DNA of 64,000 nt, from NCBI RefSeq assembly GCF_005144585.1, contig NZ_SSMQ01000036.1, forward strand, positions 1 through 64,000, in the 5' to 3' direction. This DNA is from Polyangium fumosum (GTDB taxonomy: Bacteria > Myxococcota_A > Polyangia > Polyangiales > Polyangiaceae). This document shows positions 1 through 64,000 of this stretch, piece by piece. How positions within the stretch are numbered: the first letter of the stretch is position 1; each line of letters begins with the position of its first letter. A program made the position numbers and the translations under genes. The notes beneath the pieces are model-generated. The model had not been told where the DNA came from. It made no database searches and saw only the letters and a list, made by a program, of their open reading frames with translations.

Positions 1-146
1 CGGGCCCTTCGGGCCCTCAGACAACAGGACCCACCACCCCCGCGCATGAAGGCCCGCCCCTTCGCCTCGTTTCACGGCGGAACCACCAGAGCGCGGAAGA
101 GGTGGGGGTTGGGGGGGGATGGGGAGTCTGGTAAGAGAGGCGGGTC
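1..146. other. Left-edge intergenic stretch with a GGGCCC hairpin
   Basis: Positions 2-16 read GGGCCC-TTC-GGGCCC, a short hairpin that could be the end of a terminator for a gene outside the window, but no T-run follows. The rest up to the first start codon shows no gene. A purine-rich stretch (aagagaggcggg) just before 147 serves as the ribosome binding site of the ATPase gene. Confidence 0.3.
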
Positions 147-1529
147 ATGCTGCGTTCGCTGAAGCTCGTGGGCGTCGGGCCGGCTCCTGAGATGGAGATG
201 GAGTTCGGGAGACGGATCAACGTGATGACCGGGGACAACGGGCTCGGGAAGAGTTTTGTCCTGGATGTGATCTGGTGGGCGCTGAGCGGGACGTGGGCGG
301 GGTGGCCAGCTTGGCCGAGGGCGGAAGCTAGGGAGGCGAAGGTAACGATTGGCCTAGATGAGGCAACCGCTGTTGCTATGGGGGCGTGGCAGCCGGAGCA
401 TCCAAACCAGCATTCCGACAGAACGGTCAAGGATGGGCGTTTTTTTCAATCGAGTACGTTCGACGTCGGAAGACAAGAATGGGTCCCCTATTCGTTCGAG
501 TTCACACGCGGCCCACTGCCCGTATTGGTGCTCTGCGCGCGCGTGGACGGCACCATTGCACTTTGGGATCCAGCCAGGAATCACCATAAACTACGCCCAG
601 GACTTCGCATGGGCGTCTCACCTGACGAAACATCGACGGATCCTTCGTTCGTGCGTCGACCGCCCGCTTACATTTTTAGCCATGACGAGGTTCTCTACGG
701 CCAGGATCTTCGAGGCAAAAGAATTTGCAACGGGCTTGTCAGTGACTGGGTCAGCTGGCAGCAGAAACCTCCAGCAGCTCCTGGAGGAAAAGCCTTCGCC
801 CACCTACGAAACATTCTAGAGAAACTCTCTCCCAATCCAGAAAAAGGCGAGTTGATTCGCCCGGGCGCCCCCGTTCGATTATTTGTGGATGATGCTCGGG
901 AATTCCCCACGATCAATACAGGATATGGCGACACGGCGATTATTCACGCGTCTTCTGGCATGATCCGCGTGATCAGCCTCGCTTACCTGATCGTCTGGGC
1001 GTGGCACGAGCACGTCGAGGCCTGCCGGCTCCTCAAGCAGGAGCCCGTAAAAAACATTGTCTTCCTCATGGACGAGGTGGAGAACCACCTTCACCCCGAG
1101 TGGCAACGCCGAATCCTGCCGGCACTGCTCAAGGTGCTGGAAGGACTCGGCGACGGCATGCAAGTCCAGGCGCACATCACGACCCACGCCCCGATGGTAC
1201 TGGCTTCACTCGAACCACATTTCGACCCGGAAGAAGACAAACTGTTCGTCTTCGACCTCGAACGAGGGAGAGTGAATCTACGTGCCGTCGACTGGGCGCG
1301 ACAGGGCGACGCCTCTCGGTGGCTAACTTCGCCTGCCCTCAATGTCTCGTTCGCTCGGTCCGTCGAGGCAGAGCGCGCGATCAAGGACGCCAACGCCTTC
1401 TTGCGGGGCGAAGAGCCCGAGCACTTCAAAACACGTGAGGAGATAGATCTCGCCCTTAGCGCTACGCTCGCAGACATGGATCCCTTCTGGCCTCGATGGC
1501 TCACGATCGGCGAAGGGGATGACGCGTGA
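147..1529 (+). CDS. AAA/ABC-type ATPase of a Septu-like (PtuA-like) defence pair
   Basis: A 460-residue SMC/RecF-like ATPase. Walker A is GDNGLGKS at residues 29-36, an ABC-signature-like SSGM lies near residue 268, Walker B VFLMDEVE near residue 306, and an H-loop ITTHAP follows at about 350. There is no long coiled coil, so it belongs with the short overcoming-lysogenization/PtuA-like ATPases rather than true SMCs. The stop codon overlaps the GTG start of the next gene (GTGA), implying translational coupling to the HNH protein. In Septu and retron-Ec78-type systems such an ATPase partners an HNH nuclease and senses phage infection; that role is inferred here from domain pairing. GC looks lower than in neighbouring genes, which suggests transfer. 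Confidence 0.8.
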   Translation: MLRSLKLVGVGPAPEMEMEFGRRINVMTGDNGLGKSFVLDVIWWALSGTWAGWPAWPRAEAREAKVTIGLDEATAVAMGAWQPEHPNQHSDRTVKDGRFFQSSTFDVGRQEWVPYSFEFTRGPLPVLVLCARVDGTIALWDPARNHHKLRPGLRMGVSPDETSTDPSFVRRPPAYIFSHDEVLYGQDLRGKRICNGLVSDWVSWQQKPPAAPGGKAFAHLRNILEKLSPNPEKGELIRPGAPVRLFVDDAREFPTINTGYGDTAIIHASSGMIRVISLAYLIVWAWHEHVEACRLLKQEPVKNIVFLMDEVENHLHPEWQRRILPALLKVLEGLGDGMQVQAHITTHAPMVLASLEPHFDPEEDKLFVFDLERGRVNLRAVDWARQGDASRWLTSPALNVSFARSVEAERAIKDANAFLRGEEPEHFKTREEIDLALSATLADMDPFWPRWLTIGEGDDA

Positions 1530-2257
1530 TCAGGGTGGACCGCACGGAGGAGCCGCCGACGTTCGACGCCGACGTACGCAAGCCCGGGAATGCTTGGTTG
1601 CAAGAGAACCCCGATGCAAAAGCAAGGCAGATCCGCGACCGTTGGAGTCCCTATCGGGGACACCTCGCGGAAGGCTTCCGGCATCTCTGCGGGTACTCCG
1701 CCATGTTGATCCGCCCTGGAACGGTTGATCATTACCGGAGTCGTGACACGCATCCGACACTCGCGTATGAGTGGGATAACTATCGGTACGCCGCGGCAGA
1801 AATGAACCAGCGCAAGGGGACGTGCGACGATCGTATTCTCGATCCATTCGAAATCGAGGATGGCTGGTTCGAGATCTTGCTCCCGTCCCTGGAGCTCGTT
1901 CCAGTGGAAGATAGGATTCCGGCGGCACAACAGGAGCGCGCAAGGTTCACGCTCAAGAGGCTGGGCCTCCGAGACCACCCCAACGTGATCGGATCCAGAA
2001 CCGCCTGGTATGAAAGGTTTACAGCCGGAGCTCTCACGCTCGAAGGATTGTTCGACGTCGCGCCCTTGATCGCACGAGCCGTAGAGAAGCGATTTGCCTA
2101 CATCAACCCTGCGCACTTCGAGGATGAACAGACGCCTCTTCGTCGATTCCTCGACAGCGAGATCACCTTGAAAGGCTTGCGTAGCCTTGCCCCACGCCTC
2201 GCCGACGCCATCGACGCCGCGCTCCGACGCCCGGACGAGCGCACCAGGCGCCGCTGA
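1526..2257 (+). CDS. HNH-type nuclease partner (PtuB/TIGR02646-like)
   Basis: A 243-residue protein whose N-terminal half carries an HNH-like core: VDHYR (D68, H69), YEWDNYRYA (N85) and MNQRKG (N94, K97), followed by ILDP. This is the order seen in the TIGR02646/PtuB-like HNH group, where the first element is usually a CxYC zinc site. Here it reads CGYS (C55, S58), so one expected zinc cysteine is missing. The C-terminal half has no recognised domain. Start is GTG at 1526, overlapping the ATPase stop by four bases. The likely role is the DNA- or RNA-cutting effector of the two-gene system; the missing cysteine makes activity uncertain. Confidence 0.7.
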   Translation: MIRVDRTEEPPTFDADVRKPGNAWLQENPDAKARQIRDRWSPYRGHLAEGFRHLCGYSAMLIRPGTVDHYRSRDTHPTLAYEWDNYRYAAAEMNQRKGTCDDRILDPFEIEDGWFEILLPSLELVPVEDRIPAAQQERARFTLKRLGLRDHPNVIGSRTAWYERFTAGALTLEGLFDVAPLIARAVEKRFAYINPAHFEDEQTPLRRFLDSEITLKGLRSLAPRLADAIDAALRRPDERTRRR

Positions 2258-2298
2258 TTTCACCGCCGATCGCCCCTCCTCGCGCTAAGGTTCGCGCC

Positions 2299-3081
2299 AT
2301 GCGAACCGCCGAGGAAATCGCCCGCCTCGAAGAAGCCCGCCAGGTGCAAGGCTTCGCCTCCATCGCGCCCGAATCCATCCGCGTCGCCGGCGGGATCGCC
2401 TGCTTCGCGGGACCCGGATCCTGGTGCAACGTCGTCGTCGGAATCGGGCTCGCAGGGCCGGTCTCGGCCGAGGAGCTCGATCGAATCGAGGCGTTTTACG
2501 CGGGCCGCGGCGTGCCGATCCGGATGGAGCTCTCGCCGTACGTGGATGCGGGGCTGCTCGCGATGCTCACCGCGCGGCGGTTCGTGCTGACGCGCTTCGA
2601 GAACCTGCTCGCGCGGGATCTCTCCGCGGACGAGGATTCGCTCGCCGGCGCGGCATTGCCCGAGGGGATCGTGGTGCGGAAGGTCGCGCCGGGCGAGGAG
2701 GATCGGTTCGTCGACGTGTCCAGCAGCGGGTTTCGGCCCGAGGGCGAGCCCATGTCGGAGGCCGATCGGCAAGTGAGCCTGGCCATGGTGAAGGAGCCGC
2801 GCTCGATCAGCGTGATGGCCTGGGCCGGAGACGAGGCCGTAGGTGCGGGGAGCGCGGAGGTGCGGGGCGAGGTCGCGGCGTTGTTCGGGACGAGTGTCCT
2901 GCCAGCGTGGCGGAAACGCGGCATTCAGCAGGCGCTCATCCGCGCGCGGCTCGCGGAGGCGCGGGCGCGCGGGGCGACGGTGGCGACGATCGGATCGATG
3001 CCCGGCGAGCCCACCGAGCGCAACGTGCAGCGGGTGGGCTTCCGGGTCGTTTGCACGCGCGTGCACCTCGAACGGGCGTGA
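2299..3081 (+). CDS. GNAT family N-acetyltransferase
   Basis: A 260-residue protein. The C-terminal half has the acetyl-CoA-binding core of GNAT enzymes: a beta-strand ending VLPAWRKRGIQQAL (about residues 198-212), matching the R/Q-x-x-G-x-G/A loop, and a later TERNVQRVGF segment typical of motif B. The N-terminal 120 residues are less conserved and may form a second, degenerate GNAT-like lobe. The substrate cannot be told from sequence. It lies 41 bases downstream of the HNH gene and converges with the oxidoreductase at 3103; its GC matches the chromosomal background, so it is probably not part of the defence pair. Confidence 0.8.
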   Translation: MRTAEEIARLEEARQVQGFASIAPESIRVAGGIACFAGPGSWCNVVVGIGLAGPVSAEELDRIEAFYAGRGVPIRMELSPYVDAGLLAMLTARRFVLTRFENLLARDLSADEDSLAGAALPEGIVVRKVAPGEEDRFVDVSSSGFRPEGEPMSEADRQVSLAMVKEPRSISVMAWAGDEAVGAGSAEVRGEVAALFGTSVLPAWRKRGIQQALIRARLAEARARGATVATIGSMPGEPTERNVQRVGFRVVCTRVHLERA

Positions 3082-3102
3082 GGCGCGCGCCCCCGAGGCG
3101 CC

Positions 3103-4116
3103 TCAGAATCGCAGCACGATCTTCCCGAAATGCCCGCCGCTCTCCATGTAGGTGAGCGCCTCGCGCGCCTCGCCGAAGGAGAACGTCTTGTCGTCGATCG
3201 CCGGCCGGAGCCCGCCCGCCTCGATCGCTCGGTTCATCGCCTCGAACATCGCCCGCGAGCCGACCATGATGCCCTGGAGCCGGAGGTGCTTCATCAGGAT
3301 CGGGAGCACGCTCATCTCCTGCGCTCCGCCTGAAAGCACGCCGATCACGCTCACCGTGCCCGCGATGCGCGTGGCGCGCATCGAACGCGCGAGTGTTCCC
3401 GCGCCGCCGACCTCGACCAAGTGGTCGACGCCCACGCCGCCCGTCAGCTCGAGGGCCTTCTTGTCCCAGTCCGGCGTGGTTTTGTAGTTGATCGTCGCCC
3501 ACGCGCCGAGCGACTTCGCGCGCTCGAGCTTCGCGTCGCTGCTCGACGTCACGATCACGCGCGCGCCGGCGAGGTGGGCGAATTGCAGCGCGAAGATCGA
3601 CACGCCGCCCGTCCCCTGCACGAGCACCGTATCGCCCGGAGAAACCCTTCCGGCGCAAAAGAGCGCATTGTACGCCGTCACGGCTGCGCAGGGGAGGGTC
3701 GCCGCTTCCTCGTCGGAGAGGTGGGCGGGCACCTTCACGACGCCGGATTCGCCGGTCACGAAGAGCTCGGAGAGCACGCCGGGCAGGGGCCCGCCGAGCG
3801 TCGTCTTGAGCTTCTCGGCGTCGAGCTCGCCGTCTTGCCACGCTTGCGTGAAGATGGGGCAGACGCGGTCGCCTTTTTTCAGGCGCGTCACGGAGGGGCC
3901 CACCTCGATCACCTCGCCCACGCCGTCCGAGAACGGCACGAGCGGGAGGGGCTGGCGGGGGTTGTATTGGCCCCTGATCATCATGAGGTCGCGATAGTTG
4001 AGCGATGCCGCGCGCATCCGAATCACGACCTCACCGTGCCCCGGGGTGGGATCGGGCAGCGTGACCTCGGCGAGGGAGCCGAGCCCGAACGAGCCCTGAA
4101 TGACGATTGCCTTCAC
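3103..4116 (-). CDS. Zinc-free MDR/quinone-reductase-like NAD(P)-dependent oxidoreductase
   Basis: A medium-chain dehydrogenase/reductase of 337 residues. The GroES-like N-terminal half includes NYRDLMMIRGQY (residues 40-51), and the Rossmann half includes VLVQGTGGVSIFALQFA (164-180), the NAD(P)-binding loop. The four-cysteine structural zinc lobe of alcohol dehydrogenases is absent, which favours a zinc-free quinone-reductase-type member. I place the start at GTG 4116, five bases after a perfect GAGGAGG box at 4122-4128, rather than at the ATG 30 bases further out. The substrate is unknown. It stands alone and converges with the GNAT gene. Confidence 0.85.
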   Translation of the reverse strand: MKAIVIQGSFGLGSLAEVTLPDPTPGHGEVVIRMRAASLNYRDLMMIRGQYNPRQPLPLVPFSDGVGEVIEVGPSVTRLKKGDRVCPIFTQAWQDGELDAEKLKTTLGGPLPGVLSELFVTGESGVVKVPAHLSDEEAATLPCAAVTAYNALFCAGRVSPGDTVLVQGTGGVSIFALQFAHLAGARVIVTSSSDAKLERAKSLGAWATINYKTTPDWDKKALELTGGVGVDHLVEVGGAGTLARSMRATRIAGTVSVIGVLSGGAQEMSVLPILMKHLRLQGIMVGSRAMFEAMNRAIEAGGLRPAIDDKTFSFGEAREALTYMESGGHFGKIVLRF

Positions 4117-4472
4117 GAAAACCTCCTCGACCCGCGCTCGTCCCACGGCCTCCGGGCGGCGTCAACCCCTCGGAACGAAAACGACCGATCGCGGGACCGT
4201 CGGACGCCAGATCGGACATTCCGTGGCATATCATTGATGCAACGCTTCCGGCACATGAGACAGATTGCGTCCGCGCACGATCCACAGAGGCCGTCTTGGA
4301 TGCGGAAGCGGCACACCCGATCCCGGACATCCCATGTTCACGTGGGACATTCTTCGTCGCATCCACCTCCATCGAGGGGCAGCATTCGAATCACGTTCGT
4401 GATAAATGTGGAATCGTGACGTCGGCCTCGGGGGGTCGACATTCCGAGACGGAGCCGCACGGGAGGATCCCC
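4117..4472. promoter_or_regulatory. Intergenic region with a motif shared by two paralogous genes
   Basis: A 356-base stretch without a convincing gene, holding the divergent promoters of the oxidoreductase (minus) and the first paralogue (plus). At 4345-4359 it contains GGACATTCTTCGTCG, which recurs as GGACATTTTTCGTCA at 5180-5194. The two copies lie 128 and 119 bases upstream of the starts at 4473 and 5299. The matching distance suggests either a common regulatory element or duplication of the gene together with its promoter. Confidence 0.4.
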
Positions 4473-5069
4473 ATGGAGAAGGTCTCGCTGACGTACTTCG
4501 TCGACTTCGTGTTGAGATCCGGGACACCCAAGCTGACCGGCGTCCGCGAATACAAGGAACGCAAGGACGAGCTGAGCACGGATTTTTATCGCCCGATCCG
4601 GGAAGGCATCGTGGCCATGCACCGGCGCGGCGAGTGCGAATCCGTCCTCGACACGGTCCTCGCGGCGCAGACCGACGAGAAGCGACGACGTATCTATCCC
4701 CACGTCATCGGCGGATACCGGAAGTTCTTGGCCTCGGGCGACAAGCGATGGTTCGAGCCCCCGCGCGGCGCAATGAAGCTCGGCGACCTGGAGATCAACC
4801 TGAACCCCGAGGTCGGCTTCGTGATCGACAAGAGGCCCCACCTCGTCAAGCTCTATTTCCGCCAGGAGCCGCTCGCCGCGAAGCGCAGCGCCGTGGCCCT
4901 CGCGCTCCTCACGAGCGGGCTCTCACGCTTCTATCCGAATCACGTGATCACGATGCTCGACGTGCCGCGCGCGAAGCTCCACACCGCGAAGGACGTGCCG
5001 AATCCACGCCTCGACGTGCTCCTGCGCGGCGAAGCAGCCGCGTTCTCGACGATGTACGAAGCCCTGTGA
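4473..5069 (+). CDS. Conserved hypothetical protein, paralogue A
   Basis: A 198-residue soluble protein with no signal peptide, membrane segment or recognised catalytic motif. The start at ATG 4473 is fixed by GGGAGG seven bases upstream. It is a clear paralogue of the gene at 5299: both open with (V/I)SLTxFVDFVL and share a central block EK(R/K)RR-x-(Y/F)-x2-VIxGYR(K/R)FLA followed by WF(E/D)PPR, and a later (P)H(L/V)(V/I)K(L/M)YFR(Q/G)EPL. Overall it looks like a small alpha/beta protein that has diverged most at its C-terminus, where this copy is longer. I do not recognise the family and assign no function. Confidence 0.7.
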   Translation: MEKVSLTYFVDFVLRSGTPKLTGVREYKERKDELSTDFYRPIREGIVAMHRRGECESVLDTVLAAQTDEKRRRIYPHVIGGYRKFLASGDKRWFEPPRGAMKLGDLEINLNPEVGFVIDKRPHLVKLYFRQEPLAAKRSAVALALLTSGLSRFYPNHVITMLDVPRAKLHTAKDVPNPRLDVLLRGEAAAFSTMYEAL

Positions 5070-5179
5070 CGCGAAAGGGCGACCCGTAAGGGGTGGTCGC
5101 TCCACTTTCCTGGACGCGTCGATTTCCACGCTGGATCGTGTTGACTTGGACGAATCGGCTCCGTTGTTGGGGTCCGCAC

Positions 5180-5194
5180 GGACATTTTTCGTCA
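5180..5194 (+). promoter_or_regulatory. Second copy of the shared upstream motif
   Basis: GGACATTTTTCGTCA differs from the copy at 4345-4359 at only two positions and lies 119 bases before paralogue B. No -10/-35 pair could be assigned with confidence around it. Confidence 0.35.
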
Positions 5195-5298
5195 GAGGAA
5201 ATCTGCCATGGCCCGTCGGCGCGGGGGGATCCGTGGTATGGAAGCCTGTGCCGGTAACCCATACGGCAGCTTGGTCTTGAAGATGTGGCGGAGGGATC

Positions 5299-5862
5299 AT
5301 GAATAGAATCTCGCTGACGGGATTCGTGGACTTCGTGCTCGAAGCTGGCGCGGGCGGCGACGGGGATCCGCTGAAGGAGCGCAAGGGAGATTCGGCCCCC
5401 GATTATTATCATCCGCTTCGCGACGCGATCGTGCAGATGCACCGCGAGGATCTGTTGCCCGCGACGCTCGACGCGGCGATCACGCGCGAGCCGAGCGAGA
5501 AGAAGCGCCGCGTGTTCGCGCGCGTCATCGAGGGCTACCGGCGCTTCCTCGCCACGGGGACCATGAAATGGTTCGATCCGCCCCGGACCAGCTATCGCAT
5601 GGGCGCCCACAACGTCGATGTGGCCCCGGAGCTCGGGCTCGCGATCGACGAGACGCCCCACGTGATCAAGATGTACTTCCGCGGCGAGCCGCTCACGCCC
5701 CGCCGCACGAGCGTGATGCTGAGCCTTCTCGCAGGCCGCCTCGGGCGCATTTGCCCCGGGCACGTCTTCGCCGTGCTCGACGTCCGCCACGGCAAGCTGC
5801 ACGCCGTGAGCACGCCGGAAGAGCGCTTCGGCATCCTGCGCGCCTCGAACGAAGGCCGCTGA
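5299..5862 (+). CDS. Conserved hypothetical protein, paralogue B
   Basis: A 187-residue paralogue of the gene at 4473. ATG 5299 is preceded by GGAGGG at good spacing. It conserves the opening ISLTGFVDFVL, the central SEKKRRVFARVIEGYRRFLA block and the HVIKMYFRGEPLTPRR segment. No motif indicates an enzyme. The 229-base gap between the two genes carries the repeated upstream motif, so each copy probably has its own promoter. Function unknown; a regulatory or structural intracellular role is as likely as any. Confidence 0.7.
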   Translation: MNRISLTGFVDFVLEAGAGGDGDPLKERKGDSAPDYYHPLRDAIVQMHREDLLPATLDAAITREPSEKKRRVFARVIEGYRRFLATGTMKWFDPPRTSYRMGAHNVDVAPELGLAIDETPHVIKMYFRGEPLTPRRTSVMLSLLAGRLGRICPGHVFAVLDVRHGKLHAVSTPEERFGILRASNEGR

Positions 5863-5970
5863 CGCGGGGCCGGCCGCCCGGCCTGCCGTTCGGTGGATCT
5901 TTGCGGGCCGTGGTACGTCTGTAGAGGCCCCGCGCGCGCCCTTCTCCCAGCGCCGGGTCGAGGTCCCCCG

Positions 5971-7431
5971 ATGAAGGTCCAAAGCGTCGCCCTCCTGAGC
6001 GCCCTCGGCATGCTGGTGTCGGGTTCGTCCGGCTACCTCCTCGCCCCCGCCACCTCGGGCGCCACGACGCTCGGCGCGGCCCCGGAGGCGCGGGTGGGCG
6101 ACGTGGCGCCCGCGACGGCGGCCCAGGACGTCGCCGCGACCTTCAGCACGGGCACGACGCTGCGGATGGAGGGCCGGCTCGGGCACGGGCGGCTCGAACA
6201 AGGCGGGGCGCGGACGACGTACGTGATGGTCGAGGTCCACGCCGACGGGGCCGAGGACGGGAAGCGCGTCGCCGAGAACCACCTGGCGATCGTGATCGAT
6301 CGCTCGGGCTCGATGAAAGGCGACAGGCTCCCGCGGGCGCTCGCGGCGGCGAACGCGGCCGTCGATCGCCTCGAAGACGGCGATCGGGTCAGCGTGATCT
6401 CGTTCGACACGCGCCCCACGACCGACGTCTCCATGACCACCGTGAACACCTCGACCCGCCAGGTGATCCGGTCCGCGATCCAGAACATCGCCCTCGGCGG
6501 CGACACCTGCATCTCGTGCGGGATCCAGGCCGGCGTCGACGAGCTGCGCCGGAGCGAAAGCGCGGCGGATCGAATGATCGTGCTCAGCGACGGCGACGCG
6601 ACGGCCGGCGTGCGTGACGTCCCGGGCTTCGCGTCCATCGCCCGGTCGGCCCGCGACGCCGGGATCGGCGTGAGCACGATCGGCGTGGGCACGTCCTACA
6701 ACCAGAAGATCATGGGCGCGATCGCGCTGCATTCGGGCGGGCGCCACCATTTCATCGAGGACGCCGCCTCGCTCGAGCGCGTCTTCCTCGCCGAGGCCGA
6801 CAAGCTGCGGAGCACCGTCGCCGTCTCCGCCGCCGTGACCGTCGATCTCGCCGAAGGCGTCACGCTGGCGCGCGTCTTCGATCGCTCGTTCAGCCGCAAC
6901 GGGCAGCGCCTCACGGTCCCGCTCGGCAACTTCTCCGCGGGCGACACGAAGACGTTGCTGCTCGAACTTCAGGTCCCCGCCGACGCGGAAGGGATCACGC
7001 CCGTGGCCGACGTGCGCCTCCGGTTCGACGATCGGAAGACGGGCGGGGAAGGCTCGTGCAGCGGCAAGCTCGACGTGCGTATCGGCGCGGACGGGGAGGC
7101 GGGATCGGAGCTCGATCCGATCATCGCGACGCGCATCGAGCGGACCCGAACGGCCGACACGCTCGACGCGGTGAACGATCTCCTGGAGCAAGGTCGCACC
7201 GAGGAGGCCGAGGCCAAGCTCGCGGCGCAGGAGAAGTCGCTGCGCGAGGTGACCGAGCGGGCGAGGCGCGCGGGGGGAGGGACCAAAGGCGAGGTGCTCG
7301 CCCAGGATCTGGAGGAGCAGACGAGCACGATCGCGGGCGCGAAGAAGGACGTCGCGGCGAAGCCGAAGGGGATCGACAAGGCCCGCGCGCAGCGGAAGTA
7401 CGTGGAAGCGGCGAACCCCTACCGCGACTGA
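5971..7431 (+). CDS. Exported von Willebrand factor A domain protein
   Basis: A 486-residue protein read from ATG 5971 (MKVQSVALL), which gives a clean signal peptide; an in-frame ATG upstream at 5893 would bury it. The VWA domain starts near residue 100 and has the metal-ion-dependent adhesion site DRSGS (110-114), a threonine in GGDTC and an aspartate in LSDGDA, so a divalent metal can bind. After a beta-rich middle region the last 100 residues are charged and helix-rich (LLEQGRTEEAEAKL and neighbours), possibly a coiled coil. Likely a periplasmic or surface ligand-binding protein, similar to the inter-alpha-trypsin-inhibitor-like VWA proteins of myxobacteria. Confidence 0.85.
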   Translation: MKVQSVALLSALGMLVSGSSGYLLAPATSGATTLGAAPEARVGDVAPATAAQDVAATFSTGTTLRMEGRLGHGRLEQGGARTTYVMVEVHADGAEDGKRVAENHLAIVIDRSGSMKGDRLPRALAAANAAVDRLEDGDRVSVISFDTRPTTDVSMTTVNTSTRQVIRSAIQNIALGGDTCISCGIQAGVDELRRSESAADRMIVLSDGDATAGVRDVPGFASIARSARDAGIGVSTIGVGTSYNQKIMGAIALHSGGRHHFIEDAASLERVFLAEADKLRSTVAVSAAVTVDLAEGVTLARVFDRSFSRNGQRLTVPLGNFSAGDTKTLLLELQVPADAEGITPVADVRLRFDDRKTGGEGSCSGKLDVRIGADGEAGSELDPIIATRIERTRTADTLDAVNDLLEQGRTEEAEAKLAAQEKSLREVTERARRAGGGTKGEVLAQDLEEQTSTIAGAKKDVAAKPKGIDKARAQRKYVEAANPYRD

Positions 7432-7443
7432 GAGCGCTCGGGC

Positions 7444-8841
7444 TCAACCGCGCATCGCAGCTTCGACCTCGGACGCGTCCTTCGGGACGAGCGCGGTGAG
7501 CACCTCGGGATCCCCGTTCGTGCACAGAACATCGTCCTCGATGCGGATGCCGCGCACGTCGGCGTACCGCGCGAGCACGTCGCGGCGCAGATCGTCGCCG
7601 ACCGCGCCGACGTACCGCGCGTCGCCGAGGATCGCCGGGACCTGGTAAAACCCGGGCTCGATCGTCACGGCCATGCCGGGCGCGAGGTCCCGATCGAGCC
7701 GCAGGTAGCAGTCGCCGAACGCCTTCGAGCGCACGCGGCCCGGCGCGTACCCCGCGCGATCGCCGAGGTCTTCCATGTCGTGCACGTCGAGCCCGAGCAG
7801 GTGGCCGATGCCGTGCGGGAAGAAGATCGCGGCCGCGCCGCGCTCGAGCAGGCCGCTCGGATCGCCGCGGAAGATCCCGAGGTGGCAGAGGCCTTCGACG
7901 ACGACGCGCTTGGCCGTCTCGTGCACCTCGCGGTACCGGACGCCGGGCCGAACCTTGGCCACGGCGGCGCGCTGGGCCGCGAGCACGACGTCGTAGATCG
8001 CGCGCTGCGTGGGGGAAAACGTGCCCGAGACGGGCCAGGTCCGCGTGATGTCGCCGGCGAACCCCTCGGGCGTCTCGCCGCCCACGTCGGCGAGCAAGAG
8101 GTCGCCCGCGGCGAGCGCGCCGTGGTGATGCTCGTTGTGCAGCACCTCCCCGTGGACCGTGACGATCGGACCATAAGCGTCCTCGAAGCCCTCGCGCCGC
8201 AGCGAGCCGATCATCACGCCTGCGACCTCCGCCTCCGTGCCGCCTGGGCGCGTCGCGCGCATCCCCGCGAGGTGCGCCCGCGCGCTCGCCTGGCCCGCGG
8301 CGCGGAGCTGCATGATCGCGGCCTCGTCGTGGCGCAGGCGCAGCTCGATCATCGCCTCGGCGAGCGCTTCGTCGGGGCTGCCCGCGTCGAGTTTGTCCCC
8401 GCCCGAGGCCGTGATCACGCGACCGAGCCGGGCCGAGAGCCACGCGGCGCTGCGCGCGTCCTCGGTCGGCAACGTCGCCACGGGCGCGCCGAGATCCCGC
8501 AGCACCGCATCCAGGTCGGCGAGCGCGCGGACCTCGTCGACGGCGAGCGCCCTGCGCATCTCCTCGAACGACGGGCGTGGCCCGTGCCAGAGCGCATCGC
8601 CTTCGGCTTCCGGCTCCGCGAACAGGATCTGCCGGTCCCGCGTGACGAGCAGGGCCGCGCCCGCGATGTGCTCGCCGACGAGGTACAGGAAGTGGCTCTT
8701 GGCGCGGAACGGGTAGGTGTTCGCGCGGTACTGGCGCGCGGGGGGCAGGCCGGCCGCGAGCAGCGCCGGGTTCGGCGAGCGCTCGGCGAGGGCGCGGCGA
8801 CGGGCGACGAAGACGGAGGACGGGGTGCGCGGGGAGAGCAT
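7444..8841 (-). CDS. Xaa-Pro aminopeptidase / M24 family metallopeptidase
   Basis: A 465-residue protein from ATG 8841. The N-terminal creatinase-like domain covers about residues 1-165, with RANTYPFRAKSHFLYLVG near its start, as in AMP_N domains of prolidases. The C-terminal pita-bread domain has the five M24 metal ligands in order: LLADVGGE (Asp), AGDITRTW (Asp), FFPHGIGHLLGLDVHD (His), TIEPGFY (Glu) and GIRIEDDVL (Glu). The length suits aminopeptidase P or Xaa-Pro dipeptidase. It is cytoplasmic, with no signal sequence. It removes N-terminal residues before proline in peptide turnover. It converges with the VWA gene, leaving 12 bases between stop codons. Confidence 0.93.
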   Translation of the reverse strand: MLSPRTPSSVFVARRRALAERSPNPALLAAGLPPARQYRANTYPFRAKSHFLYLVGEHIAGAALLVTRDRQILFAEPEAEGDALWHGPRPSFEEMRRALAVDEVRALADLDAVLRDLGAPVATLPTEDARSAAWLSARLGRVITASGGDKLDAGSPDEALAEAMIELRLRHDEAAIMQLRAAGQASARAHLAGMRATRPGGTEAEVAGVMIGSLRREGFEDAYGPIVTVHGEVLHNEHHHGALAAGDLLLADVGGETPEGFAGDITRTWPVSGTFSPTQRAIYDVVLAAQRAAVAKVRPGVRYREVHETAKRVVVEGLCHLGIFRGDPSGLLERGAAAIFFPHGIGHLLGLDVHDMEDLGDRAGYAPGRVRSKAFGDCYLRLDRDLAPGMAVTIEPGFYQVPAILGDARYVGAVGDDLRRDVLARYADVRGIRIEDDVLCTNGDPEVLTALVPKDASEVEAAMRG

Positions 8842-8902
8842 GGATCCGAGTATAGCCTCGCCTTGAAGCGGCCAGGGAAAACGGCTAGACACGCGCCGTC
8901 CC

Positions 8903-9346
8903 ATGAAAATCCTGGCTTCCCTGACCCTCACGCTTATCGCGTCGACCCTCGCCCTCGGCTGCGCGTCGACGCAGCCCCCGACCGACGGAGCGGCCCCCAC
9001 CACCACGGTCCCCACCGCCACGGTCCCCCCGGAGCCGGCGCCCACGGCCGAGCCCGCGCCGACGGACAAACCGACGGGCACGGAGGCGCCTCCGCCCGAG
9101 GAGAGGCCCGCGGGCCGGCTCGCGTTCCAGGCGTGCTCGGAGGAGTCGCGCAAGCAAGCGGGGTGTACCAAGGAGCTGCGGCCCGTCTGCGGCGAGATGG
9201 ACAACGGCATCCGCTGCATCAAGGCGCCCTGCCCCTCGACCACGCCGCGCACGTTCTCGAACGCGTGCGTCGCGTGCGTCGAGCCGAAGGTGACCGGCTA
9301 CTGGCCCATGTCCTGCGAGGACATGAACAAGCCCACGGCGCCCTGA
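8903..9346 (+). CDS. Small Cys-rich lipoprotein with Pro/Thr linker
   Basis: A 147-residue exported protein. The signal peptide ends in a good lipobox, TLALGC (Cys20). Residues 25-75 are a Pro/Thr/Ala/Glu linker, and the C-terminal 70 residues carry eight cysteines including CTKELRPVCGEMDNGIRC and CPSTTPRTFSNACVAC. That spacing recalls Kazal-like or other small disulfide domains. It may be a surface-displayed protease-inhibitor-like module, but this is only a resemblance. It is divergent from the peptidase gene, and three further exported small proteins follow on the same strand. Confidence 0.7.
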   Translation: MKILASLTLTLIASTLALGCASTQPPTDGAAPTTTVPTATVPPEPAPTAEPAPTDKPTGTEAPPPEERPAGRLAFQACSEESRKQAGCTKELRPVCGEMDNGIRCIKAPCPSTTPRTFSNACVACVEPKVTGYWPMSCEDMNKPTAP

Positions 9347-9372
9347 ACCCAGGCAGAAGCGGAGGGGTCATC

Positions 9373-10014
9373 ATGCGTGAAACACGGGGACTCGGTTCCT
9401 TCCGAAGGGTTCTCTCGGCGGCGCTCGCCGGGCTCGGCGTGACGCTCGCCTCGCTTGGCGGGGGCTGCCAGAGCGAAACGGCGTCGTATTGCGAGACGCG
9501 CTGCGATTGTCAGGGATGCAGCCAGCGCGAGACCGAAGATTGCACCGACGACGTGGAGGACGCCGAACGCCTCGCGGAGCACGATGGCTGCGCGAGCGAG
9601 TATTCGGTGTACCTCACGTGTTACGTCGACGAAGGGAGCTGCGAGAACGGCGCCTTCATCACGTCGAGCTGCGCGGCCGCGGCCGACGCGCTCCGGGCTT
9701 GTTCGCAGCGCTCGTCGACGTTCATCAAGACACCCTGCCAGGAAGAGCGCGCGAAGCGCGAGTCCTGCGGGCTCAGCGGCGGTGGCTCCTCGACGTGCGC
9801 GGGCGGGGACGAGTGCGCGGCGTATTGCGGGCTCTCGGCGAGCTGCGACGATCTCTCGAACCCGCAGCCGAATTCACCTTACGTCAATTGCGTGGTCGCC
9901 TGCTCGGAATCGGGATCAAGCTCGGGCGTCGGCGGCGCGGGCGCGGGCGTCGGTGGCTCGGGCGTCGGCGGCTCGGGCATCGGCGGCTCGGGCGACGGCG
10001 GCGGAAGTCCGTGA
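9373..10014 (+). CDS. Exported Cys-rich protein, tandem paralogue 1
   Basis: A 213-residue protein starting at ATG 9373 after GGAGGGG. The N-terminal signal segment ends GGGC, a weak lipobox, so it could be a lipoprotein or be cleaved. The mature part has an ordered cysteine pattern, CDCQGC then EDC, DGC, LTC, GSC and SSC, and a second cluster CAGGDECAAYCGLSASC ending NCVVAC. The last 40 residues are a Gly/Ser-rich tail. The cysteine spacing matches the next gene almost exactly, so the pair arose by duplication. No function is known. Confidence 0.7.
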   Translation: MRETRGLGSFRRVLSAALAGLGVTLASLGGGCQSETASYCETRCDCQGCSQRETEDCTDDVEDAERLAEHDGCASEYSVYLTCYVDEGSCENGAFITSSCAAAADALRACSQRSSTFIKTPCQEERAKRESCGLSGGGSSTCAGGDECAAYCGLSASCDDLSNPQPNSPYVNCVVACSESGSSSGVGGAGAGVGGSGVGGSGIGGSGDGGGSP

Positions 10015-10031
10015 AGGGGAGGAGAAAACCG

Positions 10032-10580
10032 ATGGAAACGAAGAATCGGCAGGGGGTTCGCGGTCGTCCCTCCCCGCTCGCGAGGCTCGGCGCGTGGCTC
10101 GCCCTCGGCGTGGGGTTTGCGTCGTTCGCCGGATCGGCGGGCGGTTGCAGCCCCGGGGCCTCGGAGATCTGCGAGCTCAAGTGCGCGTGCCAGGGTTGCA
10201 CCGAGGCGGAGCGCGACGATTGCATCGCCGACATCGAGAGCACGGTGACGCTGGCCGAGAGCAAGGGCTGCACGTCGCAATACGACGCGTGGCTCGTCTG
10301 CGTCGAGAGCGAGGCCGAGTGCCGGGAGGGGGACACGTTCGCCTTCGACGGCTGCGACATCGAAGAGGACGCGCTCGCGGAGTGCGGCGGCGGCAACCAG
10401 TGCAGCGCGGCGGCCCGGAAGCTCTGCAACGAATGCAACTTCGTCTGCTCGGACCCGGACCCGGACAAATGCACGGGTCGATATGCGTGTGAATCGGCGT
10501 GCATCGTGAATGCGACGTGCGCGGAGATCGCGAGCCCCACGCCGGGCGGCACGTTCGACACCTGCATGCAGGGGTGCTGA
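10032..10580 (+). CDS. Exported Cys-rich protein, tandem paralogue 2
   Basis: A 182-residue paralogue of the preceding gene, 17 bases downstream and preceded by GGGGAGGAG. The signal segment is followed by SAGGCS. The matching cysteine blocks are CACQGC, DDC, KGC, LVC, AEC and DGC, then CTGRYACESACIVNATC and a final DTCMQGC. It lacks the Gly/Ser-rich tail of its neighbour, so the two may differ in anchoring. All cysteines lie after the signal segment, consistent with disulfide formation outside the cytoplasm. Confidence 0.7.
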   Translation: METKNRQGVRGRPSPLARLGAWLALGVGFASFAGSAGGCSPGASEICELKCACQGCTEAERDDCIADIESTVTLAESKGCTSQYDAWLVCVESEAECREGDTFAFDGCDIEEDALAECGGGNQCSAAARKLCNECNFVCSDPDPDKCTGRYACESACIVNATCAEIASPTPGGTFDTCMQGC

Positions 10581-10601
10581 AGCCCGAGAATACGATTCGC
10601 C

Positions 10602-11183
10602 ATGGCGTTGCTTTCCTTGTCCGCCCGCTTCGCCTGCATCGCCCTCTCGACCGCGTTGGTTTCCCTCGGCTGCGGCGGCAAGGTCGTCATCGACCGCGAG
10701 CCGTCGGCCGAGGAGCCGCCCGATCTCACGCCGCCCCCGTGCGGGCGTGACCCGCTCACCGCGCCCCCGCCCGACGACGCCATCGGGCGCCTCCGGTATG
10801 GGTTCGCCTCCCAGTGGCGGGGCATGGCGACGACCCCGCCCGGCTGGGTTCCGTACGACGAGTATCCCGTCGAAATCGCGTTCGACGCGCTCGGCCGATA
10901 CGAGGCCAAGTGCCTGTTCGACGAATGCGTGGCCTTCTATTACGGGACGCCCTCGCCCGTCCCCGACCAGACCTACGAGATCGCCGGCGTCCTCGACGAC
11001 GGCACGGGTGTCGGCAAGATCCGCATTTCCTTCGCGAGCACGTCGGGCAGCGTCGAGACGGGTGGCCTCGCGGAGATCCGCATGAGCGAGGAGCTCGAGC
11101 ACCTCACGTTCGCCTTTCTCCCGTCGTGGAGCGGGAAAAAGATAGAGCCCGTCCGGTACGACCTGCGCTGCGTGTCGGAGTAA
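10602..11183 (+). CDS. Hypothetical lipoprotein
   Basis: A 193-residue protein with a clear signal peptide and lipobox LVSLGC, followed by a short Pro-rich linker. The mature domain is beta-rich (PVEIAFDALGRYEAKCLF, then YEIAGVLDDGTGVGKIRI, later LEHLTFAFLPSW) and suggests a single lipocalin-like or immunoglobulin-like sandwich. Similar proteins in myxobacteria are annotated only as hypothetical. It closes the group of four consecutive exported proteins and is spaced 21 bases from the previous gene, which suggests cotranscription. Confidence 0.65.
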   Translation: MALLSLSARFACIALSTALVSLGCGGKVVIDREPSAEEPPDLTPPPCGRDPLTAPPPDDAIGRLRYGFASQWRGMATTPPGWVPYDEYPVEIAFDALGRYEAKCLFDECVAFYYGTPSPVPDQTYEIAGVLDDGTGVGKIRISFASTSGSVETGGLAEIRMSEELEHLTFAFLPSWSGKKIEPVRYDLRCVSE

Positions 11184-11290
11184 AAGGGCGCGCAGGCGCG
11201 CGCGTGTTGACATCCTCGGCGACACTTGGGAAAAGGAACCAGCCTGGCGGCCTGAACGAGACGGCCGCCGAGGCACCGAGGTGTGAATTC

Positions 11291-11773
11291 ATGACTACCA
11301 ATCGAGAGCGCGGGCTTTTGTGGGCGTTCAAGGACAAGGCCGGCTTCGGCGCGATTCCATCGGACGACACCTTTGTATGTTATATGAAGGCGGTTCTCAT
11401 CTGTGCCAATGGTGACGGCACGTTGGCGCCCGAGGAGAGGGACTGGGTCATCGGTCACTTTGCTGCGTTTGGCGCACCGGAAGGCTTGCTGGACGCGATG
11501 AAGTCCTACAAGGCGGACGAGGACATCGAGCAGGTCATCTCGGGGACGCCGGAGGCGAATGCTTGCCGGCGTTTTCTCGTGTACGATGCGATTCGAGCTT
11601 GCAGCGCCGATGGCGAGTTCGGCGAACGGGAGCGGGCCATGGTGATCCGCATGGCGACGAAGCTCGGGCTCACGGAAGAGCTGGTCCGAGAGGTGGAAGC
11701 GCACTGGCGCGAAGAAATGCGATTGCGGGAGAAACGGCTGACGCTGGTCTATCCCGAGGGGCCGCCCCTCTAA
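11291..11773 (+). CDS. TerB-like protein
   Basis: A 160-residue all-helical soluble protein. Two similar helical modules each contain an acidic motif, CANGDGTLAPEERDWV (about residues 38-53) and CSADGEFGERERAMV (about 101-115). This repeated (A/C)-D/NG-x-x3-E-x2 pattern is typical of TerB/DUF533-type domains, which bind metal and occur in tellurite-resistance and stress modules. The start at ATG 11291 has GAGGTG upstream. No other ter genes are nearby, so the specific role is open. Just after the stop, an AAAGCGCCGAG unit is repeated about three times (11775-11805). Confidence 0.7.
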   Translation: MTTNRERGLLWAFKDKAGFGAIPSDDTFVCYMKAVLICANGDGTLAPEERDWVIGHFAAFGAPEGLLDAMKSYKADEDIEQVISGTPEANACRRFLVYDAIRACSADGEFGERERAMVIRMATKLGLTEELVREVEAHWREEMRLREKRLTLVYPEGPPL

Positions 11774-12221
11774 AGCGCCGAGAAAGCGCCGAGAAAGCGC
11801 CGACCCCATCCACGCGGTCCCCCCTACCGCGCCCGCGCCCCCGCTCACCACCCCCCGCTCGACAGGACAACGGAGGACGGTCCTTGGTAAGCTCTCCACA
11901 TGGACCACCTCCTCCTGGGCTGGCCTTATGTGGGATTAGGCATCGCGCCGCTGCTGGTCGTGTGGCTCGTCCTTGAGCGACGGCCGGGCGCGCCGCTTGA
12001 GCGCACCACCCGGGGCGGGATCGCGTCCGAGCGAGCCCCCGCTCAAGCGCCAGGGCGCATGCGTGCAGCCCATGAAATCCATTGGATAGGGCGCCCTCGA
12101 AAGCTTCCGCCGCATCGTGATTCGGTACGAGCGCGTCCAGGAGGGGATCCCAGGCGCGTCGTGAGCCCCCTCGCTCGTTTTCCCTTGTCGCCCGGCCGTT
12201 CAACGTGCGATTCGTTCCTCC
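11774..12221. other. 448-base gap with a possible membrane-protein gene fragment
   Basis: From ATG 11900 the plus strand reads MDHLLLGWPYVGLGIAPLLV, which looks like the start of an integral membrane protein, but after about 40 codons the reading loses any protein character. This may be the stump of a deleted gene or chance. No promoter, terminator or RNA gene was recognised. The short AAAGCGCCGAG direct repeats sit at the left edge. Confidence 0.25.
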
Positions 12222-13214
12222 ATGCCATCAATGACGAGACGCCGGTGGGCAATGCTGTGCGTGCGGATGATGGGCTTTGGTGGGGCAGGGATGACGGGCG
12301 CGTGCGGGTCGAGCGAGCCAAGCGAATCAGGATGTCCCGCTCCGGGCACTGAGCCACCGGTTGAGCAACCGAGCGATTGCGCGATGCCCGTTGAAGAGCC
12401 GTGCAAGCGTTACTATCTCCCGCTTCTGGGAAATCCCAGCGACGACATCGAGCTGCAACGGAAGTACAAGACCGCGTTTGGCTCGGCCTGCTACGTAGCC
12501 GCGGACGCGAACGCCACCTTCAACTGCTTCTACGAGGAGAAGCAGTTGAAGGAGAAGAAGAACGGGGAGGATGGGAAAGCGTGCGCCGATGCCAAGAGGA
12601 TCGCGGAGATCTTCGGAGCCGCGCCCTACAGCAAAAACTACAAGTGCGTGAAAGACTCCGGCACGGATGACTACTCGCTGCAAGTCGGTCCGGATCCCGC
12701 GATCAAGATCTACATCAAACTCGGGGACGCGCCCCTGGAGACCTCGCTCATCGAGATCAACGGCATGCCGGCGGAGGTCAACGGTCCGTACCAGAACTTG
12801 GTCGAGCCGTCGAATGTCGGACCTGGGAAAGACTTCCACTGCGAGAAAATCGACAACATCGAGCAGCGGGTGCGGATCCTCCAGGTCAACCGCAAGGCGC
12901 ATGGCGGCAAGATTCACTCCGATCTCGCGGGTTTCACGTACCCTTGTGGTGTGGATGAGAACTGCAAGCCAAAGATCTGCACCGAACCGGACATTCTCAA
13001 AAATCCGGAGAGCACGCCTAATCAATATGACCCAGAGCGCGCCGAGGTGCACCACGTGGTGCGCAGGAAGGACAAGCGCCTATGCCCGTGGGGCACGAAC
13101 TCGAACAAGAACGCGGCGGTCATCTCGGGCAAGCTCAACAGGCATCTAACGAACAACGACCCGTCGTCGGACGAGGTGAAGCGGATCAACCAGGTGCCGG
13201 CGTACACGCCATGA
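12222..13214 (+). CDS. Exported protein with HNH-like C-terminus (possible secreted nuclease toxin)
   Basis: A 330-residue protein with an Arg-rich hydrophobic N-terminus ending MTGACGSS, a weak lipobox. About ten cysteines are scattered through the middle. The C-terminus holds a histidine pair, VHHVVRRKDKRLC (H277, H278), then GTNSNKNAAVISGKLNRHL (about 291-309). A His-His start followed by Asn-rich helix segments is the layout of HNH-type nuclease toxins, although no standard family is matched. The start could instead be ATG 12252, which has GGTGGG before it. The gene downstream begins 66 bases later, as expected for a toxin and its immunity protein. Nuclease function is inferred. Confidence 0.5.
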   Translation: MPSMTRRRWAMLCVRMMGFGGAGMTGACGSSEPSESGCPAPGTEPPVEQPSDCAMPVEEPCKRYYLPLLGNPSDDIELQRKYKTAFGSACYVAADANATFNCFYEEKQLKEKKNGEDGKACADAKRIAEIFGAAPYSKNYKCVKDSGTDDYSLQVGPDPAIKIYIKLGDAPLETSLIEINGMPAEVNGPYQNLVEPSNVGPGKDFHCEKIDNIEQRVRILQVNRKAHGGKIHSDLAGFTYPCGVDENCKPKICTEPDILKNPESTPNQYDPERAEVHHVVRRKDKRLCPWGTNSNKNAAVISGKLNRHLTNNDPSSDEVKRINQVPAYTP

Positions 13215-13279
13215 CGCCGCAGGCGCATTGATTTTCCCAGCGCCTTGACGCGGAGACCGACGTGGCGTAGGCGACGCAG

Positions 13280-14059
13280 ATGGTCGCGCGTACCAGTCGT
13301 TTCGGACGCCTCGTTTTCAACCGCGATGCCATCGTGCGCGCCGCTCTGCGCGCCTATGTCGAAGTCAGCCTTGCGCATGTGGACCCGCTAGAGCGCCATA
13401 GCTTTACCGCCTGCGCCTTCCCGGGCTGGACGGGCGACCTTCAGCGGGGCGCCTTCTACAACGGCAACGGATGCGGAGATTACGAGGTCGTGGCGTGGAC
13501 CGAAGCGGGCGTCGTCGGCCTCGCGTACGAGCTAGGGGCCGGTCCGATCGAGCAGTTCGACCTCCCGATCGACGCAGTGACGGGTGGCCCGGACGATGTG
13601 CGCGGGGCCGTGCCGGACCTTCCCGAGGAGCTGGAGCCCGTATTCGTGAGGGCCGTCGGCATGCTCCGAGTGGGACCCGAGCATGGGCAGAGGGATGCGG
13701 GCGTAGGCTTCTGGCTTTACGGCGATCGTGTCGCAGGCACGATGTTCGACGATCCGACGGCTTGCGGCGCCAACCGGCTGGCCGCGTGGGGCTTGCTCCG
13801 AGGCGATCGCCTGCCGCTGGCGTGTAGTGACGGAGTCAAGTTCCGGGCGGACGAACCGAGCGCCGCCCCCATCCACGCGATCATAGACGCCGTGACCGCC
13901 CGCGCCCTCGCTGGCCCCACGGAGCTGACGATGGCCGAGCTTGCGACGCTCCTTCCCAAACCGCCCGACCCGGAGCGACTCCTTTGCGCTCAACAGCGAC
14001 TTCAGAAGGTGGGAATCACCTGGCCCGGCTCGCCCGAGATCCCCGAGGAGCCGACATAA
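13280..14059 (+). CDS. Hypothetical protein, possible immunity partner
   Basis: A 259-residue soluble protein without signal peptide or membrane segment. The middle is beta-rich and acidic (YNGNGCGDYEVVAWTEAG, GPIEQFDLPIDAV), and the C-terminus is helical (LLPKPPDPERLLCAQQRLQK). Acidic cytoplasmic proteins encoded directly after exported nuclease-like proteins are often their immunity factors, which is the only reason for the suggestion. No family was recognised. A stand-alone cytoplasmic role cannot be excluded. Confidence 0.5.
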   Translation: MVARTSRFGRLVFNRDAIVRAALRAYVEVSLAHVDPLERHSFTACAFPGWTGDLQRGAFYNGNGCGDYEVVAWTEAGVVGLAYELGAGPIEQFDLPIDAVTGGPDDVRGAVPDLPEELEPVFVRAVGMLRVGPEHGQRDAGVGFWLYGDRVAGTMFDDPTACGANRLAAWGLLRGDRLPLACSDGVKFRADEPSAAPIHAIIDAVTARALAGPTELTMAELATLLPKPPDPERLLCAQQRLQKVGITWPGSPEIPEEPT

Positions 14060-14292
14060 CGGCCAACCCTTGGTGGAGGCGACTCGTCTCTCCGAGCCCA
14101 AGGGCGGGGAACTCGCCGGCGTCGAGCCGAGGGGCTTCTGCTGTCAGGGGGCGGCTACGGATGAGCGCTCGGGGGCGGAGACTTGGCTTTGGGTTTCGCC
14201 CGGCTGGTGATTGCATCGTAACACCTCGCCACCGCCCGTCCTGACGCCCCGTGGCCCGCGTGCCCAGGCTCCTCGCCGGAAGGAGCCTCAAC

Positions 14293-14721
14293 ATGCGTAC
14301 AGAACAACAAGCGGCAGCAATTCGTGCAGAGGTCTCGCGCACCGAGGGCCGACGCGGCCGCGGCAAGGCATACCCCCTTTCGCTTCGCCGGAAGGCGGCT
14401 TCGTATTACAGCGCGAGACGCGAGCAGGGCGCATCGCAGCGGGATATCGGTCTCGAACTCGGTATCTGTTTTCAAACATTGCAGCGCTGGGCGGCGCAGC
14501 TCGACATGACGCCGCTCGGGTGCGGCCCGGAGCCCAGCTTCGAGCGCGTCGAGGTCATTGCTCTGCCCGCATCTGCGCCTCAACGCGGCCTGCTCGTCGT
14601 CCGAGGGCCGGCTGGGCTCTTGATCGAGGGGCTCGACCTGGATTCCATCGGGGACCTTCGCGTTCCGCGAGCGGGCGCGGGACGCGGTGTGTTCGCGGAG
14701 GGTTCTGGAATCCTGTTGTAG
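14293..14721 (+). CDS. IS66-type accessory protein TnpA-like, isolated remnant
   Basis: A 142-residue protein from ATG 14293, preceded by GGAAGGAG. The first 80 residues match the helix-turn-helix TnpA-like orf of IS66 elements: RGRGKAYPLSLRRKAASYY, then QGASQRDIGLELGICFQTLQ and RWAAQLD. The C-terminal PSFERVEVIALP and LLVVRGPAGLLIEGLDLDSI also fit, but the last 20 residues diverge as though the normal end was lost. IS66 elements also need TnpB and the TnpC transposase; neither is present, so this is a stranded piece. It abuts the truncated integron integrase. Confidence 0.7.
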   Translation: MRTEQQAAAIRAEVSRTEGRRGRGKAYPLSLRRKAASYYSARREQGASQRDIGLELGICFQTLQRWAAQLDMTPLGCGPEPSFERVEVIALPASAPQRGLLVVRGPAGLLIEGLDLDSIGDLRVPRAGAGRGVFAEGSGILL

Positions 14722-14813
14722 AGCTGGCCGAGTTGTGAGATCCGTACCTTGTGGGCCTGGATGGTGGCGGGAGGTTCCGGTCAGCGAGCCACGTTCGTGG
14801 GGGTTTTCGCCCC

Positions 14814-15224
14814 TCACCGATCAAGTGGGCTCGCGACGCCCAGAGGGCCGCGATCGACGATGTGCGTGTAGATCATGGTGGTTCGCAGGTCGCTGTGCCC
14901 GAGCAGAGTCTGAATGGTGCGAATGTCCGTTCCAGCTTCCAGCAAGTGCGTGGCGAAGCTATGGCGCAGGGTGTGGCAGGTAGCGCGCTTATCGATCTTC
15001 GCGAGGCAAGCCGCGCGCTGGATGGCCTTCTGCACGCCGGTCTCGTGCATGTGATGGAGCACCGGACGACCCGTCGCGGGGTTCATGCACCGTCTCGACG
15101 CTGGAAACAGGTATTGCCAAGCGAGGCTCGTGGCAGCGCCGGGTATCTTGGCGCGGAGCGCGTGCGGCAAGTCGACCTCTCCGCGACCCTTCGCGAGCTC
15201 CACGCGGTGACGGTCGTGGTACGC
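14814..15224 (-). pseudogene. intI: Integron integrase IntI, C-terminal fragment (5'-truncated)
   Basis: About 137 codons of a tyrosine recombinase matching the C-terminal 40 percent of integron integrases. The fragment includes the IntI-specific insertion that distinguishes them from Xer[22 protein letters not shown] followed by [10 protein letters not shown] and a [17 protein letters not shown] segment. Box II is present as [15 protein letters not shown], then [16 protein letters not shown] with the nucleophilic tyrosine, and the typical end GVASPLD. The N-terminal SAM-like domain and first catalytic arginine are missing; homology fades at about 15224. An in-frame GTG at 15203 exists but would give an inactive protein. 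The orientation, pointing away from the cassettes, is that of an integron. Confidence 0.88.
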
Positions 15225-15253
15225 TGGCGCTGCCGAATCCCCGAAAGAGGTAG

Positions 15254-15359
15254 GTTATGCGGCCGCTGCGTATCGTGCTGGGTTGCGTGGTTACGCCGCA
15301 GCGGGCGAGCCACCGCGGAGGGGTGGTTATGCGGCGGCGGGCTAATTACACTGTTTGGC
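15254..15359. other. attI-like site: repeated integrase-binding boxes next to intI
   Basis: Directly upstream of the intI fragment are four GTT-boxes: GTTATGCGGC at 15254-15263, GTTGCGT at 15282, GTTACGCCGC at 15290-15299 and GTTATGCGGC at 15326-15335. In class 1 integrons attI carries comparable direct repeats (GTTATG and GTTACGCAGCAGGGC), and the third box here continues as GTTACGCCGCAGCGGGC. The likely cassette junction is GTTATGC at 15326 or GTTTGGC at 15353; each is one mismatch from GTTAGGC, the complement of the first cassette's GCCTAAC. It contains no gene. Confidence 0.6.
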
Positions 15360-15402
15360 CCACAAGACAGCGGGAAGCTCGACTGTCATTTACGAGGCAT
15401 TC

Positions 15403-16455
15403 GTGAACTTTGAATCGCTGTGCGCCCTGGAGTACATGGCAGTTGCCGACAGAGAGAACGTGCAAACTGGATTGCTCGCGTGGCTCCTCGGCGTCCATTC
15501 GCCGCTATCTGCACCGGTGCGAGCAGAGATCCTTGGTCGGCTGACGGGCCACAACCTTCCCCCTGTCATTTCAACTACTGCCACAACCGAAGATGGGAAT
15601 ATCGATCTTGTCGTGACCTGCCACCACGAGGACGGTTCCCGCGGGTGTGTAGCCATCGAAAACAAGCTCAAGAGCGAGGAGTCCCCGGGGCAGTTGAGTT
15701 CATACGATCTTCGTCTGGCCACCCGCCACGTTCATGCGAAAATATTCTTGTCTCTTCTTGGTGAACGTCCACATGGCGGCACAGGCTGGATTTCAGCCAG
15801 CTACGCGGATTTGGCGGAGGCACTCGACGCGGTTTCCCAGGAGAAATCAGCCTGCGACCCCTATCTTTGGGATGCCCGTGAGATGCTTCATAGGCTGATC
15901 AAGGCTGTCTCGCTGGTCACTACCGACCCCGAGTACGCGCGCCATGTTTTTCCGAACTCCCCAAAGCAGCCCAGTCCTCCGGAGGCTTCTTTCCGCAAGT
16001 ACGTCGGAACTCTCCGTCTCCGTCGCGTGCTGCAACGTGCGTGGTGTGCACATCTTGGGCGTAGTCTTGGAAGTCTTGCCCCAGGCTGGTCGACCAAGAC
16101 CGGAACAGGTGCTCGGTCAGCTGCTGCGCATCTTCACGTCGCTCGCGTTGTCGGGAGTGGCACTGACACATTCCGAGTCGGGTTGGCGGTTGAGAATCTC
16201 GCGCTCAAGGCATTCTGCCATCCTTCACCGTATCCCAAACAGGTGAGCGCCAGTCAGAAGGAGGGGGTTGCTGCCCGGCTTGTGCAAATTCACGAGGTTC
16301 TCCACCTCGACGCCAAGGTAACGCCCAGCGCCTCAAGGAAGCGCGGATTCCGAAGCTACACCCTGGTCGACAAGTCCACGGAGCTTCCGGACATCAATAT
16401 GTGGACTGCTCTACTTGACGACTATTATCGGCAGATGGAGTCGGCATCATGGTGA
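15403..16455 (+). CDS. Cassette gene 1: PD-(D/E)XK nuclease superfamily protein
   Basis: A 350-residue protein read from GTG 15403, five bases after GAGG; a longer reading from TTG 15355 lacks a binding site. The N-terminal third has the nuclease core GNIDLVVTC, the catalytic Asp, followed 15 residues later by VAIENKLKSEE, the E-x-K element, and GQLSSYD. This matches the PDDEXK_4 group. The C-terminal half, including RSYTLVDKSTELP, is unassigned. It is a typical cassette gene, directly followed by an attC site and oriented away from intI, with GC clearly lower than the chromosomal genes. Proteins of this group are frequent on mobile islands and may act in defence; no partner is encoded. Confidence 0.8.
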   Translation: MNFESLCALEYMAVADRENVQTGLLAWLLGVHSPLSAPVRAEILGRLTGHNLPPVISTTATTEDGNIDLVVTCHHEDGSRGCVAIENKLKSEESPGQLSSYDLRLATRHVHAKIFLSLLGERPHGGTGWISASYADLAEALDAVSQEKSACDPYLWDAREMLHRLIKAVSLVTTDPEYARHVFPNSPKQPSPPEASFRKYVGTLRLRRVLQRAWCAHLGRSLGSLAPGWSTKTGTGARSAAAHLHVARVVGSGTDTFRVGLAVENLALKAFCHPSPYPKQVSASQKEGVAARLVQIHEVLHLDAKVTPSASRKRGFRSYTLVDKSTELPDINMWTALLDDYYRQMESASW

Positions 16456-16498
16456 TGGACCGTCCCTCAGCCCCTCTCACACCAGACGCGAAGAAGGG

Positions 16499-16596
16499 GC
16501 CTAACATGCGCTTGCAGCCGACGGGCTGCTTGCTGCGGGCGTCGCTGCGCTCCGCCCTTGCTGCGCGGATGCCCGCGGCTGAAGCGCGCGTTGGAC
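16499..16596 (+). other. attC: attC recombination site of cassette 1
   Basis: Ninety-eight bases bounded by GCCTAAC (16499-16505, consensus RYYYAAC) and GTTGGAC (16590-16596, consensus GTTRRRY). The arms pair: the left reads ATGCGCTTGCAGCCGACGGGC and, after complementing the right arm, GCGCGCTTCAGCCGCGGGC lines up with it. This leaves one unpaired G and one unpaired A on the left arm. Such extrahelical bases are the hallmark by which IntI recognises the folded strand. The central 50 bases are a GC-rich loop region. It starts 43 bases after the nuclease stop codon. Confidence 0.92.
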
Positions 16597-16651
16597 CGAC
16601 GGGACGATTCGCTCTGGTCAGACCCCAACGTCTTGCATAGGATGCCTAACT

Positions 16652-17542
16652 ATGCCTGGTCGATCGATTCGCCTCTTTCTCGTTGATGGGACACCACAGG
16701 GTCTTCGAACGGCAGAGGTTGGTAACTGGACCGGTCTCGCGCTTATCTGCCCTCGGACCGACCTTCCCAGGCTTGGTGATCGGAAGGCGAGCCACCGGAC
16801 CGGCATCTACTTCCTGCTCGGTGTTTCTGACAGCGCGCCGTCCGGCCATGCTGTGTACGTTGGCGAGGCCGACGAGGTATGGGTGCGGCTGAGCCAACAT
16901 GACAACAAGCAAGATTTCTGGACTTGGGCCATTATTTTCGTATCGAAAGACGAGAACCTAACCAAAGCTCACGTTCGCTGGCTTGAGGCTAAGATGGTAC
17001 GAGAGTTACGGAGCGCCCGCGCCGCTGAACTCAAAAACACCAACGATCCCCCATTTGGTAGCCTTCCCGAAGCCGATCTCTCCGATATGGAAGTCTACCT
17101 CGATTATGTGCGCCTACTACTACCGACGCTAGGCGCAGATATCCTAGCCACAACGGACTCAACCCCGACAAGGCCGGTCGACGGCCAGCCGACCAGCCTA
17201 TTACTCGAGCTTTTCTGGGAGAATGCTGGGGCGGAGTGTGCCGTCGTGGAAGGGAAGTTCGTCGTACGAAAGGGTTCGACAGCACGAACCACAGAAGTCG
17301 ACTCGCTTAATAAGGGCTACCGAGACTTACGGCGACGTCTGAAGGACAGCGGCGTTCTCGCCCCCGTACCGAATGACGCCACGCTGCTGACGTTTACACA
17401 AGATTTTGCATTCGACTCTCCTTCGGCAGCGGCAGCCGCTGTTACTGGGACCGGATTGAACGGCCGTGCGCACTGGAAGGTCAAGCCGTCTGGGCAGACC
17501 TACCGCGAGTGGGAGGAGGCGCAGCTTGCCTCCTCCACCTGA
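16652..17542 (+). CDS. Cassette gene 2: GIY-YIG nuclease domain protein (DUF4357-like C-terminus)
   Basis: A 296-residue protein. The GIY-YIG core is complete: TGIYFLLGV (about residue 50), HAVYVGEADEVWVRLSQH (about 69-86) with the catalytic arginine, and VRWLEAKMVREL with the metal-binding glutamate. A variable middle follows, and the C-terminus GRAHWKVKPSGQTYREWE (about 274-291) matches DUF4357, a common partner of this GIY-YIG group. The group recurs on integron cassettes and islands; the substrate is unknown. It begins 55 bases after attC and is followed 26 bases later by half an attC. GC is low relative to flanks. Confidence 0.82.
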   Translation: MPGRSIRLFLVDGTPQGLRTAEVGNWTGLALICPRTDLPRLGDRKASHRTGIYFLLGVSDSAPSGHAVYVGEADEVWVRLSQHDNKQDFWTWAIIFVSKDENLTKAHVRWLEAKMVRELRSARAAELKNTNDPPFGSLPEADLSDMEVYLDYVRLLLPTLGADILATTDSTPTRPVDGQPTSLLLELFWENAGAECAVVEGKFVVRKGSTARTTEVDSLNKGYRDLRRRLKDSGVLAPVPNDATLLTFTQDFAFDSPSAAAAAVTGTGLNGRAHWKVKPSGQTYREWEEAQLASST

Positions 17543-17568
17543 TGCACGCCTGCCAGAACCAAATGCAG

Positions 17569-17598
17569 GCCAACACGCGCCTGCTGCCGACCGCGCTG
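17569..17598 (+). other. Left half of a second attC site (array breakpoint)
   Basis: GCCAACACGCGCCTGCTGCC at 17569-17588, continuing GACCGCGC, aligns with the left arm of the attC at 16499 (GCC-AACA, GCGC, TGC-GCCGAC), one base shorter in the core. No matching right arm or GTTRRRY box follows. The site lies where an attC is expected, 26 bases after the cassette 2 stop, so the array was probably cut here by a deletion or rearrangement. Confidence 0.65.
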
Positions 17599-18440
17599 TG
17601 ACGACGACCGGACCGAACTCGTGGTCACGTTTTCCGCGGATTTGGGTGATCGTCTACACCCCCACATCCGCACGCGCAGAACTGCCCCTTCGCGTTCTCG
17701 GCATCGGCCCAAGCGGTCACGGATCCGCGCACCAGCATCGCCCGAACCCGCACCGTTCCCTCCAGAACCACCACGGCGCCCGAGGTCAACGACTTACACG
17801 AACGTCCGCGCGAACGAAGACCGCTGGCGACACCGAATCCTTCACGCAGCGCGCGGCCTTGACGATGTTCCCGAGGAGCGCTGCCCTCCCCTTGGGGAAG
17901 GGGTTCGCCGGGAAGCAGCCATCGTAACGAGCAAGAGCCCCTCCCTCTCCGTGCCCTCGCCCTCGGCAACCGAGCCCGAGCCTCCTCCCCATCGTGTCCG
18001 CGCGGTTCCCCATCGCGTCCTCCCCCTCGGCAACCGCCTCCGCGCGGATCCCGACCGCCTCCTCACCCTTGGCAACGTTGTCCGAGCGATTCCCCATCGC
18101 CTCCACCCCCTCGGCAACCGCCTCCACCCCCTCGGCAACCGCGTCCTCACCCTTGGCAACGCTGTCCGAGCGATCCCCATCGGGTGCTCTCGCCCTCGAC
18201 AACCGCGTCCTCACCCTTGCCAACCGCGTCCTCACCCTTGCCAACCGCGTCCGCACGATTCCCACCGGCGTCCTGGACCTCCGGTGCCGCGTCCGCGCAT
18301 TCCCCCCACCACGACCTCGCCCTCCACGCGGCCGTCGACGGAGCCAAGCTTTCGCCGATGACAGCGTCCAACCTCTGCTTCGCTTGCGGCACCCCACAAC
18401 GCTCGCTCCTTGCCATGAAGGTGCGAGCATGGAGGTTTTC
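17599..18440. repeat. Degenerate 21-bp tandem repeats, possibly a decayed heptad-repeat gene
   Basis: An 842-base gap. From about 17940 to 18280 the sequence repeats with 21-base periodicity, for example CCCTCGGCAACCGCCTCCAC and variants with cccttggcaacg and gcgattccccatcgc. Read on the minus strand it gives heptads such as AVAEGVE, AMGNRSD and AVGKGED with V or M at one fixed position. The heptads move between reading frames near 18188 and again near 17970. That suggests a minus-strand coiled-coil gene broken by frameshifts. No intact reading frame with a good start spans it. The remainder, 17599-17930, shows nothing recognisable. Confidence 0.45.
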
Positions 18441-18959
18441 ATGAACGACACGATCGCTCCCTATATGGGCCCCAGCATCTTCGACGTTTCGAATGTTCGC
18501 CCGAAGCTCGTGGACCTTGCCAATGGCAAGTTCGCGGGCGCGCAGCGCGAGAAGGATGGTTTTCCGGAGGTCTTCGACGAACTATCGAAGGCCATCCCGC
18601 AGTACGGCGAAACCCTCGGCATTCACCCCAGCATGTGGGAGAGGGTCGTCGACAAGACCGCCACGCTCGACGAGATCCGAGCGCTCAAAAAGGATGTCCT
18701 CAAGCTCGCCGAGGTCCTCCAGGAGAGCGAGATCTACTACGAGGACGCGCGCGAGGCCGACATCAGCCGTATCGGCGGATTCGTCGACGCCACCGTCCTG
18801 CACGGCGACCCGTCCGTGCTGGCGGCCTTCCAAAAGACCCTGGAATACCGCTCCCGGTACGCGAAGAAGGCCGCCGACCAGCGCCGCAAGAACAAGCGAG
18901 CGCGCACCGAAACCACTCCCGCGCCCGCCACGGAATCCAAGGCGCCGCCCCACACCTGA
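18441..18959 (+). CDS. Hypothetical helical protein
   Basis: A 172-residue protein starting at ATG 18441 after GGAGG at 18431-18435; a nearby upstream ATG overlaps that box and is not used. It is predicted mostly helical and charged: KKDVLKLAEVLQESEIYYED in the middle, then LEYRSRYAKKAADQRRKNKR and a Pro/Thr/Ala-rich tail. There is no signal peptide or membrane segment. I do not recognise the family. Genes of this size and character recur in large myxobacterial genomes without known function. Confidence 0.6.
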   Translation: MNDTIAPYMGPSIFDVSNVRPKLVDLANGKFAGAQREKDGFPEVFDELSKAIPQYGETLGIHPSMWERVVDKTATLDEIRALKKDVLKLAEVLQESEIYYEDAREADISRIGGFVDATVLHGDPSVLAAFQKTLEYRSRYAKKAADQRRKNKRARTETTPAPATESKAPPHT

Positions 18960-19253
18960 GCGCTCCCCCGCCTGCTGACGCCTTCCCGCTCCCGCTTCCG
19001 CTCCCCTCCCCGCCTCCTCGCCCGTTCGCCCGATCCAACCCGCCCGTTTGTCAAGCGCTCCCTGGTGACGATTCCGTGACACGTCCTCCTCGTCACGACG
19101 CACGGCGGCACGGCCCCTGGCTGCCCCCGGGAACCCCGCCGTTTTTCGGGGGCGTTCGGGCGAACCCTGGATCCTGGGCTCCCGTGGTGTGTTCACCCAC
19201 CACGTTTTTCCCTTGAGCCACACGGGGCATCCTGCCTAGGTTACGCCCGCTCG

Positions 19254-21545
19254 ATGCGCTTCCGACGCTTCTTAGCTCCTCTCTTGGCCGCACCTCTGGT
19301 CGCGACCTTGGCCCTGGGCTCGGGCTGTGAGACGTCCGCGCCCACCCCACGCCTCAAGGGTCAGACCCACCTGACCCTGATCCACACGTCCGACATCCAC
19401 TCACGGCTCTATCCGTACAACCTCCAGCTCGGCCAGGTCGACGCCGGCCTCGGGCTCGGGGAGGCGCTCAGCATCGCCAACGTGGGCGGCGCCGCGCGTA
19501 TCTCGCATATCGTCGGACGGGAACGGGCCCGCGCCTCGCGCGTCCTGCACGTCGACGGCGGCGACTGCTTCCAGGGCGCGCCCGTCTTCAACTTCTTCTC
19601 CGGCGAGGCCGAGATTCGCGCCCTCAGCGCGATGGGCACCGACGCGATGCTCGTGGCGAACCACGAGTTCGATCGCGGCGCCCTGAACCTCGGCATCCAG
19701 CTCCAGAACTGGGCGAGCTTCCCCGTCCTCGCGGCCAATTACCTGCTCGAAGACCCGGCGCAGCCCGGCGCCTCGCCCCTCGGCGCCGTCCTCCAGCCCT
19801 ACACGGTCTTCCACCTCGACGGGCTGCGCGTCGGCCTCGTCGGCATGGGCAACCTGTCGAGCATGACCTCGATCTTCGACGCGCCGAACCGCCTCGGGAT
19901 CACGCCGCTGAACACCGTCGAGGTCGCGCAGTTCTACACCGATCTCCTCCGGCCCATCGTCGACGTCGTCGTCTTCGTCACGCACCTCGGCCTCGATGTC
20001 GACGAGCGCATGCTCCAGAATACGACGGGCATCGACGTCGTGCTCGGCGGGCACAACCACATCGTGCTCCAGCCGCCGAAGCGCGTGCGCGATTGCTCGG
20101 CCCATTTCGACGCCGAGGTGAACAGCTACTACATCGAGCTGAACGATCCGAACGCGGAGACCGGCAAGATCCGCAGGTATTGCCGGCCGCGCGATGTCGT
20201 CCTCTCCCATTCCGGCGCGTTCGCGAAGTACGTGGGCCGCCTCGACCTCGTCCTCTCGAACGACCCGGCCGATTTCCCCGGCGCGTCGGGCGGCGAATCG
20301 GAGTACGATCCGGTGAACGGATTCGAGGTCGTCTCGAAGGACTACCGCCTCTTCCCGGTGACGGAGGACGTGCCGGAGGATCCGATCGTCCTCGCGACGC
20401 TCGAGCCGTATGCGCAGAGCCTCGACGCGCTGGCGAACCTCGACCTGCTCGTGGGGTATGCGCGCGACGGATCGCGGCGCTTCTCCACGAGCGGCGGCGA
20501 TTCGCCGCTCGGCAACATGATCTCCACCGCGATGTGGCTGCGCCTCGGCGTGCAGACCGATTTCTCGTTGACGAACACCACGGGCATCCGCGCCGACCTC
20601 GTCCCCGGGCCGGTGACCGTCGAGCAGATGTACAACATCTTCCCGTTCGACAACTCGATCTCGAAGATGCAGCTCTCGGGCGTCGAGGTGCAGGACCTCT
20701 TCGATTTCGTGGCGCGCAGGTCGGCCGGCCGCGGCTGCGTCTCGCAGGTGCAGATCGCGGGCGCCCGCGTCGTGATCAATTGCACGCAGCAGAAGACACC
20801 CGACAGCCCGCCCGGCGTCGCGACGAACATCTACATCGGCGCGCGAAACCCGAAGGTCGCCTGCACGAGCGACGCGCAATGCCCCGACAAGGGCCTCGGG
20901 AGCTGCGACGTCGAGGCCGGCGTCTGCTGGCAGCCCTTCGATTCGCTCGCGAGCTACGAGCTCGCCACCTCGAACTACCTCGCGGCCGGCGGCAGCGGCT
21001 TCCGCGTCCTGCAGCGCAACACGACGCAGTTCGATACGCAGATCCAGCAGCGCGACGCGCTCATCGATTACATCCGCGCCGGCGAGCCGTGTACCATCCG
21101 GCCCCCCTGCCCCGCCGACGCGAACAATAACGGGAGCCAATCCGACGAGTGCGGCAAGCTCCTCGGCCTGCCGGCGACGTGCACGAACGACGGCGTGTGT
21201 GACCACGACGAGCCCATCGGCTGCAAGGTCGACGCCGATTGCGAGAAGCTCGACAAGGACTTCGTCTGCGCCTGCCCCGAGTCCGTCATCGAGGGGGACG
21301 TCTGCGCCTCCGACGCGGCCCGGCCCTGCAGCGCCGGCACCTGCGTGCTCCGGGCCTGCCGCGACGACGTCGCCGCGTTCCAGCGCTCGGTCTGCGAGAA
21401 TGCGCCGACGGCCGCGATCGAGCGGGAGTGCGAGCAAGAGCTCGCGCCCTGCAGGACCGCAGGCGAGACCTGCAAGTACCTCGCTTGCGTGGATCGTTTC
21501 ATCGGAAACTTCTCCGATGGTCGCATCCGGATGGTCGGGCAATGA
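19254..21545 (+). CDS. Secreted bifunctional metallophosphatase / 5'-nucleotidase
   Basis: A 763-residue exported enzyme. The signal segment ends LGSGC (Cys25), a slightly non-standard lipobox. The calcineurin-like domain has all metal ligands in order: HTSDIHSRLYP (D47, H49), GGDCFQG, VANHEFDRG, FVTHLGLD and GGHNHIV. The C-terminal 5'-nucleotidase domain begins around residue 390, with SPLGNMISTAMWLR, FSLTNTTGIRADL and MYNIFPFDNSI. An extra Cys-rich tail of about 130 residues is unusual and may be disulfide-stabilised. It would dephosphorylate extracellular nucleotides. Its stop overlaps the next start (ATGA), so it heads a coupled operon. Confidence 0.92.
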   Translation: MRFRRFLAPLLAAPLVATLALGSGCETSAPTPRLKGQTHLTLIHTSDIHSRLYPYNLQLGQVDAGLGLGEALSIANVGGAARISHIVGRERARASRVLHVDGGDCFQGAPVFNFFSGEAEIRALSAMGTDAMLVANHEFDRGALNLGIQLQNWASFPVLAANYLLEDPAQPGASPLGAVLQPYTVFHLDGLRVGLVGMGNLSSMTSIFDAPNRLGITPLNTVEVAQFYTDLLRPIVDVVVFVTHLGLDVDERMLQNTTGIDVVLGGHNHIVLQPPKRVRDCSAHFDAEVNSYYIELNDPNAETGKIRRYCRPRDVVLSHSGAFAKYVGRLDLVLSNDPADFPGASGGESEYDPVNGFEVVSKDYRLFPVTEDVPEDPIVLATLEPYAQSLDALANLDLLVGYARDGSRRFSTSGGDSPLGNMISTAMWLRLGVQTDFSLTNTTGIRADLVPGPVTVEQMYNIFPFDNSISKMQLSGVEVQDLFDFVARRSAGRGCVSQVQIAGARVVINCTQQKTPDSPPGVATNIYIGARNPKVACTSDAQCPDKGLGSCDVEAGVCWQPFDSLASYELATSNYLAAGGSGFRVLQRNTTQFDTQIQQRDALIDYIRAGEPCTIRPPCPADANNNGSQSDECGKLLGLPATCTNDGVCDHDEPIGCKVDADCEKLDKDFVCACPESVIEGDVCASDAARPCSAGTCVLRACRDDVAAFQRSVCENAPTAAIERECEQELAPCRTAGETCKYLACVDRFIGNFSDGRIRMVGQ

Positions 21546-22987
21546 AGCTTTCCACCGCTCCGCACAGGGCATCTCTTGGCCTCGTGTCGCTCCTCGCCCT
21601 CGCGGCCTGCACCGATCAGGTGGCGCCGCCGAGCGGCGCCTCGACGTTCCGCGTGCGGATCACGCAGGTGAACGGCGCGGACGCCCCGCCGGACGACGCG
21701 CCGCTGCCCGCGAACCGTGGGGATCGCGAGGACACGTGGGCGTTCGAGCTGGAGACGCTCTCGCCTTATGGGGAGCACGTCGATTTCAACGGCATGGTGC
21801 GGATCAGCATCGAGCCGGGCGTCGTCCTCAGCGTCACGGGGGACGGCGCGGCGGGCCGGAACATCCAGGTGGTGGACGGCAAAGCGCAAGGGCTCGCCAC
21901 GGTGACGGCCGTGTATGGCCCGGCGCGCCTCTGGGTCGAGGATCTCGGGTATACGCCGGTGCCGCTCTCGGAAAAACCGGCCTGCTCGAACGGCAAGGAC
22001 GACGACGGCGACGTGCTCATCGATTTCCCCGCCGATCCGGGGTGCGCGTTCGCGGACGACGACAACGAGGAGACGGGCACGTTCGCGGCCGGCATCTCGC
22101 CGCCGGTCCATTACGAGCTGCCGCGCATCAGCGACGTCCAGGGCTTCGGCTCGGCCACGCCCTTCCCGTACGAGGCCATCGAGATCAACACGCATCGGCC
22201 GAAGCCGCTCGTCGTGACGCGCGTGTCGAACGACGGCTTTTACGTGACGGACCTGTCGGAGCAGGCGACGGGGTACAACCACATCTTCGCGTTCAACTTC
22301 TCCACGCCGCCGGGCATGCGTGTCTGCGACCGCGTGACGTTCCTGACGGGCACCGTGGTCGAGTTCTTCGGCTTCACGGAGCTCTCGTTCCCCTCGTACG
22401 TCGTGAGTTTTCCGGTCGAGGGCGAGGACACGTGCGAGGTGCCCGAGCCGCCCGTGCTCGACGACAGCATGATCCCGAACGCGGACGCGATGGAAAAGCT
22501 CGAATCCGGCCTCGTGCGGATCGAGGGGTTCCGCGTGGCCACGAAGTTCGGCCCGAAGCCCGTCGTCGACAACGTGCCGGACGCGGATCACTCGAACTGC
22601 GATCTCAATGGCGACGGGCAGGTCGATTTCGCGAGCCAGGCCGAAGGCGCGTGTTCGGACGCCTGCTCCGCGGATCCCGAGTGCACGGAGTGGACGTCGT
22701 ACTCGGCGCGCGGCAATTACAAGGTCTTCAAAGGCAACACGCAGATCCAGATCCAGACCGGGACCGCGGCGAGCTTCGACCCGACGGGGCACAAGGGCGA
22801 GACGCTCGACGCCGTCACCGGCACGCTGCGCAATTTCTCCGGAGGCTCGTTGAACTGGACGATCGAGACGCGGTGCCCCGACGATCTCGTATGCCAGTCG
22901 CAGGGCTGCGTGAAGGCGACCGTGCCGTCCACGAAAGCCTGCGTTCGCCTCCGGACCATCGACGACAACGATCAAGGCTCGAACTGA
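21542..22987 (+). CDS. Lipoprotein with OB-fold-like domain and Ca-binding-type acidic loop
   Basis: A 481-residue protein starting at the ATG that overlaps the nucleotidase stop. Lipobox LLALAAC (Cys23). Residues 30-140 are beta-rich. Then comes CSNGKDDDGDVLIDFPADPGC, cited here only as the acidic DxDGDxxIDxxxDPGC loop common in myxobacterial surface proteins and likely to bind calcium. The central region (PYEAIEINTHRP, DGFYVTDL, RVCDRVTFLTGTV) resembles the OB-fold modules found beside extracellular nucleases and nucleotidases. Coupling to a 5'-nucleotidase supports a role in nucleic acid or nucleotide capture, but no catalytic motif is visible. Confidence 0.7.
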   Translation: MKLSTAPHRASLGLVSLLALAACTDQVAPPSGASTFRVRITQVNGADAPPDDAPLPANRGDREDTWAFELETLSPYGEHVDFNGMVRISIEPGVVLSVTGDGAAGRNIQVVDGKAQGLATVTAVYGPARLWVEDLGYTPVPLSEKPACSNGKDDDGDVLIDFPADPGCAFADDDNEETGTFAAGISPPVHYELPRISDVQGFGSATPFPYEAIEINTHRPKPLVVTRVSNDGFYVTDLSEQATGYNHIFAFNFSTPPGMRVCDRVTFLTGTVVEFFGFTELSFPSYVVSFPVEGEDTCEVPEPPVLDDSMIPNADAMEKLESGLVRIEGFRVATKFGPKPVVDNVPDADHSNCDLNGDGQVDFASQAEGACSDACSADPECTEWTSYSARGNYKVFKGNTQIQIQTGTAASFDPTGHKGETLDAVTGTLRNFSGGSLNWTIETRCPDDLVCQSQGCVKATVPSTKACVRLRTIDDNDQGSN

Positions 22988-23004
22988 AGGACCCTCGATT
23001 GCCC

Positions 23005-24846
23005 ATGCATTCCCGCATGCGACTCCGCAAGGCCGCCGGCGCTCCCCTGGCCCTGATCCCTGCTCTCCTCCTCGCGGCCGCCGGCGCATCTGCACAGCCG
23101 GTGCCGCCGACGGATCCGGCCGCGCCGCCTGGAGGGCCGACCCCGCAGCCGCCCGCGGAGACCGGCGCTCCGGCGACCGAGGCCCCCGCCCCGCCGACGA
23201 CCGAAGCACCGCCGCCGCCGCCGCCGGCACCGCCGCCCGCGGCCGAGGCGCCGAAGCCGGTGCCGCCGGCCGTGCCGGTCCTCGCCGAGCCCGCGCCGGT
23301 GAAGACGGTCGACAACGAGCCGCCGTCCGTGCGTATCGGCGATTTCATGGATACGCGCCTGACGTGGGTCATGGGCGACGACGACGTGCTGCACCAGACG
23401 GGGCAGGCGCAGCCGCTCTCGCCGGACTTCTCGATCGGCGATCGGCGGACGTACCGCCTCTTCTTCGACAACCTGAACTCGCGCTTCGCCGGCCGCGAGA
23501 ACCTGACGCACCTCGCGCTCTACAAGAAGATGCCGGGGTTCATCAAAGGCCTCGACACCGAGGCGTCGATGGTCCTGCGCTTCGACCTCGCCTCGCTCGC
23601 GCGCGCCACGAACAACCTGAACCAGTCGCTCTATGACGCCGGCTCGTTCATCCGCGCCTTTTATCACACGGACGGCGATAAAAACGGCAAGCGCGGCCTG
23701 TCGGTGACGCTCTGGCCGCTCGACACCGATCGGTTCCGCCTCGGCTACCTCTACGACATCTCCTGGGGCGGCACGAACCCGTTCATCAACCAATCGATCT
23801 TCCCGCGCGTGCAGGGCGGCGCCCCCGGCGGAAAGGTCGAATACACGGGCGACAAGTGGAGCGTGTTCTTCGGCCTGAAGACCGCGACGATCATCCAGGT
23901 CGAGCAGACGCTGACGCCGGGCACGAGCGAGGTCGAGGAGATCCGCATCGGCCAGACGAACTACGGTCTGCTCGGCGGCGGCAGCGTCGACCTGGGCGAT
24001 TACGTGCACCTCGACCTCGGCGGCGGTTACTTCCAGCAGGGCAAGTTCGATCTGCCCGACGTGGCGGGGCAGAGCATTTACACGCTCGGCGCCTCCGCGC
24101 GGCTCCTGCTCCACGACAAGAGCACGCCGGTGCCGCAATCGATCGATTTCGCGCTGTACCGGAACGATCCGAACAAGCCGATGATCATCTTCAAGCCGGA
24201 GGTCTATAGCCCCGGCAAGACGACGTGGTCGGTCGCGATCGAGGGGACGAACCTCTGGCAACGCGTGAAGGACTTCGACGTGGCCGGCGGGACGACGTTC
24301 CAGCAGGCGCGGGCCGCGGCGTTGCAGGCGAACGTGAAGTCCGGCTTCTTGCGCGGCAGCTTCACGGCCATCTACCGCGACCTGCCCTACGTCCTGCGCA
24401 ACCAGCCGAGCTACATTCCCTTCCAATCGCTGCCGAACGACGCCGCGACCGCGAACGAGTTCTTCCTCGCCGTCGCCTCCGATTATTACCTCCCGGCGCC
24501 GCGGCTCACCGTCGGGGTCGGCGCGGGTCTCCAGTTCCCGTCGACGTTCTCCACGTCTTCGGTGGACGAGTCGAACGCCCCCATCTCGCGCACCGTCGTC
24601 GTGCGCGAGCAGGGCAACATCGCCATTCTGCCGGTGAACCAGGGCTCGGTGCCCATCTTCCAGGCGCGCGCGAGCCTGAAATGGGACCTCTCGACGATCA
24701 TGTCGGCGATGCTCTGGCTCCAGTACGTGCGCGACAACAACGGCACGTTCGTCGAGCGGGATCCGAGCGAAGGCACGGTGGCGCTCCGCAGCTTCATCAG
24801 CCCGAACTTCTTCGGCTTCGGCGCCAGCGTCTCGGCGCGCTTCTGA
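23005..24846 (+). CDS. Outer-membrane beta-barrel (porin-like) protein with Pro-rich N-terminus
   Basis: A 613-residue protein. The signal peptide ends ASAQP; residues 25-100 are a Pro/Ala/Glu linker, perhaps spanning peptidoglycan. From about residue 115 the sequence alternates hydrophobic and polar residues with aromatic girdles and ends FGFGASVSARF, a terminal-phenylalanine beta-signal for barrel assembly. Strands such as DYVHLDLGGGYFQQG and TVGVGAGLQFP are evident. It is third in the run after the nucleotidase and the OB-fold lipoprotein, 17 bases downstream, so it may take up the nucleosides released outside. No named porin family was recognised. Confidence 0.75.
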   Translation: MHSRMRLRKAAGAPLALIPALLLAAAGASAQPVPPTDPAAPPGGPTPQPPAETGAPATEAPAPPTTEAPPPPPPAPPPAAEAPKPVPPAVPVLAEPAPVKTVDNEPPSVRIGDFMDTRLTWVMGDDDVLHQTGQAQPLSPDFSIGDRRTYRLFFDNLNSRFAGRENLTHLALYKKMPGFIKGLDTEASMVLRFDLASLARATNNLNQSLYDAGSFIRAFYHTDGDKNGKRGLSVTLWPLDTDRFRLGYLYDISWGGTNPFINQSIFPRVQGGAPGGKVEYTGDKWSVFFGLKTATIIQVEQTLTPGTSEVEEIRIGQTNYGLLGGGSVDLGDYVHLDLGGGYFQQGKFDLPDVAGQSIYTLGASARLLLHDKSTPVPQSIDFALYRNDPNKPMIIFKPEVYSPGKTTWSVAIEGTNLWQRVKDFDVAGGTTFQQARAAALQANVKSGFLRGSFTAIYRDLPYVLRNQPSYIPFQSLPNDAATANEFFLAVASDYYLPAPRLTVGVGAGLQFPSTFSTSSVDESNAPISRTVVVREQGNIAILPVNQGSVPIFQARASLKWDLSTIMSAMLWLQYVRDNNGTFVERDPSEGTVALRSFISPNFFGFGASVSARF

Positions 24847-24865
24847 GGCACACGAGGGCCACGCC

Positions 24866-25927
24866 GTGTCGCCCCGGCTGTCCCTCCACCTCGACCGTCG
24901 CGACGCCGTCCACAGGCCCGGGGAGCTCATCACCGGGCGCGTGGAGATCGTCTGTCCCGAGAGCCGCCGCGGAGGCGAGCTCGTGGCCTCGCTCGACTGG
25001 GACGTCGAGAGCCGCGGCGAGCCCTACGCCGTGCGCGGCGCGCCGATCGTCCTCGCCACGGGCCTCGCGCTCGCGGCCGGCGAGCCCACGTTCGTGCCCT
25101 TCGAGATCCCCGCGCCGTCCGGGCCGCTCACGTACCACGGGCACATCCTCACGGTGAGCTGGACCTTGCGCGTGGAGGCGAAGCTCGGCTGGGCGTCGCG
25201 CGAGCGCGTGGAAGCGCGGATCCTGCTCCTGCCGTGGACCGAGGAGGCGCGCGCGCTGACGGCGAAGAGTTATCGCACGGCGCCGGCGCGGCATGCGCTC
25301 GTGTACAACCCCGGGCCCTTGCCGGAGGCGGCGCTCGACAAGCGCGACGAGCCGAAGACCCTGGAGCATCCCATCGTCGGGGTGGCGCTCGCGGCGGCGA
25401 GCGCGGCGCTGCTCGTCCTGCGCGCGGGGGCGTTCGCGCGGATCCTCGCGCTGCTCTTGCTCGTCGGTGGGCTCTCGGCGCTCTTCGCGCATCTTCGACG
25501 TCGCACGCTGCGCGAGCGGCTCGGCCCGCCCGAGCTCTCGGTGCATCCGGAGATCGCGCGGGCGGGCGAGGTGGTCACGGTGGCGGTCTCGTTCAAGCCG
25601 GGCCGGCCGGAGGTGCTGAAGGAGCTCATCCTTTCGCTCGCGGCGCAGGAGGTCGTGGTGCGTCCGTCGAGCGAGCCGGACGAGCCGCGGCATTATCGTC
25701 ATTCGTTGCACGGCGAGCGGCGCGCCGTCGATCGGGCGCGGCTCAGGCTGCCGCCGGGCCGGGTGACCGTGGTGCAGGAGATCTTTCGGATCCCGCCGCA
25801 GGCGCCGCCCTCGTTTGGCGCGCCGAACAACGAGCTGCGGTGGGAGGTCTCGGCGACGGTACGCACGGCCGACCTCGTGTCGTGGAAGCAGACCCAGCGG
25901 ATCCTCGTCCACCCGCCTACGCCCTGA
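24866..25927 (+). CDS. Arrestin-like fold membrane protein
   Basis: A 353-residue protein from GTG 24866. The N-terminal 130 residues, LSLHLDRRDAVHRPGELITG, FVPFEIPAPSGPLTYHG and LTVSWTLRVEAKL, match the arrestin-N/Spo0M type sandwich. Two adjacent hydrophobic helices at about 170-205 (GVALAAASAALLVL and ILALLLLVGGLSALF) insert in the membrane, and a second beta sandwich follows (EVVTVAVSFKPGRPE, VTVVQEIFRIPPQAPPSFG). It may act as an adaptor for membrane trafficking or stress. It is 19 bases after the barrel gene and could be cotranscribed, although a functional link is not obvious. Confidence 0.72.
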   Translation: MSPRLSLHLDRRDAVHRPGELITGRVEIVCPESRRGGELVASLDWDVESRGEPYAVRGAPIVLATGLALAAGEPTFVPFEIPAPSGPLTYHGHILTVSWTLRVEAKLGWASRERVEARILLLPWTEEARALTAKSYRTAPARHALVYNPGPLPEAALDKRDEPKTLEHPIVGVALAAASAALLVLRAGAFARILALLLLVGGLSALFAHLRRRTLRERLGPPELSVHPEIARAGEVVTVAVSFKPGRPEVLKELILSLAAQEVVVRPSSEPDEPRHYRHSLHGERRAVDRARLRLPPGRVTVVQEIFRIPPQAPPSFGAPNNELRWEVSATVRTADLVSWKQTQRILVHPPTP

Positions 25928-26025
25928 GCGGTCGCGGCGCGGCTCGCCCGTCGCCTGGCTGCTTTCCCCGCGACAACGGGAAAGACGAGCCTTATGTTCG
26001 GCCGCCAGGAGCTGGAACCCGAACG

Positions 26026-26709
26026 ATGAGATGCCAGAACTGCCGTCAGGAGGCGCCCACCATCGTGCGAGGGGCGCGCGCGTATTGCACGGCCTGCGGC
26101 GCGCCTCGCTCGCTTCTGGAGGACACGCCCGTCAACGTCGCGGGCCAGCCGTCGAAGATCGGCGGCGGCGTGGCGAGCGTGGCTGGCTGGGTGATCCTGA
26201 TCACGGGCGTCCTCGTGTCGCTCGCGCTCGGGGGGCTGATCTCGCTCGCGAGCGCGACCGTCGCGTGGATCGTCGGCGGGTTTTTGGGCGCCATGAGCGT
26301 GCTTTTTGGCCTGCTGTTCATCCTGGGCGGCCGTTTGCTCTGGAAGACGGGCAAGGAGCGCGAGCGGGGGGCGCACGAGCAGGCGGTGTTCGCGGTGGCG
26401 CGGCGGAACTCCGGGTCGGTCACGCCCGCCGAGCTCGCGCGCGCCCTGAACGTGAGCGAGGTGGAGGCCGACGCGCTGCTCACGGAGATGGCGAAACGCC
26501 CGGACGGGTATGTCTCGCTGGAGGTCGACGATGACGGGACGCTCCGGTATTACGTGAAAGGCACGGGGAGCGCGCGTATTGGTGCGCCGCGCGTCCGTGT
26601 GGGGATGGGCGGGGCGCCGGGGTCTTCGCAAGCGGCCGAGGCGGAGGCGCTCGCCGAGGCGGAGATGGGCGAGGAAGACGCCCAGGCGCGGGCCCAGCGT
26701 CGGCGTTAA
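26026..26709 (+). CDS. Zinc-ribbon, two-TM protein with winged-helix-like domain
   Basis: A 227-residue protein. An N-terminal zinc ribbon uses Cys3, Cys6, Cys21 and Cys24. Two transmembrane helices follow at about 48-75 and 77-103, rich in Gly/Leu/Ile. Residues 115-175 look like a small winged helix: NSGSVTPAELARALNVSEVE, then LLTEMAKRPDGYVSLEVDDD and LRYYV. The C-terminus is Ala/Glu rich. Proteins with this ribbon-TM-helix layout are usually hypothetical. Its stop overlaps the end of the convergent pilY1 gene by four bases. Confidence 0.7.
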   Translation: MRCQNCRQEAPTIVRGARAYCTACGAPRSLLEDTPVNVAGQPSKIGGGVASVAGWVILITGVLVSLALGGLISLASATVAWIVGGFLGAMSVLFGLLFILGGRLLWKTGKERERGAHEQAVFAVARRNSGSVTPAELARALNVSEVEADALLTEMAKRPDGYVSLEVDDDGTLRYYVKGTGSARIGAPRVRVGMGGAPGSSQAAEAEALAEAEMGEEDAQARAQRRR

Positions 26710-29700
26710 TCGAGGACGACGCCCCACGAATCGACCGTCACGGTTCCGCGCAGGCGCGGCAGCGGTTTGGTGAACGTGCGTGTCTTCGAGCCCTCGCTCG
26801 CCTGGCCGCCGCGCCCGGTCTGGAACACGAGCTGGAAATCGCCGCCCGTGGAGGGGCCCATCGCCGTGACGGAGCCGAGCCAAGGATCGGGGAAGGTGAC
26901 GGGGGCATAACAGCTCGGCGTTTGCAGGGCGGCGACGCCGAAGACGACGGTGCCCGGGGGCTGATCCTCGAAATAGCTGGTTTGGCCGGGCGCCAGGGCG
27001 GGGTCTTTCACGTACCGGGGGCAAGGCCATCCGGGGGGCGGGGCCGGGCCGTTGGGGCTGCAAGCGGTTGTCCGGAGATAATCGACGCCCCATACGGAGC
27101 CGTGTCCATCGGAGCAGGCGGCGCCGGGGTTTCCTTCGGGTGTGAAGGTCGCGAAATAGGCGGCGCCGTCGAAGAGGGAAATGGGTCCGGTGACGCGCAC
27201 GCCGTTCTCGAAGGGAATCGTCCAGTTGTGGCGGGTCACGAGGCCGTCCTTGGAGGCGTCTTCCAGGATCGAGGTGATACGCGCCCGGACGCCCGCGCTT
27301 TTCGTGAACGTCTCCTGATCACCCGTGGAGAAAAGAATCACGGGGCGGCCGAGCGGATCGACGCTGACGATGGGCGGGGTCTCGACGGGCTGGCGCGCCG
27401 AGGCCGTGTCGCCGGGGAGGGAATACGCGTCCCAGGCGAGGCGCGCAGACCATTTCGAGGGTTCGGGGCTCGTGAGGTCGATCCGATAGAGGTTTCCATC
27501 GGCATCCCCGACGTACACGCGATCGGCGACCTGCCCCGGCTGGGCCGGGAAAGGGGTCGGGATGCCGGTGACCGGGGCATCGAAGGAAAAGGGGCGAATC
27601 CGCGACGGCGCGAGGGCGGGGCCGTCCGAGGGCAAACCACGAAAGGTCGCGAGGATCTCGCCGGTGTCGAGGCGAGCAAGCGTCAGGGATCGTGCGGGCA
27701 GGGCTGCGCCGCTCGAAGTGTTGTGGCATCGCACGGCGAGGGCGCCGGACGAGGGCTTTTGGGGTTCGTCCGGCGCGACGAGCGAGCCCTGCACGAGGCG
27801 CGGGCAGGCGCCGGCGCCGGGTGGCCCGGAGGCGCCGCCCGAGAGCAAGGCGACCGCGACTTCCTCGAGATCACCTTTGCCGTCGTCGATCGCGATCGTG
27901 GCGATGGCCGGGCGTGGCGTCTCGGATCCGAAAAGGGGCGCGCCGGCGTCGTCCGTCGAGAGCTGCCAGAGGAAACGCGGGGTTTCCGGGTCGGTCACGT
28001 CGAGCGCATAATAAAAGCCGCCGCCCATGCCGCCGCCGGCGAGGAGCACGGTGCGCCATTTCGTGCTCGCTGAGCCGGCTTGGGCATCGGCGCGGGTGCG
28101 GGAGAGGACGACGTCACGAAGGACGGGGCTGCCGTCGAGGAGGAAGGCCTGCTGCCGGTAGGTCGGGAGGAGGCCGGGGAGGACGTGCGGCGGGAAAAAC
28201 GACCATACTTCGTTGTTCGCGAGCGTATCGACGCGCAAGGGATCGGCGGGGTCGTTCGCGGCGACCTTGAAGGCGTGGAGCTGGCCGTCGGTGGTGGCGA
28301 CGAAAAGCACGGGCGGTCGTTTTTGCGAGGCGGGATCGGAGGCAAACGCGGCATACGCTTCGTCGCGGAGGAAAACGCGCGGCGGCGTCATGACGGCGGG
28401 GACGGCGTGGTAGATGCTGCCGAGCTCGTGGCCGCTGCGCGCATGCGGGACGAGGGGATCGCCGATTTCCCAGCGCATCACGGCCTCGGCGCAGGCGTTT
28501 GCCGTGGGGGAAGGGAGCGCGAGGGCTTTGCAGGTCTCCGGGAGGGAGCCCGGGTCGATGCCGAGCGCAGCGGGCGCGAGGGCGAGGGTTTCGGCGAAAT
28601 GCGCCCCTTCGAGCAGGCCCGTGGAGACGCCGCCGGTGGAGGCAAATCCGTCGCTCTTCTGGAGGTGGGGCCGGATGCTGCCGCGGGACGGAATGGTTTG
28701 TCCAGCAGGGTCGGCGAGGACCGTGAAGAAGCGCCGGGCCGGAACCCCCGTGGCGAGGTTGGCCTCGAAGTCGTCGCCTTTTTGCGGGTCGACGGGGGCG
28801 AGGACGGGCACTTCGAGGCCGCCTTGGTTCTCGCACACGTATCGTTTTCGTTCGAGGTTGCCGCTCCAGGGCTCGCCGGGCGGGGCGTCGAAGGAGGTGA
28901 CGAACTGGTATCCCGCGGCGGACGCGTCTCCCTGGGCCGACGCAGCGCCGGCGGAGGCGAAGACGGGGATCGTGCGGCTCGTGGATTTCGACGAGACGAA
29001 CGCGAGGACGGCGTCGAGGGCCTTGCGGAGGGAAGGTAGGTCCGAGGCGAAATAGGCGCGCTCGGTGCCGCCCTCGTGCGCGATCCGCGCGAGGGTGCAG
29101 CAGGCGGCGAGGCTCCCGTCCGCGCCCGCGCAAGGGCCGCTCGGATCGAGCAGGTCCGCAGGCGCGAGGGACGCGCAATCGACGCCGCCGACCCCGGAGA
29201 GGCCAAAGCCCACGGCAAACGTGGGAAGGGGGCTCGTTCCCGTGGCGAGGTCGTGGGCGATTTCCCAGGGCCTGGGGTAAGGGCATTTTCCGTCGCCCGC
29301 GGCGCAGGCGTCACGCAGATCGAGGTTGGGCTCGCCGTCGGAGAGGACGAGGACGAATTGCGGTCGGCAGCCTCCTTTTTGATAGGGGTCCTCGGCCGGG
29401 CCGAGCGGGGCGCCGGTCGTGGGGTGTTTCGTGGTGTCGTGCAACAAGAAATCACGCGCGTCGGCCAGCATGCCGGCGAGCGGCGTCGCGCCGAAGGGGC
29501 GGAGGGCGAGGAGCGTGCGCTGGATGCGCGCGTTCTGCGCCCGGACCTCGGCGATCGGCGCGTCGTACCCGCCAAACCCGACGAGCCCACCTTCCCAGGG
29601 CGGCGCGGCGGGGTTTTTCGCGCCGACCTCGAACGGCTGCTCCGCGCACCCGGCGGGATGGCCGTGGGCCGGCGCGGCGCCGTCGTTCCATCCGAGAAAA

Positions 29701-30305
29701 TAGCTGTGGTCGCCCGCCGCGCCCGTGCCGGGGTGCGGGAGCGAATCGAAGGTCATGAGCCCAAAGCGCACGCGGTCGCGGTAGGTATCGAGCAGGCCGT
29801 CCGCGTCTTGCCGGAATCCGGGCGCGTCGCAGGGCATTGGGAGATGGTTCCAGGCGTGCGTGCGGATGGCGTCGTCGGAGACCTCGTACCAGGGCGAGGG
29901 CAAGACGCCGGGGCCGTGGGTGCATCCGTTCGAGAGAATGCGATGGAACGGGAGGTGGTAGGCGGCATCCGCGGGCGGGGCGCCGCCGATCGAATACTCG
30001 TCGAGGAACGCGGAGGTGCCGCGGTCCTGTGCGAAGCATGAAAAGTTTTGGATCGTGCCCGTCAGGACGGAGACGAGCGTGGCCCAGCGATTCATGGGCG
30101 TCGTCGCGCCGGGGAGGCACGCGGCGCCCGCCTCCTCGGGCCTCCTGCCATCGACCATGTTCTCCATCGATCCGGAGGTGTCGAGGAGCAGGAGGACATT
30201 GGGCAGGGGCGGATTCACGTCGACCTGCGCGCGAGCGAGATCGGCGGCGAGAAAAGAAGCGAGCGCGAGACCCGTCGAGCCCCAAAAAGAAGAAAGCGAG
30301 CGCAT
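26706..30305 (-). CDS. pilY1: PilY1-type pilus-associated adhesin with VWA domain
   Basis: A 1199-residue secreted protein starting at ATG 30305, with GGAGGG just upstream. The signal peptide ends LARAQ. The VWA domain opens with LLLLDTSGSM (D42-S46) and includes LSDGEPNLDL. The C-terminal half is the PilY1 beta-propeller: VLFVATTDGQLHAFKV, WRTVLLAGGGMGGGFYYALD, VTDPETPRFLW and RVYVGDADGNLYRIDL, the last an acidic calcium-loop type motif. Such proteins sit at the type IV pilus tip and control adhesion, retraction and surface sensing. The pilMNOPQ genes lie 17 kb away; minor pilins, often next to pilY1, are absent here. Confidence 0.9.
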   Translation of the reverse strand: MRSLSSFWGSTGLALASFLAADLARAQVDVNPPLPNVLLLLDTSGSMENMVDGRRPEEAGAACLPGATTPMNRWATLVSVLTGTIQNFSCFAQDRGTSAFLDEYSIGGAPPADAAYHLPFHRILSNGCTHGPGVLPSPWYEVSDDAIRTHAWNHLPMPCDAPGFRQDADGLLDTYRDRVRFGLMTFDSLPHPGTGAAGDHSYFLGWNDGAAPAHGHPAGCAEQPFEVGAKNPAAPPWEGGLVGFGGYDAPIAEVRAQNARIQRTLLALRPFGATPLAGMLADARDFLLHDTTKHPTTGAPLGPAEDPYQKGGCRPQFVLVLSDGEPNLDLRDACAAGDGKCPYPRPWEIAHDLATGTSPLPTFAVGFGLSGVGGVDCASLAPADLLDPSGPCAGADGSLAACCTLARIAHEGGTERAYFASDLPSLRKALDAVLAFVSSKSTSRTIPVFASAGAASAQGDASAAGYQFVTSFDAPPGEPWSGNLERKRYVCENQGGLEVPVLAPVDPQKGDDFEANLATGVPARRFFTVLADPAGQTIPSRGSIRPHLQKSDGFASTGGVSTGLLEGAHFAETLALAPAALGIDPGSLPETCKALALPSPTANACAEAVMRWEIGDPLVPHARSGHELGSIYHAVPAVMTPPRVFLRDEAYAAFASDPASQKRPPVLFVATTDGQLHAFKVAANDPADPLRVDTLANNEVWSFFPPHVLPGLLPTYRQQAFLLDGSPVLRDVVLSRTRADAQAGSASTKWRTVLLAGGGMGGGFYYALDVTDPETPRFLWQLSTDDAGAPLFGSETPRPAIATIAIDDGKGDLEEVAVALLSGGASGPPGAGACPRLVQGSLVAPDEPQKPSSGALAVRCHNTSSGAALPARSLTLARLDTGEILATFRGLPSDGPALAPSRIRPFSFDAPVTGIPTPFPAQPGQVADRVYVGDADGNLYRIDLTSPEPSKWSARLAWDAYSLPGDTASARQPVETPPIVSVDPLGRPVILFSTGDQETFTKSAGVRARITSILEDASKDGLVTRHNWTIPFENGVRVTGPISLFDGAAYFATFTPEGNPGAACSDGHGSVWGVDYLRTTACSPNGPAPPPGWPCPRYVKDPALAPGQTSYFEDQPPGTVVFGVAALQTPSCYAPVTFPDPWLGSVTAMGPSTGGDFQLVFQTGRGGQASEGSKTRTFTKPLPRLRGTVTVDSWGVVLD

Positions 30306-30560
30306 GGGCCCTCCTTCGAGAGGCGATTGCAATGGGCATGCCGCTCCGTTCGGAGCTTCGCGACGCGTCATTCTCGCAGGCGGGGCCGGAGGAGGTGAAT
30401 ACGAATTGCGGAGCCCCGCAAAAACGTGCGTGGGCTGGCTGCCGGCATCATTTTGACGCCGGGCGGCAGCGCGCAGGGATTTTCGCGCTCGGGAGGGGCT
30501 TGGCGCGCCGGGAGGGCTCTGGTATTCGTGGATCGCCTGGGATTGAGGAAGGGGGCAGTG

Positions 30561-31889
30561 ATGGTGCGGTCGGGGAGGTGTTGGGGGAGGCGCGGCGCGC
30601 TGGTGGTCGCCGCGCTGCTGGCGACAGGGTGCGGGGAGGAGGCGCCGCCTTATGATGCGCTTCCGCTGCGAGATGCGCTCCGCGCGGCGCCCGAGGTGAT
30701 GGCGTCGCTGCCGAAGGAGACACGTCGTGAGGTGGCGCAACGGCTGGAAGAAGCCGGGATCACTTCCGTCGAGGAGCGGCTCGTCCTGCCGCCGCGCGAC
30801 ATCCCGACGATCGACGCGCTCGCGAGCGCCGCGGACGAGGAGCGCGAGGAGCAAGGAAAGGACGCGCTCGTGCTCGGCGCGATCGAGCGGGAAGGCGCGG
30901 AGCTGCTGCTCGAAGCGCGTGAAGCCAAGGAGGCGACCGATACGAACGAGGGGCCGCCGAAGATGCGGGGGCGCCCAGGGAACACGACGGCGGCGCTCGA
31001 AGCCGCGGCGCTCGAGGGGCGCGCGGGGCGCTGGGTGCGTGATCTCGCGAAACGGTCGGACGCCAAGGAGATCGTGCGGACGACGGGCCTGCCGATGGGC
31101 GCCTGGGCCTTCGACGATACGCTGTACGTGAATGCGTCGTGGCTCGTCGCGCTCGCGGCGCTGGAGGAGGAGGGCGCGCCGATCGTGCCCGGCCCCGCGG
31201 TCGTGCCGATGCCGGGGATGCCCGGCTCGAAGCCTTTGTCGGTCGATTTCAATCCGTACAAGCTGCCCGACAGCGTGGAGGCGTGCTCGCTGCAGGTGCA
31301 GACGACGTGCGGCTGCGCGGCGAGCGGGACGTGTGATCACGACGTGACGGATCCGACGTTCTCCGACGCGAATGCAGAGTGCACGTGGGTGAACCAGGCC
31401 GCGGCGAACGCGGCGGCGCTCTGCGTGCTCGCGCTGATGAACATCGACGGGGTGCGGGCGTGCGTGGAGTCGGGTGGATCGATCTGCGCGGCGCTGCCGG
31501 TGACGACGCGGGACGACGCGCTCGCGTTCCTGGCGAGCGAGAGCTGCATGGGCTTGCTCCAGCAATGCCTCGCGGACGGGAGCCTGTCGGGGGATTCGTC
31601 GGGCAGCGGGAGCGGGTCGTCGAGCTGCGGGGGTTGCTCGGGCAGCTCGTGCGGCGGATGCAACGACGATTGTTCGAAGTGCAACGACAATTGCTCGAAG
31701 TGCAATGACAATTGCGCGGACTGCAACCAGAACTGCAAGGACTGTAACAGCAACTGCAAGGGCAGCCAGTGCGCCGTCGCGCGGCGGCCTGGGCGTTCTC
31801 CCCTGCCCTCGCCGGTCGGAACGGCGTTCTGGTTGTCGCTCCCGGTCGCGTACCTTTATCTCCTGTCGCAACGCAGGAGGCGGCCATGA
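30561..31889 (+). CDS. Lipoprotein with CNxxCxx heptads and a C-terminal membrane anchor
   Basis: A 442-residue protein. ATG 30561 follows GAGGAAGGGGG. The N-terminal lipobox is LLATGC (Cys24). Residues 60-200 are helical and charged, and 235-350 hold scattered cysteines (CGCAASGTCDHD). Then come SCGGCSGSSCGGC and five perfect heptads CNDDCSK, CNDNCSK, CNDNCAD, CNQNCKD, CNSNCKG (367-401), ending SQC. A transmembrane helix (about 418-436, VGTAFWLSLPVAYLYLL) and the basic tail QRRRRP finish it. The tripartite end resembles CTERM sorting signals. Its stop overlaps the start of the Lgt-like gene, so the two are made together. Confidence 0.8.
   Translation: MVRSGRCWGRRGALVVAALLATGCGEEAPPYDALPLRDALRAAPEVMASLPKETRREVAQRLEEAGITSVEERLVLPPRDIPTIDALASAADEEREEQGKDALVLGAIEREGAELLLEAREAKEATDTNEGPPKMRGRPGNTTAALEAAALEGRAGRWVRDLAKRSDAKEIVRTTGLPMGAWAFDDTLYVNASWLVALAALEEEGAPIVPGPAVVPMPGMPGSKPLSVDFNPYKLPDSVEACSLQVQTTCGCAASGTCDHDVTDPTFSDANAECTWVNQAAANAAALCVLALMNIDGVRACVESGGSICAALPVTTRDDALAFLASESCMGLLQQCLADGSLSGDSSGSGSGSSSCGGCSGSSCGGCNDDCSKCNDNCSKCNDNCADCNQNCKDCNSNCKGSQCAVARRPGRSPLPSPVGTAFWLSLPVAYLYLLSQRRRRP
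31659..31763 (+). repeat. Five in-frame 21-bp repeats encoding CNxxCxx heptads
   Basis: Five consecutive 21-base units, each beginning tgcaac, tgcaat or tgtaac, encode C-N-x-N/D-C-x-x. Third-position changes between units show that the repeat is kept at the protein level and is not a recent slippage product. Confidence 0.85.
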
Positions 31890-33613
31890 GGAGCCTCGTC
31901 GTGGCATGGCTCGAGCGCCACGGGTTGCCCGGGTGGCTCGCGCCTGATTACATGGTGATGGTGGGGCTCGCGGCGCTGCTCGGCGCGATCGCGACGCAAA
32001 GGTTGTCGCGGCGCGACGGAGCCGACGCAGGGCTCGAAGGGCGGGCGCTCCTCGCGGCGTATGCCGGGGCGCTCGCGGGGGGATACGTCTTCGAATGGCT
32101 GCGGGCGCTGCCGGAGGCGCTCCTTTCGCGGTCGCTCGACCCGCTGCTGCACGCGGGGCGCGCGGCATACGGTGGGCTCTTGATGGGGGCACTCGCGGCA
32201 GCCTGGGTGCTGCGCCGCGGGGGCGCAACGGCGCTGCCGTTTCTGGATCGGGCGGTTCCGCTGTGCGGGATCTCGTACGGATTCGTGCGAACGGGCTGTT
32301 TCCTCGCGGGGTGTGATTACGGCAAACCCACGGCGGGTTTCTTCGGGGTGCGGTTCCCGGCCGGGAGCCCGGCGGCGCTCGATCACGCTTCGCTCGGCTG
32401 GGTCCCGCAAGGGGCGCCGAGCCTGCCCGTGCACCCGACGCAGCTTTACGAGGCGGTGGTGGGGCTCGTGGCAGGCGTGGTGGCGTCGCTCTGGCTCCTC
32501 GGTCCGCGGCGCGACGGGCGGGCGTTCGGCACGTGGATCGCGCTGTATGCCACGGGGCGGTTTTGCGTGGAAATGGTTCGCGGCGACGCGTCGCGCGGGA
32601 CGTACGGGCCCTTGAGCTCGGCGCAGCTCGTGTCGATCGTGCTGCTCGTCGGCGTGGGCGCGGCCGTGGTGCTCGCGCGGAAGGGTCCGCGGCTGTCGCT
32701 GGCCTCGGCGATGCTGGCCGCGGCGGCGCTCGTCGTGCCGGAGGAGGCTGCGGCGCAACCGGCGAAACCGACGGGAACAACCACGCAGGCGCCGGCCGGG
32801 CAACCGCCCAAGCAGCCAGCGGGACAAACCCCTCCCGCGGCCGGGCCCAAAGCCGGCGCGGCGACGCCTTCGAGTGTCCCGCCGCCGCCGCCCGTGCAGC
32901 AGGCGCAGCCTTATCCTCCGCCGCCGCAGGGCGGCACGGCGTATCCGTATCCGCCGCCTGCGCAGGGCGCGGCGCCGTACCCCTATCCCTACCCATATCC
33001 GCCGCCGCCGCAGGGGGCCGCGCCGTATCCGTACCCGTATCCCTACCCCTACCCGCCGCCGCCGCCGGGCGGGACGCCGACGGGCGTGAGATCCGTGCCG
33101 GCGGAGGAGCTCCCGCCGGAGGAGAAGCCCGCGGATCCGCAGAAGGAGTACAACAAGCTCCGCTTTGGCATCGGCCTCGCGGGCGGCGGGTATTTCGCGC
33201 CGGGCAGGTTCGCGGTGAAGGACGGCGCGCTCGTCGACCTGGAAGCCACGTACCGCATCGCCACGGGGTCGCGGCAGCGCTTCGAGATCGGCCTCGAAGG
33301 GCGCTTCGTGGGGACGAACGACGCGGCGCAATGGGGGATCGGCGTACCGCTCCGGTTCGTCACGGGCCTCGGCAGGTACGCGGAGATCGACTTCACGACG
33401 ATGCCGTTCTACTCGCGCGTGGTCTTCGACTCGGCCTACTTCGAGCCCGCCAACGGGTTCGGCGCGCGGTTCCAGCTCGGCTTCGGCTTCCCGCTCACCT
33501 CGCATTTCGCCATCGGATTCACCCCCCTCGGCTTCGGGATCATGGGGTCCGGCAGCGTCCATACGCTGTTCACGTACGAGCCGCGGTTCTGGGTGAAGGT
33601 CGCGCCGTTCTGA
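31886..33613 (+). CDS. Lgt-like (prolipoprotein diacylglyceryl transferase family) domain fused to an outer-membrane barrel
   Basis: A 575-residue protein starting at the ATG overlapping the previous stop, with CAGGAGG before it. Residues 1-265 are a multi-helix Lgt-like domain: GFVRTGCFLAGCDYGKPT (132-149) replaces the Lgt GRxGNF signature but keeps its arginine, HPTQLYE (183-189) matches HPSQLYE, and GRFCVE (224-229) keeps the later Arg and Glu. The histidine of the HGG motif is replaced by tyrosine (Y95). Residues 265-291 then read like a signal peptide ending EEAAAQ, followed by a Pro/Tyr-rich linker (292 to about 420) and a beta-barrel ending in phenylalanine. A lipid-transfer role is inferred. 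Confidence 0.75.
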   Translation: MRSLVVAWLERHGLPGWLAPDYMVMVGLAALLGAIATQRLSRRDGADAGLEGRALLAAYAGALAGGYVFEWLRALPEALLSRSLDPLLHAGRAAYGGLLMGALAAAWVLRRGGATALPFLDRAVPLCGISYGFVRTGCFLAGCDYGKPTAGFFGVRFPAGSPAALDHASLGWVPQGAPSLPVHPTQLYEAVVGLVAGVVASLWLLGPRRDGRAFGTWIALYATGRFCVEMVRGDASRGTYGPLSSAQLVSIVLLVGVGAAVVLARKGPRLSLASAMLAAAALVVPEEAAAQPAKPTGTTTQAPAGQPPKQPAGQTPPAAGPKAGAATPSSVPPPPPVQQAQPYPPPPQGGTAYPYPPPAQGAAPYPYPYPYPPPPQGAAPYPYPYPYPYPPPPPGGTPTGVRSVPAEELPPEEKPADPQKEYNKLRFGIGLAGGGYFAPGRFAVKDGALVDLEATYRIATGSRQRFEIGLEGRFVGTNDAAQWGIGVPLRFVTGLGRYAEIDFTTMPFYSRVVFDSAYFEPANGFGARFQLGFGFPLTSHFAIGFTPLGFGIMGSGSVHTLFTYEPRFWVKVAPF

Positions 33614-33621
33614 GGAAAACG

Positions 33622-35004
33622 ATGATGTCTCGATTCACGCGGGGCGCCTCGCGCCTCGCAGCCCCCCTTGCGCTCGTGCTCCTGCCCGCTTGCTCGGACG
33701 AGCCCGCGACCACGCCGCCGCCGGCGGAGATCGACATCTTCGACCGGCTGCAGGCCATCCCGGGGATGGTGGTGACGGAGGAGAACTCGGGGGTCGAGGG
33801 ATATCGGTACTTTGTGATGGAGTACGAGCAGCCGGCGGATCACGGCGCCGAGGGCGGGCCGGTCTTCCAGCAGCGCTTGCTCTTGCACCACAGGGACGAG
33901 GCCGCGCCGTTCGTGCTCGGGACGTCGGGGTACAACGTCAATCCCACGCGGCAAAGGCTGCGGGAGCCGGCGAGTTTTCTCCAGGCGAACCAGCTCTTCG
34001 TGGAGCAACGGTTCTTCACGCCCTCGAGGCCGGAGCCGGCCGACTGGTCGCTCTTGACGATCGAGCAGGCCGCGGCGGATCACCATCGCATCGTGGACGT
34101 GCTGAAGCCCATCTACACGGGCAAATGGATCTCGTCCGGCGCGAGCAAAGGCGGGATGACGTCCGTGTACCACCGGCGGTTTTTCCCGGACGACGTCGAC
34201 GGGACGGTCGCGTACGTGGCGCCGCACAGCTTCGGCACGCAGGATGCTCGATACCTCGATTTCGTGGCGTCGCTCGGGAGCTCGACCTGCAAGGACGCGC
34301 TGCGGTATTTCCAGCGCGAGGTGCTCCTGCGGCGCACGGCGATGCTCGAGCGAATCGACGCGCAGGCCACGATGGACGGGCTCACGTACGAGCTGCTCGG
34401 CCGGGAGAAGGCGCTCGAAGTGGCCACGCTTCAGCTCGTCTTCACGTTCTGGCAGTATTACGACGAGAGCATTTGTCCCGACATGACCGTCGCGCCGACG
34501 GACGACGATGTGTGGACGTTCCTCGACGAGATCGTCTCGCCGAGCCTCTTCTCGGACGAGGAGTTCCTCACGTACGAGCCTTATTACTGGCAAGCCGCCA
34601 CGGAGCTCGGGTATCCGGCGGTCGAGGAGTCGCACATCGCGGATCTCTTGCAGTTCCCCGGGATCGACGTGCCGGAGACGTATCTCACGCCGGGCAAGAC
34701 GCCGGTGTTCGATGCGACGGTGATGCAGGATATTTCCACCTGGATCTCGGCGGAGGGAGAGCGGCTTTTGTTCGTGTACGGGGAGACCGATCCATACACG
34801 GCGGCGGCCTTCGAACTCGGCAATGCGAAGGACAGCTACCTGTTCCTCGCGCCGGGGCTGAACCATTCCGCGTCGATCGTTGATTTGAGCGAGCCGGACC
34901 GCACGAAAGCGCTCGATGCGCTGGAGGCGTGGACGGGTGTCACGCCGGTCCTGCCGCCGGAGACGGCGATCCGGGAGCGCAGGACGCGGCGCGATCCCGA
35001 TTGA
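33622..35004 (+). CDS. S37 family (PS-10-like) tripeptidyl aminopeptidase lipoprotein
   Basis: A 460-residue exported protein with lipobox LLPAC. The serine peptidase nucleophile is in GASKGGM (Ser near residue 175), followed by YHRRFFPDDVDGTVAYVAPH, characteristic of family S37. The catalytic Asp is likely in VYGETDPY and the His in APGLNHSA near the C-terminus. The length fits the family. S37 enzymes release tripeptides from protein N-termini and are secreted in actinobacteria; here the protein would sit on the outer membrane and help predation or protein feeding. It follows the Lgt-like gene by eight bases, so it is probably in the same transcript. Confidence 0.88.
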   Translation: MMSRFTRGASRLAAPLALVLLPACSDEPATTPPPAEIDIFDRLQAIPGMVVTEENSGVEGYRYFVMEYEQPADHGAEGGPVFQQRLLLHHRDEAAPFVLGTSGYNVNPTRQRLREPASFLQANQLFVEQRFFTPSRPEPADWSLLTIEQAAADHHRIVDVLKPIYTGKWISSGASKGGMTSVYHRRFFPDDVDGTVAYVAPHSFGTQDARYLDFVASLGSSTCKDALRYFQREVLLRRTAMLERIDAQATMDGLTYELLGREKALEVATLQLVFTFWQYYDESICPDMTVAPTDDDVWTFLDEIVSPSLFSDEEFLTYEPYYWQAATELGYPAVEESHIADLLQFPGIDVPETYLTPGKTPVFDATVMQDISTWISAEGERLLFVYGETDPYTAAAFELGNAKDSYLFLAPGLNHSASIVDLSEPDRTKALDALEAWTGVTPVLPPETAIRERRTRRDPD

Positions 35005-35005
35005 G

Positions 35006-36346
35006 TCACCAGATCTTCGTGGCGTCGGTCATGTTGATGTAGATGACCGGGCCCTCGAACTTCGAAGCGAGGAACTGGTCGGTGTACGTGAAGAGCTCGT
35101 CGAGGCGCTCGAACTCGGCCGGGGAGTAATACTCCGTGGTCGCGGGGTGGAAGCCCGTCGAGACCTGCGTGGGCGCGGAGAGCGCGCCGCCGCTCCAGTT
35201 CGCGTCGAAGATGTTTTTGATCTCCTCGACGGCCCAGTAATCGACCATGCAGCCGTTGTCCGGGACTTCGAGCAGGCCAAGCGCGGGGCCCTTGCCGCCG
35301 GCGACGATGCTGTCCTCCGTGGGACGATAAGGCTGGCTCGTGTCGCCGATCGTCGCCCATTGCGTCTTGTTGAACTCGTAGATGTCGTAGCCGAACCACT
35401 CGTCCATGAGCTTCCAGTTGTTCGCGGAAGAATCGACGAGGAAACCCGTGTCGACGAGGGCCTGCGCGACGTGCGTCTCCAGGGTCCAGGCGCCGGCGCG
35501 GAAGGAGGTGGGGTTGCCGAAGCCGACCTGGTTCCAGATCTCGTTGGCCTTGCCGAACAGGGTCTTCCATTCCTCGCGGCTGTAGGCCCCGAGACGCACG
35601 GTGTAGCCAGTCGGATCCCCGGCCGGATCGGCGACCGAAGGCGAGGTTTTGCAAGCCACCCCCGCGGCCTCGACGAAGTTGCAATACGGGTGGATGTGGA
35701 GGCCGAGCTCGTCGCCGTACGTGTCGCGCATGCCCTGGGCCCAGCTCACGAGAAAGTCGCGGCGTTGCTGGGAGACGGCCGGATCGGTGAACGTGTACGG
35801 GCCAAGGAGGTGCGTGATCTTGAGCTCGGGGTGCGCCGTGTGGAGCTCGGTGTGGTGGTCGAGGACGCGGTCGTCGACGTCGGAGAAATCCCAGTCCGTC
35901 GAGATGACCATGTAAAGCGCGTGCCCCTTGACGAATTCGGCGCGAAAAAAGGCCTCCTTCGAGCCGCGCACGGAGAGCATGAGGCCGTGGGTCCCAACCG
36001 GGAGCTCGAGCGTCGGGATCTCGCCCTGCGACGCGTTGTCGTCCGCGTTGAAGACGAGCGGGACCGGCTCGGCGGCGCCGTCGATCCAGGCGTCAATGAA
36101 GACGACGTCCTTGGGGGCCGCGACCTGGATGGCGAACGCCTTCGTGGGATTCGTGAGGCCGTCGCCGGCGAGGACGTAACGCGGGATGCCGGTCACGGTG
36201 AACGCAGGGTCGTTTCCCGCCGGCGGGTTGGGCCGGACGGGGTCGATGACGAGGGGTGGTTCGCCCCCTTCATCCGGGCCGCAGGCCGGCGCCACGAGGA
36301 GAGAGAGGGCCGTGAGGAGAAGGTAGGAGGAAGATCGAAAGCGCAT
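35006..36346 (-). CDS. Polysaccharide deacetylase-like lipoprotein
   Basis: A 446-residue protein from ATG 36346 (MRFRSSSYLLL), giving a signal peptide with lipobox LVAPAC; ATG 36361 would add five residues. A beta-sandwich of about 90 residues precedes a NodB-like barrel: MVISTDWDFSDVDD holds the Asp-Asp-type metal start, ELGLHIHPYCNF supplies the HxHP histidines, and PTSFRAGAW matches the RxG motif of the fold. This suggests a metal-dependent hydrolase acting on cell-wall or extracellular polysaccharide. The substrate is unknown. Its stop lies one base from that of the convergent peptidase. Confidence 0.78.
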   Translation of the reverse strand: MRFRSSSYLLLTALSLLVAPACGPDEGGEPPLVIDPVRPNPPAGNDPAFTVTGIPRYVLAGDGLTNPTKAFAIQVAAPKDVVFIDAWIDGAAEPVPLVFNADDNASQGEIPTLELPVGTHGLMLSVRGSKEAFFRAEFVKGHALYMVISTDWDFSDVDDRVLDHHTELHTAHPELKITHLLGPYTFTDPAVSQQRRDFLVSWAQGMRDTYGDELGLHIHPYCNFVEAAGVACKTSPSVADPAGDPTGYTVRLGAYSREEWKTLFGKANEIWNQVGFGNPTSFRAGAWTLETHVAQALVDTGFLVDSSANNWKLMDEWFGYDIYEFNKTQWATIGDTSQPYRPTEDSIVAGGKGPALGLLEVPDNGCMVDYWAVEEIKNIFDANWSGGALSAPTQVSTGFHPATTEYYSPAEFERLDELFTYTDQFLASKFEGPVIYINMTDATKIW

Positions 36347-36399
36347 GATCCCTTGTATCATGCGCCCGTCGCGCCCCGAAGGGCGTCATGGAGGTGCGC

Positions 36400-38019
36400 T
36401 CAGTCCGCTGTGGGCAATTTGAGCGCGCCCGCGCCGAGCTCGACGAAGCGGGTCTTCGGAAAGGCCTTCGCGCAGGTCTCGAGCTGCCAGTCGCCCTTGA
36501 AAAGGACGACGGGCTGGCCATGCACGTCGAGCGCGCCATAGCCGTAGAGCTGCGATTCGAGCTCCGCGAGCGGCACGGGCTCGCCCTCGACCCAGCGGGC
36601 GATGTTCCACGAGAGGCGCTCGATACGCACGTCCGCGCCATATTCGTTGAGGAGGCGGTGCTTGACGACGTCGAACTGGAGCTCGCCGACGGCGCCGAGG
36701 ATGGCCTCGCCCTCGCGGCCCTCCGGCGGCCGGAAGAGCTGCACGCTGCCCTCCTGCGCGAGCTGCTCGAGGCCCTTCTTGAGCTGCTTGCGTTTCATCG
36801 GGTCGACCATCACCACGCGGCCGAAATGCTCGGGCGGGAACTGCGGGAGCGGCGCGTACTTGACGTTCGTGCCGTCCGTGAGGGTATCGCCGATGAGGAA
36901 GATGCCCGGATCAAAGACGCCGATGATGTCGCCCGCGAACCCGTCGTCGACGACCGTGCGCTCCTGCGCGAGGAATTGCACGGGGTTCGTGAGGCGAATG
37001 TCGCGATCGAGCCGCACGTGGCGGACCTTCATGCCGCGCTCGTACCGGCCGGAGCAGACGCGGACGAACGCAATACGGTCACGGTGCGCGCGATCCATGT
37101 TCGCCTGGATCTTGAAGACGAACGCGGTGAATCGCTCGTCGTCCGGGGTGATCGCGCCCTTGTCGCTCGGGCGCGCGGCGGGCGCGGGCATCATCTCCAC
37201 GAAGGAGTCGAGGAGCTGCGGGAGGCCGAAATTCGTCAATGCGCTGCCGAAGAACATGGGCGTGACCTCGCCGCGCGCGAGCTTGCCCGTGTCGAGGGCA
37301 TCCCCCGCCGCGTCGAGGAGCTCGACGTCCTCGCGGAGCTGCTTGACCCCTTCCTCTTCCACCGCCTGTTCGAGCTCGGGTGCGTAGAGGTCGTGCGCCT
37401 GCATGGGCGCCATCTCGGCGCCGTGGGCGACCTGCTGAAAGAGAAACACCTGCCGCAGGAGGCGGTGATACACGCCCTTGAATTGGCCGCGGACGGAGAT
37501 CGGCCAGGTGATCGGGTAGACGCCGATGCCGAGGACCTCCTCGACTTCGCCGATGAGCTCGAACGGATCACGGCCGGGCCGGTCCATCTTGTTGACGAAG
37601 CTGAAGATGGGCATCGAGCGCAACTTGCAGACGCGGAAGAGCTTCTTCGTCTGCGCCTCGACGCCCTTGGCCGAGTCGAGGAGCATGATGGCCGCGTCGG
37701 TGGCCATGAGCGCGCGGTAGGTGTCCTCGCTGAAGTCGGCGTGGCCGGGGGTGTCGACGAGCGAGAGCAAGCGGCCCTTGTAAGGGAACTGCAGGACGCT
37801 CGACTGGATGGAGATGCCGCGCTCGCGCTCCATCTCCAGGTAGTCGCTGACGGCGTGCGCGCGCGCGCGCTTGGCCTTGACCGCGCCCGCGAGCTGGATG
37901 GCCCCGCCGTAGAGCAGGAGCTTCTCGGTGAGCGTGGTCTTGCCCGCGTCGGGGTGGGAGATGATGGCGAAGGTCTTGCGGCGAGCGATCTCGCGCTGGA
38001 GGAGTTGAGGGTCGGACAC
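36400..38019 (-). CDS. prfC: Peptide chain release factor 3
   Basis: A 539-residue translational GTPase. The G motifs are ISHPDAGKTTLTEK (G1), RGISIQSS (G2), VDTPGHADF (G3) and VNKMDRPG (G4), all in the N-terminal third and with the RF3 spacing; EF-G and LepA differ here. Domains II and III follow, including YERGMKVRHVRLDRDI and GELQFDVVKHRLLNEYG. The length agrees with other RF3 proteins (about 530). It recycles RF1 and RF2 from the ribosome after peptide release. It is a single-copy housekeeping gene, divergent from the Rpn-like gene. Confidence 0.96.
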   Translation of the reverse strand: MSDPQLLQREIARRKTFAIISHPDAGKTTLTEKLLLYGGAIQLAGAVKAKRARAHAVSDYLEMERERGISIQSSVLQFPYKGRLLSLVDTPGHADFSEDTYRALMATDAAIMLLDSAKGVEAQTKKLFRVCKLRSMPIFSFVNKMDRPGRDPFELIGEVEEVLGIGVYPITWPISVRGQFKGVYHRLLRQVFLFQQVAHGAEMAPMQAHDLYAPELEQAVEEEGVKQLREDVELLDAAGDALDTGKLARGEVTPMFFGSALTNFGLPQLLDSFVEMMPAPAARPSDKGAITPDDERFTAFVFKIQANMDRAHRDRIAFVRVCSGRYERGMKVRHVRLDRDIRLTNPVQFLAQERTVVDDGFAGDIIGVFDPGIFLIGDTLTDGTNVKYAPLPQFPPEHFGRVVMVDPMKRKQLKKGLEQLAQEGSVQLFRPPEGREGEAILGAVGELQFDVVKHRLLNEYGADVRIERLSWNIARWVEGEPVPLAELESQLYGYGALDVHGQPVVLFKGDWQLETCAKAFPKTRFVELGAGALKLPTAD

Positions 38020-38107
38020 GGCGGCGCGCGCACCTTAGCACCGGTTCCGCCCCGGGCTACGCTCGCGAGGGCCCGCGGCCGCGGCCGAAGGGCCGCCTCG
38101 GCGCGCC

Positions 38108-38123
38108 CCTGGCGGCCGCCAGG
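38108..38123. promoter_or_regulatory. 16-base perfect palindrome in a divergent promoter region
   Basis: CCTGGCGGCCGCCAGG lies between prfC (minus) and the Rpn-like gene (plus). It could be an operator for either gene. In DNA of this GC content a purely G/C-rich palindrome is weak evidence. Confidence 0.25.
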
Positions 38124-38213
38124 CGGAAACACGGGGCGCCACCCCCGAAGGCCAAGAACTGCGGCCATCGAAGGGGGTTTTGTCCTGGCACGCGGCTCGC
38201 TCGGGTCCGCCGC

Positions 38214-39200
38214 GTGGAAGCGGCCGAGCGAAGAGCGGGACGAGCCCCGGCGGGGGACGACATCGATCTGATCCTGCGCCACGTCTCGCGGAAGCTGCCC
38301 CACGCGGTCGCGCGGGCGCTGGTCGATTGCGAGGGTCCCGTCGAGCCTCTGGAATGGGTCGATACGCAGGTGACGTCCCGCCAGCGGCGGCTCGATCGAG
38401 CGCTGCTCGTGAAGGCTGCCGAGGGAAAACGCCTGCTGCACGTGGAATGGGCGAGAGCCATGACGCGGGACGTGTCGTGGCGCATGTTCGAATACAACAC
38501 GCTGACGGCGCTGGCGCTGGGGAGCGAGACGCGCGCGCGGCGCGGGACGAAACCGGAGGAGGGGCCGCCGCGCATCGAGAGCGTGCTCGTGCTCCTTTCA
38601 GGCCGCGACGAACCCTGGCCCGAGGAGGGCGTGTACCGGACTTCGCCGGAGGATCGGCCGTTCTCCGGCGTCTCGTTCCGCGTGGAGCCCGTGTACCAGC
38701 GGACCGTGGCCGAGCTCGTGCGACGCGCCACCGAACAGGGGAGTCCGTTCTGGTTGATCTTTGCGCCCCTCACGAAAGATGTGGACGCGGACAAACTTGC
38801 GCACGTCATGGAGAATTTGCGCGCGCAGAGCTCCCCGGAAGAGTTCGAGGAGCTCTGCGCCGCCATGGCCGTCCTCGCGGAGACAAACCGGCGTGTGAAA
38901 GGGCTGAAGGATGTGGTAGTCTCTGCGGGGTCCGGGAGGTTGGTCGTGCAAAACTGGATCTTCAGAGAAGGACGTAAGGAAGGGCGCAAGGAGGGACGCA
39001 AGCAGGGACGCCTGGAAGGGCGCCTCGAAACCCTCGCCCATCAGTTCGAACGGCGCCTCGGGCGCCCGCTGACCATGTCCGAGCGACAAACCTTGGAGAC
39101 CCGGCTCGCGAAGCTCGGCGCAGGGCGGGTCGGGGACGTGGTGCTTGATCGGTCGCCGGAGGAACTCGTGCGCTGGCTCGCGCCGCGCGCCGAGGGGTAA
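38214..39200 (+). CDS. Rpn/PDDEXK-type putative nuclease with DUF4351-like tail
   Basis: A 328-residue protein from GTG 38214. The N-terminal domain resembles the Rpn recombination-promoting nuclease / PDDEXK family: VTSRQRRLDRALLVKA with the metal-binding Asp, then RLLHVEWARAMTRD where the family has HxEFQ, and YNTLTALAL. The usual Gln is Ala here, so activity may be altered. A basic repeat GRKEGRKEGRKQGRLEGRLE (about 250-270) and a DUF4351-like end (LGRPLTMSERQTLETRL, SPEELVRWL) complete the familiar layout. Such genes multiply in myxobacteria and cyanobacteria; roles in recombination or defence are debated. Confidence 0.78.
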   Translation: MEAAERRAGRAPAGDDIDLILRHVSRKLPHAVARALVDCEGPVEPLEWVDTQVTSRQRRLDRALLVKAAEGKRLLHVEWARAMTRDVSWRMFEYNTLTALALGSETRARRGTKPEEGPPRIESVLVLLSGRDEPWPEEGVYRTSPEDRPFSGVSFRVEPVYQRTVAELVRRATEQGSPFWLIFAPLTKDVDADKLAHVMENLRAQSSPEEFEELCAAMAVLAETNRRVKGLKDVVVSAGSGRLVVQNWIFREGRKEGRKEGRKQGRLEGRLETLAHQFERRLGRPLTMSERQTLETRLAKLGAGRVGDVVLDRSPEELVRWLAPRAEG

Positions 39201-39211
39201 CCGCCGAGGAA

Positions 39212-39652
39212 TTACGCCTTCGCCACGGCCGCGAGCTTCGGGCGCATGCCCTCGAGCCACGCCCGCGCCGCGGCCTCGTCGTCGCCGTGGAAGACGTGGC
39301 GATCCCGGACCCCGAGCGCGGCCGTCGCGCGCATGAGCATTTCGACGGACATGCGTAGCGCGAAGCCTCCCCCATACAGGGCAAGGGCGCGCGGCGGGAG
39401 GCGAATGCGGTGCGACGACAACGCGACCTTCCGCGCCCCCCCGGTCCAGGTGGTCACGCGAGAGATAGAGGCGAGCGTGAGCATGTAGGGACGGCCTTCG
39501 CCCCAGACCTCGAGCGCCTCGGCGAGGGACTGGAGCTCCTCGCCGAGCTCGCCACAAAGCTCGATACGGACCGTGTCGGGCGCCTCGAACGCGAGCGTGT
39601 GCGAGCCGATCCGTAGCTCCGTGCCCACCGATGGATCCCCCGCCGTCGTCAC
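39212..39652 (-). CDS. STAS/SpoIIAA-like protein
   Basis: A 146-residue soluble protein from GTG 39652, overlapping the stop of the MYXO-CTERM gene by four bases (GTGA). It alternates strands and helices in the order of STAS-like domains: TVRIELCGELGEELQSLAEA, YMLTLASISRVTTWTGGARK, then a helix and HVFHGDDEAAARAWLEGMRP. Myxobacterial paralogues of this type occur in large numbers. A phosphorylatable serine cannot be assigned. The translational coupling to a surface protein is unexpected for a cytoplasmic partner. Confidence 0.65.
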   Translation of the reverse strand: MTTAGDPSVGTELRIGSHTLAFEAPDTVRIELCGELGEELQSLAEALEVWGEGRPYMLTLASISRVTTWTGGARKVALSSHRIRLPPRALALYGGGFALRMSVEMLMRATAALGVRDRHVFHGDDEAAARAWLEGMRPKLAAVAKA

Positions 39653-42489
39653 GCGGACCGGAGCTTACGCTCCATCCGGCGTCTCCGCAGGAGAAAAAGC
39701 GCGGCGAGCGAGAGGAGGGCCGGCGAGGTCCCCGACACGTCTCCCGTTACCCGGCACCCACAACCGTCGTCGAGGACGAGCGGTCCCGTGGGCCGATCCC
39801 CGCCGCCCGACGAAGCGCCGCCCCCCATTCCACCAAGCCCGCCACCGCCGCCCGCGCCGGCCTCGCCGCCCGCACCGCCATTTCCAGCGGCACCGCCCGC
39901 ACCGCCGATTCCGCCGCTTCCGCCTGCACCGCCGCTCCCACCCGCACCGCCGCTTCCGCCGCCGCTCCCGCTTCCGCCGCCGCTCCCGCCTCCGCCGCCG
40001 CTCCCGCCTCCGCCGCCGCTTCCGCCTCCGCTCCCGCCTCCGCCTCCGCTCCCGCCTCCGCCGCCGCTTCCGCCTCCGCTCCCGCCTCCGCCGCCGCTTC
40101 CGCCTCCGCCGCCGCTCCCGCCGGCCCCGCCGCTTCCGTCGTCGGACACGATCCTCGCCCGGACGCGAATTCGCGCTGTCACGTCGTCAAACGCCCCGTA
40201 CGCGACGAGAACGTTCCCGGGCAGCCCCGCGCAAGCAATCGACGGGGTCTCGTCCTCCGGCTGCGCGCTGATCACGAAAGGCATTGCATCCACGGGCGTT
40301 CCGTCGGCGTGCAGCCGGAGCCCCGCGATGTCGTTTGCGCCCTCCGAGACGATCGAATACGTGACGACGTGGCCCGCGCCGTCGAAGGCCACGGAAGGCG
40401 CGCGCTCGGCGCTCGGGGTCGCCGCGAGCACGAGGCTGTTCGGATCGAGCACGACCCCCGCCGCCGTCACGCGCGCGGCGTGAATGTCGGGGGCCGTGGG
40501 CGCTCGCTCGTCCGACCACACGACGAGGAAGTCGCTCCCGTCGAAGCCCACCGAAGGGCTCGTCTGCGCGTTTGGCGCGACCGACACGGGGATACCCGCG
40601 GCGTCGAGGACCGTGCCGTTCGGATCGATCCGGAAAGCATAGATGTCGCCCTTCGTGTCGGTGCGCTGATCGGAGGCCACGGCGAGGAACAACGCGCCAT
40701 TCGAAGCCAGGCCCGAGAGGAACTGGGAGCCCGGCGCGGTCGTGATCGGAAAGCCCTGGGGATCTTGCACCGCGCCGAAAGGCGAGACACGCGCGCCGTA
40801 GATGTCCCACGCCGTGGCGCCATGGCGATCGTCGAGCCAGGCGACGAGCCAGGCATTGCCCGTGGACGCGACGGAGGGCGACTCCTGGGACGAGGTGCCC
40901 GTGGCGACGGGGAACCCGCCCGGATCGAGGACGACGCCGGCAGGATTGACGCGCGCCGCGTACACGTCGGTCTGGTTTTGCGTCGTGCGCCGGTCGGTCC
41001 AGACGACGAGATGGTTTTTCCCGTCGAACGAGACGCGCGGGTTCGCGACGGGGCCCTGGCCCGTCGCGACGAGGATCGCCGAGGCGTCGAGGACCTGCCC
41101 CGCAGGGCTCACGCGGACGCCGGCCACGACGCTGCCTTTGTTGCGCGTGTCCGCCCAGACGACGAACCAATTCGTCCCGTCGAACGCGGCGTCGCCAATG
41201 CGCTCCTCGTTCGGCGCCGTGGAGAGGAGCTTCGCCGGCGTGTCCACGGCCGTGCCGCCCTGGGGGATACGCGCGCCGAAAATGTCGCGGTTGTCCGCGT
41301 CGGCATCCCACGCGGCGAGGGTATGTGTCGCGCCGGGCGCGAGCGCGACGGAGACGTCGTCCGCGCCGCCCTTGACCACGATGAACCCGGCCGGATCGAG
41401 GACCGTGCCCTGCGAATCGATGCGGGTGCCATAAAGATCGTACACGCCGCCGCCATTGCGCAGGTCTTCCCAGGCGGCGACGTAGTTCACGCCGTCCCAG
41501 GCGACCGACGGGTAGCGCTGCGCGCCCGAGGCCGCCGAGACGAGCAGGCCCGCGGCGTCGAGGACCGCGCCGTTCGGATCGACGCGCGCCCCATAGATGT
41601 CGTACGAGCTGCCGCTGCGGTAATCACGCCAGACGAGGAGCGCGTTCGTGCCATTGCTCGCGACCGCCGGGTACATCTGGCTGCCCGAGGCCGCAGAGAC
41701 GACAATGCCCGAAGGGTCGAGGACGACGCCCGCCGGCGTCACGCGCGCGGCATACACGTCCTGGTTCGTGCCGCTGCGATAGTCCTGCCAGGCGACGACG
41801 AAGCTCGTGCCGTCCCACGCGACCGAGGGGCGGCTTTGCTCGTTCGTGGCGGCGCCGATGGGGAGGCCGAGCGGGTCGAGCAGGACGCCGTTCGAGAGGA
41901 GGCGCGCGCCGTAGACGTCGTTCGAGGTGCCATTGCGGAGATCCTCCCAGACGATGAGGACGCGGCTGCTGCTGTCCGCGGCCATGGCCGGGGCGCGTTG
42001 CGCATTCGTGGCGCCGCCGAGGACGAACGAGGCGCCGAGCGGCGCGCCCGTGGGCCCGAAGCGCCGCGCGCGAATGTCCCAGCTCGTATCGTCGCCTGGG
42101 ACACCACTCTCCCACGCGACGACCCAGCCTGCGCCATCCCACGCGGCGGCGGGCGCGAGGTTGGACCCGACGGACGGCTCGATCTCGAAGCCCTGCGGAT
42201 CGAGCGGCGCGCCGGAGGGGCCCACGAGGACGCCGCGCAAGCCCGAGGAAAAACCGTCCGCCGCGTACGCTTCCCACACGACGAGCCAGTTCGTTCCGTC
42301 GTAGGCGACGGCCGGGGTCGTCTGTTTTCCCTGGGAAGGACCATAGGCCGGCGCGTCGAGCGGGATGCCGGGCGTGACGATACGGGCCGCGCTCGGGCCG
42401 ACGTCGGGGAGGCGGGCGCCCGCGCCGAACAAGGCGAGGAGGAGGGCGCCGAGGCCACAAGACAAGGGGAGGAAGCGCGGACGGGCCAT
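39649..42489 (-). CDS. Surface repeat protein with MYXO-CTERM sorting tail
   Basis: A 946-residue exported protein. After the signal peptide come about 14 repeats of roughly 50 residues, each of the form PSVAWDGT-x-(F/Y)VVAWxDxR followed by A(A/R)V-x2-GVVLDP, which suggests a beta-propeller or solenoid. Next is a Gly/Ser tract of about 100 residues (GGGSG units). The end is a MYXO-CTERM signal: GCGCRVTG, a hydrophobic helix (PALLSLAALFLL) and RRRR. The MYXO-CTERM cysteine is processed by a dedicated protease and leads to cell-surface display in Myxococcus. It lies 18 bases after the AgmX-like gene and is coupled to the STAS-like gene. Confidence 0.88.
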   Translation of the reverse strand: MARPRFLPLSCGLGALLLALFGAGARLPDVGPSAARIVTPGIPLDAPAYGPSQGKQTTPAVAYDGTNWLVVWEAYAADGFSSGLRGVLVGPSGAPLDPQGFEIEPSVGSNLAPAAAWDGAGWVVAWESGVPGDDTSWDIRARRFGPTGAPLGASFVLGGATNAQRAPAMAADSSSRVLIVWEDLRNGTSNDVYGARLLSNGVLLDPLGLPIGAATNEQSRPSVAWDGTSFVVAWQDYRSGTNQDVYAARVTPAGVVLDPSGIVVSAASGSQMYPAVASNGTNALLVWRDYRSGSSYDIYGARVDPNGAVLDAAGLLVSAASGAQRYPSVAWDGVNYVAAWEDLRNGGGVYDLYGTRIDSQGTVLDPAGFIVVKGGADDVSVALAPGATHTLAAWDADADNRDIFGARIPQGGTAVDTPAKLLSTAPNEERIGDAAFDGTNWFVVWADTRNKGSVVAGVRVSPAGQVLDASAILVATGQGPVANPRVSFDGKNHLVVWTDRRTTQNQTDVYAARVNPAGVVLDPGGFPVATGTSSQESPSVASTGNAWLVAWLDDRHGATAWDIYGARVSPFGAVQDPQGFPITTAPGSQFLSGLASNGALFLAVASDQRTDTKGDIYAFRIDPNGTVLDAAGIPVSVAPNAQTSPSVGFDGSDFLVVWSDERAPTAPDIHAARVTAAGVVLDPNSLVLAATPSAERAPSVAFDGAGHVVTYSIVSEGANDIAGLRLHADGTPVDAMPFVISAQPEDETPSIACAGLPGNVLVAYGAFDDVTARIRVRARIVSDDGSGGAGGSGGGGGSGGGGGSGGGSGGGGGSGGGGGSGGGSGGGGGSGGGGGSGGGSGSGGGSGGAGGSGGAGGSGGIGGAGGAAGNGGAGGEAGAGGGGGLGGMGGGASSGGGDRPTGPLVLDDGCGCRVTGDVSGTSPALLSLAALFLLRRRRMERKLRSA

Positions 42490-42507
42490 GCGGCCAGGAT
42501 ACGATCG

Positions 42508-43215
42508 TCAGCGAGGTCGTTCGAGCGAGAAGGTGACGGTGACGCCGACGGGATCGGCAGTCGGGGCGCCGACGGCCTTGTTCTTGAGGAGCAGGCGGAT
42601 GCAGGACGCGGCCTCGTCGGTCACGCCCTTCTTGCTCTCGATCTCGACGCCCTCGGCGCGGCCGCGCACACGGACGAGGAAGGTCACCTTGAGCGAGCCC
42701 TTCGCCGCTTCGAGGCCGCCATTGTCGGCGATGCACTTGGCAATGCCTTCGAGATTCGAAGTGATGAACTTCTCGGCGCGCGGGACCTCGCCACCCTCGA
42801 ATTTCGGCGTGGTGATCGTGACGAGGGGCGGCGGGCCGGGCTTCGGTTTTTCCGGCGGAGGCGGCGGCGGCGGCGGCGGCGGCGGCGGGGCCGTTTCGGG
42901 CGGCGGGGCCGCGTCCGTGCCGCCGTCCGGGGAGGGCGGCTCGGGTTGCGGGGGCGGCGGGAGCCAGCCGGCGTCACGCTCGTCGGGGCGCAGGCAACGG
43001 ACGAATCCGCGGTGCGGATCTTCGAGGGCGCCGTGGGGGCATTTCGACGGATCGTCCTCCGTCTTGCGGCCGAGCGCGTCCGCCTCCGTGTCCCTGGAGG
43101 CGTGGCTCCGTCCCACCGGCTCGGCCTCCGGCATGGCCGCGCCACAAGCGCCCGCCGAGGCGAGGCCGAGGAGGGCCGCGGTGGCCGCGCGGAACCAGTT
43201 CGAGTGCGGGCTCAT
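42508..43215 (-). CDS. AgmX-like lipoprotein with poly-proline linker
   Basis: A 235-residue protein. The N-terminal signal ends SAGAC, a lipobox. A charged segment contains two cysteines, then a Pro-rich stretch with 12 consecutive prolines, and a C-terminal domain of about 95 residues: FITSNLEGIAKCIADNGG, GSLKVTFLVRVRGRAEGVEI and CIRLLLKNKAV. The latter is the AgmX/TonB-C-like domain found in myxobacterial motility and envelope proteins, where a conserved Cys pair forms a disulfide. It likely interacts with envelope partners across the periplasm. First gene of a three-gene transcript with the MYXO-CTERM protein and the STAS-like protein. Confidence 0.75.
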   Translation of the reverse strand: MSPHSNWFRAATAALLGLASAGACGAAMPEAEPVGRSHASRDTEADALGRKTEDDPSKCPHGALEDPHRGFVRCLRPDERDAGWLPPPPQPEPPSPDGGTDAAPPPETAPPPPPPPPPPPPEKPKPGPPPLVTITTPKFEGGEVPRAEKFITSNLEGIAKCIADNGGLEAAKGSLKVTFLVRVRGRAEGVEIESKKGVTDEAASCIRLLLKNKAVGAPTADPVGVTVTFSLERPR

Positions 43216-43430
43216 CGGGAGGGAACCTAGCGGCCGGGCGGGGAGAGGGCCAGAAAAGGGGGACGATTTGTTGGCCCGGTGCGGCGGCCTGACGTGTCAC
43301 CCAAGATTTCGGCTGCGCAGGGCTGGGATAGCCATTCAGGTGAGGTTCGGCCTGCGGCGCAATGGCCACCGAACGCCCCTCGACAATGCATTGCAATTTG
43401 TTTCGAATATGGAGTGACCCGAGCCCTGCG

Positions 43431-44912
43431 TCATCCGTTGTTGCGCACGACCTTCCGGGCGACGCCGCCTTTTCGCTTGAGGCCGAGCCCCTTCAAGTAG
43501 AGGTCGGGCACGTCGAATTTGTCACCTCCGCGATCTCGCACGATGCCGAGCTCGAGCAGGAGGTCGACCAGATCTTTGGCAGACTTCGCTGGGGGTCGCT
43601 GCTCGGGCCCCTGCTCGAACCACGCCTCCCAGCGCTTCCCGAGGGCTCCTTCCAGGATGCTGCGTGACCTCCAGGGCACTTCGGCGATTGCTTTCAGGCG
43701 CTCTTTCACCTCTGGCAGCCAGCGGAACTCATCATTCGCTTGCGTGACGTAGGCGTCCGAGACCTTGTCGAGGGCGTTCCTCAGGGAGATATGGCTCAGG
43801 ACCTGGGCGTGCTTCGCGTGCATGGTGCCCGCCTCGAGGATCGCGGCAGTTTCGAAGAGCAGGATGAGTGATCGGGGCGACACCTTCTGGTTTCCATCCC
43901 GGAGGTGGTCGATAATCCATGTGAATGCCTCCCCCTTCCTCCCGGTCGGGCCCATGTATTTCCCGACGATACGCTCGATCAGAGGTTTGGCTTCGTCCTT
44001 CTTGACGAGAATCGGGACGTGGCCAAGCACCGGGTCATCATCATAATGTACCTTCTCGCCCTGCCCCGTCGTGCAATAGTCGAACCATTCGTCGCTCAAA
44101 TTGGCGAGGTGCTTGATCAGCACGGCGTACAGGTTCTTGTCGCTCCAAGTAAGCTCCACCCGGTTGGCCGCGAGCTTGGCGACATCCGCGCCCGCGACAT
44201 CGCTGCCATGGTGCCGATAGAAGTCGGTGCGCAGAAAAATCTTCGGCCGAATACGTGACCAGCGCCGGCTGTGGTGGACCCAGAACGCGATCAATCCGCG
44301 AATCAGCTCGCCCATCGCCGACCAGTCCGAGTAGTAAAGGGTGTCGAGCTCGTCGTACATGACGAAGACCCACCGCTCCTCGGCGACGAGGCGCTTGTCC
44401 AGGTCGTCCATGGCGGCCGTCGTCGCGTTTCCGGCCGCCAAGAAATCTGCGTGCCTTGCGTCGACCTCCGCCCCAGAGCCCCGAATGAGCTGCTGAAAGC
44501 GCTCCACTTCCGGCTCTGCCTCGAGCGCGCGCAGGAGATACGCGAACCATACCTCCTGCGCCGTCGTCCTCCGCGACGAGCTCAAGATGAATTTCTCCAG
44601 GCCCGCCTTCGCAGGACCGTAGTCCATGGGATAACCGCGCAACCAATTCGTGTCGCCCTTCGCAAGCCGCACCTTGGGCATGCGCCGCTGCACCGCCTCT
44701 CGTAGGTCGGCATCCCCAGCTACGCGGACAAGCTCCGTCTTGCCGGCGCCTCGGTCCCCGACGATGAGGACCACATCCGGCTCGAGCGCACGGAGGTGCT
44801 CGGCGATGGGATAGAAGTTGGCCTCGACGCGCCCACCCGCCTCGGCCTGGCCCGCGTTCGAGCGCAAAGTCCGCAAGAGCTCGAGCCTACTCTCGTTCGT
44901 CAATGACGCCAT
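43431..44912 (-). CDS. P-loop ATPase of a three-gene conflict operon
   Basis: A 493-residue ATPase. Walker A is GDRGAGKT (52-59) and Walker B FVMYDELD (183-190). After the ATPase core come helical regions (PRSLILLFETAAILEAGTM, DEFRWLPEVKERLKAI), and the C-terminus appears to be a winged helix (LVDLLLELGIVRDRG, VPDLYLKGLGL). The layout resembles the Sll1717-type P-loop ATPases of STAND/ORC affinity. It starts two bases after the stop of the KGGVGR ATPase gene, so the pair is coupled. It could be the sensor or transducer of a defence system; the substrate is unknown. Confidence 0.75.
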   Translation of the reverse strand: MASLTNESRLELLRTLRSNAGQAEAGGRVEANFYPIAEHLRALEPDVVLIVGDRGAGKTELVRVAGDADLREAVQRRMPKVRLAKGDTNWLRGYPMDYGPAKAGLEKFILSSSRRTTAQEVWFAYLLRALEAEPEVERFQQLIRGSGAEVDARHADFLAAGNATTAAMDDLDKRLVAEERWVFVMYDELDTLYYSDWSAMGELIRGLIAFWVHHSRRWSRIRPKIFLRTDFYRHHGSDVAGADVAKLAANRVELTWSDKNLYAVLIKHLANLSDEWFDYCTTGQGEKVHYDDDPVLGHVPILVKKDEAKPLIERIVGKYMGPTGRKGEAFTWIIDHLRDGNQKVSPRSLILLFETAAILEAGTMHAKHAQVLSHISLRNALDKVSDAYVTQANDEFRWLPEVKERLKAIAEVPWRSRSILEGALGKRWEAWFEQGPEQRPPAKSAKDLVDLLLELGIVRDRGGDKFDVPDLYLKGLGLKRKGGVARKVVRNNG

Positions 44913-44914
44913 GC

Positions 44915-46315
44915 TCAGCCCCGCTCGCTCCCATCGACAGCCTCGGCCGCCGCGAACTGCATGAGCACACGCCTCCCGAGCGCTTTGTATGGCCCTTCCA
45001 GCAGATCTAAGACCACATCGTCCACCGAGGAGAAGAACGCGAAACGATACCGGTAGGGGATTTCGATGGCGTCACCGGGCGCGTCCTGCTTGCCATCGTC
45101 ACCGGTATTCCAGTACGAATCCTCGGGGTCGCTCTCCTTCGTGACCCAATACTGTGCCTCGAGGACCTCGTCGAGCCATGCGTGGAATTGTGGTCGCGCG
45201 AGCTTCTCGACATCCGCGATATCCACCAGCATCGCGTGCACCACGATGACGTTGGCCTGCTCGTAGTCCCGCCGGATCCGCTCTGCTCCGAGGCTCCTGA
45301 TCACCTGCGCGATCCCGAGCTGGCTCTGCGCGCTGCTCGTCGCGAAGAGCACGTGCAAGTGCGCGATCCCATCCAGCAGGAGCCCCGCCGCTGGGGACAG
45401 GCCGGCGCGAGAATCAATCAGGATCCAATCCGGTTCGAGCTTCGCACGCGCCGCATGAAGCACGTGCTCGAGCGGATGATGAGTGCCGCGGATCTCCAGA
45501 TCGAGCCGAGCGAGCTTCATCAAATAATGCTCATCGACGCTCCCCGCGGGCATCACGATGACCTCGCCGCCTTCGTCCCCGACGAGCTTCTCTCGCCGAA
45601 TGCGATGCACGTAGTCGTTGATGTCGACATCACCGAGCTGCGCATCGAGGAGGTAATCCACGAGCCCCCGCGTGACGCCTCCCTCGTCAGGCGAAAGCAA
45701 GGTTCCAGCCCCAGGTGCGTCGAGATCGACGTCGACAACGAAGACCCGCTCGCCCATCCTCGCAAGCTGAATGGCCATGGCTGCGAGCGCCGTCGTGCGT
45801 CCCACGCCTCCCTTGAAGGAGTAGAATACGACCACGGGTGGCCCAACCGTCGCTTCCTCGTCGGTCGACTTCCCCTCATTCCATCCGTGCCTAGGCGTCC
45901 AGACAGGCTCCCGAAACCGCGGGAGCCAAGCCGTCCGCGTCCGCGTGCGATCGTCGATGCGAAGCCTATCGGTCAAAGGGACGTCGTGCCCATCCTCGTG
46001 GATGCCAGGAACTTCGAACCCTTCCTCCCACGCTGCCGAATACACGCGATTATCCGCGAACGAGGTCTCTTCGTTCGAGACCCAAATCTCGCCCTCCCAG
46101 AAGCGGCCACATGGCCCCAATGCCTGGGTGATCCGCGATCGGATGCCCGTCTCGTCCGCGCCGCTCCCCAACCAAAGGATGACTCGCAGCAGCCCGAAGA
46201 GGTCCTGCCCAAGGACTGCTTTCTCGATGCTTGGCTCGTCGTGGAGAATTTTCAGCAGCGCATCGATCGCGTGCTGCCGAGCATGGCCAAGGTCGATGGA
46301 AGCGTCCCCCATCAC
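44915..46315 (-). CDS. KGGVGR-variant ParA/MinD-like ATPase with N-terminal module
   Basis: A 466-residue protein. The first 155 residues form a separate module (LGHARQHAIDALLKILHDEP, then LFGLLRVILWLG) resembling effector-associated or adaptor domains. The deviant Walker A is KGGVGRTT (168-175), with Arg where ParA/MinD has Lys. The switch regions follow as VVDVDLDAPGAGTLL and WILIDSRAGLSPAAG. This variant is mostly seen in conflict systems instead of partition. No parB, centromere or plasmid genes are present. Its start overlaps the stop of the HEPN-like gene (ATGA). Confidence 0.82.
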   Translation of the reverse strand: MMGDASIDLGHARQHAIDALLKILHDEPSIEKAVLGQDLFGLLRVILWLGSGADETGIRSRITQALGPCGRFWEGEIWVSNEETSFADNRVYSAAWEEGFEVPGIHEDGHDVPLTDRLRIDDRTRTRTAWLPRFREPVWTPRHGWNEGKSTDEEATVGPPVVVFYSFKGGVGRTTALAAMAIQLARMGERVFVVDVDLDAPGAGTLLSPDEGGVTRGLVDYLLDAQLGDVDINDYVHRIRREKLVGDEGGEVIVMPAGSVDEHYLMKLARLDLEIRGTHHPLEHVLHAARAKLEPDWILIDSRAGLSPAAGLLLDGIAHLHVLFATSSAQSQLGIAQVIRSLGAERIRRDYEQANVIVVHAMLVDIADVEKLARPQFHAWLDEVLEAQYWVTKESDPEDSYWNTGDDGKQDAPGDAIEIPYRYRFAFFSSVDDVVLDLLEGPYKALGRRVLMQFAAAEAVDGSERG

Positions 46316-46866
46316 TTCACCAACCCGTCACGCCTCATGAGCCCCACCGACGCATCATAAAGCGCGCAAGCTTCCTCGAGCCACTTCGCGGCGTCCTCGG
46401 ACAGAACGCTCCCATTCCCTCTATACCGAATGTTCGTAAACTTCTGGAGATCTCGGAATGGCAATCTCGTCATGTCGACGGTGGGCACGTATCGCACGGC
46501 CCCCTCGCTCAACACGTCCTTGTAACCCGTCGTCGCAGCCGCAAGATCAGCGAGGTCGTGGTCGCGTCCGTGCGTCTGCGCCTCATTCCGTGCGACGCTT
46601 TTGAAGTCGAGCGCTCGCGATCCCGGCTTGAGCGCCCTGGCGAGCGGCACGGGCGGACGCTTCGCCTCCGCGAGTTCCTCGTTCAGCAGCTTCATCATGT
46701 GTCCGACCATGACGACCGTGCGCAGAGAGCACTCGATGGCGAACCCTGCAAGGTAAGCCGCCCCGTCGAATCGCTTTGCATCAAGCAGCGTCCTTGCATC
46801 CGTCAGATGCTTTGCCGCGGCTTCCGGGTAGTCATCCCCGTTCGCCCCGAACTTCAGGTTCGACAC
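46312..46866 (-). CDS. HEPN-like domain protein
   Basis: A 184-residue helical protein. AAAKHLTDARTLLDAKRFDG and AAYLAGFAIECSLRTVV (about residues 17-52) match the first helices of HEPN domains. RNEAQTH (93-99) fits the R-N-x4-H ribonuclease motif, but it comes before the HDLADL segment instead of in the last helix, so its catalytic meaning is uncertain. It is first in a transcript with the two ATPases and overlaps the second gene by four bases. A HEPN toxin or adaptor controlled by NTPases is the usual arrangement in abortive-infection modules. Confidence 0.72.
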   Translation of the reverse strand: MSNLKFGANGDDYPEAAAKHLTDARTLLDAKRFDGAAYLAGFAIECSLRTVVMVGHMMKLLNEELAEAKRPPVPLARALKPGSRALDFKSVARNEAQTHGRDHDLADLAAATTGYKDVLSEGAVRYVPTVDMTRLPFRDLQKFTNIRYRGNGSVLSEDAAKWLEEACALYDASVGLMRRDGLVK

Positions 46867-46988
46867 GCGCCGAGCCTACACAACCTTGCCCTTCCTCGCC
46901 ACGTCTCTCCAGGCCGCCCGTTTGGCCGGACGGATATCCAGCCACTCTCTCATGCAGGCGGATCCAGCCACGACCATCCGCCGACCGA

Positions 46989-47243
46989 CCTCCGCACCCG
47001 CTCCAACGACACCTCGGCCGCCACCGACTTGCCTCCGCACCCGCTCCAATGACACCTCGGCCGCCACCGACTTGCCTCCGCACCCGCTCCAACGACACCT
47101 CGGCCGCCACCGACTTGCCTCCGCACCCGCTCCAACGACACCTCGGCCGCCACCGACTTGCCTCCGCACCCGCTCCAACGACACCTCGGCCGCCACCGAC
47201 TTGCCTCCGCACCCGCTCCAACGACACCTCGGCCGCCACCGAC
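46989..47243. repeat. Six near-perfect 43-bp tandem repeats downstream of pilQ
   Basis: Copies start at 46989, 47032, 47075, 47118, 47161 and 47204; each contains CCTCCGCACCCGCTCCAACG and then ACACCTCGGCCGCCACCGAC. Copy 2 has one T for C, and copy 6 lacks the last three bases. Since 43 is not a multiple of three, the array is not coding. It fills most of the 400-base gap between the HEPN gene and pilQ, ending 24 bases before the pilQ stop codon. There are no unique spacers, so it is not a CRISPR. The rest of the gap (46867-46988) shows nothing recognisable. Confidence 0.93.
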
Positions 47244-47266
47244 CCCTCTTCCCGCCCTGTCGATGG

Positions 47267-49567
47267 CTACTTTCCGAGCGCCTCCGCCCGATTGACGATG
47301 CGTGGCGTGATGAAAATCACGAGCTCGCTGCGGCTGTCGCTCGACCTCCGGCGCTGGAAGAGCACGCCGAGGATCGGGATGTCGCCGAGGACGGGGACCT
47401 GGTCGAGGTTGCGGCCCGTGTTGCGCGTGAAGATGCCGCCGATGACCGCCGTGTGACCGTCCATGATGAGCAGGTCGGTCTCGGCCTCGCGCTTCAAGAT
47501 CGTGGGATCACCACGCGCCGAGGTCTGGTTGAAGTCGGGCTCGTCGCGGTTGATCTTGACGTGCATCGAGACGCTGCCGTCGCTCGTGACGTGCGGCTTG
47601 ACGAGGAGCTGGAGCTTCGCCTCCTGGAAGGTCGTCTGCACGCCCTGCGCGCTGATCTGCGAGAACGGGATGAGCGTGCCCTGGCTGATGCGCGCCTCGC
47701 GGTTGTCGAGCGTGAGGATGCGCGGGCTCGACACGATCCGCAAAAGGCCACTCGCCTCCGCCGCCGAGAGGCGCACGGCGAGGTTGACCGTGTTGTCGAT
47801 CGAGCCGAGCGTCATGCCGATCGCGCCGCCGAGGCCCGTGCCCGTGGTGGCCGGCAAGTTGACCGCGAAGTTCGGGTTCTGGACGGTGTTCTGGAAGGGC
47901 GAGAGGCCCCCCGTGGGCGTGGCCTGATCACTCGCGCCGCCCGTGATGCCGATCTGCGAGGGGAAGACCAAGCCGGTGGGGTTGCCGGTCGCAGGGCTGA
48001 CGGTGCCGTCGCCGCCCCACTGGATGCCGACGTCGCGCAGGTACCGGCTCGTCGCCTCGACGATACGCGCCTCGATGAGGACCTGCGGCGTCTGCGTGTC
48101 GAGCGCGCGCACGAGCTCTTCGAGCTGGTCGAGGTTGCCCGCGACGTCACGCGCCACGAGGACGTTGGTGCGATCGTCGACGGCGAGCGAGCCACGCGGC
48201 GAGAGCAGATCCTTGCCGCGTGCCTGGAGCTCCTTGGCGACGGCGTAGTTCACCGGGATGAGGCGTGTCTCCAGCGGCGCCAGCGCGAGCTCGTTCTTGC
48301 GGCGCGCGAGGTCGAGCTCGCGCTCCTTGTTGAGCTCGGCTTGGGGCGCGACGCGGATCATGTTGCCCTGGCGGACCATGCCGAGGCCCTTGGCCTGGAG
48401 GACCGTCTCGAGCGCCTGATCCCAAGGGACGTTGCGCATCCGGATCGTGACGGTGCCCTTCACGTCGTCGGACGTGACGATGTTGACGCGGCCGACGTCG
48501 GAGACGAGGCGCAGGACGTTGTGGATGTCGGCGTCCTTGAGGTCGAGGTCGATGCGCCGGCCCGTGAAGCGGCGTTGCTGCGCGAGCGTGGTCGGCAAGA
48601 AGCCCGCGGCCTCTTCACCGTCCACCGTGGTCTCGGCCGCGCGCGACGGGCTCGGCGTCGCGGCGACGTCCTCTTCCCGCGCCACCGTGCGCACGCGGCG
48701 CGCGGCCCCGCCGTCGGCGCCGACGCCGCTGAGCATCGGGTGCGCGGCGTTGTCCGCGAACGTGAGGACGAGCGTGCTGCCCTCCCGCGCGACGACGCCG
48801 ACGACGTCGCCCTTGGGCTCGACCTCGACGACGACACGCGACGCATCGCTCTTGCGCCGGTACGTGGAGATCGCGGTGATGGTGCCGCCGAAGGCGCTGA
48901 CGTCGAGCTTGCGTTCGAGCGCGTCGGGAAGGCGCGCGCCTTCGAGCTCGAGGATCGAACGGCCATTCGCCGAAGTGACGTGCGAGAACTTCACGTTCTC
49001 GTTGAGCTCGACCGTGACGCGATCTTTGCCGGGTTGATGGTCGTACCGGACGTTCGTCACAGCCGCGCCGGAGGCGACATGCTCGGCCTTGCGCTCCTCG
49101 GTTTTCGGCGTCGCGGACGACGTGACGACAGGCGCGGGCGCGCGCATCGGCGCGGTCGCATCCGCAGCCGCGAGGTCGACGACGAGGCCGGTGGGCGTGG
49201 CGCTGATGCGGTACTCCGCCGTGCGCGCGAGCTGCACGAGGACACGTGTGATCTTCTTGCCGTCGTGATCGAAGGTCTGCGTGAGGATGCCGGAGGCGAG
49301 CGCGTTGCCTTGCGTGATGGCGGCGGGCGCGCCCTTGATCTCGGCGCCCGAGACGTCGATCACGAGGCGCTTGCCGCCGCTGTCGACGCGCGCGAAGAAG
49401 CGCGGCTCCGCGCTCGTCGTGACGGAGATGCGGGCCTCGCCTTTCCCCGTCGAAGCGAGCTTGACGTCCCGTACCTCGAGCCGCGTGTTCCCGTCGGCGT
49501 ATGCCCTTGCGGAGGCGAAGGAGAGGAGCGCCCCGAGGAGCATCGCGGAGCGCGGTTTCGTCAGCAT
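47267..49567 (-). CDS. pilQ: Type IV pilus secretin PilQ
   Basis: A 766-residue outer-membrane secretin from ATG 49567 (MLTKPRSAMLLG); an ATG 18 bases further upstream is possible. The signal peptide ends ARAYAD. Two AMIN domains follow, LEVRDVKLASTGKGEARISV and TNVRYDHQPGKDRVTVELNE, anchoring it to peptidoglycan. Then come an STN/N0 domain (IDLDLKDADIHNVLRLVSDV) and N1 (RLIPVNYAVAKELQ), and the secretin core (VLIEARIVEATSRYLRDVGI through HTAVIGGIFTRNTG) ending IFITPRIV. It forms the channel through which the pilus leaves. Last gene of pilMNOPQ, 45 bases after pilP. Confidence 0.95.
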   Translation of the reverse strand: MLTKPRSAMLLGALLSFASARAYADGNTRLEVRDVKLASTGKGEARISVTTSAEPRFFARVDSGGKRLVIDVSGAEIKGAPAAITQGNALASGILTQTFDHDGKKITRVLVQLARTAEYRISATPTGLVVDLAAADATAPMRAPAPVVTSSATPKTEERKAEHVASGAAVTNVRYDHQPGKDRVTVELNENVKFSHVTSANGRSILELEGARLPDALERKLDVSAFGGTITAISTYRRKSDASRVVVEVEPKGDVVGVVAREGSTLVLTFADNAAHPMLSGVGADGGAARRVRTVAREEDVAATPSPSRAAETTVDGEEAAGFLPTTLAQQRRFTGRRIDLDLKDADIHNVLRLVSDVGRVNIVTSDDVKGTVTIRMRNVPWDQALETVLQAKGLGMVRQGNMIRVAPQAELNKERELDLARRKNELALAPLETRLIPVNYAVAKELQARGKDLLSPRGSLAVDDRTNVLVARDVAGNLDQLEELVRALDTQTPQVLIEARIVEATSRYLRDVGIQWGGDGTVSPATGNPTGLVFPSQIGITGGASDQATPTGGLSPFQNTVQNPNFAVNLPATTGTGLGGAIGMTLGSIDNTVNLAVRLSAAEASGLLRIVSSPRILTLDNREARISQGTLIPFSQISAQGVQTTFQEAKLQLLVKPHVTSDGSVSMHVKINRDEPDFNQTSARGDPTILKREAETDLLIMDGHTAVIGGIFTRNTGRNLDQVPVLGDIPILGVLFQRRRSSDSRSELVIFITPRIVNRAEALGK

Positions 49568-49612
49568 GCGCCCGATGCTACCCAAACCGCGCGAAGGGGG
49601 CCTAATTCGTCG

Positions 49613-50242
49613 CTACCGCCGGCCCTCGTTGCCCGCGTTTTCCTCGGGGAAGAGCGCGACGACCCGCGTGACCGGGGCAATTTCCGGATGTGCCGGGTCC
49701 TCGCGAACAAAAACGACGTCCCCGTCGCGGATGCGGTCGACGCGCCAGTTGATGGCCACGTCGATCCCCGCCGGACCACCCGTGCGCACGATCTCGGGCT
49801 TGCCCACGAAGTCACCGACCTTGATCACCCACCCCACGTTGGCGGGGTCGATGAAGAGCGCCCGGGGCTGCGAGCGCGTGACGAGGCCCGAGAGCTTGAG
49901 CTCGTCGAGCGCGTACCGCTCGATCACCACGGTCCGCTGCACCACGGTGCGGCCCTTGGCCTGCTGCGCGAAGACACTCGCGAAGCCGCGGAACGGGTCG
50001 CGGTTCTTCTCGGTCTCGGTGAAGTCAGCCTCGCCGAACTCCCGCTGTGGCAGGTCGAGCTGCTCTTTCTTCGCGGCCACCACGCCGCCGTCCGTGCCTA
50101 CGCCGCCGTCGGGCCCGGCGCCGGGCGGAGGCGTCGCGCTCGGCGGGGGCACGTAGAACTCGTCCTCTTCGCAGCCGGCGGCGAGCGCGGTCGGCACGAG
50201 CGCGACGAGGAGGAGCGCGAGCTTCGGGCGCGGGCTCTTCAT
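49613..50242 (-). CDS. pilP: Type IV pilus lipoprotein PilP
   Basis: A 209-residue lipoprotein starting at ATG 50242, which overlaps the pilO stop by four bases; an in-frame upstream start lacks the signal peptide. Lipobox ALAAGC. A Pro/Gly-rich linker leads to RDPFRGFASVF, the usual PilP entry, and a beta-sandwich with LDELKLSGLVT, PRALFIDPANVGWVIKVGDF and VDRIRDGDVVFVRE. PilP binds the N0 domain of PilQ and links the inner-membrane PilMNO platform to the secretin. Confidence 0.93.
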   Translation of the reverse strand: MKSPRPKLALLLVALVPTALAAGCEEDEFYVPPPSATPPPGAGPDGGVGTDGGVVAAKKEQLDLPQREFGEADFTETEKNRDPFRGFASVFAQQAKGRTVVQRTVVIERYALDELKLSGLVTRSQPRALFIDPANVGWVIKVGDFVGKPEIVRTGGPAGIDVAINWRVDRIRDGDVVFVREDPAHPEIAPVTRVVALFPEENAGNEGRR

Positions 50243-50883
50243 TTCCCGGTCCCCCTTCGCTTCGCGCCGTCCTTGCCGTCGAGCTTGAGCGCGCGGAAGG
50301 CGGTGCCGAGGCACTCGACGGTGACCTCCGGCTCGACAGGCTGATCAGGCCTCACCGTGCCGTTCTTCAGCGACAGCTTCATCTGGATGTCTTCCATGTT
50401 GATGATGCGGTCGATCTGTCCCACGCCGTGGAAGAACTTTGCGATCTGGTGGTAGCGACCGGTGAGCGTGAGCTTCATCGGCACCTTGGCGAAGAACTCT
50501 TGCGGCACCTCGTCGACGGGCGTCCAGCTCGTGAGGTTGACGCCGGCGATGGTGGCGGTCTGCTGGAGCGAGGCGAGGAACGCGGGCGTCTCGGGATCGT
50601 CGGGCAGGATCTTCTTCGTCTGCTCGGCGCGCGCTTCGCTGCGGATCTTCTCGTCGCGGTCCTTCTGGTAGGCCTCTTTTACAGCCTCGGCCGCGCGGAG
50701 CTCGCCGCGGAGCGTGCCCTCGCGTTGCTTGGCGGCGGCGAGGTCGTTCGAGAGGTCTTCGTAGACGAAGACGAAGAAGAGCGCGCCGACGAGCGTCAAG
50801 AAGAGCAGGCCAACGCCGATCTTGCCGGCGAGGGGCAGGCGATCGAGCGACGAGCTTCCCGCCGCGGGGGCTTTGGCGGCCAT
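50239..50883 (-). CDS. pilO: Type IV pilus inner-membrane protein PilO
   Basis: A 214-residue bitopic protein. One transmembrane helix (about 22-44, IGVGLLFLTLVGALFFVFVY) is followed by a coiled coil (LAAAKQREGTLRGELRAAEA) and a ferredoxin-like domain (MKLTLTGRYHQIAKFFHGVG, RIINMEDIQMKL). It pairs with PilN through the coiled coil and connects to PilP. The start codon overlaps the last base of pilN's stop, and its own stop overlaps the pilP start. Confidence 0.93.
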   Translation of the reverse strand: MAAKAPAAGSSSLDRLPLAGKIGVGLLFLTLVGALFFVFVYEDLSNDLAAAKQREGTLRGELRAAEAVKEAYQKDRDEKIRSEARAEQTKKILPDDPETPAFLASLQQTATIAGVNLTSWTPVDEVPQEFFAKVPMKLTLTGRYHQIAKFFHGVGQIDRIINMEDIQMKLSLKNGTVRPDQPVEPEVTVECLGTAFRALKLDGKDGAKRRGTGK

Positions 50884-51521
50884 CAGTACCTCACCTTGAG
50901 CTGGAGGGCGAAGCTCACGAGATCGATCTTCGAGACCTGATCGGCGTCCTTCTTCCCGGGCAAGAGCGTGACCTCGTAGAAGTAAGGCGAGAGCTTGAGC
51001 CGCTGCGCGAGCTCGTAGACGTCGTTGCCGTCGCGCGCGAGGCCCTCGATGCGCACGGTGCGTTGTCCTTCGAGGTAGGCCGTGAGCCAGAGCCTGCGCG
51101 AGTCCCAGGCCGGGTTGAAGACGGCGAGGGGGTTGTCCTTGCGGAGCTTCGCGAGTTTGTCCGGATCGGCCGAGGGCCCTTTGCCGGTCGTCATGATCTG
51201 CGCGAGCTCGAGCAGGACCGCGGTGGGCCCGCTGCGGCCCGCCTGGAGCTTCGCGATGGCCTCTTCGCGCGCGCGGAGGACGGTGAGGGCCTTCTTGATC
51301 TCGTCGTGGTCGGCGACGATGCGCTTGATGTCGTCGATCTGGCTCTTGAGCTGCGCGTTCGTGCGGTTCTGCGCGTCGAGCTCCTCGCGCTTCGACTGGT
51401 AGAAGAGGAAGAGCCCCACGATCTCGAGCAGCACCACGGCGAGCACGACGAGCAGCCAGCGCTGGCTCGGGGCCCCCGTGGCCGCGCCGCGCTTGTGCGG
51501 CAGGAGGTTGATCCGGATCAC
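50883..51521 (-). CDS. pilN: Type IV pilus inner-membrane protein PilN
   Basis: A 212-residue protein from GTG 51521, giving VIRINLLPHKR; the INLLP motif binds PilM in the cytoplasm. GGAGA lies upstream within the end of pilM, whose TGA overlaps the GTG. A transmembrane helix (LLVVLAVVLLEIVGLFLFY), a coiled coil (AQLKSQIDDIKRIVADHDE) and a ferredoxin-like domain (VRIEGLARDGNDVYELAQRL) follow. A longer reading frame upstream runs antisense-like through pilM and is not used. Confidence 0.94.
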   Translation of the reverse strand: MIRINLLPHKRGAATGAPSQRWLLVVLAVVLLEIVGLFLFYQSKREELDAQNRTNAQLKSQIDDIKRIVADHDEIKKALTVLRAREEAIAKLQAGRSGPTAVLLELAQIMTTGKGPSADPDKLAKLRKDNPLAVFNPAWDSRRLWLTAYLEGQRTVRIEGLARDGNDVYELAQRLKLSPYFYEVTLLPGKKDADQVSKIDLVSFALQLKVRY

Positions 51522-52576
51522 GCGCGCTTCTCCTTGTCTTTGCGCATGGCGAGACCCAGGGCCACGCAGAGCTGCGAGCCGCGGGTGCGGAGCATGTCGG
51601 CGTTCACGTCCTTGCCCTCGACGGCCACGCGCTCGAGCGGCTGGAGCATCTCGACCTGCACGCGCGAGCGTCGCGAGATCGCCGCAGGCAGCGCGGGGAG
51701 GTTCGAGGTGCCGCCCGTGAGGTAGATCCGGTGCATCTCGGGCTCGCCGCTCGTGGCGAGGAAGAAGTCGAGCGAGCGCTGGATCTCGCCGGCGATCGTG
51801 TCGCAGACGGCGTCGACGATCGGCGGCACCTGGGCCGTGGGGCCGAAGGGCTGCGCGACGCTCTGGCACTTGAGCTCTTCGGCCTGTTCGAACGTGACGC
51901 CGAGCTGCTTCTGGATCTGCTCGGTGACGTAGTTGCCGGCGTTCGGGATGTCGCGCGTGAAGGAGCTCGCGCCGCGCGAGACGATGTTGATGGAGGTGAG
52001 CGAGGCGCCGACGTTGATGATCGCGAACGTCTGATCGGCGGGGATGCCGCGGCCGTACTCGAAGAGGTTCTGGACGGTGAAGGCGTCGATGTCGAGGACG
52101 AGGGGTTTGAGCTTGGCTTGGCGCGCGACCTCCAGGTAGTCGCTGACCTCTTCACGCTTCGCGGCGACGAGGAGGAGATCCATCTGCCCTGCTTCGGGGC
52201 GGCGACGCAGGACCTCGTAGTCGACGTGCACGTCCTTGATGTCGAAGGGGATGTGCTGCTCCGCCTCCCACTGGATCTGCTCGTCGAGCTCGGTCTGGGT
52301 CATGAGCGGCACCGTGATCTTGCGGATGATCACGGCCTGGCCGCTGATGCTCAGCGCGACCTCGCGTTGCTTGATCTTGGCGTCCGCGAGCGCCCGGCCC
52401 ACGGCCGCGACGATCGCCGAGGCGTTCATCACATGGCCGTCGACGATGCTCTGCGGCGGCAGCGGGCAGTAGCCGGCCCGGACCAACGACAGCCCTTTGC
52501 GTCCTTCCTTGAGCTGGCACACCTTGATGGCGCTCGAGCCGATGTCGACGCCCACCAGGTTGTTTCCGTCCGCCAT
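51518..52576 (-). CDS. pilM: Type IV pilus actin-like ATPase PilM
   Basis: A 352-residue cytoplasmic protein of the FtsA/actin fold. The phosphate-1 motif is VGVDIGSSAIKVCQLKEG (residues 8-25), the phosphate-2 motif FAIINVGASLTSINIVSRG, and the adenosine motif IYLTGGTSNLPALPAAI. LSISGQAVIIRKITVPLMT is the typical SHS2/1C region. PilM binds the PilN N-terminal peptide and links the pilus platform to cytoplasmic motor parts. Start ATG 52576 (MADGNNL). It heads the pilMNOPQ operon and is divergent from the LysM peptidase gene; the shared 204-base promoter region shows no obvious sigma-54 box. Confidence 0.94.
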   Translation of the reverse strand: MADGNNLVGVDIGSSAIKVCQLKEGRKGLSLVRAGYCPLPPQSIVDGHVMNASAIVAAVGRALADAKIKQREVALSISGQAVIIRKITVPLMTQTELDEQIQWEAEQHIPFDIKDVHVDYEVLRRRPEAGQMDLLLVAAKREEVSDYLEVARQAKLKPLVLDIDAFTVQNLFEYGRGIPADQTFAIINVGASLTSINIVSRGASSFTRDIPNAGNYVTEQIQKQLGVTFEQAEELKCQSVAQPFGPTAQVPPIVDAVCDTIAGEIQRSLDFFLATSGEPEMHRIYLTGGTSNLPALPAAISRRSRVQVEMLQPLERVAVEGKDVNADMLRTRGSQLCVALGLAMRKDKEKRA

Positions 52577-52780
52577 CGATCCGTCCTGGTCCTCGTTACT
52601 GCGGCGCGCGGAGGCTCCGCCGGCCAAACCCCGGGAGGGGGCTCCGAGCCAGCATCGCACCCCCGCCAATCCACGGCCAAAATAGTGCTTTACGCATCGA
52701 TCGGTTCCGCGTACCGAAGGTAAGACAGCCTTGGGTGCGTGGCCGTATCGAACCCCCGAGCAACGTTGAATACATCACAC

Positions 52781-53881
52781 ATGGACGCGAACGCCTCGAA
52801 ACCGGCTCGATCTTCGTTCCGGCTCCGCTGCGTGGCCTTGATGGCCGGCGCGGCGGCAGCGCTGCTCTCCGTATACGCCGAGGCGGGGGACGTCGTTCAC
52901 GTCGTTGCCAAGGGTCAGGTCCTCGTCCAGATCGCCAAGCGGTATCGCACGACGGTGGACGCGATCCGAGCGGCAAATGGGCTCCGTCCCGGGCAGCTCC
53001 TCAAGCCGGGGCAGGAGCTCGTGATCCCCGAAAAGGGGAAAGAAGCGGAGGCCGCGAAGAAGGCGGCGGCGCAACGAGCGGCGAAGGACGGCAAGAAGGC
53101 AGACGCGAAGGAGAGCGCCGCCGCTGGCAAGGGGAAAAAGAAGGGCGACCCGAAGCCGGCGAAGCCCGAGCCGCTCGTGATGAAACCGAAGCGGCCGGGG
53201 TTCGTGAAGATCGTACGGGGCAGCGAGCGCCTGGAGACGCAGCTCCTCACGAAGCACGGGCGGCTCGTGCCGTCGGCGCTCACGGGGCTCGGCAAGATGA
53301 TGCGGCACGGGCCTTCAGGCGCGAAGACCGCGATCGATCCCCGCCTCGCCACGCTGCTCGGCATGGTCAGCGATCATTTTGGTGGGCGCACGATCCACAT
53401 CACGAGTGGGTTCCGGCCCTACTCCCCCACCCAGTACACCAAGCACTCGAACCACAACCTGGGCAGGGCCATCGATTTCAGCATCGAGGGTGTTCCGAAC
53501 ACGATGCTGCGCGATTTCTGTCGGACCTTCCGCAATGCTGGTGTAGGTTACTATCCGAACAGCACATTCGTTCACCTCGATGTCCGGACCACGAAGGCCT
53601 TCTGGATCGACTACTCCAGACCCGGTGAGGCCCCCCGCTACGATTCCCCCGTGGCCCAGGCATCGGCAGACGAATCGACGGCGGACGTGGATCAAGCGCC
53701 TTCAAGCGCGACCCCTACCCCCGCCGGGGTAGGAAAAGAAACGCAACCCACATCCCCCGCGCAGGGAGGTGGGTCCGGGGAACCCCATCCCCCCCCTTCG
53801 CAAGTCGTTGATCCTTCAACTGGAAACTCCAGCACGCAGGATCCGACGCCTCGAAACCCGTCGAAGCCGGGTCAGAACTGA
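52781..53881 (+). CDS. LysM and M15-type (MepK/DUF882-like) peptidoglycan peptidase
   Basis: A 366-residue exported protein. A signal segment precedes a LysM domain at 37-83 (DVVHVVAKGQVLVQIAKRYR through PGQELVIP). A Lys/Ala-rich linker leads to the peptidase: HITSGFRPYSPTQYTKHSNH, then GRAIDFSI and FVHLDVRT. These give the His-x6-Asp and His of the M15 zinc site, and the arrangement with Ser/Gly-Phe-Arg is that of DUF882/MepK enzymes, which cut peptide cross-links. A Pro/Ser/Thr-rich tail of 70 residues follows. It may help pilus assembly or growth of the wall. Confidence 0.87.
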   Translation: MDANASKPARSSFRLRCVALMAGAAAALLSVYAEAGDVVHVVAKGQVLVQIAKRYRTTVDAIRAANGLRPGQLLKPGQELVIPEKGKEAEAAKKAAAQRAAKDGKKADAKESAAAGKGKKKGDPKPAKPEPLVMKPKRPGFVKIVRGSERLETQLLTKHGRLVPSALTGLGKMMRHGPSGAKTAIDPRLATLLGMVSDHFGGRTIHITSGFRPYSPTQYTKHSNHNLGRAIDFSIEGVPNTMLRDFCRTFRNAGVGYYPNSTFVHLDVRTTKAFWIDYSRPGEAPRYDSPVAQASADESTADVDQAPSSATPTPAGVGKETQPTSPAQGGGSGEPHPPPSQVVDPSTGNSSTQDPTPRNPSKPGQN

Positions 53882-53903
53882 CCCAGCCATCGTCGGGAGC
53901 CTT

Positions 53904-53942
53904 AGGGATTTTCCTGATAGTCTAAGGGAATTTCCTGGTGCA
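53904..53942. promoter_or_regulatory. Twin near-palindromic boxes upstream of a sigma factor
   Basis: TTAGGGATTTTCCTGA (53904-53919) and TAAGGGAATTTCCTGG (53925-53940) share AGGGAWTTTCCTG, begin 21 bases apart and are each nearly self-complementary (AGGnAAWTnCCT). They stand out as A/T-containing blocks in GC-rich DNA, about 150 bases before the sigma factor. Spacing of two helical turns suggests cooperative binding of a dimeric regulator. The regulator is not identified. Confidence 0.5.
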
Positions 53943-54075
53943 GAATGCGTGGTGTAGATTCGTTTGCGGTCCTTCTCTGGAGGACGGGACCAGTGTACGT
54001 TTGGGACGAGCCGCTCCTTGCCACCTCACAAGGATGTGCCACGAACGTTGCTTACATCACGAGGTCCCTGAACAG

Positions 54076-54879
54076 ATGCAGCAGTCCTACTTCCACCGTC
54101 AGGATGTTCAGGAACGAGACGCGACCGTCATCGCCCAGGCGGACCTGAGCGGGTGCACGGCCATGGTGTCGCCCTGCGCCCCGCAAGAGCCCGCCAGCAT
54201 GGTCGGTCGCCGCTCGCTTCCCGAGGCCCCGATGTCCGACGTGCGGCCTCGACGCGCGCGGACCGTCCCGGAGGGAAGCCTGGCACCGGTGTGCCCGCAG
54301 ACGCTCAAGAGCTACCTGCCGCTCGTGAACCAGATCGTCGCGCAGATCGCGCGGCGGCTGCCGGCGAACGTGCTGCGAGACGATCTGCTCGCCGCAGGTG
54401 TCTTCGGGCTGCTCGACTCGCTCCGCAGGAACGGCGGCAACGGGGGCGACACGTTCGAGTGGTACGCGCGCATGCGCATCCGCGGCGCGGTGGTGGACGA
54501 GCTGCGCGCGCAGGACTGGCTGAGCCGGCGCCGGCGCGCCGCCGTGACGGCCGCGCGCGAAGGCGAGTCGGGCGCCGCGCGGCCGACATGCCTCGTGAGC
54601 CTGCACGACCTCACGCCGGTCGAGGAGCAGGTGCACCTCGTCGCCGAGGACGAGGACCCGGCGGCAGCCCTGGAGGCCCGCGAGTCGTACCGCGCGTTGT
54701 TCCGAGCGATGGAGCAGCTCCCCGAGCGCGAGCGGCAGATCGTCGGGATGCACTACTTCGACGGCGTGAAGCTGAAGGACATCGGCGCGCACCTCGGCGT
54801 GAGCGAGCCGCGCGTGTCGCAGCTCCACGCGCGCGCCCTCGGGCGGCTGAAGATCCTCATCCAGCGCGCCGCAGCCTAG
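54076..54879 (+). CDS. FliA/WhiG-like sigma-70 family factor
   Basis: A 267-residue sigma factor. The start is uncertain: ATG 54076 has GAGGT about ten bases ahead, but the conserved region begins only near residue 75. Region 2 reads LKSYLPLVNQIVAQIARRLP, DLLAAGVFGLLDSLRR and FEWYARMRIRGAVVDELRAQ, then DWLSRRRR, as in FliA/SigF-type factors. Region 4 is LPERERQIVGMHYFDGVKLK and GVSEPRVSQLHARALGRLK. The N-terminal 70 residues are unusual. The gene stands alone, without an anti-sigma factor; the twin boxes upstream may control it. Flagellar genes are not expected in a gliding bacterium, so it probably serves stress or development. Confidence 0.85.
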   Translation: MQQSYFHRQDVQERDATVIAQADLSGCTAMVSPCAPQEPASMVGRRSLPEAPMSDVRPRRARTVPEGSLAPVCPQTLKSYLPLVNQIVAQIARRLPANVLRDDLLAAGVFGLLDSLRRNGGNGGDTFEWYARMRIRGAVVDELRAQDWLSRRRRAAVTAAREGESGAARPTCLVSLHDLTPVEEQVHLVAEDEDPAAALEARESYRALFRAMEQLPERERQIVGMHYFDGVKLKDIGAHLGVSEPRVSQLHARALGRLKILIQRAAA

Positions 54880-54918
54880 CCGCGCCCCCTCCCCTCTCCC
54901 GCGCGGAAGAGGGGCGAC

Positions 54919-57432
54919 CTAGTTCGCTTTTGGAGGACCCACCAGCGCGGACGCGCGCCCCCGCATGGGACTCTCGAGCACGTAGAGCGTCGTCTGCTCG
55001 TACCGGGCTTCGGGCCCCGTCTCGCCGCCGGCGCGGTGGACGAAGGCGTTCAAGTGCGCGCCGCGATCGAGCGCCACGACGCGCGCGCAACCCACGTCCA
55101 CGAGGGCCTCGGTCGTGGCCTCGTCGGTGTCGAAGGTCGTCGATGCGAGGAGGACCGCGCCGTCGCCGAGCGCGCACAAGGCCGCGCGCGGGCGCATCGA
55201 GCCGACGACACGCGCCTCGGGCAGGGGGCGGCCTTCGTCCGCGGTGAGTGGTAGCTCGCTCGCGTCGGCGTCGGGCGTGGGCGTGAAGGCCTCGCTCTTG
55301 TCGATGCGCACGGGCCCCTCGCCGACGACGAGCACGCCCGCGCCGGGGCCGAACTTGAGGCCGATGGAGCCGTCGATCGCGAGGCCCCGCGGGGCCTTGC
55401 GGCGGCCCGTGCCGAGGCCTGCGGCGGCGAGGACGTGGGGGCGCTCGGCATCGGAGAGCGCGGCCGGGAAGGTGCCGCCGAAGCGGTGCGAGAGCTCCTT
55501 CTCGCCGGCGCGGATGTGGAAGGTGAAGCGCTCGGGGGCAAACCACGCGAGGCGCACCTGCGCGCCGAGCTTGGAGACCGTCGCCGTGTAGATGCCTGGT
55601 TGCCAGAGCGGCGTGGGCTGCGTGCCGGGATCCGGCTCCCACGCGACGCCCTCGGGCAGCGGCGCATCCGGGTTCGCCTTGCGCACGACGACGTAGACGA
55701 GCTCCGTGGGCGAGCCGGAGAGCGCGCGCTCGGGGAGGAGCGACATGCCGGCCACGTGCGTGCGCGCGCCGATCTCGTCACCCGTTCGCTGGAAGAAGCC
55801 GATGCCCGTGGGATCCGGGCTCGTGGCGAGCGGGAGGGCCTCGCGGCAGCCGGCGAGCACGAGCGCGCGCGCGAGCAGCTCGGCGGGCAGAGCCTCGCCC
55901 CAGCCGTAGATCAGGTGGCCCGCCTCGGTCACGCAGAGCGCGGAGCGATCGGCGAGGACCGCGTCGGCTTCGGAGAGTTTTCCGACGTGGCCGGACGTGA
56001 CCAGCGGCGCGCCGGTTTGCCGGAGGGAGCGGATCCCCGGCGGTACGTCCGCGCCGAAGGGCCAGGCGCCGATCGAGGGACGGCCGAAGCGATCCACGGC
56101 GAGCGTGGAGGCGTCGGGGCGCGGCGGCAGGAAGGCGCGGCGCTCGACGACGAGGCCGAGCGGAGGCGCGTTTGCCGGTGGCCCCCCCGCGAACACGGCG
56201 ACGGCCGCGGGCACGTCGGCGGCCGGGATGCGGCCCTCGCCGCGCAGACCCGTCGGCGTGCGCGGCGCGAGCGTGCCGGGCATGGGGCGCAGTTCGAGAC
56301 GCCGGCCGTCCATCGCGACGAGGTGCACGACGGCGTGCGGGCGATCGGGATCCGGGCGGACGAGCGTCGTGAAGATCGCGGGCGGCGCCTCGGGCTTGCT
56401 CATCGGCAAGGGCGCGGGCGCCGGGAGCCACAGGCCCTCGCCGGGCAGGGTCCGCTCGCGCTTCGTGGCCACGCGGGGCGGCGGGAAGCCTTCATCCGAG
56501 GGCACTTCGGTGGGCGGCGCGGCGGGCAGCTCGGGCGGCGGCGACGCGGTGCCCTCGCGCAGGTGGATCGCCGTGGTCCGGACGCTCGTGACGATCCGCT
56601 TCACGCGGCCGGCGGCGCCCTCGCCGACGGCCTCGCGCATGGTCTCTTCGAGGAAACGCGACCACGGGGTCACGTCGTGTGGGAGGCGCTGCGCCGACAG
56701 CAGGTGCTCGTCGCGCGTGCCGGGGTTCACGGAGGCGTCGGCGAGCGTCACCGCGGCGGGGAGCGCGTTCTCGCCGAGGGCCATGACGAGCATGTCCTCC
56801 GTGAGCTCGAAGCGCGCTTCCTTGGGCGGCGCGCCGAAGAGGACCGCGATCTCCCCGATGCCACGCAGCGCGCCCTCGGAGAGCCAGTTCTCCACGGCGG
56901 CGCGCAGGCGCTCGCTCCGGGTACGCGCGGCTTGCGAGGCTGCGTCGCCCGCGAGATCGAGGATCGTGATCCCCTGGACGACGCCGTCCGCGCTGGTGGC
57001 GTAGGCGGCCCAGCGACCGTGGGCCGCGAGGTCGTGCTCGTGCCCGAGCGGCGTGTTCGTCAGGTTGACGACCCTGCGCACGGCGACCGGCCGACCGCCG
57101 CGCGAGATACGTACTTCCGCGCGGTAAAGATCGTTCGTCGGCGTGGCATCCGCGCCGCTCGGTCGCGCCGCCAGGAAGAGCACGCGGCGGCCGAGCATGG
57201 CGTCGTGCACCAGACCGCCGCGCTCTTCCCACACGAAATCCTCGGGCCGCACGGAGCCGCCCACGGAGGCGCCGAGCATGGCCGCGATGGCTTCGACGCT
57301 GCGCGCGGGAGGCGCTGGGCTCGTCGCGACGCGGATCAGGAGCGCGACGAGCGCGATCCCGAGGACGAACGGTCCACGCGAGCGCGCGTGCGCCGCGAGG
57401 GTATCGAGAAAGGTGCCTCGCGGCGACGTCAT
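54919..57432 (-). CDS. Large membrane-anchored protein of unknown function
   Basis: An 837-residue protein from ATG 57432 with one N-terminal transmembrane helix (about 20-36, FVLGIALVALLIRVAT) and a large periplasmic part. Sequence blocks are beta-rich and include LDLAGDAASQAARTRSERLR, HAVVHLVAMDGRRLELRPMP and ALCVTEAGHLIYGWGEALP, the last resembling phosphodiester glycosidase-like (NAGPA) segments. No catalytic residues can be assigned. A Pro-rich stretch lies near residues 330-360. It follows the KAL-KCE gene by 37 bases on the same strand. It is conserved in character with other myxobacterial envelope proteins. Confidence 0.6.
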   Translation of the reverse strand: MTSPRGTFLDTLAAHARSRGPFVLGIALVALLIRVATSPAPPARSVEAIAAMLGASVGGSVRPEDFVWEERGGLVHDAMLGRRVLFLAARPSGADATPTNDLYRAEVRISRGGRPVAVRRVVNLTNTPLGHEHDLAAHGRWAAYATSADGVVQGITILDLAGDAASQAARTRSERLRAAVENWLSEGALRGIGEIAVLFGAPPKEARFELTEDMLVMALGENALPAAVTLADASVNPGTRDEHLLSAQRLPHDVTPWSRFLEETMREAVGEGAAGRVKRIVTSVRTTAIHLREGTASPPPELPAAPPTEVPSDEGFPPPRVATKRERTLPGEGLWLPAPAPLPMSKPEAPPAIFTTLVRPDPDRPHAVVHLVAMDGRRLELRPMPGTLAPRTPTGLRGEGRIPAADVPAAVAVFAGGPPANAPPLGLVVERRAFLPPRPDASTLAVDRFGRPSIGAWPFGADVPPGIRSLRQTGAPLVTSGHVGKLSEADAVLADRSALCVTEAGHLIYGWGEALPAELLARALVLAGCREALPLATSPDPTGIGFFQRTGDEIGARTHVAGMSLLPERALSGSPTELVYVVVRKANPDAPLPEGVAWEPDPGTQPTPLWQPGIYTATVSKLGAQVRLAWFAPERFTFHIRAGEKELSHRFGGTFPAALSDAERPHVLAAAGLGTGRRKAPRGLAIDGSIGLKFGPGAGVLVVGEGPVRIDKSEAFTPTPDADASELPLTADEGRPLPEARVVGSMRPRAALCALGDGAVLLASTTFDTDEATTEALVDVGCARVVALDRGAHLNAFVHRAGGETGPEARYEQTTLYVLESPMRGRASALVGPPKAN

Positions 57433-57469
57433 GGTTTCCGGGCGGGGAGGTGTTGGGATCGCAGCACGA

Positions 57470-58807
57470 TCAAGCGGCGGTCGTGGGGATGCCGAGGAGC
57501 ACGCGGGCGCGATCGGGGTCGACGATCTCGCGGCCGAGGCTCCGCGCGTAGGCGGCGGCGCGCGCGACGAGCGGCGCGCTGCCCTCGGAGAGCACGCCCT
57601 TCTCCAGGTAGATGTTGTCTTCGAGGCCGACACGCGCGTGGCCACCGAGCTTGATCGCGAGCTCGGTCATCGGCCGCTGGTAACGACCGACCGCGGCGAC
57701 GGCCCAGCTCGCGCCGGCGGGGATCTGCGAGCGCATGAAGAGCACGACTTCCTCGCTCGGCATGATGGCACCGGGCACGCCGAGGACGAACTGGAAGTGC
57801 AGCGGCGCGCCGAGGAGACCCTCCTTCAGCAAGGAAAGCGCCTCGTGGATGTGGCCGACCTCGTAACACTCGAGCTCCGCGATGCTGCCGGCCTCGCGGA
57901 TGCGGCGCGCGATCGCGCGGATGTCGGGCCGCGTGTTCACGAAGATGTCGTCGCCGAAGTTGATCGTGCCGCAGTTCAGCGTGGCCATCTCGGGCTTGCA
58001 CGCGAGCGGGCCGAGCCGCTCCTCGACGCTCATGCCGACGGCGCCGCCGGTCGAGGTCTGGATGATGACGTCCGTCTTCTCGCGGATGCGGCCGATCGCC
58101 TCGCCGAAGAGCTCGGTCGACTGCGAGGGCGTGCCGTCGGCGTTGCGCACGTGCAGGTGGATCACGGCGGCGCCCGCGTCGCGGCAACGAGCGGCCTCGT
58201 CGGCGAGCTCCTGCGCGGTGATCGGCAAGTAGGGCGTGTGCGCGCGCGTCACCTCGGCGCCCACGATCGCGGCCGTGAGCACGAGCGGCGACTCGGGCGG
58301 CGTGACGATCACGTGCGGGGGCGGCGTGATGATCGGGCGTGGCTCGGGCAGCTTGGCCACGAGCTCGGGGCCGGGCGACGAGAGCGCGGGGAGCACGAGG
58401 CGCGGACGGCGCTGCAGATCCTTCGGCACCACGCACGTGCCGATCGCGCGGCAGACCACGACGGGCTCGGCGAACGCGTCCGCCGCGGAAGGCGAGAGCG
58501 CTGGATCGCGCACGTTCGCGACGACCTTGCGAGCTTCGAAGGCCATCGTGCGCGACGTGTTGCCCACCTTCGTGATGACGCCGGTCGCCTCGATGTAGTC
58601 GCCGGCACGAACGGGCGCGAGGAACTCGACGGCCTCGTAGGCGCGGAAGAGGCCCTCGTCGCCGTCGAGGCGGATGAGCAGCTCCGTCGCGACATCGCCG
58701 AAGAGGCCGAGGATGCGGGCCCCATCGACGAGCTCGCCCGCGTAGTGGGCGTCGTGGGCTCCGATACGGACGCGAAGCGTGACGGTCAAACCTAGGCCGA
58801 TGCTCAT
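57470..58807 (-). CDS. Fused 3-aminobutyryl-CoA ammonia-lyase (KAL) and 3-keto-5-aminohexanoate cleavage enzyme (KCE)-like protein
   Basis: A 445-residue fusion from ATG 58807. Residues 1-130 are a hotdog-fold domain similar to [23 protein letters not shown], then [20 protein letters not shown]. Residues 160-445 are a BKACE/KCE TIM barrel: the zinc histidines are in [11 protein letters not shown] (H217, H219), QTSTGG and [14 protein letters not shown] follow, and the terminal [11 protein letters not shown] supplies the zinc-binding Glu. In lysine fermentation these steps turn 3-keto-5-aminohexanoate and acetyl-CoA into acetoacetate and crotonyl-CoA. The usual partners (kamA, kdd) are not in the window, so the actual substrate may differ. 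Confidence 0.82.
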
Positions 58808-58884
58808 GGCGGGAGACTCAACAGTCGACAGTCGGTAGTCAACAGGGGAAACTGCGCGGCGCCTCTCGGGCGTTCGAGACAGTG

Positions 58885-59661
58885 ATGACGTACGTAGACG
58901 CGAGCAACCTGCCACACCACGTCGGGATCATCATGGACGGCAACGGCCGCTGGGCCGAATTGCGCGGCGAACCTCGTGAGGCTGGCCACAAGGCCGGCAG
59001 CGCGGCGGTGCGCAGGGTGGTCCGGGTGGCGCGGCGGCTCGGGCTGACCGCGCTGACGCTTTATGCGTTCAGCGAGCAGAACTGGGCGCGGCCGATCGGT
59101 GAAGTGGACGCGCTGATGGGGCTTTTGCGGGAGTTTCTGGTCTCGGAGCGAAACGAGATCCTCGACAACGAGATCCGGCTCGTCGCGATCGGCGACCTCG
59201 AGCGGCTGCCGCCGTTCGTGCGGGAGGCGCTCGATCCGCTGCGCGTGGCCTCGGGGGACAACTGCAAGATGACGCTCGCGCTGGCGCTCTCGTATGGCGG
59301 GCAGGAAGAGATCGCGCGGGCGGCGCGGGACCTCGCGACCGAGGCGTCTGAGGGCAAGCTCGATCCGTCGTCGATCGACACCCGCGCGATCGCCTCGCGC
59401 CTGCCGAGCCTCGGCGTCGGCGAGCCGGATCTCATCATCCGCACGGGCGGCGAGCATCGGATCTCGAACTTCCTCCTCTTCGGCGCAGCCTACGCCGAGC
59501 TCGCCTTCACCGACGTCCTCTGGCCCGACTTCAAGGAAGAGGACCTCTTCGAGGCGCTCGCCAGCTACCAGCGTCGCGAGAGGCGCTTCGGTCGCGTCCT
59601 TTCGCATGCTACGTCTCCGCGCACGGCTTCGCCCCTCGACGGCGGGGCGATGAGGGTTTGA
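58885..59661 (+). CDS. uppS: Isoprenyl transferase (undecaprenyl diphosphate synthase)
   Basis: A 258-residue cis-prenyltransferase. [11 protein letters not shown] (Asp18) binds the magnesium-diphosphate; [26 protein letters not shown] and the C-terminal signature [18 protein letters not shown] with FTDVLWPDF complete the family. It makes the C55 lipid carrier for peptidoglycan and surface polysaccharides. The ATG at 58885 is preceded in frame by GTG 58882. It is coupled to cdsA through a four-base overlap, the common uppS-cdsA arrangement. Confidence 0.95.
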
Positions 59662-60494
59662 CCTTGGCTGCCCGTAGCAATCTCGCGACGCGCCTCCTCT
59701 CGGCGCTGGTCGGCATCCCCGCCATCCTTGCGCTGCTCTACCTCGGCCCCCCGTGGGGCTGGGCGCTCTTCCTCGCGGTCGCGCTCCTCGTCGGCGCGAT
59801 CGAGTTCTTCGGCATGACGCATCCCGAGGACGCCGTATCGCGGTACCTCGGCATCGGCGTCACGCTCGGCGTGATGGCCGTGCTCTGGCTCTTCGGCACC
59901 GACGCGCGCGTGCTCGTGACGCTCGTCTTCCTGCTGCCGACGATCGCGCTCTTCATCACGCTCGCGCGGCTCGGCTCGATCGAGACGGCGGCGCTGCGCG
60001 CGGCAGCGATGGGGTTTGGCCCGCTCTGGCTCGGGGGTGGGCTCGGCTCGCTCGCGATGCTCCGGCGCGACGGCGGCGATTCTGGACCGGGATTCGTCGT
60101 GCTCGCGCTCGCGCTCTCGTGGTTCAGCGACACCGGCGCGTATTTCGCGGGCCGGTTCCTGGGTAAACACAAGCTCTATGAGGCGGTCAGCCCCAAGAAG
60201 ACGATCGAGGGCGCGGTCGGCGGGCTCGTGGCAGCCGTCGTCGGGGCCCTCGCGGGGCACTATCTCTACTTGAAGAGTTTGCCCTTGAACCACGCGATCG
60301 TGCTCGGCCTCGTGGCGGGCGCGCTCGGCCAGGCGGGAGATCTCGCGGAGTCGATGATCAAGCGATCGGCCGGGGTCAAGGACTCGGGCGGCATCGTCCC
60401 CGGCCATGGCGGCATCCTCGATCGTGTCGACGCGTTGATGGTGACCGGGACGTTTACATACATCTACGTCCTCTTCTTCTGGCCTCGACCTTGA
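59658..60494 (+). CDS. cdsA: Phosphatidate cytidylyltransferase
   Basis: A 278-residue integral membrane protein with seven to eight helices. The CDP-diglyceride synthetase signature is near the C-terminus: ESMIKRSAGVKDSGGIVPGH, continuing GGILDRVDAL. It forms CDP-diacylglycerol from phosphatidate and CTP, the entry to phosphatidylglycerol and phosphatidylethanolamine. The start is TTG 59658, inside the end of uppS (TTGA overlap), so it depends on uppS translation. In many bacteria dxr and rseP follow; here the run ends after cdsA. Confidence 0.94.
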   Translation: MTLAARSNLATRLLSALVGIPAILALLYLGPPWGWALFLAVALLVGAIEFFGMTHPEDAVSRYLGIGVTLGVMAVLWLFGTDARVLVTLVFLLPTIALFITLARLGSIETAALRAAAMGFGPLWLGGGLGSLAMLRRDGGDSGPGFVVLALALSWFSDTGAYFAGRFLGKHKLYEAVSPKKTIEGAVGGLVAAVVGALAGHYLYLKSLPLNHAIVLGLVAGALGQAGDLAESMIKRSAGVKDSGGIVPGHGGILDRVDALMVTGTFTYIYVLFFWPRP

Positions 60495-60513
60495 TCGATC
60501 GTGTGACCACCCA

Positions 60514-60611
60514 ATGACGCGCGCCGTCGCGCGGGCGTGATGTTGCAGCGCACAAATGGCAATTTTTTCGCAAAAGACTCGATGACGCGCGTCATCGGCG
60601 AATGACGCGCG
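60514..60611. promoter_or_regulatory. Palindrome cluster upstream of glutamate dehydrogenase
   Basis: ATGACGCGCG occurs at 60514, 60582 and 60602. The middle copy lies in the perfect 16-base palindrome GATGACGCGCGTCATC (60581-60596). An A/T-rich patch (aattttttcgcaaaag) at 60561-60576 sits next to it, as in a promoter. The palindrome is 82 bases ahead of the gdhA start. It is a good candidate operator for a nitrogen- or carbon-responsive regulator. Confidence 0.5.
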
Positions 60612-60677
60612 GCGCGCGCGCGGGACCGCGAAACAAAAAATGGATTTGGGCTTTGGCACGGACTAGAACGGCCACCC

Positions 60678-62003
60678 ATGGATAACCAACAGACGGTGAG
60701 CACAGCCGGGTCCTTGAGCGTGCCGCCCGCCTCTGTCGAGAAGCACCACAAGTACGAGTTCTTCAAGGTCGTACAGGGCTATCTGGACGAGGCCGCCCGC
60801 GTCATCGATTTGCCCGAGTACATCCAGACGATCCTCAGCCAGCCGAAGAACGAGATCATCATCAACTTCCCCGTGAAGATGGATGATGGCTCGATCCGGC
60901 TCTTCAAAGGCTACCGGGTCCAGCACAATAACCTGCTCGGCCCGTACAAGGGCGGCATTCGTTATCACGAGGGCGTCTCGCTCGACGACGTGAAGGCGCT
61001 CGCGGCGATGATGACCTGGAAGTGCGCGCTGATGAACCTGCCGCTCGGCGGCGGCAAGGGCGGCGTCAAGTTCGACCCGAACAAGGTCTCGCGCGACGAA
61101 CTCCAGCGGATCACGCGTCGGTTCTTCCACGCGCTCGGCTCGAACATCGGCCCGGATACGGACATCCCGGCGCCGGACGTCGGCACGGACGCGAAGTCGA
61201 TGGCGTGGGCCATGGACACGTACATGAACACCGTCGGCAGCCTCTTCCGCCAGTCGGTCAAGGGCGTCGTGACGGGCAAGCCGGTCGCCGTCGGTGGCAC
61301 GCTCGGCCGCGAGAAGGCCACGGGCCAGGGCCTCGTCTACACGATCCAGGAGTGGGCCGAGGAGCGCGACTTCCAGCTCGGCGGTGCGACGCTCATCGTG
61401 CAGGGCTTCGGCAACGTCGGCTCGTTCACCTCGCTCATCCTGTCGCGGCTCGGCGCCTCGACGATCGCGGTCGGTGATCACTCGGGGTACCTTTACAACC
61501 CCGAGGGCTTCAACCCCCACAAGCTCCAGGACTACGTCAAGAAGAACCGCTCGATCGCGGGGTATCCGGGCGGCAGGACGATCAGCCGCGAGGAGTTCTT
61601 CAAGATCAAGGCCGACATCTTCATCCCGGCCGCGCTGGAGAACCAGATCGGCATCGACGAGGCGAAGTCGCTCCAGGTGCGGCTCGTGGCCGAGGGCGCG
61701 AACGGCCCCTGCTCGCCCGAGGGCGAGCGGATCCTGATCGATCGCGGCATCGACATCCTGCCCGACGTGCTCGCGAACGCCGGCGGCGTGACCGTCAGCT
61801 ACTACGAGTGGGTGCAAAACAAGCGCTCGGAGCACTGGACGCTCGAAGAGGTCGACGAGCGCCTGGAGAAGGCAATGCAGCGCGCCTACCGCGAGGTCGT
61901 CGAGCTCGCGCGGCAGAAGAAATGCTCGATGCGCGTCGCGGCCTACGCCGTCGCGCTTCAGCGAATCGCCGCGGCCTACGGCGAGCGCGACATCTTCCCC
62001 TGA
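60678..62003 (+). CDS. gdhA: Glutamate dehydrogenase (Glu/Leu/Phe/Val family)
   Basis: A 441-residue enzyme. The substrate-binding domain has YRVQHNNLLGPYKGGIRYHE and ALMNLPLGGGKGGVKFDPN with the catalytic lysine, followed by DIPAPDVGT. The Rossmann domain has LIVQGFGNVGSF (the NAD(P) loop) and LVAEGANGPCSPEGERIL. The shape is that of the hexameric GDH class II (about 420-440 residues). It interconverts glutamate with 2-oxoglutarate and ammonia. The catabolic NAD-type looks more likely from the sequence style, though coenzyme choice cannot be settled here. Monocistronic, with an operator-like palindrome upstream and a strong terminator downstream. Confidence 0.95.
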   Translation: MDNQQTVSTAGSLSVPPASVEKHHKYEFFKVVQGYLDEAARVIDLPEYIQTILSQPKNEIIINFPVKMDDGSIRLFKGYRVQHNNLLGPYKGGIRYHEGVSLDDVKALAAMMTWKCALMNLPLGGGKGGVKFDPNKVSRDELQRITRRFFHALGSNIGPDTDIPAPDVGTDAKSMAWAMDTYMNTVGSLFRQSVKGVVTGKPVAVGGTLGREKATGQGLVYTIQEWAEERDFQLGGATLIVQGFGNVGSFTSLILSRLGASTIAVGDHSGYLYNPEGFNPHKLQDYVKKNRSIAGYPGGRTISREEFFKIKADIFIPAALENQIGIDEAKSLQVRLVAEGANGPCSPEGERILIDRGIDILPDVLANAGGVTVSYYEWVQNKRSEHWTLEEVDERLEKAMQRAYREVVELARQKKCSMRVAAYAVALQRIAAAYGERDIFP

Positions 62004-62031
62004 TCCAATCCCGATAGGGCTGGCCGTCTTT

Positions 62032-62068
62032 GCGGCGCGCGGATCGAGATCCGCGCGCCGCTTTTTTT
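62032..62068. terminator. Rho-independent terminator after gdhA
   Basis: GCGGCGCGCGGATC (62032-62045) pairs perfectly with GATCCGCGCGCCGC (62048-62061), followed by seven T residues (62062-62068). It is 28 bases after the gdhA stop and just ahead of the ygfZ stop on the opposite strand. This is the only clear intrinsic terminator found in the window. Confidence 0.95.
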
Positions 62069-62075
62069 GGGCCGC

Positions 62076-62999
62076 TCAGGAAACGACGGCCGGCCGCCCC
62101 GACACCGAGATCGCCGTGCCTTTCGTCGCGTGCTTGTACTTCACGTACCCGAGCGCGAGGACACGACCCGCCTCGGGCCCCTTCGCCACGCTCGTCACGG
62201 CGCCGATCACCTTGCCGGTGGCGTCCGTGATCTCCGCCGACGCGGGCACCTCAGCGTCGCCCTCGATCGAGATCGGCACGAGCTTCTTCTTCACGTGCCC
62301 GCGCATTTGCAGCATGAACACGGCCTCCTGCCCGAGGTAGCAGCCCTTCTGGAACGAGACCGCGAGCGGCTCCAGCGAGGCCTCCTGCGGGTAGTTCTCC
62401 TCGGAAAAGTCCTTGCCCCAGCGCCCGAGGCCGATCTCCACGCGGAGCGCCTCCCACGCCGCCTCCTCCGCGAGCCGCGCGGGCGCCGATCCTTTGCGCT
62501 CCAAGCGTTCGAGCGCGACATCCACCGCAGCCGGCTCGAACGCGAAGAGCGCCCCGCCCTTGCCCGACGAGTCCACGGAGGCCGCGGCGATCGCGCCGTA
62601 GGCACGCGCGAGCGAGGCGAGATCCTTCGCCCCGGGGCCATGGGCGACGGCCCACGCGACCTCCGCGCTCACGTCTTCGAGTTCGACGTCCTCCATGATC
62701 ACGTAGTGATCGAAGTGCTCGATCAGCGGCGCGATCCGATCCCGCGGCGCGCCCACGAGGAGGCGGTCGTCGTCGATCAGGATCCGCAGCTCCGCGAGGA
62801 TCTTGCCGGTCTTGGCGACGGCGAACCCATAGGCGCCTTGGCCCGCCTTCAGCGGCGCGAGGTCGCAGGTGATCATGCCGTTCAGCCAGGTTTGCCGGTC
62901 CTTGCCGCGGATCGAGAGCGTCCCGAGCTCGGGGGCGCGGAGGAGGAGCGCGCCTTCGGCGAGGGCGCGGCGCAGGGGGTCGATGTCGGTTTCGCTCAT
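62076..62999 (-). CDS. ygfZ: Folate-dependent iron-sulfur protein YgfZ
   Basis: A 307-residue protein related to GcvT. The signature KGCYLGQE (around residues 218-225) defines the YgfZ/IBA57 group. The N-terminal fold begins LRAPELGTLSIRGKDRQTWL, then NGMITCDL as usual, and the C-terminal GHVKKKLVPI and VLALGYVKYK follow. It uses tetrahydrofolate to help make or repair some [4Fe-4S] enzymes. I start at ATG 62999 (MSETDID); the longer reading adds unrelated Pro-rich residues. It is convergent with gdhA through the terminator. Confidence 0.92.
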   Translation of the reverse strand: MSETDIDPLRRALAEGALLLRAPELGTLSIRGKDRQTWLNGMITCDLAPLKAGQGAYGFAVAKTGKILAELRILIDDDRLLVGAPRDRIAPLIEHFDHYVIMEDVELEDVSAEVAWAVAHGPGAKDLASLARAYGAIAAASVDSSGKGGALFAFEPAAVDVALERLERKGSAPARLAEEAAWEALRVEIGLGRWGKDFSEENYPQEASLEPLAVSFQKGCYLGQEAVFMLQMRGHVKKKLVPISIEGDAEVPASAEITDATGKVIGAVTSVAKGPEAGRVLALGYVKYKHATKGTAISVSGRPAVVS

Positions 63000-63064
63000 G
63001 GGGCTCGGAGGAACATGGGGGTTCGGACGGGAGCGGGGCAAGGCCTCGGGGGCTCTCCGGGCTA

Positions 63065-63090
63065 GAGCGAGCTAGCGGACCCGTCAAGGA
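63065..63090. repeat. Imperfect direct repeat, left copy
   Basis: GAGCGAGCTAGCGGACCCGT plus CAAGGA matches the copy at 63654-63679 at 22 of 26 positions. It lies in the divergent promoter region of ygfZ and the small gene at 63148. Confidence 0.5.
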
Positions 63091-63147
63091 CCCCGCGACG
63101 GGCGAGCACGGGTGTGATGCTCTTGGCGTGAGGAAGGTGCGTGCGCG

Positions 63148-63606
63148 ATGGAGAGACCGTATCCGGATGGCTTTGACTGCGTCTGGCTGGCTACAGATCG
63201 TGATGGGCATGTCGGTGCATTTGTTACGGGAGGGACGGGTCCGATCCCCGTGCAGGCGCTCCATACCGACCCTATGCCCGTGGAGGACATCGAGGAGCAA
63301 GTTTGGAAATTGCCCCGTGTCTCCGGCGCCCGGCTCTTGATCACAATCGTGCGACCTGATGACTTTGTCGCGTTCGCAGAGCGGGGCCTGTTTGTCTACG
63401 ATTGGAGCGATGTCCATCGTACTTCACGAGAGTCGATGCATGCGTACGAACTCGTCGCGGCTCCCGGCCCTCCCATCACGCTCGACGCATTGCCTGGCGA
63501 GCTCTTTGCCTCGTTGGGGGACATCGTCCGGCTGGATCGGGTTGCTTTTGCGGATAGCCCGTGGCTCGACGTTCGTGCGCATGCGAGCTGTCGGGATAGG
63601 GAATAG
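63148..63606 (+). CDS. Small hypothetical protein, immunity-like
   Basis: A 152-residue cytoplasmic protein. MERPYPDGFDCVWLATDRDG, then HVGAFVTGGTGPIP, followed by VDRVAFADSP-like beta elements near the C-terminus, are typical of small orphan immunity-type proteins found beside polymorphic toxins, but I cannot name the family. No toxin gene is next to it; the gene may be an orphan immunity gene. GC is lower than in ygfZ and gdhA, and the gene is flanked by imperfect 26-base direct repeats, consistent with transfer. Confidence 0.55.
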   Translation: MERPYPDGFDCVWLATDRDGHVGAFVTGGTGPIPVQALHTDPMPVEDIEEQVWKLPRVSGARLLITIVRPDDFVAFAERGLFVYDWSDVHRTSRESMHAYELVAAPGPPITLDALPGELFASLGDIVRLDRVAFADSPWLDVRAHASCRDRE

Positions 63607-63653
63607 CAATCCGGTCTGACGAGGGTGTCGTCGCCCCCACGCGCTCCGCCCTC

Positions 63654-63679
63654 GAGCGAGCCAGCGAACCGGTCAAGGG
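63654..63679. repeat. Imperfect direct repeat, right copy
   Basis: GAGCGAGCCAGCGAACCGGT plus CAAGGG is the partner of the copy at 63065-63090, in the same orientation, 589 bases away. It lies between the small gene and the lipoprotein at the right edge. Confidence 0.5.
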
Positions 63680-63772
63680 CTTGCCGGAGGTCCCCCCGGC
63701 CTCCCCGTTTGCGGTATCTTCCACGATCGTCCCGCCCTCTGCGGACACCACCCCTGGCAAAGGAGCTTCCCC

Positions 63773-64000
63773 ATGCGACGCAAACACGCCTTGATCTTCT
63801 TCCCCCTCGCGGCCGTTTCCCTCGCCGGCGCGATCGCCGTCGGCTGCGGAGGCGGCGAGTCCCCCGGCACGCCCGGCGGAACGGGGAGCGGCGGCGCGCC
63901 CGACGGTGGGAACGCCGGCGGCGGGGGCGAGGGCGGGGACGGGGGGTTTTTCGTTGGCTCCGGTGGCTCTGGCGGCGCGGGGGGCGTGGGCGGCGCGGGG
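63773..64000 (+). CDS. Lipoprotein with Gly-rich linker (cut by window edge)
   Basis: The first 76 codons of a gene running out of the window. ATG 63773 follows AAAGGAG at good spacing. The signal peptide MRRKHALIFFPLAAVSLAGA is followed by IAVGC, a lipobox with Cys25. The visible mature part is a Gly/Ser-rich linker (SPGTPGGTGSGGAPDGGNAG and similar), of the kind that precedes a surface domain in myxobacterial lipoproteins. The functional domain is beyond the edge. Confidence 0.75.
   Translation, partial: MRRKHALIFFPLAAVSLAGAIAVGCGGGESPGTPGGTGSGGAPDGGNAGGGGEGGDGGFFVGSGGSGGAGGVGGAG

Follow-up and report, generated by a model that had tools for sequence, protein, structure and literature searches.

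The Lgt-like gene of Polyangium fumosum belongs to a clade, present in some soil myxobacteria, whose members with readable flanks all adjoin a gene for a protein ending in a cysteine-bearing tail, and this constant pairing suggests that the enzyme lipidates the tail end of its neighbour. The two genes were found on the forward strand of the window, which is the whole stretch of 64,000 nucleotides that was analysed (contig NZ_SSMQ01000036.1, positions 1 to 64,000). We give about an even chance to the reading that this dyad represents a dedicated Lgt paralogue which would diacylglycerylate a C-terminal tag cysteine before myxosortase cleavage.

Gene 1 (P0001; 30,561–31,889, with the ATG at 30,561 and the stop at 31,889) encodes a Cys-tailed lipoprotein of 442 amino acids (AA), the presumed substrate. 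The N-terminus, MVRSGRCWGRRGALVVAALLATGC, carries the lipobox LATGC with Cys24, as in a bacterial lipoprotein signal peptide (30,561–30,632). It is followed by an alpha/beta domain (33–203 AA; 30,657–31,169; AlphaFold pLDDT mostly 70–95) and by a helical domain with conserved cysteines (239–340 AA; 31,275–31,580), which was delimited from the alignment and the AlphaFold model. Further downstream lies a disordered Cys-rich segment (31,620–31,763; pLDDT <50 over 341–418 AA) ending in five consecutive CNxxCxx heptads (31,659–31,763; CNDDCSK, CNDNCSK, CNDNCAD, CNQNCKD, and CNSNCKG). The tag cysteine, Cys404 (31,770–31,772), is situated downstream of the heptads and before the membrane helix in the context SQC-AVARRPGR (C-A-V-A), and aligned with the single invariant tail cysteine of the homologues in alignments A2 and A4. 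A hydrophobic helix at approximately 418–440 AA followed by RRRRP closes the protein (418–442 AA; 31,812–31,886), as seen in both the sequence and the AlphaFold model. The lipobox, the five heptads, the membrane helix, and the RRRR claimed in the initial annotation could all be found at the positions it gave. Profile searches of gene 1 and its relatives against Pfam and NCBIfam returned no domain or family match, and no Foldseek match to the whole gene 1 model was obtained at E ≤ 0.001. A DNA pattern of two successive heptads matched the P. fumosum genome four times, always within gene 1, while the reversed control gave 0 matches in the same genome. The array is thus not a product of chance, since the pattern is unique to the locus, the control was empty, and the gene pair persists to as low as approximately 38% Lgt identity. 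Matches of the CNxxC pattern beyond Polyangium were scattered sites.

Gene 2 (31,886–33,613) encodes a 575-amino-acids-long protein in which an Lgt-like domain is joined to an outer-membrane barrel, as determined by Pfam LGT and the predicted structure. As the initial annotation had proposed, it overlaps gene 1 by four bases, its start lying inside the gene 1 stop (ATGA; 31,886–31,889), and it begins with an Lgt-family domain (1–268 AA; 31,886–32,689). This domain was assigned with Pfam LGT (PF01790) at an E value of 9e-33, scoring 114 bits where 24.9 are required, and the model superimposed on E. coli Lgt (5azb) with Z 21.1 and rmsd 3.9 over 250 aligned residues, revealing an Lgt fold. The score against TIGR00544 (NCBIfam lgt) was 47.1 bits, below the cut-off of 118.9; by score, the protein is not an orthologue of the housekeeping Lgt. 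Features that had been overlooked earlier follow the Lgt domain: an internal signal-peptide-like segment ending in EEAAA/Q (269–290 AA; 32,690–32,755), with the signal peptidase I (SPase I)-like end seen in fused members, a mostly disordered Pro/Tyr-rich linker (291–423 AA; 32,756–33,154; pLDDT <50 over 269–405 AA), and an 8-stranded outer-membrane beta barrel of the OmpA/NspA type (424–575 AA; 33,155–33,610), whose model matched NspA (1p4t) with Z 16.6 and OmpA (1qjp) with Z 15.3. The structure models were built from shallow alignments of 14 and 11 sequences, with mean pLDDT values of 68 and 65, and the Lgt, barrel, and gene 1 domains within them mostly reached pLDDT 70–95.

In most of the fused clade members that were read through the Lgt-barrel junction, the Lgt part closed, directly ahead of the linker, with a run of hydrophobic residues whose end resembles an SPase I site (AxA, then Q or E); in L060 the junction reads HVHA/Q instead. 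From this we infer that the single ORF of gene 2 may yield two proteins, the Lgt and the barrel. In the unfused members (L051, L052, L054–L057, and L091), the Lgt protein stops soon after the last Lgt helix, and no separate barrel genes were noticed downstream of them in an unsystematic look at the neighbouring genes. The barrel seems to be optional to the dyad.

Phylogenetic analysis placed the Lgt-like protein in a monophyletic clade (SH-aLRT 100) of 21 members, including named strains added later, which is separate from the lspA-linked Lgts. The clade is distributed among Polyangium, Sorangium, and other Myxococcota; the closest relatives in the Lgt tree are from Polyangium (Polyangium sp. 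6x1, and G188 at 96–97%), and the gene pair is also carried by Sorangium cellulosum. Within the class, members were detected in 14 of 193 genomes at 38–96% identity. A gene for a protein with a Cys-TM-Arg tail (TM, transmembrane helix) adjoined the Lgt-like gene in 20 of the 20 clade members with readable flanks, the window counted. The 4-bp overlap was present in the same 20, the tail gene was located upstream in 19, and the overlap was kept where the genes downstream of the dyad differed between families. The one exception in order is L091, on the basal branch, where the Lgt gene precedes the tail gene, again with an ATGA overlap. Its tail protein has no lipobox and is unrelated to gene 1 except in the Cys-rich-TM-Arg tail (CSGSDCDACGPCG...ACSRAP-TM-RKRERRRE), which argues for tail lipidation. 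An Lgt-like gene commonly found without a Cys-tailed neighbour, the outcome named beforehand as contrary to a functional link, was not what the clade revealed.

The same tail was searched for with a mechanical detector around 111 non-clade Lgts, which were the best-scoring relatives rather than a random sample; seven matches were obtained, of which one was a clear case on inspection. Three of the other matches (L149, L202, and L212) were LspA, and three (L073, L117, and L122) were shadow or doubtful ORFs. The contrast between 20 of 20 clade members and this one clear case in 111 other loci supports a link between tail and enzyme. The clear case, L105, is from a Desulfobacterales metagenome-assembled genome (MAG), where a gene for a secreted protein ends 36 bp before an Lgt-like gene outside the clade. 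Its tail (KPPGGGICGRSRKK-TM-RRIGRKRG) contains one cysteine (GGGICGRSRKK) and the protein has no lipobox, which likewise favours tail lipidation. Against this, the Desulfobacterales dyad was met only once, and in a MAG; a second dyad of its kind could not be found in 297 Desulfobacterota genomes, in which the genes flanking the 29 best-scoring new loci were inspected.

Comparison of the partner proteins demonstrated that the N-terminal signal or anchor and the tail are the sole parts present in every clade member: the partners of L051 and L052 are without the middle (helical) domain, that of L058 is without the N-terminal domain, and that of L091 is without both. The CNxxCxx heptads occurred only in Polyangium and Sorangium; general in the clade is a Cys-bearing tail with a transmembrane helix and Arg residues. 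The constant element of the tail is one cysteine a short way ahead of the helix, in most cases with x-[VLIA]-[AGS] after it, and then the helix and Arg residues. Cysteines within the last 140 residues numbered 6–17 in clade partners and 1 in L105. The cysteine before the helix is most likely the site modified, because the number and spacing of the heptads are not conserved and the L105 partner has only one tail cysteine. The earlier suggestion that the tail is modified by the adjoining enzyme is therefore retained in so far as tail and enzyme were inseparable in 20 of 20 cases, but the heptad cysteines are not favoured as its sites. The Cys-rich stretch upstream is probably a disordered spacer, disulfide-bonded or metal-binding, with lineage-specific detail.

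The main rival, which we regard as conceivable but unlikely, is that gene 2 serves as a dedicated Lgt for the lipobox Cys24 of gene 1, and the tail would act solely as an anchor, for membrane attachment or for sorting. A lipobox-like N-terminus, the normal target of Lgt, could be seen in 15 of the 16 gene-1-type clade partners with a readable N-terminus, and the known reaction of Lgt takes place at the lipobox cysteine with catalytic residues that are kept here. However, this explanation is weakened by the partners of L091 and L105, which lack a lipobox, and by that of L058, in which it is unconvincing, since all three keep the Cys tail. The P. fumosum genome already encodes a canonical Lgt beside lspA (L068) and two further Lgt-like paralogues, and the persistence of tail and enzyme together despite replacement of the N-terminal part would be left unexplained.

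The active site was assessed by alignment, with residue roles taken from studies of Lgt (PMC4728403; PMC13251419). Gene 2 residues R135, Y221, R225, E229, and R232, the equivalents of E. coli R143, Y235, R239, E243, and R246, did not vary in any of the 22 clade members aligned, and neither did the equivalents of G145, G154, and D129. In gene 2, Y95 replaces E. coli His103 and GCFLAGCDYG replaces GNFINGELWG. The initial annotation had read the Tyr and the CFLAGC as a changed active site; both are present, but they do not support new chemistry. Among the lspA-linked Lgts sampled from these phyla, Tyr at the H103 position was found in 16 of 19, and Cys at the N146 and E151 positions in 19 of 19 each. 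All three are published natural Lgt variants (PMC13251419), and comparison with lspA-linked and other Lgts ruled out a uniquely changed active site. Changes specific to the clade were observed at G98, at G142, and at R73, where 19 of 19 lspA-linked Lgts have Arg but no clade member does, while G104 is replaced by Trp in one subclade only. A role in holding the acceptor peptide has been proposed for H103 and the residues around it (HGGL motif; PMC4728403); the clade pattern, with the catalytic residues kept and arm and acceptor-side positions changed, would therefore fit a preserved chemistry acting on an altered acceptor, which favours tail lipidation.

These residues also bear on an improbable alternative, in which the Cys tail would form disulfides or bind metal as a module, and the Lgt-like protein would have no catalytic role but assist both tail and barrel as a membrane chaperone or partner. 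The CNxxC repeats resemble disulfide or metal ligands, cysteines occupy the Asn146 and Glu151 positions of the Lgt motif, and the Lgt domain carries a fused barrel. Core catalytic residues that are invariant across about 38–96% identity would, however, be unexpected in a dead enzyme, and the motif cysteines are normal for canonical Lgts of these phyla. Slightly less probable is a linkage through mere co-expression of envelope genes with no enzyme-substrate relation; operons of envelope genes are common, but the overlap was kept in 20 of 20 cases despite differing downstream neighbours, and in L091 the pair was re-formed in the opposite order and with a partner that is not related. Least probable is a poly-lipidated tail in which all the heptad cysteines carry lipid: almost every clade tail has many cysteines beside a thiol-lipidating enzyme, but their number and spacing vary widely (6–17 in the clade, 1 in L105), the heptad is confined to Polyangium and Sorangium, and tens of residues separate the heptads from the helix, while the Lgt active site would be at the membrane.

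The architecture of the tail is that of MYXO-CTERM, a known type, gene 1 having the tripartite layout of a Cys motif, a transmembrane helix, and an Arg cluster on a secreted protein. MrtX cleaves MYXO-CTERM proteins, for which the tag cysteine is required; prior lipidation of this cysteine by an Lgt-like acyltransferase has been proposed, and the cognate acyltransferase was stated to be still missing (Guo, Haft and Wall 2025, PMC11980579). The suggestion of a wholly new kind of system was accordingly not supported. A published model that needs an Lgt-like acyltransferase (PMC11980579), the MYXO-CTERM-like tails, and a myxosortase MrtC encoded elsewhere in the P. fumosum genome (NF040594; 292.7 bits, cut-off 195) all favour tail lipidation. 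A total of 68 MYXO-CTERM matches over the cut-off were obtained in this genome, and C-x-[VA]-A-G was common to those tails that were read; C-x-V-A is shared by the dyad. Unlike typical MYXO-CTERM proteins, the dyad tails are mostly below the curated thresholds and carry a long Cys-rich spacer, most partners have a lipobox, and a dedicated Lgt paralogue stands one-to-one with one substrate. The gene 1 tail itself gave no match over the TIGR03901 or TIGR03382 thresholds, which speaks against the tail-lipidation reading, as does the presence of the N-terminal lipobox in most partners. The tail of L086, the Polyangium sp. 6x1 orthologue, scored 15.9 bits against TIGR03382 (cut-off 15.85), and that of L051 scored 19.8 bits against TIGR03901, 0.2 short of the cut-off of 20.

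The idea that the clade Lgt lipidates MYXO-CTERM proteins in general was rejected, since the clade is rare (14 of 193 class genomes) while MYXO-CTERM was reported in all Myxococcota examined (PMC11980579); most MYXO-CTERM proteins must do without it. MYXO-CTERM proteins were also processed in E. coli, which has only the ordinary Lgt (Guo et al., PMC11980579). Both facts count against the tail-lipidation reading, and the remaining MYXO-CTERM proteins may be served by ordinary Lgt, in line with the processing in E. coli.

Related systems share parts of this arrangement. E. coli Lgt (5azb) has PF01790, the fold, and the equivalents of Arg143, Tyr235, Arg239, Glu243, and Arg246 in common with gene 2; unlike it, the clade Lgts are not lspA-linked, fall below the TIGR00544 cut-off, have altered arm and acceptor-side positions, always lie beside a Cys-tail gene, and are often fused to an outer-membrane barrel. 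The MrtJ/JDVT-CTERM system is likewise a two-gene neighbourhood of one sorting enzyme and one Cys-tagged target (described in PMC11980579), but its enzyme is a CPBP protease, whereas that of the dyad is a lipid transferase by family. TraA/TraB of Myxococcus, compared by description only, similarly pairs a tag-anchored surface protein with an outer-membrane barrel through overlapping genes (PMC11980579), but has no Lgt. A pairing of an Lgt with a C-terminal tag gene was not found described in the open-access literature searched.

Under the tail-lipidation reading, a pathway can be proposed from sequence, gene order, and predicted structure. Gene 1 would be exported by Sec, Cys24 would probably be lipidated by the housekeeping lipoprotein pathway, and the C-terminal helix would hold the protein in the inner membrane. 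The Lgt domain of gene 2, made in step with gene 1 from the overlapping start codon, would take diacylglycerol from phosphatidylglycerol and attach it to Cys404, the single tag cysteine, which lies just outside the helix. A myxosortase, for which MrtC is a candidate, would then remove the helix and the Arg cluster, and the resulting C-terminally lipid-anchored protein would go to the cell surface. Cleavage by SPase I at the internal AxA site would probably release the gene 2 barrel for insertion into the outer membrane, where it might act as a partner of gene 1. A far-reaching version appears hardly probable, namely that this Lgt branch is a C-terminal Cys diacylglyceryl transferase giving proteins lipid-anchored at both ends, with poly-lipidated tails in the heptad lineages and an independent dyad in Desulfobacterota.

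Many bacterial surface proteins are anchored via Cys-bearing C-terminal tags. In the MYXO-CTERM pathway the protease is known, and the proposed enzyme lipidating the tag cysteine is still sought (PMC11980579). The pair of one enzyme and one substrate, tied by an overlapping start codon and met once in the opposite gene order with a different partner, represents a concrete candidate for this missing lipidation step, for one substrate, and the dyad offers a minimal two- or three-gene system for testing tag lipidation. If the reading is true, the targets of the Lgt family would widen from N-terminal lipoboxes to C-terminal tags.

The Cys-tailed lipoprotein gene and the Lgt-like gene 2 were flanked upstream by a divergently oriented gene for a PilY1-like protein (26,709–29,990, minus strand; T4P_PilY1, E = 8e-9) and directly downstream by a peptidase S37 lipoprotein-like gene (33,622–35,004, plus strand; E = 6e-105). 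Neighbourhood comparison revealed that the peptidase S37-like gene also adjoins the pair in the Polyangium genome G188 and in genome G179, while none was seen beside the pair in more distant families. Elsewhere in the window, a MYXO-CTERM match scoring 30.4 bits, above the cut-off, was located within a long open frame (39,676–39,768, minus strand).

Pairs with other partners could also be observed. The basal member of the monophyletic myxobacterial clade holding gene 2 (L091:6001–7403) had a reversed gene order and a different Cys-tailed partner of 181 aa. A separate dyad of an Lgt-like and a Cys-tagged protein, not part of this clade, occurred in a Desulfobacterales MAG (L105:4066–6837), where the tail of the tagged protein was GGGICGRSRKK-TM-RRIGRKRG. 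At locus L057 (G052:C55), the partner's tail and N-terminal part lay in different frames, an apparent frameshift or assembly error. The own genome carried an additional Lgt paralogue, L070 (G000:C113:120659–121330), which was very divergent, with an end branch of 2.16 in the Lgt tree; it perhaps belongs to the Myxococcales subgroup for which strong variation at conserved Lgt positions has been reported (PMC13251419).

Within gene 2, an internal signal-peptide-like segment ending in AxA|Q was followed by a Pro-rich linker and an outer-membrane barrel (32,690–33,610). Since other fused clade members repeat this order of segment, linker and barrel, the arrangement suggests that the single ORF of gene 2 yields two products, an inner-membrane and an outer-membrane protein.
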